From assembly GCF_012910805.1 (NCBI RefSeq), contig NZ_WTVK01000059.1, forward strand, positions 1-34,508: DNA of 34,508 bases. The letters run 5' to 3'. Shown here in pieces: positions 1 to 34,508 of this stretch. This DNA comes from Aromatoleum evansii. GTDB lineage: Bacteria; Pseudomonadota; Gammaproteobacteria; Burkholderiales; Rhodocyclaceae. The position numbers were made by a program, and so were the translations under genes. Position 1 is the stretch's first letter; each line of letters opens with the position of its first letter. A model generated the notes under the pieces. It saw only the letters and a program-made list of their open reading frames with translations. It did no database searches and was not told where the DNA came from.

Positions 1-2494
<2,494 letters not shown>

Positions 2495-2521
2495 TTTTTT
2501 GTAGCGGGCGTCATAAATTGA

Positions 2522-2542
2522 CAGTTTGCTAAGCGCAAACTG
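2522..2542 (+). other. Small hairpin after gyrB
   Basis: A perfect 8-bp inverted repeat (CAGTTTGC and GCAAACTG, 5-base loop) lies 27 bases after the gyrB stop, just before the main terminator. It has no T-tract of its own. It could stabilise the 3' end of the mRNA. Confidence 0.45.
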
Positions 2543-2553
2543 GCACAAGCGCG

Positions 2554-2589
2554 AAGGGCGGAGAATCCAACGGACTCTCCGCCCTTTCT
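2554..2589 (+). terminator. Rho-independent terminator of gyrB
   Basis: AAGGGCGGAGA at 2554-2564 pairs perfectly with TCTCCGCCCTT at 2576-2586. An inner TCC/GGA pairing is possible in the loop, and a short T-rich run (TTTCT) follows. This is a strong intrinsic terminator that separates gyrB from the hipBA module. Confidence 0.88.
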
Positions 2590-2727
2590 ACATTCTGTGC
2601 TGGGCGCGTAGCAATGCCACCAAAGGGACGCGGACTCGCAGTTGCGGGCGATTATGCCTGCTATAGCAGGCGCAATCTCTGGAATCGCGGCACACAGAGA
2701 TAGCCGCCTATTTTGCTAGGCTTATTT

Positions 2728-2756
2728 TTGAATCGAAGGGCATGCCGAGTTATACT
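2728..2756 (+). promoter_or_regulatory. Sigma70-type promoter of the first hipBA module
   Basis: The -35 box is TTGAAT (2728-2733). After exactly 17 bases comes the -10 box TATACT (2751-2756). The stretch is AT-rich compared with its surroundings. Transcription would begin near 2763, which places the ATG at 2742 upstream of the transcript and supports the later start at 2781. Confidence 0.65.
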
Positions 2757-2775
2757 CCTATCAAAATAGGAGTAT
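2752..2775. promoter_or_regulatory. Palindromic operator of the first hipBA module
   Basis: A perfect 10-bp inverted repeat, ATACTCCTAT-CAAA-ATAGGAGTAT, overlaps the -10 box with its left arm. Its right arm contains the GGAG (2769-2772) that would serve as ribosome binding site for the ATG at 2781. HipB proteins are known to repress their own operons by binding TCC/GGA-type palindromes. The position fits autorepression, and the transcript could also fold over its own ribosome site. Confidence 0.7.
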
Positions 2776-2780
2776 TGTCC

Positions 2781-3074
2781 ATGGCACGTCGCGTCGTTCC
2801 CACCGTCTTCCCTGTCGACCCGCAGCTCACCACCAGCGAGGACCTCGGGCTGGCCATCCGTGCGGCTCGCACCGCCAGCGGCCTCACGCTCGAGGAGGCG
2901 GCGCTGGCGGTGAGTATTGCCAAGCAGACGCTCGGTGACCTGGAGGCGGGCAAGCCGACGGTCGGGCTGGGGATAGCCTTGCGCGTGGCCAAGGAGCTGG
3001 GGGTGAGTCTCTTCATGGCGCCGGCGACCGAGGCCAGTTCGATTTCGCAGCTCATCCGTGAGGCGCGTGCGTGA
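2781..3074 (+). CDS. hipB: HipB-like XRE-family antitoxin
   Basis: A 97-residue DNA-binding antitoxin expected to bind and neutralise the HipA kinase encoded next to it and to repress the operon. The helix-turn-helix spans roughly residues 20-75 (LGLAIRAARTASGLTLEEAA, then SIAKQTLGDLEAGKPTVGLG), typical of Cro/CI-like HipB proteins. The start at 2781 is chosen because GGAG lies 8 bases upstream and because the alternative ATG at 2742 sits between the -35 and -10 boxes. The last base of the stop is the first base of the hipA start (TGATG), which indicates translational coupling. A palindromic operator overlies the promoter. Confidence 0.88.
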   Translation: MARRVVPTVFPVDPQLTTSEDLGLAIRAARTASGLTLEEAALAVSIAKQTLGDLEAGKPTVGLGIALRVAKELGVSLFMAPATEASSISQLIREARA

Positions 3075-4411
3075 TGGAACTCGACGTCCTGATGAATGGG
3101 GAGCTTGCCGGCACGCTCGGCTACACGGCGGCGACCCACCGCTACGTGTTTCGCTACAGCCCGGTGTGGCTCTCGCGCAAGGAGCGCTATGCGCTCGGGC
3201 CGACCTTGCCGCTCGAAACCGGGGCGGACACCACCGAGGAGCAGCACAGTGCCGCGGTGCGCCAGTTCTTCGAGAACCTGTTGCCCGAGGGGCAGGCGCT
3301 CGATGATGCGGCGAGCACGCACAAGCTCTCGAAGGGCAACCTGATGGGGCTCCTGGCGGCGCTGGGCGGCGAGACCGCCGGAGCGCTGCAGCTGCGCCTG
3401 CCCGGGACGGTGGCGACGCCGGTGCCCGAGGCGCGCCGGCCGTTGTCGCACGCCGAGCTCTCGGAGCGCATCCGCGCGCGCCCGTTTCATCCCTTCTCCG
3501 TGTGGGATGGGCGGGTGCGCCTGTCAATTGCCGGGTACCAGGACAAGATTGCCGTCTTCGAGGAGGCCGATGGGCAGTGGGCACTCGTCGAGGGGGGGCA
3601 TCTCGCCTCGACCCACATCCTGAAGCCCGAGCCGGTTGCCGCGCAGCTGGCGGGGCTCACCGGCAACGAGTTTTTCTGTATGCGGCTCGCACACCGGGCC
3701 AAGCTGCCGGTTGCAGAAGTTGCGCTGGTGCGTGTGCCCGAGCCGGTGTTGGCGGTGAAGCGCTTCGACCGCGAGCTTAGCGGCGGACGCGTGGTGCGCC
3801 GGCACATCATCGACGGCTGCCAGGCGCTGGGCCTCTCGTCCGCGCTCAAGTACGAGCGTCCGTACGGCGACACTCGGGACGTGCGCGACCTGCGCGAGGG
3901 GGCGTCGCTGCCGATGCTCTTCGCGCTCCTCGAGCACTGCCCGCGGCCGGCCGCCGAACGCCTCGCCCTGTTGCGCTGGACCCTCTTCCAGGTGCTCATC
4001 GGCAACACCGACGCCCATGCCAAGAACCTCTCGTTCTACGCCGGGCGGGAAGGGCTCACGCTGGCGCCCGCGTACGACCTCGTGTGCGGGTTCGCCTTCG
4101 ACGGGGTCCAGCTGCTCGACACCACCTACGCCATGGCCATTGGCGATGCGTTTCACGCGCAGGAGCTCTCGCCCTTCGAGTGGGCAAGCTTCGCCCACGC
4201 CTGCGGCCTGCCGCTGCGCCAGGTGAGCATCGAGCTCGCCCGCATGGCCAAGCGCGTCGCCGAGAGCCTGCCCGGGACCCTCGAGGATGCGCGGGAGGCC
4301 GGCGTGGCGCCGGCCCTCGTCGAGCTGCTGCACGCGATTGTCGTCACCGAATGCGAGCGCCAGGCGCGCATGGCGCCCGAAATCGCGAAAGTCGACCCGG
4401 CGCTCCTCTGA
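3074..4411 (+). CDS. hipA: HipA-family serine/threonine kinase toxin
   Basis: A 445-residue HipA kinase. In E. coli HipA phosphorylates glutamyl-tRNA synthetase and causes dormancy; the target here is not known. An N-terminal HipA coupling domain (about 1-110) includes NLLPEG. The kinase core contains S151-IAGYQDK, corresponding to the P-loop and autophosphorylated serine of E. coli HipA. It also has an ATP-contacting Lys in ILKPE, the catalytic GNTDAHAKN (D313, K317, N318) and the metal-binding AYDL near 333. All key residues are present, so the kinase should be active. GTG at 3071 is also in frame, but ATG at 3074 overlaps the antitoxin stop and is preferred. A hairpin covers the stop codon. 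Confidence 0.93.
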   Translation: MELDVLMNGELAGTLGYTAATHRYVFRYSPVWLSRKERYALGPTLPLETGADTTEEQHSAAVRQFFENLLPEGQALDDAASTHKLSKGNLMGLLAALGGETAGALQLRLPGTVATPVPEARRPLSHAELSERIRARPFHPFSVWDGRVRLSIAGYQDKIAVFEEADGQWALVEGGHLASTHILKPEPVAAQLAGLTGNEFFCMRLAHRAKLPVAEVALVRVPEPVLAVKRFDRELSGGRVVRRHIIDGCQALGLSSALKYERPYGDTRDVRDLREGASLPMLFALLEHCPRPAAERLALLRWTLFQVLIGNTDAHAKNLSFYAGREGLTLAPAYDLVCGFAFDGVQLLDTTYAMAIGDAFHAQELSPFEWASFAHACGLPLRQVSIELARMAKRVAESLPGTLEDAREAGVAPALVELLHAIVVTECERQARMAPEIAKVDPALL

Positions 4412-4423
4412 CGGCGCCGGGTC
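4394..4423 (+). other. GC-rich hairpin spanning the hipA stop codon
   Basis: GACCCGGCGC (4394-4403) and GCGCCGGGTC (4414-4423) form a perfect 10-bp stem with a 10-base loop that holds the hipA stop codon (4409-4411). No T-tract follows, so it is not a classical intrinsic terminator. It may protect the 3' end or assist factor-dependent termination. Confidence 0.5.
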
Positions 4424-4707
4424 CCGCCGACCCAAACAGGTAATTGAGCGACAAATCCCTAAGCGCGAATGGGTCAGCTGCGTAGTAACACCCCGGGGGC
4501 GAAGATACTGTCCCGTTAGTGGGGCAACGAAAACCTCACACAGCTTTTCCGCGGCGAATTGAAGCGCTGCGCCTGACCCGCGATGGCCGTGGCCTGCGTT
4601 ACGGCATCACAAACACCTGTCTCGGTCCCGTAAGCAAATCGAGGTAGGGGAAAACGGGGACAGACCACGATTTGCGCAGTCGTGACGCGCTGGATGAGGT
4701 CCCTGAC
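4412..4707. other. Intergenic stretch between convergent genes
   Basis: This stretch separates the ends of hipA and the minus-strand ATPase. I see no supportable gene. Near 4647-4673 the sequence GGGGACAGACCACG appears in an otherwise unremarkable context. I recall similar sequences around REP-associated transposase genes in related bacteria, so it may be a mobile-element scar. No transposase remnant is recognisable. Confidence 0.35.
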
Positions 4708-6147
4708 TTATGCCCTTCCCCGCCCTACCTCCGACTCCCCCATCCAGTAGCAAAGCAAGGCCGCCGGCACTCGCATGACGCGCGCTTCCGTTTCCGGCAG
4801 CTCCCTGATCACCCCGAAGTCATCCAGCGATTTCGTCACCACGTAGCCGCGGTCGATGGCCTTCTGCCGGCACAGTTCTACCAGGCCCTTGAGTTCGCGC
4901 ACGCCGGTGTGCTGGGCACGGTATTTGACCTCGAAAGGGATCAGTTGCCCGCCGACTTCCGCCACGAGGTCGACTTCTTGGTCCTTCCTTCCGCGCCAGT
5001 AGCTGAAGCGGACGTTTTGCGGGTAGTAGCGGGCGAACAGGTGCTTGAAGACGGCGGTTTCGGTGGCGATGCCGAGGGCGGCGGCGTCCTCGAGGATCGC
5101 TTTGCCCTTGAGCATCACGGCGGGGGCGATGGCGGCGTCGGCCAGGTAGACCTTGAAGCGCGCACGCAGCACGTCCTTGCCGTAACCGAAGGGCGGCAGG
5201 CGGTAGATCAGGTGGGCCGCCTGCAGCAGTTCGAGGAAGTTCTGGGCCGTCGGTCGCTTCACCTCCAGGTTCGCGCACAGGTCGGGCATGTCGAGGAGCC
5301 CGCCGTCGTGCATGCACAGATACAGGAACGTGTGCTCCAGGTCGAGCACGCGGCGCACGCCGAAAAGCGCGGTCATGTCGCGTTTCAGCACCTTGTCGAT
5401 GATGTCTTCCCGCAGCAGGCGCTGGGCCTGCGTCACGCTCTCGACTTGGGCCGTCTGCGGAAATCCTCCGCGCACGAGGTATTCGTGGAAGTGCCCGACG
5501 TAATGCGTGGCGGACTCGCCGACCCGATACAGCTCGGGCTGTGTCCAGTCGAAGAGGTCGCGGAGCGTGCCGATCCGGGGCAGGGCGGGCAAGGACAGTT
5601 TCTTGATCTGCAGGTATTCGTAAAAGGAAAGCGTCGTCAGCCGGATCGCGTGCCAGCGTCCCATTCCGGACTCCTGCTCGGCCTCGATGAGCGGCATCGC
5701 CGAGCCCGTGAAGGCGATCCGCCGATGCCTGGCGAAGTCGACCTGATGCTTGACCCAGGTTCCCCAGTCGCGAATGAACTGGGCCTCGTCGAGAAACAGA
5801 TACTCGTTGCCATCGACCCGCGGCTCGCGCTCGCGCCAGGCTTCCAGCACGGCGTCGATGCCGGCGAGCTTCAGCAGCGGATGGTCGAAGGTCGCATAGA
5901 GGATGTTGCCGGGAGGCACACCCCGCTCGAGCAGCGCATCCACGGCCTGCAGCATCAGCGTGGTCTTGCCAATCTGGCGCGCCCCCGACAGCAGCACGGC
6001 TCTCGGGGCGGGCGGGCTATCCACCCACTCGTACAACTCCCGGAATGCCGCCCGGCGCCACTCCGGCAGATCGGTGATGGTCTCCCCGCGCCACCACGGA
6101 TTGAACTGGGAGAGGATGGAGATGAGTTCGTCTTGAGATACCTTCAT
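4708..6147 (-). CDS. AAA-family ATPase with DUF4143 domain
   Basis: A 479-residue protein of the AAA_14/DUF4143 type, abundant in accessory DNA and of unknown cellular role. The Walker A motif is GARQIGKT (residues 55-62) and Walker B is EYLFLDEAQ (115-123). A sensor-like TGSA follows. The middle holds a winged-helix-like segment (VKRPTAQNFLELLQAA). The C-terminal DUF4143 part carries the nuclease-fold pattern QEVDLVAE with PFEVKY about 15 residues later, as in PD-(D/E)XK folds. Length and domain order match the family, so it appears intact. The upstream region has an inverted repeat and little ribosome-site signal. It is the last gene in a minus-strand series running from hipB at 8366. Whether it nicks DNA, and whether it works with the Hip modules, cannot be told from sequence. 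Confidence 0.88.
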   Translation of the reverse strand: MKVSQDELISILSQFNPWWRGETITDLPEWRRAAFRELYEWVDSPPAPRAVLLSGARQIGKTTLMLQAVDALLERGVPPGNILYATFDHPLLKLAGIDAVLEAWREREPRVDGNEYLFLDEAQFIRDWGTWVKHQVDFARHRRIAFTGSAMPLIEAEQESGMGRWHAIRLTTLSFYEYLQIKKLSLPALPRIGTLRDLFDWTQPELYRVGESATHYVGHFHEYLVRGGFPQTAQVESVTQAQRLLREDIIDKVLKRDMTALFGVRRVLDLEHTFLYLCMHDGGLLDMPDLCANLEVKRPTAQNFLELLQAAHLIYRLPPFGYGKDVLRARFKVYLADAAIAPAVMLKGKAILEDAAALGIATETAVFKHLFARYYPQNVRFSYWRGRKDQEVDLVAEVGGQLIPFEVKYRAQHTGVRELKGLVELCRQKAIDRGYVVTKSLDDFGVIRELPETEARVMRVPAALLCYWMGESEVGRGRA

Positions 6148-6173
6148 GAGGGGAAAACGGCATCTGTATCTTA

Positions 6174-6199
6174 AATAGTTAATGTGTAGTTTAACTATT
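6174..6199. promoter_or_regulatory. AT-rich inverted repeat upstream of the DUF4143 ATPase
   Basis: AATAGTTAA (6174-6182) and TTAACTATT (6191-6199) are perfect 9-bp arms separated by 8 bases. They lie 27 bases upstream of the ATPase start on the minus strand, in an AT-rich island within GC-rich DNA. The spacing suits binding of a dimeric regulator. I see no convincing -35/-10 pair, so the promoter position is open. Confidence 0.5.
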
Positions 6200-6279
6200 C
6201 GTGCACATTAGTCCACCTCATGAAGTTGACGGCATGCTTCCGATTCCCCCGTCGCCGAACCGGGTCGCGCGTCGGCGCC

Positions 6280-6594
6280 TCAATCAACCACCCGGAATAT
6301 CTCCCACCGCGGCGAGCCGGACACCACGTAGGGTTCGAGCTCCTTGCTCCACTGCCGGTGGGCCTCGATGGTGCCCAGCTTGTCCCATGCGGCGTTGAGT
6401 TCGGCGAGGTCCTTGATCCGGATCTCGGATTGGACCGTGGCCTCGCCCGCCCCGATCGAACCGGTCAGCAGGCTCGTCTTCTCCTTCGTCCAGCCGATCT
6501 GGCTGCCGATGTCCATCATCCACTTCTGCATCGCCTCGACCACTTGCGCCTTGTAGCCGAAGCGGGCGTCGATGCTCCATCGCGCGATCATCAT
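6280..6594 (-). CDS. 104-residue protein of unknown function
   Basis: A small soluble protein that begins MMIARWSIDARFGYKAQVVE and ends PRWEIFRVVD. The alternation of short strands and helices and the opening 'IARWSIDARFGYK' recall ferredoxin-like alpha/beta-barrel proteins such as NIPSNAP or Dabb families, but I do not recognise a specific family. No signal peptide or membrane segment is seen. AGGAGAGG lies a few bases upstream of ATG 6594, a strong ribosome site; the next ATG is three bases later. A candidate -10 box (TATATT on the minus strand, 6670-6675) lies about 75 bases upstream. It is in the same orientation as the ATPase behind it and the Hip module in front, with gaps large enough for separate transcription. 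Confidence 0.75.
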   Translation of the reverse strand: MMIARWSIDARFGYKAQVVEAMQKWMMDIGSQIGWTKEKTSLLTGSIGAGEATVQSEIRIKDLAELNAAWDKLGTIEAHRQWSKELEPYVVSGSPRWEIFRVVD

Positions 6595-6780
6595 TTTTCC
6601 TCTCCTGTCTCTGTCGGGCTTCCCCCTCGCCGGAGATCACCAACACTCACAGGTGGATCCCGGAATGTGAATATAGATCAACGAAAACCGAGGCACGACC
6701 ATCCGCAGGGATGCCGGGCCCGGCGGATTCAGGGCACTGCCCGAACGGCTGAACGGCTGCAAAGCTGTTCCGGGCCCAAC

Positions 6781-8001
6781 CTACAACGCTCGCCGCTGCT
6801 CCAGCAGGAATGGCCGGTCGATATGGTCGGCCAGTTCGTCCATAACGGGATCAGAAATCCCCTGCGCGACAAAATGCGCACGCCAGTCGTCGACGACCTG
6901 CGCCACCCTGCGTGCTTCCGCGAGCGCGCCCTGTGGCGTGAGCCAGTAATGCGCAGCCGCACTCAACGCATTCTCGATCGACGATTCCGCGCCCTGCGTT
7001 CCGACCGCCATCGCCTGGTAGCCCAGCGAATGACCGATCGGCAGGACGTCGAACGCCGGCGCCAGGACGTACTGCTGGTTCGCCCGGACCAGCAGTACGT
7101 GGTTCTTCTCGTGGTCGTCGGTGTTGTCGATGAGGATGTTGAATATCAGGCGCCGGAAGAGCTCGTGCATCTGGGCGCGATTGAGCTCGGCCACACCGCG
7201 CCGCCGGAGCAGAAGGGCGAGGTTGGGGTAGGACGCTTCGACGCCTGCCGCCTTCAGGGCGACGTTCGCGGACAGGGCGTGCACACGGCGTCCTGATTCG
7301 CGGTCGAAACGACGGATCGCGACGGCGGCGCCATTCCTGAACCGCACAGGCCTTGTCTCGGCGACGGTGATCCCGGCTTTCGCGGCCAGCGTCATCGCCG
7401 CGTGCTCGATCAGGGCTTCTTCCGGCCGGTCGTCCTCGGCGAACTTGAGCACCCACTCCACGCCTTCCATCTGAAGCAAGGCCTTCGGGCGTGCGCCGCC
7501 CATCGTGACGCCGGGCGCGAGCAGTTTTCGTTGTCCTTCGTCGATCGGCTCCCTGGCCAGCACGCGACGGACGACCTCGTGAACGGCATCCACATCGGCG
7601 AGTCTCGGCAAGGGACCGATCTGGCGGGGGAGATAGGCGGATCGGGAGCTCGACACGCCCAGCGCGCCGAAGCGGTCGTCGCCGGCGTAGTACAGGAACT
7701 CCAGGAGGGACAGCCTCGGTGGGCGGTCGAGGAGGCGGATCACGCGTTCGCCCCAGCGATCCGGACGGGCATCGTCGACGGCGCCGGCAGCGGTGTCCTT
7801 TTCCTTCGGGAAGTGCTCGATGTCGCTGAGAGGAAGGTCTTCGCTGAGCGCGAAGCCGTGCCTGAGCCAGGACTCCGCGTAGCGCAGGGAGACGGCGCGG
7901 CGGCCCATGACCAGATTGAGCTCCCCGACCAGGACGGGGACTTCCGGATTGCCCAGATACCAAAGATGAAGCGTGTCGGGCGGAGGGGCGGTCGGGCTCA
8001 T
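6781..8001 (-). CDS. Second HipA-family kinase toxin
   Basis: A 406-residue HipA-family protein that differs clearly from the one at 3074. The N-terminal coupling domain covers about residues 1-125 (FGALGVSSSR near its end). The kinase part has a P-loop GVTMGGARPK (164-173), ATP-contacting Lys in WVLKF, catalytic NTDDHEKN (293-300, D295 as likely base) and AFD (D318) for metal binding. Key residues are present. The start is fixed by the TGATG overlap with the antitoxin stop at 8001-8003. The same frame stays open upstream to 8250, but that part runs antisense to nothing and in parallel with the antitoxin gene, so it is rejected. The phosphorylation target is unknown. Confidence 0.9.
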   Translation of the reverse strand: MSPTAPPPDTLHLWYLGNPEVPVLVGELNLVMGRRAVSLRYAESWLRHGFALSEDLPLSDIEHFPKEKDTAAGAVDDARPDRWGERVIRLLDRPPRLSLLEFLYYAGDDRFGALGVSSSRSAYLPRQIGPLPRLADVDAVHEVVRRVLAREPIDEGQRKLLAPGVTMGGARPKALLQMEGVEWVLKFAEDDRPEEALIEHAAMTLAAKAGITVAETRPVRFRNGAAVAIRRFDRESGRRVHALSANVALKAAGVEASYPNLALLLRRRGVAELNRAQMHELFRRLIFNILIDNTDDHEKNHVLLVRANQQYVLAPAFDVLPIGHSLGYQAMAVGTQGAESSIENALSAAAHYWLTPQGALAEARRVAQVVDDWRAHFVAQGISDPVMDELADHIDRPFLLEQRRAL

Positions 8002-8366
8002 CAGCTCCCTTCCTTCTTGCCGCGAAGGGCCGTGCGCGCGGTTCGCGTCCTGGTCGCACGCAGGCGGCTCGCCTGACGGACGTCGGACTCCAGCGCCCGC
8101 AGGTCCTTGCCCGGCTCGGCGAGCTCGGCAAGACCGCCGGACAGCCCGAGCAGCCAGAGCGCAGTCGCATAGACCCCCATCCTGACGGTGGGATCGCCTT
8201 GTTCGAGGCGGATCAGCGTCGGGACCGACACCCCCAGGCGGCCGGCCCATTGCTTCTGGGATTCCTTGCGGCGCAGACGTGCCAGTGCAAGCTGCTCGCC
8301 CAGCGTCTGCAGCGAAGCCGTCACTTCCGGAGGCAGGGAGTCGAGGGCGAGGGAGGATTTTGACAT
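8001..8366 (-). CDS. Second HipB-like XRE-family antitoxin
   Basis: A 121-residue helix-turn-helix protein expected to neutralise the adjacent HipA-family kinase and to repress the operon. The DNA-binding part is QKQWAGRLGVSVPTLIRLEQ (about residues 38-57). The C-terminal tail is rich in Arg and Lys, unlike the shorter antitoxin at 2781. Start ATG at 8366-8364. No strong ribosome site precedes it: the upstream stretch reads AAAGTCTATGTA. The stop and the toxin start share one base. Three direct GATAAAG repeats cover its promoter. Confidence 0.88.
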   Translation of the reverse strand: MSKSSLALDSLPPEVTASLQTLGEQLALARLRRKESQKQWAGRLGVSVPTLIRLEQGDPTVRMGVYATALWLLGLSGGLAELAEPGKDLRALESDVRQASRLRATRTRTARTALRGKKEGS

Positions 8367-8374
8367 TACATAGA

Positions 8375-8426
8375 CTTTATCTGCGAAGCCGCTTTATCGA
8401 AGTATATGTTACGTCGCGGCTTTATC
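8375..8426 (-). promoter_or_regulatory. Three GATAAAG direct repeats at the second hipBA promoter
   Basis: On the minus strand GATAAAG occurs at 8426-8420, 8398-8392 and 8381-8375. The first overlaps the -35 box, the second lies just after the -10 box and the third is 17 bases further on. The first two are followed by similar GC-rich bases (CCGC, CGGC). The placement suggests repeated half-sites for the HipB-like repressor. Confidence 0.6.
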
Positions 8427-8428
8427 AA
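8401..8428 (-). promoter_or_regulatory. Sigma70-type promoter of the second hipBA module
   Basis: Read on the minus strand, TTGATA (8428-8423) is followed after 16 bases by TATACT (8406-8401). Both boxes match the consensus at five of six positions. Transcription would start near 8394, giving a leader of roughly 28 bases before the antitoxin ATG. Confidence 0.65.
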
Positions 8429-8616
8429 CTCGGCAATCAGGGGCCGTTCGGGCAAGTGCCTTTGCCAATCCCGCACTGCTTCATCTCAGGACAGCGTAAG
8501 AAACGCGGCGCGCGATTCGATGCGTCGGGTCGCTCCTGATCGTCGACTCGTTCATGCCATTGCACGCAGGACGTGGGTACACTGCGTGCTCTGCCCGCGA
8601 GGCCCCGCCCCTGCCC

Positions 8617-10677
8617 ATGTCGTTCTTCCGCACCGTGAAATTCCGCCTGATCGGACTCGGCATCGTGCTGATCGTCGTCGGGGTCCTGGTACGTCAGTTC
8701 GTCATGCTGCCGGCGGTGCGGGACCGCGTGCATGAAGTCGTGGCGGACGCTCAGTTGTCGATCGCGGCCCTCGTCGCGCAGGATCTCGCTGACAGCCTCC
8801 AGATGCGGCGCACCTTGATCGGCGAACTGGCGGCCACGCTGCCCCCTGCGCTGGTGCGCGAGCCCGCGCAGCTCGCGGCGTGGCTCGGCGAGCGCGAACG
8901 CCTGAGCCCGCTCTTTGACCGCGGGCTGCGGGTGCTGCGGCCCGACGGCGAGCCCGTGACGGGCAGTCCCAGGGCCATTGCCGGCGATGCATCGTCCCTG
9001 TCCGCCGTTTCCGGGGCCGACTGGTTCCATGCTGCACTCGGCGCGGAGGGTCCGGTGATCGGCAGGCCCCACCGGGTCGGGGCCGACGGCGCGGCGATCA
9101 TCGTCATGGCGGCAGCGCTGCGCGATGGCGGCGGGCGCGTGCTGGGCGTGCTGGCGGGCGAGCTGCGGCTCGACAAGGGGGGCTTTCTCGACGATCTGCA
9201 GCAGACGCGGCTGGGCGCAAGCGGCGGATTCCTGGTGGTGTCGCCCGCAGACAAGCTGTTCGTCGCCTCGAACGACCCGGCGATGGTGCTCCAGCCCACC
9301 CCGGCGCCTGGCGTCAATCCGCTGCTCGATCGCGCGATGGCGGGCTACCGGGGCACCGGCATGATGGTCGACGCGCAGGGCGAGCAAGAACTCGCGGCCA
9401 TCGCGGCCGTGCCGGACAGCGGATGGCTCGTCGTCGCGCGCATGCCGGCGGCCGACGTGTCGCAGCCGGTCGCGGAGCTGCGTCGCCTGCTGTGGCGCAA
9501 TTCGTTCGGGACGATGATCGGCTTGAGCCTCATCCTGTTGGTGGTGATGCCGCGCCTGCTGCGTTCGCTGACGGACGCGGCCCGTTCGATTCGCGAGATG
9601 GCCGAAGGCAGACGGGAACTCGCCCCCCTGGCCGTGACGCGCCAGGACGAGGTCGGCGACCTCCTGCTCGGATTCAACCGCCTGGTGACCAGGCTGCACG
9701 ACAAGGAGCAGGCCCTGCTGCAGACCCTGAAGCAGCTCGACCAGCTCGCGGGAACGGATGCGCTGACCGGGGCGTGGAATCGGCGCCAGTTCTACGACGT
9801 CGTGGCGCAGGAAGTCGAGCGTTCCCGCCGCTATCGTCATCCCCTTGCGCTGATCCTGCTCGACGTCGATCTGTTCAAGGGAATCAACGACCGCCACGGC
9901 CACGTCAGGGGCGACGAGGTCCTGCAGACGGTCGCGGGCTGCATCCGCAGCGCGCTGCGCAAGCCGGATTCGCTGACCCGCTGGGGCGGCGAGGAGTTTC
10001 TCGTGCTCCTGCCCGAGACCGATCTTGCGAGCGCGGCGGTGCTGGCCGAGCGCGCACGGGCCTGCGTCGCCGCGCACCCGATCGCAGGCGTCGGCCGCGT
10101 CACGGCGAGTTTCGGGGTGGCCGAGCTGGGCGATGCCGAGTCCCGCGACGAATGGATCGCGCGCGCCGATGCGGCGCTCTACCGCGCCAAGCAGGGCGGG
10201 CGCAACCGCGTCGAGGCCGACCATTCGGTGGCGGGCAGCACGGCCGAGCAGGACGGACTGGTCAAGCTCGCCTGGCACACTTCCTATCAGAGCGGCGATC
10301 CCGAACTGGACGCCGAACACCGCGAGCTGTTCGACGAAATCAACGCGCTCTGGGCCCTGATCGTCGCGGAGCGGCCCAGCGGGGAGATTTGCGCGCGCAT
10401 CGACGCGCTGTACCGCACGATGGTGCACCATTTCCGCGACGAAGAACGGCTCCTGCAGCGCATCGGCTACCCCGACCTCGCCGCGCATGTCCGGATGCAC
10501 GAGGCCCTCGCCGTGAAGGCGGAGGCCTTGATCGCGGATTTCCACCGCGGCGGCGCGGACTTCGGCGCGCTCTTCACTTTCCTCGCCCACGACATGGTCG
10601 CCAAGCACATCGTCAGCCAGGACCGCGCCTATTTCCCCTATCTGGGCGCGGCCGTGCCGGAGAGACTCCCCGCATGA
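8617..10677 (+). CDS. Membrane diguanylate cyclase with cache, HAMP, GGDEF and hemerythrin domains
   Basis: A 686-residue sensor enzyme that would make c-di-GMP from two GTP. A transmembrane helix (about 8-30) precedes a periplasmic cache-like region (about 31-295), a second helix (FGTMIGLSLILLVVMP), a HAMP segment and a GGDEF domain. GGEEF (457-461) is an active-site version. RKPD five residues earlier is an intact inhibitory I-site. The C-terminus is a hemerythrin domain with the di-iron ligand pattern (AEH, HFRDE, HVRMH, HIVSQD), expected to bind oxygen or sense redox state. The cyclase thus sits between an external sensor and a cytoplasmic oxygen sensor. ATG 8617 is chosen because it directly precedes the first membrane helix; an in-frame ATG at 8554 is less likely. 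The stop overlaps the next gene by four bases (ATGA). Confidence 0.93.
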   Translation: MSFFRTVKFRLIGLGIVLIVVGVLVRQFVMLPAVRDRVHEVVADAQLSIAALVAQDLADSLQMRRTLIGELAATLPPALVREPAQLAAWLGERERLSPLFDRGLRVLRPDGEPVTGSPRAIAGDASSLSAVSGADWFHAALGAEGPVIGRPHRVGADGAAIIVMAAALRDGGGRVLGVLAGELRLDKGGFLDDLQQTRLGASGGFLVVSPADKLFVASNDPAMVLQPTPAPGVNPLLDRAMAGYRGTGMMVDAQGEQELAAIAAVPDSGWLVVARMPAADVSQPVAELRRLLWRNSFGTMIGLSLILLVVMPRLLRSLTDAARSIREMAEGRRELAPLAVTRQDEVGDLLLGFNRLVTRLHDKEQALLQTLKQLDQLAGTDALTGAWNRRQFYDVVAQEVERSRRYRHPLALILLDVDLFKGINDRHGHVRGDEVLQTVAGCIRSALRKPDSLTRWGGEEFLVLLPETDLASAAVLAERARACVAAHPIAGVGRVTASFGVAELGDAESRDEWIARADAALYRAKQGGRNRVEADHSVAGSTAEQDGLVKLAWHTSYQSGDPELDAEHRELFDEINALWALIVAERPSGEICARIDALYRTMVHHFRDEERLLQRIGYPDLAAHVRMHEALAVKAEALIADFHRGGADFGALFTFLAHDMVAKHIVSQDRAYFPYLGAAVPERLPA

Positions 10678-11165
10678 AGACCCTGCTGATCGTCTATCAC
10701 ACCATGACCGGCGGCACGCTGCAGATGGCGCGCGCCGCCGCCGCTGGCGCCGCTGCCGACGGCTCGGTCGCGGTGCGGCTGTTGCATGCGCACGAGGCGG
10801 GCGCCGACGACGTCCTGGCCGCGGATGGCTACATCTTCGCCACGCCGGAGAACCTGGCGGCGATCTCGGGCCAGATGAAGGACTTCTTCGATCGCACCTA
10901 CTATGCGGCGCTGGACCGCATCAATGGCCGCCCCTACGCGACGCTCGTGTGCGCGGGCAGCGACGGCAGCAACGCGGTCAGGCAGATCGAGCGCATCGCG
11001 ACCGGGTGGCGGCTGAAGCCGGTCGCGCCGGCCGTGATCGTGTGCACCCATGCGCAGACGCCCGACGAGATCCTGCGGGCGAAGCGCATCGAGGCGGAGG
11101 AGCTCGGCCGTTGCGAAGAGCTGGGCGCAGGCATTGCAGCAGGTCTGGCGCTGGGAATCTTCTGA
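10674..11165 (+). CDS. Flavodoxin-like NAD(P)H/FMN reductase family protein
   Basis: A 163-residue cytoplasmic protein with a flavodoxin fold. The N-terminus LLIVYHTMTGGTLQMA matches the phosphate-binding loop for FMN, and GYIFATPENLAAISGQMKDF resembles the second flavin loop of the NAD(P)H-dependent FMN reductase/flavodoxin family. It would carry or use FMN in electron transfer; the partner is unknown. Its ATG overlaps the stop of the hemerythrin-diguanylate cyclase (ATGA), so the two are probably translated together. That suggests a redox link to the hemerythrin domain, which is inference. arsC follows after 49 bases. Confidence 0.85.
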   Translation: MKTLLIVYHTMTGGTLQMARAAAAGAAADGSVAVRLLHAHEAGADDVLAADGYIFATPENLAAISGQMKDFFDRTYYAALDRINGRPYATLVCAGSDGSNAVRQIERIATGWRLKPVAPAVIVCTHAQTPDEILRAKRIEAEELGRCEELGAGIAAGLALGIF

Positions 11166-11214
11166 AGCCGGTCGGCGCCGCACCTCCCATCACGTTTCCA
11201 TAAGCAGATCTTCC

Positions 11215-11574
11215 ATGACCGACGTAACCATCTATCACAACCCGCGCTGCGGCAATTCTCGCGGCGCACTGCAGATCCTGCGCGAGCGCGGCATCGAGCC
11301 GCGTGTCGTCGAGTACCTGAAGACGCCGCCGGGCCGCGACGAGCTCGTCGGACTGATCGCGGCCAGCGGACTCAAGGTGCGCGCGATCATGCGCGACAAG
11401 GAGGCCGTGTTCGCCGAACTCGGCCTCGGTTCGCCGGAGCGCAGCGACGAGGAACTGATCGACGCGATGCTTGCCCATCCGGTCCTGATCAACCGCCCGA
11501 TCGTCGTGACGCCGCTGGGCACGCGGTTGTGCCGGCCGCCGGAGCGGGTGCTGGACATCCTGCCGCCGGCCTGA
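11215..11574 (+). CDS. arsC: Arsenate reductase (glutaredoxin type)
   Basis: A 119-residue ArsC that reduces arsenate to arsenite using glutathione and glutaredoxin. It closely resembles the plasmid and E. coli enzymes: TIYHNPRCGNSRGAL holds the catalytic Cys12, and RPIVVTPLGTRLCRPPE contains the conserved arginines of the active site. Length is standard. No arsR, arsB or other arsenic gene is nearby; instead it follows a flavodoxin-like gene in the same direction. It may serve general detoxification or a related ArsC/Spx-family role. The start has a weak ribosome site (AGCAGATC). Confidence 0.93.
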   Translation: MTDVTIYHNPRCGNSRGALQILRERGIEPRVVEYLKTPPGRDELVGLIAASGLKVRAIMRDKEAVFAELGLGSPERSDEELIDAMLAHPVLINRPIVVTPLGTRLCRPPERVLDILPPA

Positions 11575-11919
11575 GGCGCCGCGTCCCGCCCGGACGCACA
11601 CCTTTGGCTCACGACACGGCCGCATTGTCACCAATGTGGTGCGGCCGGTACGCCCATCGGAAATCAGGCACCGCGCAGTTCATTGTTTTTATTGACTTGT
11701 TTCTCCACTGGGCGGCGGCCCGGATTATGCATGACCTCAGACGAGCGTCGATTGCCGCAATGAGCGCTATCGGATAGCTCACCCGGCGACGCAGGGCGGT
11801 GGTCGACGATTGTCGACATCAACCCGCCTGCGCCGACTCGGTGAAAGCCTGTTTGTTTTCCAGGACGGCTGAAAGGAAGACCTCCCGGTCTTCTCCCTTC
11901 TTTCAAGAGGAGACATGCC
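11575..11919. other. Intergenic stretch between arsC and the CBS gene
   Basis: No gene is supportable in this stretch. It holds a hairpin after arsC (CGGCCGCA 11617-11624 with TGCGGCCG 11640-11647; alternative inner pairing CACCA/TGGTG at 11629-11641). There is an AT-richer patch near 11680-11702 including TTGACT, but no matching -10 box is evident. A 7-bp stem (GAAGACC 11876-11882, GGTCTTC 11887-11893, loop TCCC) lies just before the ribosome site of the CBS gene. Confidence 0.5.
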
Positions 11920-12354
11920 ATGCCACACCGCCCCATTCGCGAAGTCATCGGCCAACGCCCATTTCCCACGGTCTCGCCGGGCACCACGATCCGCCATTCG
12001 TCGATCATCATGCGTGAGATGAAGTCCTCGGCCGTTCTGGTCGTGGACAAGGGGAAGCTGCTCGGTATCCTGACGGAGCGGGACATCGTGTTCCGGGTCG
12101 TCGCCCTGGGACTCGATCCGGCCGCCACGCCGGTCGAGAGCATCATGACGACGAAGGTGCAGACGATCCACAAGGACAAGCCGTTCGGGCATGCCCTGCA
12201 CCTGATGTACGAGGGCGGATTCCGCCACATGCCGGTGGTGGACGGCCGCGGGACGCCGGTCGGCCTGCTCGCCGCCCACGACGCGCTCGACATCGACGGG
12301 CTTCAGTTGGGGCAGGATCTGGTGCGCCGCGAGGAAATCTCGGTCATCCTCTGA
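11920..12354 (+). CDS. Protein with two CBS domains
   Basis: A 144-residue cytoplasmic protein made of a tandem CBS pair (Bateman module), about residues 10-65 and 75-135. SSAVLVVDKGKLLGILTERD and RHMPVVDGRGTPVGLLAAHD are the typical nucleotide-facing repeats. Such stand-alone proteins bind adenine nucleotides and usually regulate a partner; none is evident here. ATG 11920 is preferred because GAGGAG lies 8 bases upstream; an ATG at 11915 is in another frame. A small hairpin just upstream may influence translation. Confidence 0.88.
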   Translation: MPHRPIREVIGQRPFPTVSPGTTIRHSSIIMREMKSSAVLVVDKGKLLGILTERDIVFRVVALGLDPAATPVESIMTTKVQTIHKDKPFGHALHLMYEGGFRHMPVVDGRGTPVGLLAAHDALDIDGLQLGQDLVRREEISVIL

Positions 12355-12433
12355 CGCACAGCCGGGTCGTCGCACTGCCTATGGCGGTGCGGCGGCGCGC
12401 GACGCGCAGCTGACCCGCTCCCTCAAGCGAGGA

Positions 12434-13459
12434 TCACGCAGGGTGACGGCGTTCCCGCGCATCGCGCCGGAACGCGGCCGGGGTTTGTCCGAAGCGCCGC
12501 CTGAACATTTTCCCGAGGTAGCTGACGTCGGCGATGCCGACCTCGTCGGCGAGCACCGCAAGGCTGTGATCCGAGTTCAGCAGGCGCCATTGCAGGTGCT
12601 GCAGGCGCATCTCGCGCCAGTATTCGGACGCGGTCACGCCATGGGCGTCGACGAACAGGCGGTCCAGTTGCCGCCGGCTGATGCCGATCGCGCACGCGAG
12701 TTCGTCCGACGACTTGTCCGAGGCGAGCAACGTGCGCATCAGCGCGATCGCCCGCCCGACGTGACGCCCGCTCGCCGCCTCCTCGTCGAGCGATCGGAGC
12801 GGGTGACGGCTGCTGCGCGCTTCATCCACCAGCATGTCCGCCAGCCCCTTCAGCGCCCGGGCTCGCCCGCAGGCGCGCGCGAGAATCTCGACGGCAAGGT
12901 CGATCGCCGCACTCCCACCCGCGCAGGAAATGCGGTCGCCGTCAAAACAGTACAGCTGCTCGCTCACAACCTCGATGCGCGGATAGGACGCGCGGAATTC
13001 GACCTCATGCCGCCAATGCACGGCGACACGGTGCCCGGCGAGCAGGCCGCAGGCCGCAAACAGGAAGCTGGCGTTGTCGATCGCGACGAGCCGAACCCCC
13101 CGCGCCGCCGCACCGCGCAGGACGCTGCGGTAACGCGGCGCCAGCGCCTCGGTGGCCGCCGCGCTGCGGCCCCCGAACACGACCAGATAGTCGTAATCCG
13201 CGTAGCGGAGCTCCGCAGGCGTGAGCTCGACCCGCACGGCCACGCCGCTGCTCGACTCCACATAACCCGGCTCGAGCCCGAGCACCCGCCAGCTGCAATA
13301 GCGTTGCCGGCTGTAGTCCTCGTCGTCGGCGGCGAAGCGCAGCTTGTCGAGGAAACCGCCGAAGGGAAGCATGGCGAACTCGGGCAGCGGCAAGAGCAGG
13401 AAGCGAATATCCGGGACGGGAGTCCGGGCGTTCATGTCCGGCATGTCCACATTCTCCAT
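12434..13459 (-). CDS. GlxA-type AraC-family transcriptional regulator
   Basis: A 341-residue regulator with an N-terminal DJ-1/PfpI-like domain (about 15-200; includes DYLVVFGG and VRLVAIDNASFLFAACGLL). The C-terminal AraC-type double helix-turn-helix (about 235-335) includes SDELACAIGISRRQLDRLF and LAVLADEVGIADVSYLGKMF. These GlxA-like proteins usually activate transport or catabolic genes for amines and amino-acid derivatives. It is divergent from a LysE-family exporter 76 bases away and is the natural candidate to control it. Starts at 13459, 13444 and 13435 are all possible; GGAG about 9 bases before 13444 gives that one support too. Confidence 0.9.
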   Translation of the reverse strand: MENVDMPDMNARTPVPDIRFLLLPLPEFAMLPFGGFLDKLRFAADDEDYSRQRYCSWRVLGLEPGYVESSSGVAVRVELTPAELRYADYDYLVVFGGRSAAATEALAPRYRSVLRGAAARGVRLVAIDNASFLFAACGLLAGHRVAVHWRHEVEFRASYPRIEVVSEQLYCFDGDRISCAGGSAAIDLAVEILARACGRARALKGLADMLVDEARSSRHPLRSLDEEAASGRHVGRAIALMRTLLASDKSSDELACAIGISRRQLDRLFVDAHGVTASEYWREMRLQHLQWRLLNSDHSLAVLADEVGIADVSYLGKMFRRRFGQTPAAFRRDARERRHPA

Positions 13460-13535
13460 CGATCCGTCCAGATCTTACCATCGAGTCGGCCGACACCCGC
13501 CTAGACTGTGCCTCGTGACGGAAGGAGGAATGCCG

Positions 13536-14147
13536 ATGGCGCTGCAAACCTGGTTCATCTATCTCGTGGCGGTCTTGGGGCTCTCGATCACCCCCGGTCC
13601 CAACGGCCTGCTGGCCCTGACGCATGGTGCGCTGCATGGGCCGCGGATGGCGCTGTTCACGATCCTGGGCGGCGTCACCGGCTTCATCGGCCTGATCGCG
13701 CTGGCGATGTTCGGCCTCGGTGCGCTCCTGCAAGTATCCGCGGACGCGCTCCTGGTGCTGAAATGGGTTGGCGGGTGCTATCTCGTGTGGCTCGGCGTGC
13801 AACTATGGCGGGCGCCGGCCCTGCATCCGGACGCCGTCGCTGCCCAAGACACGCCGCGCGGCGCGGCCCTCTTCCGCCAGGGACTGCTTGCGGCGATCTC
13901 GAACCCGAAGGTGCTGCTCTTCTACGGCGCCTTCCTCCCGCAGTTCATCGACCCCGAGCGCGCCCTGCCGACCCAGTTCCTGGTCATGGCGCTGAGCTTC
14001 GCGGCGGTGGAGTTCCTCGTCGAACTCAGCCTGGCACGCCTCGCGCACCGCATCCGGCCGTGGCTGGAACGCGGCGGCAAGCGCTTCAATCGCGTCTGCG
14101 GGACCTTCTTCGCGGCAATCGGAGCGAGCCTGCCGATGACGCACTAG
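13536..14147 (+). CDS. LysE/RhtB-family amino-acid exporter
   Basis: A 203-residue inner-membrane exporter of amino acids or related compounds. The signature SITPGPNGLLALTHGALHG lies in the first membrane segment region, followed by several hydrophobic helices (TILGGVTGFIGLIALAMFGL, LKWVGGCYLVWLGVQLW) and SNPKVLLFYGAFLPQF. ATG 13536 is preferred over 13530 because GGAGG (13524-13528) is 7 bases upstream. The substrate is unknown. The divergent GlxA-type regulator suggests induction by the compound exported. Confidence 0.92.
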   Translation: MALQTWFIYLVAVLGLSITPGPNGLLALTHGALHGPRMALFTILGGVTGFIGLIALAMFGLGALLQVSADALLVLKWVGGCYLVWLGVQLWRAPALHPDAVAAQDTPRGAALFRQGLLAAISNPKVLLFYGAFLPQFIDPERALPTQFLVMALSFAAVEFLVELSLARLAHRIRPWLERGGKRFNRVCGTFFAAIGASLPMTH

Positions 14148-14230
14148 CAGGCGGCGAAAACCGTCGCGCCTCGTGCTCACCGGATCCCGCTCACCCTGGC
14201 GCCGATCCCTGAATCGCTCGGCGTCCGGGC

Positions 14231-14236
14231 TACAAT
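14231..14236 (+). promoter_or_regulatory. Candidate -10 box of the Ycf46-like ATPase gene
   Basis: TACAAT in the context GGGCTACAATCGCG lies 28 bases upstream of the start. The -35 region is weak (CTGAAT at 14209-14214, spacing 16). The same GGCTAnAAT style appears at the tRNA promoter in this window. Confidence 0.45.
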
Positions 14237-14264
14237 CGCGCGTCGCCCTCCCTATCCAATTGCC

Positions 14265-15821
14265 ATGCCCGATTTCCGCGAGCTCTCCACCCTCCTGCGC
14301 TCCCGCATGCCGCTCATCGCCATCGAGACGGTCGAAGAAGCGAAGGCGATGCGCCTTCTCGACCGGGCCGCGCGCGAACTGGGCGCCCAGTGCTTCTGCT
14401 GGACCGTCGCGGACGGCTTGGCCCACACCAACTTCCGCTACGGTTCGGCGCGCCCGACGGGGCTTTTCGCGATGGTGGAGCAGGTCGACGAGCCCGATCG
14501 CGAGGCGAACGACCACCGCCAGGCGATCCCCGACACCCAGGCGCTGCAGTCCGCCCTGCATTTCATCGACAAGCGTGCGGGGAAGGGTCTGTATGTGCTC
14601 TTCGACCCGCACCCCTTCCTCGAGGACCCGGTGGTTGCGCGCCTGCTGCGCGAGATCGTGCTCGATCACCCGGTCGCCGAGCGGACGATCGTGCTCGTCG
14701 CACCGCGCATGGACTTGCCCGCCGAGCTGGCGCGCCACGCAGTACGCATGTCGCTCGCGATCCCCGATCTGCCGCGCGTGCGCGAGATCCTGCGCGACGA
14801 GATCGCCCTGCAGAAGCAGGCGAGCGGCCAGCCGGTGCGCGGCGAGCCGGAGGTCATGACGAGCCTCCTCCACCAAGTGGTGGGGCTGCCGGAGGAAGAC
14901 GTGCGGCGCCTCATCCGCAACGCCGTGCGCGACGACGGCCTGATCACGGCGGGCGATCTCGAGCGCATCGCCCGCTACAAGCAGGACATGCTCGGCGGGA
15001 GTGCCCTGGAGGTCGAGATGAGCGCGCTCGGGCCGCAGGACATCGGCGGGCTCGCACGCCTCAAGCGCTGGCTGGAGTTGCGCCGGCCGGTGTTCACCGG
15101 CGAGCGCAGCGTGCCCGGCCTGCCCACGCCCAAGGGGGCGCTGCTGCTGGGCGTTCAGGGCGCCGGCAAGAGCATGGCGGCGCGCGTCACGGCGGGAAGC
15201 TGGCGCGTGCCCCTGCTGCGCCTCGACTTCGCCGGCCTCTATGACAAGTTCACCGGCGAGACCGAGCGCAAGCTGCGCGAGGCATTGCGCGCGGCCGAGG
15301 CGATGGCGCCGGCTGTGCTGTGGATCGACGAAATCGAGAAGGGCCTGTCGACGGGCGATTCGGAAAGCGACGGCGGGATCTCGCGCAGACTCCTCGGCAG
15401 CCTGCTCACCTGGATGGCCGAGCGCAAGTCGCGCGTCTTCCTCGTCGCCACCGCCAACGACATCTCGGCCCTGCCGCCCGAGCTGATGCGCAAGGGGCGC
15501 TTCGACGAAATCTTCTTCGTCGATCTCCCCGCGCCCGATGTGCGCCAGGACATCCTGCGCATCCATCTCGCCCGGCGCGGGCTGGCTCCCGAAGCGTTCG
15601 ACCTCGCGGCCATCGCCGCCGCCACCGAGGGCTTCTCGGGCGCAGAGCTCGAGCAGCTCGTCGTCGCGGCCCTGTATGAGACGCTCGCCGGCGAGGCGAC
15701 GCTCTCGAATGAACACCTCCTGCGCGAAGCCGCGGCGACGCGTCCGCTCGCGCAGGTCATGGGCGAGAAGATCGAGGCCCTGCGCGCCTGGGCGGCCGAG
15801 CGCTGCGTACCGGCAGACTGA
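14265..15821 (+). CDS. AAA+ ATPase of the Ycf46 type
   Basis: A 518-residue ATPase. The N-terminal half (1-260) is a degenerate or inactive AAA-like domain (MPLIAIETVEEAKAM, KGLYVLFDPHPFLEDP, RTIVLVAPR). The C-terminal half is a full AAA+ module with Walker A GVQGAGKS (296-303), Walker B AVLWIDEIEKG (about 350-360), sensor 1 FLVATANDI and the arginine-finger region MRKGRFDEIFFVDLP. This matches the Ycf46 family known from chloroplast genomes and cyanobacteria, where it has been linked to regulation of inorganic carbon use or photosynthesis. In a proteobacterium its role is open. It stands alone with its own likely promoter. Confidence 0.88.
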   Translation: MPDFRELSTLLRSRMPLIAIETVEEAKAMRLLDRAARELGAQCFCWTVADGLAHTNFRYGSARPTGLFAMVEQVDEPDREANDHRQAIPDTQALQSALHFIDKRAGKGLYVLFDPHPFLEDPVVARLLREIVLDHPVAERTIVLVAPRMDLPAELARHAVRMSLAIPDLPRVREILRDEIALQKQASGQPVRGEPEVMTSLLHQVVGLPEEDVRRLIRNAVRDDGLITAGDLERIARYKQDMLGGSALEVEMSALGPQDIGGLARLKRWLELRRPVFTGERSVPGLPTPKGALLLGVQGAGKSMAARVTAGSWRVPLLRLDFAGLYDKFTGETERKLREALRAAEAMAPAVLWIDEIEKGLSTGDSESDGGISRRLLGSLLTWMAERKSRVFLVATANDISALPPELMRKGRFDEIFFVDLPAPDVRQDILRIHLARRGLAPEAFDLAAIAAATEGFSGAELEQLVVAALYETLAGEATLSNEHLLREAAATRPLAQVMGEKIEALRAWAAERCVPAD

Positions 15822-15900
15822 CCAGCATGGCCGGCAACACCGCGCCAGACCACGATTCACCTTCCCGGCCGCCTGTCCGGCTTCGACAAGGGGGAACGCG

Positions 15901-16380
15901 ATGCGCGCCGTATGGATCTCCGCACTGAGCACGCTGGCGCTGGGCGTCGGTCTTTTCTGCTATCTCGCGCCCCTCGATCCGGGCGTGCTGGCGCTGCAGT
16001 TCGCCTTCACGCCCAGGAGCTTCGGGCAGATCGTCCACTTCTGGTCATCGGCCGATCTCGCGCGTTACCGCAGCCACCTGCCCGCGGACTTCGCTTTTCT
16101 GTTCGCCTACGGCCTCTTCGGCTATCTGTTGGCGACGCGCACGGGCGTGACGGCCGCGCGGGGGCCGGCGTTCCGTCGCGTCCTGAGCTGGCTCCTGCCG
16201 GTCGCCGCGTGCTTCGACGCGATCGAGAATGCGCTGCACTGGTGGCTCACGGAGATGCCGCGCTTCGGTGTGGCGCCGCTGTACGCGGCATCGGGTGCTG
16301 CGTCGTCGCTGAAGTGGCTGCTCGTTTTCGGCTTCGGGCTGATGCTTGCCTACGCCGCCTACCGTGCCGAGGAGGACTGA
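15901..16380 (+). CDS. Small four-helix membrane protein of unknown function
   Basis: A 159-residue hydrophobic protein with about four membrane helices: residues 5-26 (ISALSTLALGVGLFCYL), 62-80 (FAFLFAYGLFGYLLAT), 95-112 (VLSWLLPVAACFDAIEN) and 130-152 (SLKWLLVFGFGLMLAYAAY). The second helix-loop carries FDAIENALHWW, a polar/aromatic stretch that may be functional. GGGGG lies about 7 bases before the ATG. I do not recognise the family with confidence. It is 79 bases behind the Ycf46-like gene on the same strand and may be co-transcribed. Confidence 0.8.
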   Translation: MRAVWISALSTLALGVGLFCYLAPLDPGVLALQFAFTPRSFGQIVHFWSSADLARYRSHLPADFAFLFAYGLFGYLLATRTGVTAARGPAFRRVLSWLLPVAACFDAIENALHWWLTEMPRFGVAPLYAASGAASSLKWLLVFGFGLMLAYAAYRAEED

Positions 16381-16446
16381 CCCCGTAACGCGCTCGCCTT
16401 AGCGACATCCCTGACCGACCCCGGCGAACGGCCCCGCTCTTCGTCC

Positions 16447-16845
16447 CTACCCGTGCTCGAACAGCACGCGGCAGTCGCTGCGCGCGCCGCACATCACCGC
16501 CTCGGCAAGCTGCTCGACCGCGTCCATGTTGTGTGCGTGATTGTGGAGAGGGATGCGCACGGTGCGGCCGCCGAGCCGGGCGGGGGCTTCGCTGATCACG
16601 TGGGCGAGGGGCGGAAGCACCGCGCCAGGGCGTGAACTCGCTGGCACGACGAGGGGCAGCGGGGATTCGACGGCGGTTTCGATCGGGGACGCCGGTGCGG
16701 TGAGGAGCCTGCACAGCACGGACGTCGAACGGTCATACCAGCACGCCCACACCGTTTCGGCATCGTCTGCCGCGGCCCGGCCGGATGCGCCGACGCCGCA
16801 CGCGAGAACGCCAAGACCGGCCAGATATGCATGAAGCGTTCCCAT
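16447..16845 (-). CDS. Small exported protein with four cysteines
   Basis: A 132-residue protein beginning MGTLHAYLAGLGVLACGVGA. It has a hydrophobic N-terminal stretch and an AAADDAE junction typical of a signal peptide. The mature part holds four Cys (in VWACWYDR, VLCRLL, VMCGARS and DCRVLF), which could form two disulphides in the periplasm. GAGGGA precedes ATG 16845, so this start is preferred over the upstream in-frame ATG at 16965, which would bury the signal peptide. I do not recognise the family. It converges with the membrane protein gene to its left. Confidence 0.68.
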   Translation of the reverse strand: MGTLHAYLAGLGVLACGVGASGRAAADDAETVWACWYDRSTSVLCRLLTAPASPIETAVESPLPLVVPASSRPGAVLPPLAHVISEAPARLGGRTVRIPLHNHAHNMDAVEQLAEAVMCGARSDCRVLFEHG

Positions 16846-16920
16846 GAAATGTCCCTCGTATATCCCTGGGGCATTGTAGGGAACGTCCGTGCGCGGCACG
16901 CGGTAATCCCTCACGACCGG

Positions 16921-16946
16921 CCTTGTCGATAGTCCATGCGACAAGG
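16921..16946. other. Inverted repeat upstream of the tRNA promoter
   Basis: CCTTGTCG (16921-16928) and CGACAAGG (16939-16946) are perfect 8-bp arms with a 10-base spacer, ending one base before the -35 box of the tRNA-Leu promoter. It may be a regulator site or structural DNA. Confidence 0.4.
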
Positions 16947-16947
16947 A

Positions 16948-16978
16948 TTGACGAGACCCGGGCATCCCGGGCTATAAT
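16948..16978 (+). promoter_or_regulatory. Promoter of tRNA-Leu
   Basis: TTGACG (16948-16953) and a perfect TATAAT (16973-16978) are separated by 19 bases, longer than usual. The spacer contains two CCCGGG boxes. Transcription would begin about 50 bases before the tRNA, leaving a leader to be processed. Confidence 0.65.
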
Positions 16979-17035
16979 CCGCGCCCTTCCGCAGTCACTG
17001 CTGTTTGCCCCGCGCAGGCGCAGTAACGCGACGAA

Positions 17036-17120
17036 GCCTTGGTGGTGAAATTGGTAGACACGCTATCTTGAGGGGGTAGTGTCGAAAGACGTGCGAGTTC
17101 GAGTCTCGCCCAAGGCACCA
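17036..17120 (+). tRNA. tRNA-Leu (anticodon GAG)
   Basis: An 85-base tRNA including an encoded CCA end. The acceptor stem GCCTTGG pairs with CCAAGGC. The D-arm contains AATTGGTAGACACG as in class II leucine tRNAs. The anticodon stem CTATC/GGTAG encloses the loop TTGAGGG, giving anticodon GAG for CUC and CUU codons. A variable arm (GTGTCGAAAGAC) and the T-arm GAGTTCGAGTCTC complete it. It closely matches E. coli tRNA-Leu(GAG). Confidence 0.97.
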
Positions 17121-17146
17121 TTCAGCAGTCCCAGGCAGTCCGATCT

Positions 17147-17187
17147 AGGCCAGCAATCCTAAGCAGCACAAGGGTTCTGGCCTTTTT
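17147..17187 (+). terminator. Rho-independent terminator after tRNA-Leu
   Basis: AGGCCAG (17147-17153) pairs with CTGGCCT (17177-17183), and inside it AATCCT pairs with AGGGTT (one G-T pair). The stem is followed by a run of five T. It ends the tRNA transcript. Confidence 0.85.
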
Positions 17188-17295
17188 CACGTCCACGCGC
17201 CGCCACCGCGCGCTGCCCCTTGGCCCGACACATGCGGGGGCATGCGCGGGGGCATCCTGAGTTCCGCGCCCGCCCGATGCCCCCATCCCCCGCGC

Positions 17296-18384
17296 TCACG
17301 CGGCCGCGAAGGCCTCCGCGACGGCCGGGCAGACGATGCGCCCGGCGTCGACATTCACGCCCGCGGCGAGGTGCGGATCTTCAGCGGTCGCCAGCTGCCA
17401 GCCCTTGTCGGCGAGCGCGAGCACGAAGGGCAGGGTGGCGCTGTTGAGAGCGAAGGTGGAGGTGCGCGCGACCGCGCCGGGCATGTTGGCGACGCAGTAA
17501 TGCACGATGCCATCGACGACGTAGGTCGGGTCGGCGTGCGTGGTCGGGTGGCTGCTCTCGAAGCAGCCGCCCTGGTCGATCGAGACGTCGACCAGCACCG
17601 AGCCGAGCTGCATGCGCGCCAGCCACTCGCGCGGCACGAGCCGCGGCGTGCGTGCCCCGGGCAGAAGCGCGGCACCGATCGTGAGGTCGGCCTTGAGCAC
17701 CAGGGACTCGATCGCCCCGCCGGTCGCGTGGCGGGTGCGGATGCGCCCGGCGAAGAGTTCATCGAGACGGCGCAGGCGGTCCAGCGAAGGGTCGGCGACG
17801 GTGACGTCGGCGCCCAGGCCGACGGCCATGCGCGCGGCGTTGTAGCCGACCACCCCGCCGCCGAGGATCACCACGCGCGCCGGCGCAACACCGGGAACGC
17901 CGCCGAGCAGCACGCCGGAGCCGCCGTGCGGTTTCTCGAGGCAGCTCGCGCCGGCCTGGATCGCCATGCGTCCCGCGACCTCGCTCATCGGTGCGAGCAG
18001 CGGCAGCCCGCCCGCGGGGCTGGTGACGGTTTCGTAGGCGATGGCGGTCGTTCCGGATGCGAGCAGCAGGCGCGTCTGTTGCGCATCGGCGGCGAGGTGG
18101 AGGTAGGTGAACAGCACCTGGCCGGGCCGCAGCAGCGCGCATTCCTGCGGCTGCGGTTCCTTGACCTTGACGATGAGTTCCGCACGGGAAAAGACCTCTT
18201 CGGCGGTGTCGACGATTTCCGCCCCTTCGGCACGGTAGTGCTCGTCCGCGAGGCCGATCGCCGTGCCCGCACCGCCCTGCACCAGCACGCGATGACCGTG
18301 GGCGACCAGCTCGCGCACGCTGTGCGGCGTCGCACCGACGCGGTATTCGTGGGTCTTGATTTCCTTCGGGATGCCGATTTGCAT
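17296..18384 (-). CDS. ald: Alanine dehydrogenase
   Basis: A 362-residue NAD-dependent enzyme interconverting L-alanine with pyruvate and ammonia. The N-terminus MQIGIPKEIKTHEYRVG is typical. Lys75 in VKVKEP and His96 in TYLHLA correspond to catalytic residues known from the Mycobacterium tuberculosis enzyme. The NAD-binding loop VVILGGGVVGYNAARMA lies near the middle, and VDVSIDQGG carries the conserved Asp. Length is normal. ATG 18384 is chosen because the family starts there; the frame stays open upstream without family similarity. An imperfect palindrome lies about 110 bases upstream and could bind a regulator such as an Lrp-type protein, which is inference. Confidence 0.96.
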   Translation of the reverse strand: MQIGIPKEIKTHEYRVGATPHSVRELVAHGHRVLVQGGAGTAIGLADEHYRAEGAEIVDTAEEVFSRAELIVKVKEPQPQECALLRPGQVLFTYLHLAADAQQTRLLLASGTTAIAYETVTSPAGGLPLLAPMSEVAGRMAIQAGASCLEKPHGGSGVLLGGVPGVAPARVVILGGGVVGYNAARMAVGLGADVTVADPSLDRLRRLDELFAGRIRTRHATGGAIESLVLKADLTIGAALLPGARTPRLVPREWLARMQLGSVLVDVSIDQGGCFESSHPTTHADPTYVVDGIVHYCVANMPGAVARTSTFALNSATLPFVLALADKGWQLATAEDPHLAAGVNVDAGRIVCPAVAEAFAAA

Positions 18385-18687
18385 GATCGATGGTCCGTGG
18401 GAAGGCAGGCAGCCCGCCTGCGGGGTCCGTGCCGGTGAAATGCGCGGCGGCGGCAACCGTGGATGATGAACGCGCCAACGCCCGTCTGTCATGCTGCATT
18501 ACAACATGCACGCGAACGCCCGCCCCGGGGTATCCGAAGAAGTATTACCAAAGTCTTATTAATAGGCCCGCCGCGGCGCACCACGGCGTGATTTGCGGTT
18601 TTTTGTTTTCCTTCCACCGGATTGCCTGCTAGCCTGTCGGCATCGCAGGAAAAATCCGATCGACCACACGCAGCCCCCTCGAAGACC
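18385..18687. other. Divergent control region between ald and the HD-GYP gene
   Basis: No gene is supportable in this stretch. It contains an imperfect palindrome CATGCTG-CATTA-CAACATG (18490-18508, six of seven pairs) on the ald side. An AT-rich patch (about 18537-18560 and 18598-18612) probably holds the promoters. I cannot assign -35/-10 pairs with confidence. Confidence 0.5.
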
Positions 18688-19842
18688 ATGACACCTCGGC
18701 AAGGTTTCGAACGCGTATCACCCACCGACATCCGCCTCGGCGAACCGCTGCCCTATGCGGTGTATGACGGTTCCGGGATGCTGTTGCTGCAGGCCGGCTT
18801 TGTCATCAATACCGCGAAGCAGCGCGACGTGCTGATCGCCAACGGCTGCTTCATCAGCAACGCTGCACACCCGAAGCCGGCGCATCCTCCGCTGCCGGTG
18901 GCGTCGGTGAGCGAGGAGCACAGCTCCTTCGAGATGTTCGATCTCCTCAAGCTGCGCCTCAAGCGCACCTTCGACCTGTACAAGCACGGCCACCTGGGCG
19001 ACGAGTTCGTGCCGCGCATCGAGGGCATCGCGCTGACGATCCAGGAGGCATGCACGCACGACACCGACTCGGCGCTGGCGAACCTGCATCTCGACTACGA
19101 CAGCTCCTACGCGGTGATCCACCATCTGCAGGCGGCGATGCTGTGCGAGCTGATCGGCAAGAAGCTGGGGGTGCCGGACGAGTCGCGCCTGCCGCTGATC
19201 AAGGCCGGCCTCACGCACGACATCGGCCTGCTCGACATCCAGGACACGCTCGACCGGCAGGTCGAACCCCTGACGCCCTTGCAGCGCGAGCGCATCAATC
19301 GCCACCCGATCGACAGCGAAACCATCCTCGCGGGCCTGGGCGTGCGCGAGAAGACCTGGCTCGATCCGGTGCGCCACCACCACGAGCGCCTCGACGGCAC
19401 GGGCTACCCGGACGGCAGCGCGGGCGAGGCGATCAGCCTGCCGACGCGGGTGCTGGCGATCGCCGACATCTACAGCGCAATGGTGCGCGACCGCCCCTAC
19501 CGCAAGGCGATGGTGTCGACCGAGGCGATGCGCAAGCTGATGCTGGAGCAGGGCTCGGCCACCGACAGCCGCCTGATCGGCATGATGATCAAGGAGATCG
19601 GCGTCTTCCCGCCGGGGGCGACCGTGCGGCTGGCCAACGGCGAGATCGCCGTCGTGAAGAAGCGCACGACGAACACCGCCTGTCCGCTGGTATTTTCCTT
19701 CGTCCGCGCCGACGGCATGCCGATGCTGACGCCGGTGCAGCGCGAGACCGCGCACGAGGGCTGCCGCATCGAGGGCATGGTGCCGTTTTCCAGCCACCGC
19801 GGCTCCGTCGTGGTGCTGCGCGGCCTGTGGCACCGCAACTGA
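18688..19842 (+). CDS. HD-GYP domain c-di-GMP phosphodiesterase
   Basis: A 384-residue protein expected to hydrolyse c-di-GMP. The N-terminal part (1-110) looks like the DUF3391-type domain of many such enzymes. The HD-GYP domain has His in AVIHHLQAAM, the HD pair in GLTHDIGLLD, HHHERLDGTGYPDG (the HD-GYP signature) and ADIYSAMVRDRPYR. Metal ligands appear intact. The usual Lys after HDIG is Leu here (HDIGLLD). A short C-terminal extension follows. ATG 18688 is preferred to an upstream TTG at 18622. A bacteriohemerythrin gene begins 11 bases after its stop, suggesting an oxygen-linked function. Confidence 0.93.
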   Translation: MTPRQGFERVSPTDIRLGEPLPYAVYDGSGMLLLQAGFVINTAKQRDVLIANGCFISNAAHPKPAHPPLPVASVSEEHSSFEMFDLLKLRLKRTFDLYKHGHLGDEFVPRIEGIALTIQEACTHDTDSALANLHLDYDSSYAVIHHLQAAMLCELIGKKLGVPDESRLPLIKAGLTHDIGLLDIQDTLDRQVEPLTPLQRERINRHPIDSETILAGLGVREKTWLDPVRHHHERLDGTGYPDGSAGEAISLPTRVLAIADIYSAMVRDRPYRKAMVSTEAMRKLMLEQGSATDSRLIGMMIKEIGVFPPGATVRLANGEIAVVKKRTTNTACPLVFSFVRADGMPMLTPVQRETAHEGCRIEGMVPFSSHRGSVVVLRGLWHRN

Positions 19843-19853
19843 GGACGAGCACG

Positions 19854-20264
19854 ATGAACCGCTTCGAATGGAAGCCCGAATACTCCGTGGACGATGCCGA
19901 GATCGACCGCCAGCATGCGGAACTGATCGCGATCATCAACGAGCTAGCCGACCAGCTGCACGGCGAGGGCCCGTCCGACGGGGCGCGGCGCGTGTTCGAC
20001 CACCTCGCGCATTACGTGACGACGCATTTCGCGTACGAGGAAGAACTCATCGCACGCGCCGGCTACCCCGATGACCGGATCGCCGAGCACCAGGCGGAGC
20101 ACAACACGATCCTGCGCCAGGTGCAGGAATTCGAGCGCGTGTTCGAAAGCGGCGACCCCGCGGCGCTGCAGGCACTGATGCCCTTCCTCTATGGCGAATG
20201 GCTGATCCATCACATCTGCGGCACGGACAAGGAATACGTGCCCTGGCTCGTGGCGGCACGCTGA
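19854..20264 (+). CDS. Bacteriohemerythrin
   Basis: A 136-residue single-domain hemerythrin that binds oxygen at a di-iron centre. The ligand pattern is complete: IDRQHAELI, HFAYEEE (H-x3-E), HQAEH (H-x3-H) and HICGTDKEY (H-x4-D). Length is normal. GAGGA lies upstream of the start, and the HD-GYP gene ends 11 bases before, so the two are probably one operon. The hemerythrin may supply or sense oxygen for the c-di-GMP enzyme. Confidence 0.94.
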   Translation: MNRFEWKPEYSVDDAEIDRQHAELIAIINELADQLHGEGPSDGARRVFDHLAHYVTTHFAYEEELIARAGYPDDRIAEHQAEHNTILRQVQEFERVFESGDPAALQALMPFLYGEWLIHHICGTDKEYVPWLVAAR

Positions 20265-20336
20265 AGCCGCGACGGCGCACGCGACCGGGAGCGCCCAAAG
20301 CGGGTAATGCCAGGAGATCGACAGGCGCGCGATCTC

Positions 20337-20366
20337 ATGACAATTTGATCGCGGGCGGACTAGAAT
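20337..20366 (+). promoter_or_regulatory. Promoter of the haem-sensor diguanylate cyclase
   Basis: ATGACA (20337-20342; five of six match) and TAGAAT (20361-20366; five of six) are separated by 18 bases. Transcription would start near 20373, about 30 bases before the ATG. Confidence 0.55.
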
Positions 20367-20403
20367 GAGCCGCTGACCCGACCCTTGCGCGGTTCCTATC
20401 GCC

Positions 20404-22485
20404 ATGCTCCGCATCCCTGACCGCTTCTACTGGGTGCTTCCGCTCGGGGCATGGACGCTGCTGATCCTGCTGTCCCTCGGCCTGACGCTGCAGCAGAGCC
20501 AGAATGCCGCGTTCGCGACGGCACGCCAGCAGGGGCGCGACATCTTCCACATGATCGAGGCCATGCGCCTGTGGAATTCCCGCGCCGGCGGCGTTTTCGT
20601 GCGCCAGAGCGAGTCGACGCCGCCGAACAAGTATCTGGAACTGCCCGAGCGCGACCCCGTCACCACCTCCGGCATCCACCTCACCACCGTCAATCCGGCC
20701 TACATGACGCGCCAGATGGCCGGCGTCATCGAGAGCGAGAGCGGGATCCGCATCCACATCACCAGCCTGCGCCCGATCAATCCGGGCAACGTCGCCGACC
20801 CGTGGGAGGCGCAGGCGCTGCTGGCCTTCGAGAAGGCCGGCGAGAAGGAACGCAGCGAAATCCTCCATGCCGGCACGGAACCGCTGATCCGCTACATGGC
20901 GCCGCTGTTCGTGCGCAAGGAATGCCTGGATTGCCACCAGCAACAGCATTACAAGATCGGCGACGTGCGCGGCGGCATCAGCGTGTCGATCCCGGCGGCG
21001 GATTTCGTCACCCGCGTCGATGCGTCGCGCCGCCAGCTCGTCATCACGCACGTCGGCGTGTGGGCACTCGTCGCGCTGATGCTGCTGATCTACCTGCGGC
21101 AGTATCGCCTGCAGTGGAAAAACCTCAAGAATCTCACCGCGACGCTCGAGGACCGCGTGCGCGAGCGCACCGCCCGCCTGGAGGAGGAAAGCGCCGCGCA
21201 CCGCGCCAGCGAGCAGGCGGCGCGGGAGCACCACCAGCGCTTCCTCGACCTCGTGAACACCACCGACGGCATCGTGTGGGAAGCCGATGCCCGGACCTTC
21301 GTGTTCAGCTTCGTCAGCCGCAAGGCCGAGAGCCTGCTCGGCTACCCGGTCGAGGACTGGCAGACGCCCGGTTTCTGGGTCGCGCACCTGCATCCGGAGG
21401 ACCGCGAATGGGCGCCGCAATACTGCGCGTCGTGCACCGGCCGGCTGGAACCCCATCGTTTCGAATACCGCTTCATCGCCAGGGACGGGCGCGTCGTGTG
21501 GCTCGAGGACATCGTCACGGTGGTCGCCGAGGACGGCGAACCCAGGCTGCTGCGCGGTCTGATGGTGGACATCACCGCGCGCCGCGAGGCCGAACTCGAG
21601 GTGCGCCACCTCACGCAGCGCCTGACGCTGGCGACGCGCGCCGCCCACATCGGCATCTGGGAATACGAACCGCACAGCGGCAAGGTGGTGTGGGACAGCA
21701 CCATGCACGAACTGTTCGGCGTGAGCCCGGACGAGTTCAGCGGGCGCTTCGAAGACGTGTTGACGCTGGTCCTGCCCGAAGACGTCCCGCACCTCACGAA
21801 GCTGGTCGACGAGGCCCTGCGCACCGGCGGCGACTTTGTCACGACCTTCCGCATCCTGCGCCACGGCACCGAGATCCGCCACCTGGACGCCCAGGCCGTG
21901 CTGGTGCCGGGCAACGGCCACCAGCCGGTAAGGATGATCGGCGTCAATCGCGACGTCACCGAGCGCAAGCGCAACGAGCAGGAGCTGCTGCGCCTGGCGA
22001 CCACGGACGTGCTGACCGGCTGCTACAACCGCGGCTACCTGCAGCGCATGCTGGAACTGGAGATCGAGCGCGCGCGGCGCCACGGCGACGTGCTGTCGCT
22101 GCTGATGTACGACCTCGACCACTTCAAGACCATCAACGACACCTGGGGCCACGGCGTGGGCGACGCGGTACTGGCGCAAGGCGCGGCGGTGGTGCGCGAG
22201 ACGATACGCCGCACCGACACGCTGGCGCGCTGGGGCGGCGAGGAGTTCATGGTGCTGTGCCCGCGCACCTCCGCCAGCGAAGCGAAGGTGCTCGGCGAGC
22301 GCGTGCAGCAGGCGCTGCGCGAGCACCCGACGCCGCCCGCGGGTGTGGTCACCGCGAGCATCGGCGTGGTCACGCTGCGCCCCGAGGACGACGCCGACAC
22401 CCTGCTCAAGCGGGCCGACGACCTGATGTACTGCGCCAAGGAGGCCGGCCGCGACCGCGTGTGCTGCGACACCGACCCGGCCTGA
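20404..22485 (+). CDS. Diguanylate cyclase with haem-c (Tll0287-like) sensor and two PAS domains
   Basis: A 693-residue membrane sensor enzyme making c-di-GMP. A first membrane helix (about 9-31) precedes a periplasmic Tll0287/DUF3365-like domain containing C174-LD-C-H178, a covalent haem-c site (ECLDCHQQ). A second helix (about 213-235) leads into a coiled coil (LEDRVRERTARLEEE), PAS 1 (about 280-395), PAS 2 (about 405-520, with PAC-like ends DITARREAE and DVTERKRNE) and GGDEF. GGEEF (611-615) is an active version, and RRTD five residues before is an intact I-site. A haem in the periplasm suggests sensing of redox state, NO or oxygen. It has its own promoter. Confidence 0.93.
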   Translation: MLRIPDRFYWVLPLGAWTLLILLSLGLTLQQSQNAAFATARQQGRDIFHMIEAMRLWNSRAGGVFVRQSESTPPNKYLELPERDPVTTSGIHLTTVNPAYMTRQMAGVIESESGIRIHITSLRPINPGNVADPWEAQALLAFEKAGEKERSEILHAGTEPLIRYMAPLFVRKECLDCHQQQHYKIGDVRGGISVSIPAADFVTRVDASRRQLVITHVGVWALVALMLLIYLRQYRLQWKNLKNLTATLEDRVRERTARLEEESAAHRASEQAAREHHQRFLDLVNTTDGIVWEADARTFVFSFVSRKAESLLGYPVEDWQTPGFWVAHLHPEDREWAPQYCASCTGRLEPHRFEYRFIARDGRVVWLEDIVTVVAEDGEPRLLRGLMVDITARREAELEVRHLTQRLTLATRAAHIGIWEYEPHSGKVVWDSTMHELFGVSPDEFSGRFEDVLTLVLPEDVPHLTKLVDEALRTGGDFVTTFRILRHGTEIRHLDAQAVLVPGNGHQPVRMIGVNRDVTERKRNEQELLRLATTDVLTGCYNRGYLQRMLELEIERARRHGDVLSLLMYDLDHFKTINDTWGHGVGDAVLAQGAAVVRETIRRTDTLARWGGEEFMVLCPRTSASEAKVLGERVQQALREHPTPPAGVVTASIGVVTLRPEDDADTLLKRADDLMYCAKEAGRDRVCCDTDPA

Positions 22486-22497
22486 CGACGTCCGCGC

Positions 22498-23409
22498 TCA
22501 CCCCAGACCCGCGGCGCTGCGGTATATCGCCGCCTCCTCCACCAGCCAGTCGCGGAAGGCCGCCAGCGACGCCGTCTCGGCCTTGCGCTCGGGGATGATC
22601 AGGTAGTAGGCCTTGGTGCTGAGATACACGTGTTCGCACGGCATCACGAGGCGCCCGCTGTCGAGTTCCTCGCGGATCAGGAAGGGCGGGATCAGCGCGA
22701 TCCCCATGTCCTGCATCGCCGCCTGCGCCAGCATCGAGAACAGCTCGTAGCGCGTGCCCGTCATGTCGTGCGCGACCTGCATCCCCAGCGAACCGAACCA
22801 CTCGCGCCACGCATAGGGGCGGGTGGATTGCTGCAGCAGCGGCAACGCCGCGATCTCCTCGGGCGTGAGCGAGGCCCTGCCCTGCAGCCTGCGCGGACTG
22901 CACACCGGGGTGGCGTTCTCGCGCATCAGGAAGTGCGCCTCGGTCCCCGGCCAGCCGGCGTCGCCGAAGTACAAGGCGGCATCGAACTCGGTGTCGGCGA
23001 ACAGGAAGGGGCGCGTGCGGTTGTTCATGTTCACGGTGACGTCGGGATGGCGGGCGAGGAATTCGCCCAGCCGCGGCAGCAGCCAGCGCGTCGCGAAGGT
23101 GGGCATGACCGCGAGCTCGATGGTCGCGCCGCGGCCGTGGTGGGCCATCACCGAGAGCGTGTCGCGCTCCATCGCATCGAGGCGCGCGCTGATCTGGCGG
23201 CTGTACGACAGGCCCGCCTCGGTGAGCGTGACCCCGCGCTTGGTGCGGCGGAACAGGCGCAAGCCGAGGAAGTCCTCGAGCGCGGCGATCTGGCGGCAGA
23301 TCGCGCTCTGCGTGAGGGCGAGTTCCTCCGCCGCACGCGTGAAGCTCTCATGCCGCGCGGCGCGCTCGAAGGCGAGCAGGGCGGCGGTGCTGGGGATCTT
23401 GCGGCGCAT
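22498..23409 (-). CDS. LysR-family regulator, GcdR-like, divergent from gcdH
   Basis: A 303-residue LysR-type regulator. The N-terminal winged helix (STAALLAFERAARHESFTRA, then LTQSAICRQIAALEDFLGL, LFRRTKRGVTLTEAG) is followed by the periplasmic-binding-protein-like effector domain. The domain pattern (RWLLPRLGEFLARHPDVTVN) is that of GcvA-like LysR proteins. Its position facing gcdH suggests the GcdR regulator described in Azoarcus, which responds to glutaryl-CoA pathway metabolites. ATG 23409 is chosen because GGAG lies 6-8 bases upstream; 23421 and 23439 are other in-frame ATGs. Confidence 0.88.
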   Translation of the reverse strand: MRRKIPSTAALLAFERAARHESFTRAAEELALTQSAICRQIAALEDFLGLRLFRRTKRGVTLTEAGLSYSRQISARLDAMERDTLSVMAHHGRGATIELAVMPTFATRWLLPRLGEFLARHPDVTVNMNNRTRPFLFADTEFDAALYFGDAGWPGTEAHFLMRENATPVCSPRRLQGRASLTPEEIAALPLLQQSTRPYAWREWFGSLGMQVAHDMTGTRYELFSMLAQAAMQDMGIALIPPFLIREELDSGRLVMPCEHVYLSTKAYYLIIPERKAETASLAAFRDWLVEEAAIYRSAAGLG

Positions 23410-23466
23410 CGATGGCTCCATAAAGTGCGCAACGCGCATGACAGGGCAGAACGCACGGATGTTTCG

Positions 23467-23540
23467 GTGGGAGCGGCTTCAGCCGCGAATGGGCGATTCA
23501 CTCCGCAACACCGCTGCTTCGCGGCTGAAGCCGCTCCCAC
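23467..23540. repeat. REP-type inverted repeat pair (REPIN-like)
   Basis: A 23-bp sequence starting GTGGGAGCGGCTTCAGCCGC (23467-23489) recurs as its perfect reverse complement at 23518-23540, with 28 bases between. Each arm contains its own small palindrome GCGGCT-TC-AGCCGC. This is the build of REP/BIME elements spread by REP-associated tyrosine transposases. It lies in the regulator-gcdH intergenic region, upstream of the gcdH promoter. Confidence 0.85.
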
Positions 23541-23597
23541 ATAGCCGCTGCCACCGCCATGGCCGTTTCACCAAGTGCGTTTTCCGCACAAGCTATC

Positions 23598-23610
23598 ACG
23601 AAATTTTCGT
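23598..23610. promoter_or_regulatory. Candidate operator for the LysR regulator at gcdH
   Basis: ACGAAA-T-TTTCGT is a perfect palindrome that ends directly at the -35 box of gcdH. A second inverted repeat, GTGCG-N5-CGCAC, lies at 23575-23589. A LysR activator usually binds just at this distance. Which of the two is used cannot be told from sequence. Confidence 0.5.
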
Positions 23611-23640
23611 TTGTCGCAGCGCTCGATGCGGAACTATAGT
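23611..23640 (+). promoter_or_regulatory. Promoter of gcdH
   Basis: TTGTCG (23611-23616) and TATAGT (23635-23640) are separated by 18 bases. The poor -35 box fits a promoter that needs an activator. Confidence 0.55.
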
Positions 23641-23705
23641 GCAGTCACCGACCAGAGCCGGGTAGTCCCGGCCCACGACCAAACGCCGCATTGAGGAGAT
23701 TCGCC

Positions 23706-24893
23706 ATGGCAAGCAACCGCGTGACTTTCGACTGGGCCGACCCCCTGTATCTCGACAGCCAGCTCACCGAGACCGAGCGCCTGGTGCGCGACAGCGCCCG
23801 CGCCTACTGCCAGGAGCGCCTGCTGCCGCGCGTGCAGGAGGCCTTCCGCCACGAGAAGACCGACCCCGCGATCTTCCGCGAGATGGGCGAACTGGGCCTG
23901 CTCGGGCCGACCATCCCCGAGCAGTACGGCGGCGCCGGCATGAACTACGTCGCCTACGGCCTCATCGCGCGTGAAGTCGAGCGCGTGGATTCCGGCTACC
24001 GTTCGATGATGAGCGTGCAGTCCTCGCTGGTGATGGTGCCGATCAACGAATTCGGCACCGAGGCGCAGAAACAGAAATACCTGCCCAAGCTCGCGACCGG
24101 CGAGTGGATCGGCTGCTTCGGCCTGACCGAGCCGAACCACGGCTCCGACCCCGGCAGCATGGTCACGCGCGCCAAGAAGGTCGACGGCGGCTACAGCCTG
24201 TCGGGCGCCAAGATGTGGATCACCAACAGCCCGATCGCCGACGTGTTCGTCGTGTGGGCGAAGGACGACGCCGGCGACATCCGCGGCTTCGTGCTCGAGA
24301 AGGGCTGGAAGGGCCTGTCGGCTCCCGCGATCCACGGCAAGGTCGGCCTGCGCGCCTCGATCACCGGCGAGATCGTCATGGACGAGGTGTTCGTGCCGGA
24401 AGAGAACGCCTTCCCGACCGTGCGCGGCCTCAAGGGCCCCTTCACCTGCCTGAACTCGGCCCGCTACGGCATCGCCTGGGGCGCGCTCGGCGCGGCGGAA
24501 GCCTGCTACGAGACCGCGCGCCAGTACACGATGGACCGCAAGCAGTTCGGTCGCCCGCTCGCCGCCAATCAGCTGATCCAGAAGAAGCTCGCCGACATGC
24601 TCACCGAGATCACGCTGGGCCTGCAGGGCTGCCTGCGCCTGGGTCGCCTCAAGGACGAGGGCAACGCGCCGGTCGAGCTCACGTCGATCATGAAGCGCAA
24701 CTCCTGCGGCAAGTCGCTGGAGATCGCCCGCGTCGCGCGCGACATGCTCGGCGGCAACGGCATCTCGGACGAGTTCTGCATCGCGCGCCACCTCGTGAAC
24801 CTCGAAGTGGTTAACACCTACGAAGGCACGCACGACATCCATGCGCTGATCCTCGGCCGCGCAATCACCGGCATCGCCGCGTTCGCCAACTGA
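23706..24893 (+). CDS. gcdH: Glutaryl-CoA dehydrogenase
   Basis: A 395-residue FAD enzyme of the acyl-CoA dehydrogenase family that converts glutaryl-CoA to crotonyl-CoA and CO2. This is a step in lysine breakdown and in the lower part of anaerobic benzoyl-CoA degradation. Seen in order: [48 protein letters not shown] and [20 protein letters not shown]. Glu373 is the catalytic base. The Tyr just before it (Tyr372) is the residue I associate with decarboxylating enzymes, while non-decarboxylating ones carry Val. GAGGAG lies 8 bases before the ATG. A hairpin terminator follows about 65 bases after the stop. Confidence 0.96.
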
Positions 24894-25227
24894 GTTCGGC
24901 GAGCCTGCCCCGCCCGGCACCGCCCTCGCACGGGTCGGGCGCCCGGGCGAGGGCGACAAGCCCGGCCTCCGGGCTTCCTTCTTCCTCCGGGACGCGACCG
25001 GGCAGCACCCGCCGGTCGCGGCTCATACCTCCGCCGCGGACTACCACGCATCCGCGCTGCACTCCGGCCGCATATCGCCGCCCCCTCTTTGCCCAATACC
25101 GGCACTCCGGCGTCATTGGCGCGGAACACTCCACAGCTTCCGCCGCGCAGGGCGGTAGAATCTTCCGACGAGCAGCCCGGGCGCCCCGCATTGGCGGTCC
25201 CGCGACGCGCCAGGCCGGAGGAACACG
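24894..25227. other. Intergenic stretch after gcdH
   Basis: No gene is supportable in this stretch. It holds the gcdH terminator hairpin (24958-24985) and a likely -10 box for the kinase gene (TAGAAT at 25156-25161, no convincing -35). Confidence 0.55.
24958..24985 (+). terminator. Terminator hairpin after gcdH
   Basis: AAGCCCGG (24958-24965) and CCGGGCTT (24969-24976) form a perfect 8-bp stem with a 3-base loop, followed by a pyrimidine-rich CCTTCTTCC. The T-run is interrupted, so efficiency is uncertain. Confidence 0.6.
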
Positions 25228-26388
25228 ATGGAAAAACCCACGGATGCGACCGCCGCGTGCAACACCACCGACGCCGCTCGCGTCACCGCGCTGATCAACC
25301 GCTCGCCGGTGGTGGCGATCGAGTGGCGCAACCAGCCCGGCTGGCCCGTCGCCTTCGTCAGCGACGGCATCGCGCAGTGGGGCTATGACCGCGATGACTT
25401 CATCTCCGGCAGGATCCAGTACGCAGATCTGATCCATGCCGACGACCGCCCGCGCATCGAGCACGACGTCGCCGAACATCTCGCCAACGGGCCCGACGAC
25501 TACCGCCAGGAATACCGCATCCGCACCGCCTCCGGCACCTGGGTGTGGCTGGACGACCGCACCTGGCTCACGCGCAACGAACGCGGCGAAGTCACCGACA
25601 TCCACGGCGTGCTGCTCGATATCACCGCAACCAAGGCGGCCGAGGCCGAGGTGCGCCGCCTCAACGCGACGCTGGAAGACCGCGTCGCCGAACGCACCGC
25701 CCAGCTGCAGGCCGCCAACCAGGAACTGAGGTCGTTTTCCTACACCGTGTCGCACGACCTCAAGGCGCCGTTGCGCGGCATCGAGGGCTACAGCCAACTG
25801 CTGCTCGAGCAGTACCGCGACCGCCTCGACGAGGACGGCCGCCACTTCCTCACGAGCATCCGCCGCGGCGCGCTGCACATGCACGAGTTGATCGAGGATC
25901 TGCTCGCCTACTCGCGCATCGAACGCCAGGCGCTGGATGTGCGCAGCGTGGACCTGCCCGCCGCCGTGCGCGGCGTGCTCGACGGCTTCGCGCACGAGAT
26001 CCAGACGCGCGGCGTCGAGGTCGTCATCAGGGAACTGCCGCCGCAGATCCGCACCGACCCGAGCGGGCTCACCCTGGTGCTGCGCAACCTCGTCAGCAAC
26101 GCGCTCAAATTCACGCGCGACACGCCGACCCCGCGCATCACGATAGATGCGTACCGTCAAGACCGTCACATCGTCCTGACGGTGGCCGACAATGGCGTCG
26201 GTTTCGACATGAAGTATCATGATCGCATCTTCGAGATATTCCAGCGTCTGCATCGCGCCGAGGACTACCCCGGCACCGGCATCGGGCTGGCGCTGGTACG
26301 CAAGGCGCTGCAGCGCATCGGTGGAACGGTGTGGGCGGTCAGCGAACCCGGCCAGGGCGCGACCTTCCACGTGGAGCTTCGGCAATGA
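25228..26388 (+). CDS. PAS-domain sensor histidine kinase
   Basis: A 386-residue soluble kinase. A PAS domain with PAC end (about 20-140; VLLDITATKAAEAE) joins a coiled coil (LNATLEDRVAERTAQLQ) to HisKA with SHDLKAPLRG (His176). HATPase_c follows with N-box NLVSNALKF, DNGVGFD and GTGIGLALV. The sequence resembles the output half of phytochrome-type kinases (YTVSHDLKAPLRGIEGYSQLL), but no GAF/PHY chromophore domain is present. The stop overlaps the next start (ATGA), so the response regulator behind it is the likely partner. Confidence 0.93.
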   Translation: MEKPTDATAACNTTDAARVTALINRSPVVAIEWRNQPGWPVAFVSDGIAQWGYDRDDFISGRIQYADLIHADDRPRIEHDVAEHLANGPDDYRQEYRIRTASGTWVWLDDRTWLTRNERGEVTDIHGVLLDITATKAAEAEVRRLNATLEDRVAERTAQLQAANQELRSFSYTVSHDLKAPLRGIEGYSQLLLEQYRDRLDEDGRHFLTSIRRGALHMHELIEDLLAYSRIERQALDVRSVDLPAAVRGVLDGFAHEIQTRGVEVVIRELPPQIRTDPSGLTLVLRNLVSNALKFTRDTPTPRITIDAYRQDRHIVLTVADNGVGFDMKYHDRIFEIFQRLHRAEDYPGTGIGLALVRKALQRIGGTVWAVSEPGQGATFHVELRQ

Positions 26389-26819
26389 CAGGCGAGCATG
26401 CCCCACGCAGCATCCTGCTGGTCGAGGACAATCCCGTCGACCTCGACCTCGCGCTGCGCGCCTTCGCCCGCCGCGGCCCGGACTGCTGCGCAATCGAGGT
26501 CGCACGCGACGGCGAAGAGGCGCTCGCCTTCATCCGCCGCTGGGAACAGGGACACGCGCCGCCGGCCCTGGTGCTGCTGGACATCAAGCTGCCGCGCGTG
26601 AATGGCCTGGAAGTGCTGCGCCAGCTCAAGTCGCACCCGCACTTCGGCTACATCCCGGTGGTGATGCTCACGACTTCGGGCGAGGACGCCGACCTCGGCC
26701 AGGCCTACGAGCTCGGCGCCAATTCCTACATCATCAAACCGGTCAATTTCGCGCGCTTCATCGAAGTGACCGAACAGATCGAGCAATACTGGTGCCTGCT
26801 GAACGCCCTTCCGAACTAG
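26385..26819 (+). CDS. Single-domain response regulator
   Basis: A 144-residue CheY-like receiver of the Rcp1 type found with phytochrome-like kinases. ILLVEDNPVDLDL provides the acidic pair, Asp66 in LVLLDIKLPRVNG is the phosphate acceptor, MLTTSG holds the conserved Thr, and YIIKPVNF the Lys. No output domain is present, so it acts by protein contact. ATG 26385 overlaps the kinase stop. The next gene begins inside its end. Confidence 0.94.
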   Translation: MTGEHAPRSILLVEDNPVDLDLALRAFARRGPDCCAIEVARDGEEALAFIRRWEQGHAPPALVLLDIKLPRVNGLEVLRQLKSHPHFGYIPVVMLTTSGEDADLGQAYELGANSYIIKPVNFARFIEVTEQIEQYWCLLNALPN

Positions 26820-29800
26820 GCGGGCTGCGCGTCCTCTACGTCGAGGACAATGCCGCCGACGCCGACCTCGCGCAGCGCATGCTCGCGCGCGCCGCGCCGG
26901 ACATCGCGCTCGATGTCGTGCCCGCACAGGACGCGGCGCTCGCCCGGCTGTCGGGGCCGCTGCCTTATGACGTGCTGCTGTCGGACCTGCGGCTGGCCGG
27001 CGGATCGGGCCTGGAGCTGCTCGCCGAGGTGCGCCGGCGCCAGCTGCCGCTGGCCGTCGTGATGCTCACCGGCTCGGGCGACCAGGTCGCCGCGCTGGCG
27101 GCGCTGAAGGCCGGTGCCGACGGCTACGTGGTCAAACGCGGCGACTACCTCGCACAGCTGCCGACGACGCTGCGCACCGCCTTCGCGCGTTTCCTCGCCG
27201 AACCGGGGCGGCGGCTGCCGCCCTTGCGCGTCCTGTACGGCGAACACGACAACCGCCGCGCGACGCTGACACGGCAGCACCTGGCCCGCCACGTGCCGCA
27301 CATCCGTCTCGACGTCGTTCCCGATGCGGCCGCGATCCTCGCCGCCGTGCCGCCGGACCCGGCACAGCCGCCCGACTTCGACGTCCTGCTGCTCGACACC
27401 GGCATCGGCGGCATGGACGGCCTCGAGCTGGTGCGCGTGCTGCGCGAGCAGCGCGGCCTTGCGCGCCCCATCGTGCTGCTGACCGGCGGCAGCGGCGAGG
27501 AGGTCGCAGCCCAGGCCCTGAACAGCGGTGTGAGCGACTGCATCGCGCGCTACGAGGGTTATCTCAACGCCTTGCCCGCCACCCTGGAAAAAGTGCGCGA
27601 GCAGGCCGAGCTGTTGCGCGAACGCGCCGAATTGCGGGCCACCAGCGCGCACCTCTCCCATCTCATGTCGGCCAGCCCGGTCGTCCTGTACACCCTGGGC
27701 ATGCACGACGGCAGCCTTGTCGCGACCTGGGTCAGCGCGAACGTGGAGCGCATCGCCGGCAGCCCCCTCGACGAGGTCATGGCCCCGGGATGGTGGCTCA
27801 CCCACCTGCACCCCGCCGACCGCAAGGCCGTGCTCGATGCGCAGGCCGGCCTGCTGCGCGACGGATGGCTCGACCACGAATACCGCTTCGTCGCCGACGA
27901 CGGGCGCGTGATCTGGATCCGCGACCAGATGCGCGTGATGCGCACGGACGACGAGGGGCCGCTAGAAGTGGTAGGCACCTGGACCGACATCACCGCCTCC
28001 AAGAAGGCCGAACAGCTCAAGGCCGCGCGCGGTTCCGTGCTCAACCGCCTGGTCGCGGGAGATCCGCTGGCGGTGATCCTCGAAGACGTCGCGCAACGCC
28101 TCGAACAGCTCGAACCGGAGATGCGCGCCTCCATCCTGCTGCTCGACCCGGTTAGCGGCCGCTTCACGCAGAGCGCCGCACCGCGCATGCCCGATTACTA
28201 CCGCGAGGCGATCGAGCAGCTGCCACCCCGCGAGGGCATGGGCTCCTGCGGCACGGCCGCGGCGCGGGGCGAGGCCGTGTTCGCCGTCGACGTGACGACC
28301 GACGCCAACTGGGTACCATTCCGCGACATCGCCGCGCGTGTCGGCTTCCGTGCCTGCTGGTCCTTTCCCTTCCGCGATGCGGGGAGCAGCGTGCTCGGCA
28401 CCTTCGCCGTCTACTTTGACACCCCTCGCGACGCGGATGCCGATCTTGTCGCGATCATCGACGAATTCACCGCGATCACCGCGCTTGCGGTACAGAAGGT
28501 GCGCGCAGACGACGCGCTCCGCCAGGCTGCCGCGGTGATCGAGAGCACCCGCGACGGCGTCATGATCACGGACCTCGAGCGGCGCATCGTCAGCGTCAAC
28601 CGCGCCTGGTGCGAGATGACGGGCTTCTCGCGCGACCAGGCGATCGGCCGTGCGCCGCAGATGCTCAAGTCCGGCCTGCAGAACGACGCCTTCTACCGCG
28701 GCATGTGGGAACAGATCATGCGCACCGGCGACTGGCAGGGGGAACTGTGGAACCGGCGCAGGAACGGCGAGCTGTACCCGCAGTGGCTCAGCATCAGCAC
28801 CGTCTATGACGAGGAGCGCCGCCCGACGCACTACGTCGGGGTCACGACCGACATCAGCAAGCTCAAGCAGTCCGAGGCCCAGCTCGAACACCTCGCGCAC
28901 CACGACCCGCTCACCGAACTGCCCAACCGCCTGCTCGTGCAATCGCGCCTGGAGCACGGCATCGAGCGCGCCGCGCGCCAGGACGGGCACATCGGCGTGC
29001 TGTTCATCGACCTCGACCGCTTCAAGACCATCAACGACAGCCTCGGCCACCGCGCCGGCGACGAGGCGCTGATCGCGATCGCGCAGCGCCTGCGCGGCTG
29101 CCTGCAGCAGGACGACACGTTGGCGCGCTGGGGCGGCGACGAATTCCTCGTCATCCTCGAAAACCTCACCAAGCCGGACGAGGCGGCCCACGCGGCACAG
29201 ACGCTGATCGACCAATTGCGCGAGCCGCTGCAGCTCGCCGACGGCCAGCCGGTGTACGTCGGGGCCAGCATCGGCGTGAGCATGTATCCGCAGGATGCGC
29301 GCACCGCGGCCGTGCTGATCCAGCACGCGGATACCGCACTGAACCAGGCCAAGGCGCAGGGACGCAACACCTACCGCTTCTTCACCGACGCGATGAGCGT
29401 CGAGGCGCAACGCCACCTGAACCTCGAGCGGCGGCTGCGCCATGCCCTCGAACACGAGCGTTTCGTGCTGCACTACCAGCCGCAGGTCGACATCGCCAGC
29501 GGGCGCATCGTCGGCTGCGAGGCCTTGCTGCGCTGGAACGATGCCGACGAAGGCCTGGTGCCGCCGGGACGCTTCATCCCCTTCGCCGAGGAGAGCGGCC
29601 TGATCGTGCCGATCGGGGAGTGGGCACTGCATTCGGCCTGCCTGCAGGCGCGCCGCTGGGCCGACGCCGGTCTGCCGCCGCTGCAGGTGTCGGTGAACCT
29701 GTCGGCGCGCCAGCTGTGGCAGGCCGAGCTGCCCGACCGCATCGCCGCGATCCTGAAGGACACCGGCCTGCCGCCGCAGGCGCTGGAACTCGAGCTTACC

Positions 29801-30181
29801 GAGAGCATGATCATGGGCCACGAGGCGCAGGCCGTCGAACGCCTCGGCCAGCTGCGCAGCATGGGCCTGCGGCTCGCGATCGACGACTTCGGTACCGGCT
29901 ATTCCTCGCTGTCCTACCTGAAGAACCTGCCGATCGAGGTACTCAAGATCGACCAGAGCTTCGTGCGCAACATCCCGCAGGACCGCAACGACATGGAGAT
30001 CGCCGGCGGCATCATCGCGCTCGCGCGCAAGCTCAACCTCGCCGTGACCGCCGAAGGCGTCGAGACCGCCGCCCAGCTCGCCTTCCTCGCCGGGCAGGGC
30101 TGCGACAAGTACCAGGGCTACCTGTTCAGCCGCCCGCTGCCGGCCGGGGAGTTCGAGAAGCTGCTGCGCGCCCGGCAGTGA
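26792..30181 (+). CDS. REC-REC-PAS-GAF-PAS-GGDEF-EAL c-di-GMP protein
   Basis: A 1129-residue soluble protein. REC1 (about 8-130) has VEDNAADADL, Asp65 and YVVKRGDY. REC2 (about 143-265) has Asp202 but reads GEHDN in place of the acidic pair and Arg for the conserved Lys (CIARYEGY), so it may be a pseudo-receiver. PAS, GAF (about 410-560), a second PAS and GGDEF follow (GGDEF 781-785); the I-site RxxD is QQDD here, so lost. EAL 910-912 with ELTES, DDFGTGYSS, LKIDQSFV and TAEGVET is an intact phosphodiesterase. Probably it breaks c-di-GMP, with GGDEF as GTP-binding or weak cyclase part. The frame is open upstream to 26219 without any Met after the start of that stretch. GTG 26792, inside the end of the response regulator gene, is the best start. 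Confidence 0.9.
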   Translation: MPAERPSELGGLRVLYVEDNAADADLAQRMLARAAPDIALDVVPAQDAALARLSGPLPYDVLLSDLRLAGGSGLELLAEVRRRQLPLAVVMLTGSGDQVAALAALKAGADGYVVKRGDYLAQLPTTLRTAFARFLAEPGRRLPPLRVLYGEHDNRRATLTRQHLARHVPHIRLDVVPDAAAILAAVPPDPAQPPDFDVLLLDTGIGGMDGLELVRVLREQRGLARPIVLLTGGSGEEVAAQALNSGVSDCIARYEGYLNALPATLEKVREQAELLRERAELRATSAHLSHLMSASPVVLYTLGMHDGSLVATWVSANVERIAGSPLDEVMAPGWWLTHLHPADRKAVLDAQAGLLRDGWLDHEYRFVADDGRVIWIRDQMRVMRTDDEGPLEVVGTWTDITASKKAEQLKAARGSVLNRLVAGDPLAVILEDVAQRLEQLEPEMRASILLLDPVSGRFTQSAAPRMPDYYREAIEQLPPREGMGSCGTAAARGEAVFAVDVTTDANWVPFRDIAARVGFRACWSFPFRDAGSSVLGTFAVYFDTPRDADADLVAIIDEFTAITALAVQKVRADDALRQAAAVIESTRDGVMITDLERRIVSVNRAWCEMTGFSRDQAIGRAPQMLKSGLQNDAFYRGMWEQIMRTGDWQGELWNRRRNGELYPQWLSISTVYDEERRPTHYVGVTTDISKLKQSEAQLEHLAHHDPLTELPNRLLVQSRLEHGIERAARQDGHIGVLFIDLDRFKTINDSLGHRAGDEALIAIAQRLRGCLQQDDTLARWGGDEFLVILENLTKPDEAAHAAQTLIDQLREPLQLADGQPVYVGASIGVSMYPQDARTAAVLIQHADTALNQAKAQGRNTYRFFTDAMSVEAQRHLNLERRLRHALEHERFVLHYQPQVDIASGRIVGCEALLRWNDADEGLVPPGRFIPFAEESGLIVPIGEWALHSACLQARRWADAGLPPLQVSVNLSARQLWQAELPDRIAAILKDTGLPPQALELELTESMIMGHEAQAVERLGQLRSMGLRLAIDDFGTGYSSLSYLKNLPIEVLKIDQSFVRNIPQDRNDMEIAGGIIALARKLNLAVTAEGVETAAQLAFLAGQGCDKYQGYLFSRPLPAGEFEKLLRARQ

Positions 30182-30248
30182 ACGGGGCTCGCCGCCCCCT
30201 GTGCCGCGGTCCATGCACGGCACGCGGAATTTTCCAATTGGCATTAAT

Positions 30249-30283
30249 AATGGAATAATCAATGCCTTTTGCATTATTCCATT
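30249..30283. promoter_or_regulatory. AT-rich inverted repeat before the ynb-like operon
   Basis: AATGGAATAAT (30249-30259) and ATTATTCCATT (30273-30283) are perfect 11-bp arms with a 13-base spacer. The right arm ends three bases before the ATG at 30287. Nested AATGC/GCATT pairs lie in the spacer region (30261-30275). A TTGGCA (30238-30243) could be a -35 box, but no -10 at the right distance is evident. No ribosome site is seen. As DNA it could bind a repressor; as RNA it could block translation. Confidence 0.6.
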
Positions 30284-30286
30284 CAC

Positions 30287-30907
30287 ATGTTCAGCATCTA
30301 CCAGGCGAAGGCGCGCTTCCAGGACATCCTGCGCCCCCTCGTCACACGCCTGGCGCGCGCGGGCGTCACAGCCAATGCGGTCACCCTGCTCGCCGCCACG
30401 CTGTCCTGCCTGCTGGGGGCCGCACTGCTCCTCGCCCCGACGCCGGCGTACTTCCTGCTGCTGGCGCCGTTCATGCTGCTGCGCATGGCGCTCAACGCCA
30501 TCGACGGCATGCTCGCGCGGGAATTCGGCCAACGCTCGGCACTCGGCGCCTACCTCAATGAACTGACCGACGTCGTCTCCGACGCCGCCCTGTATCTGCC
30601 TTTCGTCGCCGTCGCGCCGTTCGGCTGGAGCAGCGTCGGCGCCGTGATCTTCCTCGCCGCGCTGTCGGAGATGGCCGGCGCCCTCGCGTCCGCCGTCGGC
30701 GCCGCTCGCCGCTACGACGGCCCCATGGGCAAGAGCGACCGCGCCGCCGTGTTCGGCGCCCTCGGCCTGTGGCTGGGCATCGCCGGCACGCTGCCGCACT
30801 GGGCGTTCTGGCTCATGCCCCTCGTGGCCTTCGCCACCGCCCTCAACATCGTCAATCGCGTGCGCGGCGGCCTGCGCGAACTCACCCTGCAAGGAGCACC
30901 CCTGTAA
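30287..30907 (+). CDS. CDP-alcohol phosphatidyltransferase family protein (YnbA-like)
   Basis: A 206-residue membrane enzyme family that joins the phosphatidyl group of a CDP-lipid to an alcohol. About six membrane helices are seen. The family motif D-x2-DG-x2-AR-x8-G-x3-D-x3-D reads N70-AI-DG-ML-AR ... G87-AYL-N91-ELT-D95. Asn thus stands at the first and third Asp positions, while the second (D73) and fourth (D95) remain, and D99 follows. The Asp residues bind metal and substrate in characterised members, so either the chemistry differs or the protein is a variant. The start ATG 30287 lacks a ribosome site and lies next to an inverted repeat. The next gene begins one base after its stop codon. 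Confidence 0.88.
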   Translation: MFSIYQAKARFQDILRPLVTRLARAGVTANAVTLLAATLSCLLGAALLLAPTPAYFLLLAPFMLLRMALNAIDGMLAREFGQRSALGAYLNELTDVVSDAALYLPFVAVAPFGWSSVGAVIFLAALSEMAGALASAVGAARRYDGPMGKSDRAAVFGALGLWLGIAGTLPHWAFWLMPLVAFATALNIVNRVRGGLRELTLQGAPL

Positions 30908-32665
30908 ATGACCCCGGCACGTCAGGCCCACGAGTGCAGCTTCCTCACGCACGACGGCACCAGCCTCTTCTATCGCCGCTGGCCGGCGACGACGGCACGC
31001 CGCGGCGCCATCGTCCTGTTCCATCGCGGCCACGAGCACTCCGGCCGCATGGCGCATCTGGTCGATGAGCTCGATCTGCCCGATTTCGACTTCTATGCCT
31101 GGGATGCGCGCGGCCACGGGCTGTCGCCCGGCGTGCGCGGATTCTCGCCGAGCTTCGGCACCTCGGTGCGCGACGTGCAGACCTTCATCGACCACCTGTG
31201 CGCCGGCTACGCGCTGCGGCCCGAAGACATCGGCGTGGTGGCGCAGAGCGTCGGCGCGGTCACGGTCGCCACCTGGGTGCACGACTATGCCCCCTGCATC
31301 CGCTGCCTCGCGCTCGCCTCGCCTGCCTTCAAGGTCAAGCTCTACGTGCCCTTCGCCCGCACCGGCCTGCGCTGGCTGCAGGCCCTGCGCGGCAACTTCT
31401 TCGTCAACAGCTACGTCAAGTCCAGATTCCTCACCCACGACCGCGAACGGCAGCGCTCCTACGACCACGATCCGCTGATCACGCGCCCGATCTCGGTGAA
31501 TATCCTGCTCGGCCTGTACGACGCGGCCGAGCGTGTGGTCGCGGATGCGCAGGCAATCACCGTGCCGACGCAATTGCTCATCTCGGGCGCCGACTGGGTC
31601 GTGCACCACCGCCCGCAGCATGAATTCTTCGCCCGCCTGGGTGCGCAGGTGAAGGAAAAGCACGTCCTCGACGGCTTCTTCCACGACACCCTCGGCGAAG
31701 CCGGACGCGCCGAGGCCGTCGCCGAGCTGCGCCGCTTCATCGGCGAGCGCTTCGCCGCCGCCCCCGTCACGGCCGACCTGCGCCAGGCCGACCGCAGCGG
31801 CCCGACGCACGACGAGGCCACGGCCCTGGCGCGCCCGCTCTCGCCCTTCAGCCCGCGCGGCGCCTACTGGGCGCTGTACCGGCAAGCCATGAAACTGGGC
31901 GGGCTGCTCGCCGACGGCGTGCGGTTGGGACACCGCACCGGCTTCGACTCGGGCAGCACGCTCGACTACGTGTACCGCAACACTCCCTCCGGGCGCGGCC
32001 CCCTCGGCCGCCTCATGGACCGCAACTACCTCGATGCAATCGGCTGGAAGGGCATCCGCCAGCGCAAGCTGCACCTCGAGGAACTGCTGCACAAGGCGAT
32101 GGACGCGCTGCACGCCACCGGACGCGCCGTGCACATCATGGACATCGCCGCCGGCCACGGCCGCTACGTGCTCGAAGCCTTGCAGCGGTCGCCCCGCAAG
32201 CCGGCCTCCGTCCTCCTCAGGGATTACAGCGACATCAACGTGCGCGACGGCCGCAAGCTGATCATGGAGAAGGGCCTCGCGACGGTCGCCCGCTTCGAAC
32301 AGGGCGACGCCTTCGACCGCAGCTCGCTCGCCAGCGTGGCCCCGCGCCCCTCGGTCGGCATCGTGTCGGGCCTGTACGAGCTCTTCCCCGAGAACGACGC
32401 GGTTACTCGCTCCCTGTCCGGACTCGCCGACGCCATCGAACCCGGCGGCTACCTGCTGTACACCGGGCAGCCCTGGCATCCCCAGCTCGAACTGATCGCG
32501 CGCGCACTGACCAGCCATCGCCAGGGCAAGGCCTGGGTCATGCGCCGCCGCACGCAGGCCGAGATGGACCAGCTGGTCGCGGCCGCCGGCTTCGAGAAGA
32601 TCGAGCAGCGCATCGACGAATGGGGCATCTTCACGGTCTCGCTGGCGCGCCGGGTCGCGGCATGA
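30908..32665 (+). CDS. Alpha/beta hydrolase fused to a SAM-dependent methyltransferase (YnbC-like)
   Basis: A 585-residue two-domain protein, the length I recall for E. coli YnbC. The N-terminal alpha/beta hydrolase (about 8-290) resembles monoacylglycerol lipases: FHRGHEHSGR near the oxyanion site, AWDARGHGLSPG, Ser114 in VAQSVGA (first Gly of GxSxG is Ala), Asp in ISGADWVVH and His in DGFFHD. The C-terminal domain (about 370-585) has HIMDIAAGHGRYVLEAL (Asp412), a motif I for SAM binding, then LRDYSDINVRDG and GLYELFPEN. It would trim an acyl chain or ester and methylate a product, but the substrate is unknown. It overlaps the next gene by four bases. Confidence 0.88.
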   Translation: MTPARQAHECSFLTHDGTSLFYRRWPATTARRGAIVLFHRGHEHSGRMAHLVDELDLPDFDFYAWDARGHGLSPGVRGFSPSFGTSVRDVQTFIDHLCAGYALRPEDIGVVAQSVGAVTVATWVHDYAPCIRCLALASPAFKVKLYVPFARTGLRWLQALRGNFFVNSYVKSRFLTHDRERQRSYDHDPLITRPISVNILLGLYDAAERVVADAQAITVPTQLLISGADWVVHHRPQHEFFARLGAQVKEKHVLDGFFHDTLGEAGRAEAVAELRRFIGERFAAAPVTADLRQADRSGPTHDEATALARPLSPFSPRGAYWALYRQAMKLGGLLADGVRLGHRTGFDSGSTLDYVYRNTPSGRGPLGRLMDRNYLDAIGWKGIRQRKLHLEELLHKAMDALHATGRAVHIMDIAAGHGRYVLEALQRSPRKPASVLLRDYSDINVRDGRKLIMEKGLATVARFEQGDAFDRSSLASVAPRPSVGIVSGLYELFPENDAVTRSLSGLADAIEPGGYLLYTGQPWHPQLELIARALTSHRQGKAWVMRRRTQAEMDQLVAAAGFEKIEQRIDEWGIFTVSLARRVAA

Positions 32666-34026
32666 GCGACGCCGCCGAAGCGGCCCTGCCCGTCGCCGCG
32701 GCGGCGGACACGGGCCTGTGGAAGCGCAGCCTGCTGTGGCTGCTGTTCCTCGGGCCGTTCTTCTTCCTCAGCTACGGCTACGCCAATTCCCGCGCCGCCC
32801 TGTCGGGCGTCGCCACCTCGGTGGTGTTCGCGTGGGAAACGGCGATCCCCCTGCTACCCTGGACCATCGTTCCCTACTGGTCGATCGACCTGCTGTACGG
32901 CCTGGCCTTCCTCCTGTGCGCCAGCGCCCGCCAGGTCGATCGCCTCGCGCTGCGCCTGCTCACCGCTCAGCTCGTCTCGGTCGCCTGCTTCCTGCTCTTT
33001 CCGCTGCGTTTCGCCTTCGAGCGGCCGCCGATCGACGGGCCCTTCGGCGGGCTCTTCGACCTCCTCGCGGGCTTCGACAAACCCTACAACCAGGCGCCCT
33101 CGCTGCACATCGGCCTGCTCGTCATCCTGTGGGCGCGCTTCGCCGCCGGACGCCGCGGCCCCGCCCTGCTGTGCGTGCACGCGTGGGCCCTGCTCATCGG
33201 CGTGTCCGTCCTCACCACCTACCAGCACCATTTCATCGACGTCCCGACCGGGGCGCTGGTCGGCGCGCTGTGCCTGTGGCTGTGGCCGGACGAGGAAACG
33301 CCCCCACTTGCGGCCTGGCGCCTGACGCGCGACCCGCGCCGCCGGCAACTGGCGGCACGCTACCTGGCTGCCGCCGCCGCCCTCGGCGCAGTCGCCTTCG
33401 GCTGCGGCGGTGGCGGTGGCGCGCTGTGGCTGCTATGGGGAAGCGTCGCACTGTCGCTGACCGGGCTGTGCTACCTCGGCTTCGGCACTGCCGGCCTGCA
33501 GAAGACGCGCGGACGGCCATCGGTCGGCGCGGCCCTGCTGCTCGCCCCGTATATCGCCGGCGCATGGCTGAACGCGCGCCTGTGGACGCGGCGTCACCCC
33601 ACCCCCGACCACATCGCGGACGGCGTGCACGCAGGACGGCTGCCCGACGCCGGCAGCATGCGTGCCGGCGGATTCACCGGCCTGGTCGACCTGAGCGCCG
33701 AACTGCCCGCACCGCGGGGCCCGTGGCAATACACCGGCCTGCCCATGCTCGACCTGGTGGCGCCGACACCGCGCCAACTGCAGGACGCGGCACATCGCAT
33801 CGAACAGGCACGGCGCCACGGCCCGCTCCTGGTGTGCTGTGCGCTCGGCTACTCGCGCAGCGCCTGCGCCGTGGCCGCCTGGCTGGTGCTGACGGGACGC
33901 AGCCCGGACGTCGACCACGCCATCGCCACCTTGCGCCGCCAACGTCCACAGGTCGTCCTCGGTCCCGCACACCGGGCCGCCTTGCAGGCCTGCGCCGACG
34001 CACACCAGGATGTCCATGCCGCCTGA
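32662..34026 (+). CDS. PAP2-type phosphatase fused to a dual-specificity phosphatase (YnbD-like)
   Basis: A 454-residue membrane protein. The N-terminal part has several membrane helices with PAP2-like motifs: YNQAPSLH (His149) and YQHHFIDVPTG (His189-x3-Asp193). A further helical region (about 225-310) follows. The C-terminal domain is a cysteine phosphatase: VDLSAELP with the likely acid Asp, and C393-ALGYS-R399 (C-x5-R). Two different phosphatase types in one chain could remove phosphates from a lipid precursor on either side of the membrane. ATG 32662 overlaps the stop of the YnbC-like gene (ATGA); an in-frame start at 32620 is less likely. Confidence 0.88.
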   Translation: MSDAAEAALPVAAAADTGLWKRSLLWLLFLGPFFFLSYGYANSRAALSGVATSVVFAWETAIPLLPWTIVPYWSIDLLYGLAFLLCASARQVDRLALRLLTAQLVSVACFLLFPLRFAFERPPIDGPFGGLFDLLAGFDKPYNQAPSLHIGLLVILWARFAAGRRGPALLCVHAWALLIGVSVLTTYQHHFIDVPTGALVGALCLWLWPDEETPPLAAWRLTRDPRRRQLAARYLAAAAALGAVAFGCGGGGGALWLLWGSVALSLTGLCYLGFGTAGLQKTRGRPSVGAALLLAPYIAGAWLNARLWTRRHPTPDHIADGVHAGRLPDAGSMRAGGFTGLVDLSAELPAPRGPWQYTGLPMLDLVAPTPRQLQDAAHRIEQARRHGPLLVCCALGYSRSACAVAAWLVLTGRSPDVDHAIATLRRQRPQVVLGPAHRAALQACADAHQDVHAA

Positions 34027-34492
34027 TTCCGCCGATCGCCTGCACGACGCGGCGCGCGCACGGGTGGCGGCCGCGATGCTGTCAACCGGCAGCGTCCTCG
34101 ACGCATGGAGCCGGACGCTGGTGCTGCCGGCGCTGCTGTGGCCGGCCATCGAGCGGCCGGAAGGGATGGTGCTCGGCGCGTTCGCACTATCCTTGTGCGC
34201 AGCGGCGGCGCAGGCCTTCTGCGCCTGGCGCACGCGCCTGGACACGGCGATCTTCTCAGGCTGGGCGAGCGCCTGGAGCCGTCCGTCCGGCCTTCTGCCC
34301 GCCGACGACCTGCGGCTTTTCGACCGCGCACTCGCGGACTGGACGCAGTCACGCGCGGCAACCGGCGACTGTCGTCCGCTGGATGCCCGCCTGCACGGCG
34401 CGCGCCGCCTGCTCGCACGGCAGGCGATGTGGCTCTCGCTCCAGGCCGCGACCTTGCTGGGCACCGTGCTGCTGGTCGCCGCGACCGCCTGA
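34016..34492 (+). CDS. Small membrane protein, last gene seen of the ynb-like operon
   Basis: A 158-residue protein with about three hydrophobic segments: TLVLPALLWPAI and GMVLGAFALSLCAAAAQAF in the first half and SLQAATLLGTVLLVAA at the C-terminus. I do not recognise the family. It overlaps the phosphatase gene by 11 bases, so it belongs to the same transcript. ATG 34016 has AGGA 5 bases upstream; ATG 34010 is the other possible start. A CDP-diglyceride synthase (YnbB-type) is not in the window and might follow. Confidence 0.75.
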   Translation: MPPDSADRLHDAARARVAAAMLSTGSVLDAWSRTLVLPALLWPAIERPEGMVLGAFALSLCAAAAQAFCAWRTRLDTAIFSGWASAWSRPSGLLPADDLRLFDRALADWTQSRAATGDCRPLDARLHGARRLLARQAMWLSLQAATLLGTVLLVAATA

Positions 34493-34508
34493 CCGTGCCC
34501 CTCCCTCC

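Follow-up and report, generated by a model that had tools for sequence, protein, structure and literature searches.

A conserved six-gene set around ynbA, ynbC and ynbD in Aromatoleum evansii and its relatives, with asparagine at two signature positions of YnbA

Of 5426 complete genomes of E. coli, 4242 cover at least 80% of the ynbABCD operon described from strain K-12 (b1408-b1411). Literature searches by ynb gene and family names, which covered few subscription papers, returned expression and screen mentions only, and no product, substrate or activity of YnbA, YnbC or YnbD was found, in agreement with an earlier interpretation of the present DNA (the sequence-only reading), which knew of no product defined for this cluster. 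ynbA is activated by BglJ-RcsB (as cited in PMC12871917) and is listed in the table of a c-di-GMP screen (PMC13031359), a choline phosphotransferase annotation has been removed (PMC3781023), polyphosphate was reported for a ynbC disruptant, whereas the Keio deletion had none (PMC2435150), and ynbB was depleted in an ECA-PG-only strain, yet was dispensable for ECA-PG (PMC8609368). E. coli YnbD is counted as a putative PAP2 protein, with no function ascribed to it according to the same authors (PMC7413402).

YnbA belongs to the CDP-alcohol phosphotransferases (CDP-AP), the signature of which, D1xxD2GxxAR...GxxxD3xxxD4, is described as comprising eight residues without any variation; metal is bound by D1, D2 and D3, and D4 is the likely base (PMC4634129). 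In mycobacterial PIP synthase, two arginines, R155 and R195, bind the phosphate group of the acceptor (their Renibacterium counterparts are R153 and R191); the lysine K135 was placed near the inositol ring (PMC4634129).

The stretch of DNA analyzed here (the window) is the entire contig C285 of A. evansii (34,508 bases), and the cluster lies at the contig end (Table 1).

Table 1. Features of the ynb-type cluster in the window.
Feature	Position	Strand	Basis
ynbA, CDP-alcohol phosphotransferase, Asn-type active site	30287..30907	+	ORF, PF01066, 46% identity to E. coli YnbA
ynbC, alpha/beta hydrolase fused to Methyltransf_20 SAM-dependent methyltransferase	30908..32665	+	ORF, Pfam, 58% identity to E. 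coli YnbC
ynbD, PAP2-like membrane domain fused to dual-specificity phosphatase (DSP)	32662..34026	+	ORF, Pfam, 38% identity to E. coli YnbD
Small conserved protein, probably membrane-bound, YnbD companion	34016..34492	+	158 aa from conserved start

The window ORF listing gave four consecutive ORFs on the + strand with the limits of Table 1, except that the last ORF opens at 34010; the start conserved among its relatives is the second in-frame ATG, at 34016 (M3 in 73 of 78 alignment rows). The spacings of 0, -4 and -11 bases given by the sequence-only reading hold, the -11 overlap being correct because the conserved start of the small gene is this second ATG. The first coordinate of that reading, 30249, was corrected: the ATG at 30250 is followed by a stop after one further codon, and the N-terminus conserved in the alignment of the YnbA family begins at the ATG given in Table 1. 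The families claimed for the four adjacent genes were recovered, with PAP2 just below its threshold. YnbA scored 34.5 bits with PF01066 (CDP-OH_P_transf; Pfam gathering score, 22), YnbC matched PF12146 (Hydrolase_4, E 4.7e-68) and PF12147 (Methyltransf_20, E 4e-152), and YnbD scored 39.7 bits with DSPc (cut-off, 33.5) and 25.3 bits with Pfam PAP2, slightly below the cut-off of 27.2; the small ORF had no Pfam match. The protein families of the cluster are already known and annotated. Judged from their sequences, the first three genes of the cluster are truly orthologous to ynbA, ynbC and ynbD of E. coli and stand side by side. The gene order had been taken to match that of E. coli; it differs, because in E. 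coli ynbB sits between ynbA and ynbC to give ynbA-ynbB-ynbC-ynbD, whereas the order here is A-C-D-small gene, with plsC and ynbB at another contig end.

Relatives of the locus were collected by scanning the GTDB genomes with a six-row YnbC alignment, and genes were called with profiles built in this analysis. The best 80 loci of at least 553 relatives were kept, and among these, which are the closest relatives and hence a biased set, the order ynbA-ynbC-ynbD-small gene-plsC-ynbB was found in 73. plsC and ynbB were swapped in two loci, one locus was without a detected plsC and another without a detected small gene, and three lay on contigs shorter than 8 kb, two of them showing A-C-D and one B-A-C-D. 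The sources included Rhodocyclaceae, Variovorax, Pseudomonas, Labrys and Reyranella, the last two being alphaproteobacteria, and the surroundings of the 80 loci varied, the commonest flanking gene family being common to at most 18 of them. Since this order is kept and YnbC is 57.6% identical to its E. coli counterpart over 583 aa, the cluster did not arise by chance.

Because of the bias of the 80 loci, a second set was made from all strong PF12147 places (E up to 1e-20, weaker matches excluded) in samples of 274, 399 and 398 genomes, which gave 60 places besides the window, at least two of them in genomes also represented among the 80 loci. Within the stretch around these places, ynbA was found in 54, ynbB in 52, ynbD in 52, the small gene in 46 and plsC in 45, and all six genes were together in 41; in three places, ynbC had none of the other five genes nearby. 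At the E. coli locus and that of one further genome (G198), neither plsC nor the small gene was present. The small gene occurred without ynbD in none of the 60 places, and ynbD without the small gene in six. The absence of the small gene wherever ynbD was missing suggests that the small protein is a YnbD subunit, and the idea that the gene might be a lineage-specific extra gives way to that of a conserved YnbD companion. The four genes therefore make up the larger part of a six-gene set that is conserved in many bacteria and partly present in E. coli; the four-gene proposal was right in recognizing a real ynb-type lipid operon and incomplete in that plsC and ynbB also belong to it.

Four genes of the set are visible in the window, which stops where its contig, C285, ends. 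Two CTP_transf_1 genes were found in the genome, and the one on contig C271 encodes the YnbB orthologue (39.9% identity to E. coli YnbB over 301 aa). It lies near the end of C271, is transcribed away from that end, and is directly preceded by a gene for a PlsC-type acyltransferase (PF01553, 1.1e-19). The small gene is separated from the end of C285 by 16 bases and the plsC ORF start from the end of C271 by 35 bases, and in the closest relative 18 bases lie between the small gene and plsC. Very likely, the small gene and plsC adjoin across the C285/C271 break, a join that no sequence spans. The terminal bases of C271, compared by eye, resemble what we take to be a Nextera adapter end, which would account for the broken assembly. 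No YnbA-like match was found in eight genus mates, and the cluster is thus patchy.

Co-occurrence was examined in 399 genomes of the order, with the limit for a strong YnbB set at a visible score gap. YnbA was found in 44 genomes, PF12147 (YnbC) in 34 and a strong YnbB in 46. All 34 PF12147 genomes had YnbA, and 10 YnbA genomes were without PF12147 (Fisher 1e-40, ignoring relatedness); YnbA and a strong YnbB coincided in 40 genomes, with 4 and 6 exceptions, respectively (Fisher 7e-44, likewise ignoring relatedness). A neighbourhood survey for a YnbB-type cytidylyltransferase, which had been suggested as a check, thus came out in favour of the association, and the genes were not rarely together, the finding that was to speak against it. 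In each of the four YnbA genomes below the limit, a weaker YnbB-type gene stood at the locus.

The exceptions divide the set into two modules. Wherever YnbA occurred without PF12147 (10 genomes), the locus consisted of ynbA, plsC and ynbB, one of these triads having a single opposed ORF inside it, and in two genomes (G376 and G477) the triad lay apart from a block of ynbC, ynbD and the small gene. In the six genomes with a strong YnbB and no YnbA, plsC and ynbB were paired in every case, and in three of them (L252, L254 and L257) a different CDP-AP preceded the pair. The plsC-ynbB pair was also present in all four places picked from the weaker-YnbB group, and in two genomes (G619 and G473) ynbA had none of the other five genes nearby. 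Because the triad exists without ynbC while ynbC was not found without YnbA, the processing module (ynbC, ynbD and the small gene) depends on the synthesis module (plsC, ynbB and ynbA), and not the reverse.

YnbA resembles the mycobacterial and Renibacterium PIP synthases and archaetidylinositol phosphate synthase in family, signature spacing, D2 and D4, whereas its D1 and D3 are Asn. The site of the window protein reads N70-x-x-D73-G ... N91-E92-x-x-D95, with K149, R152 and R191 kept. The alignment had 150 rows for 147 distinct sequences, whose identity to the YnbA of the window ranged from 43 to 77%. Asn occupied both D1 and D3 in 147 of 147, so that the full CDP-AP signature is absent, and the remaining positions were retained (D2 in 147, D4 in 146, R of the AR pair in 145, K149, R152 and R191 in 146 each, and E92 beside N91 in 147). 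The three different CDP-APs beside plsC-ynbB also had Asn at D1 and D3 (by eye). Other CDP-APs of the relatives, found with a motif open at D1 and D3 (25 proteins from 30 loci), had Asp at both places in 25 of 25, and a motif requiring Asp at both places matched in all 30 loci. In a tree of 16 Asn and 30 Asp rows, the latter picked by the Asp-requiring motif, a single branch (99/96) separated the Asn rows from the Asp rows, although long branches meet and the bootstrap had not settled.

The closest solved relative of YnbA was mycobacterial PIP synthase (1e-9, PDB sequence search). In the alignment with the Renibacterium enzyme, R152 and R191 of YnbA fall on both phosphate-binding arginines, and in that with the mycobacterial enzyme R191 falls on R195 and R152 one residue off R155, the match thus depending on the alignment. 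Together with the kinship to PIP synthase, this tentatively suggests a phosphorylated acceptor for YnbA, which would fit a partner phosphatase such as YnbD.

In MjPSS, a phosphatidylserine synthase, changing the signature aspartates reduces or abolishes activity, and the D62N enzyme is inactive and hardly, if at all, rescued by extra Mg (PMC8633023); by our reading of the spacing, D62 corresponds to D3. This loss raises the question of whether YnbA is a transferase at all: with Asn at D1 and D3 in every distinct sequence, it might have become a CDP-lipid-binding sensor or scaffold, the real pathway being lipid turnover by YnbC and YnbD. YnbA is either dead or has a metal site built differently, and the near-invariance of D2, D4, the AR pair, K149, R152 and R191, which is unlike a decayed enzyme, and the dedicated CDP-lipid genes that travel with YnbA argue against the former. 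The invariant E92 beside N91 may take over a metal contact, and a non-catalytic YnbA is accordingly unlikely in our view, though it fares best among the alternatives. The Asn/Asn site suggests that either the metal chemistry or the donor is altered. More tentatively, and at clearly less than even odds, YnbA and its sister group may form an unrecognised Asn-type class of CDP-AP, supplied by its own PlsC and YnbB, that makes an undescribed membrane lipid to be finished by YnbD, the small protein and YnbC, with most E. coli producing this lipid too, or a simpler form of it. Such a lipid would possibly be unusual in its diacyl part or another hydrophobic portion, or else be linked to a phosphate rather than to a hydroxyl.

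The catalytic residues of the partner proteins are conserved. S114, D229 and H259 of YnbC are kept in 85-86 of 86 rows. PAP2 proteins carry the motifs KX6RP (C1), PSGH (C2) and SRX5HX3D (C3); in the PAP2-like half of YnbD, the two His and one Asp that belong to C2/C3 (H149, H189 and D193) are present in 83 of 84 rows, C2 reads PSLH, the Arg of C3 is replaced by Val, and inspection by eye showed no Lys for C1, so that the full PAP2 motifs are not found. The DSP half carries the CX5R loop (C393 in 82 and R399 in 81 of 84 rows, the remainder being gaps) and matched small protein-tyrosine phosphatases, DUSP10 and PTPMT1 (5.5e-9), the last of which is a lipid-phosphate phosphatase that acts on PGP. 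Like PTPMT1 and other DSPs, it has this loop and, where the general acid sits, an Asp; unlike them, it is joined to a PAP2-like membrane domain and has a small helical protein as companion. For the latter, a confident all-helical model was predicted (mean pLDDT, 92.6); R74, D78, D105 and R122 are invariant in 31 rows, and a search of its alignment against PDB sequences gave no match. The PlsC motifs are kept in 78 of 79 rows. YnbB has the CDP-DAG synthase signature (83 of 84 rows) in common with CdsA, from which it differs in its N-terminal half (PMC6362211); its coupling to plsC is a context not discussed in the portions of PMC6362211 and PMC7018664 cited here.

The six genes very probably serve to produce a membrane lipid and then to process it. 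From the gene content and order, co-occurrence, module dependence, catalytic residues and Asn/Asn site of YnbA, we propose, with a probability of about one half, a six-gene, two-module pathway for a membrane lipid, with synthesis through the Asn-type YnbA and processing by YnbD, the small protein and YnbC. We infer from the same observations its reactions, the order of processing, the membrane sides and the phosphorylated acceptor. A dedicated PlsC acyltransferase would form a phosphatidic acid-type lipid, YnbB would activate it to a CDP-lipid, and YnbA would move the phosphatidyl part onto a small, probably phosphorylated acceptor to give phosphatidyl-X-phosphate. The DSP half of YnbD would then strip the phosphate, the PAP2-like half may act on a lipid phosphate or headgroup, probably at the other membrane face, and the small protein would be the partner of YnbD in this processing. 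YnbC would deacylate or recycle the lipid and methylate it or a derivative. The sequence-only reading envisaged activities that would make, dephosphorylate, methylate and trim an unusual headgroup; any oddity of the lipid could sit in its hydrophobic part instead. Searches by gene and family names did not find in print the six-gene unit, the two modules, a YnbD-bound small protein, the tight plsC-ynbB pair or the Asn/Asn site.

As proposed for YnbB, the cluster might instead serve MPIase, the pyrophosphate-linked glycolipid of membrane protein integration. The level of MPIase rose in E. coli on over-production of YnbB, which cannot replace CdsA (PMC6362211; review, PMC7018664), but no significant change was reported in the ynbB deletion (PMC6362211). 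The genomic context links YnbB to PlsC and an Asn-type CDP-AP, and YnbC and YnbD would be left unexplained, so that we regard this role as improbable.

Slightly less probable still is a backup pathway for phosphatidylglycerol, in which YnbA would act as an additional PGP synthase, with YnbD as the PGP phosphatase. The likeness of the DSP half of YnbD to PTPMT1 speaks for it, as does a weak pgsA match (18.7 bits for YnbA and 31 bits for E. coli YnbA; cut-off, 109.1), but the genome has a far better CDP-AP match, apparently its own PgsA, at 137 bits against 35 for YnbA, and D1 and D3 are absent from all 147 distinct YnbA sequences. E. coli YnbD complemented neither PGP-phosphatase nor C55-PP-phosphatase mutants (PMC7413402), which makes glycerol phosphate an unlikely acceptor. 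This failure, together with a YnbB that does not replace CdsA and raises MPIase only on over-production, fits a side pathway with its own CDP-lipid.

A phosphatidylinositol pathway of the actinobacterial or Bacteroides type, with YnbA as PIP synthase and the DSP domain as PIP phosphatase, is the least probable, since, for all that PIP synthase is the best PDB match and archaetidylinositol phosphate synthase and PIP synthase are the top NCBIfam models, YnbA scores far below their equivalog cut-offs (62.3 against 180 and 49 against 170 bits), K135 is not kept in either PIP synthase alignment, and inositol is an unlikely acceptor because no inositol-phosphate synthase (PF01658) was matched in the genome of the window or in the E. 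coli control.

For a widespread E. coli operon, the survey supplies an inventory of the components, shows which of the two modules depends on the other and brings out an oddity that can be tested. PlsC and an Asn-type transferase accompany YnbB, a protein presented in the literature as an MPIase enzyme, and the main role of YnbB may therefore lie elsewhere. In YnbA, a superfamily signature regarded as "absolutely conserved" is changed identically in each of the 147 distinct proteins while the rest of the site is kept, and YnbA is thus a natural variant that opens the roles of D1 and D3 to test.

The contig of the same genome that carries plsC and ynbB near its end (C271) terminates in a sequence that resembles, apart from one mismatch, a Nextera transposase adapter. 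This end is probably an assembly artefact, and the operon is probably split across contigs because of it.

Upstream of ynbA, an inverted repeat read by eye stops immediately 5′ of the start codon, with no obvious ribosome-binding site visible between the two, and no counterpart of the repeat was seen upstream of ynbA in relatives. The repeat is possibly an operator or part of a leaderless promoter. Directly upstream of ynbA lies a large ORF, which looks like a multi-domain sensor in the motifs recognized.

Coordinates of features at the operon, on C271 (stretch L016) and in YnbA-less genomes (L252, L254 and L257)
Feature	Position	Remark
Perfect 11-base inverted repeat	30249-30283	arms 30249-30259 and 30273-30283
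Large ORF, putative multi-domain sensor	26219-30181	GGDEF and EAL motifs, by eye
CDP-alcohol phosphotransferase, second Asn-type group	L252:8850-9530; L254:5356-5994; L257:8776-9486	before plsC-ynbB
Adapter-like sequence	L016:15042-15059	end of C271

In three YnbA-less genomes (L252, L254 and L257), plsC-ynbB is preceded by a second group of CDP-alcohol phosphotransferases of the Asn type, in which the AR pair of the signature is changed to AV. The Arg of the AR pair is gone from two YnbA proteins at ynbC places sampled in relatives (L214 and L215; read MLAN and MLAT), where the YnbA genes are oriented opposite to their ynbC and no small gene was detected.

By megablast with ynbABCD, 847 of 5426 E. 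coli genomes gave no match and a further 337 had no place with 80% coverage; the operon therefore seems to have been lost or broken in some lineages. At four places of a weaker YnbB group (L258-L261), plsC and ynbB are paired in neighbourhoods without any YnbA or ynbC match, and these pairs are perhaps the same CDP-lipid cassette put to another use.
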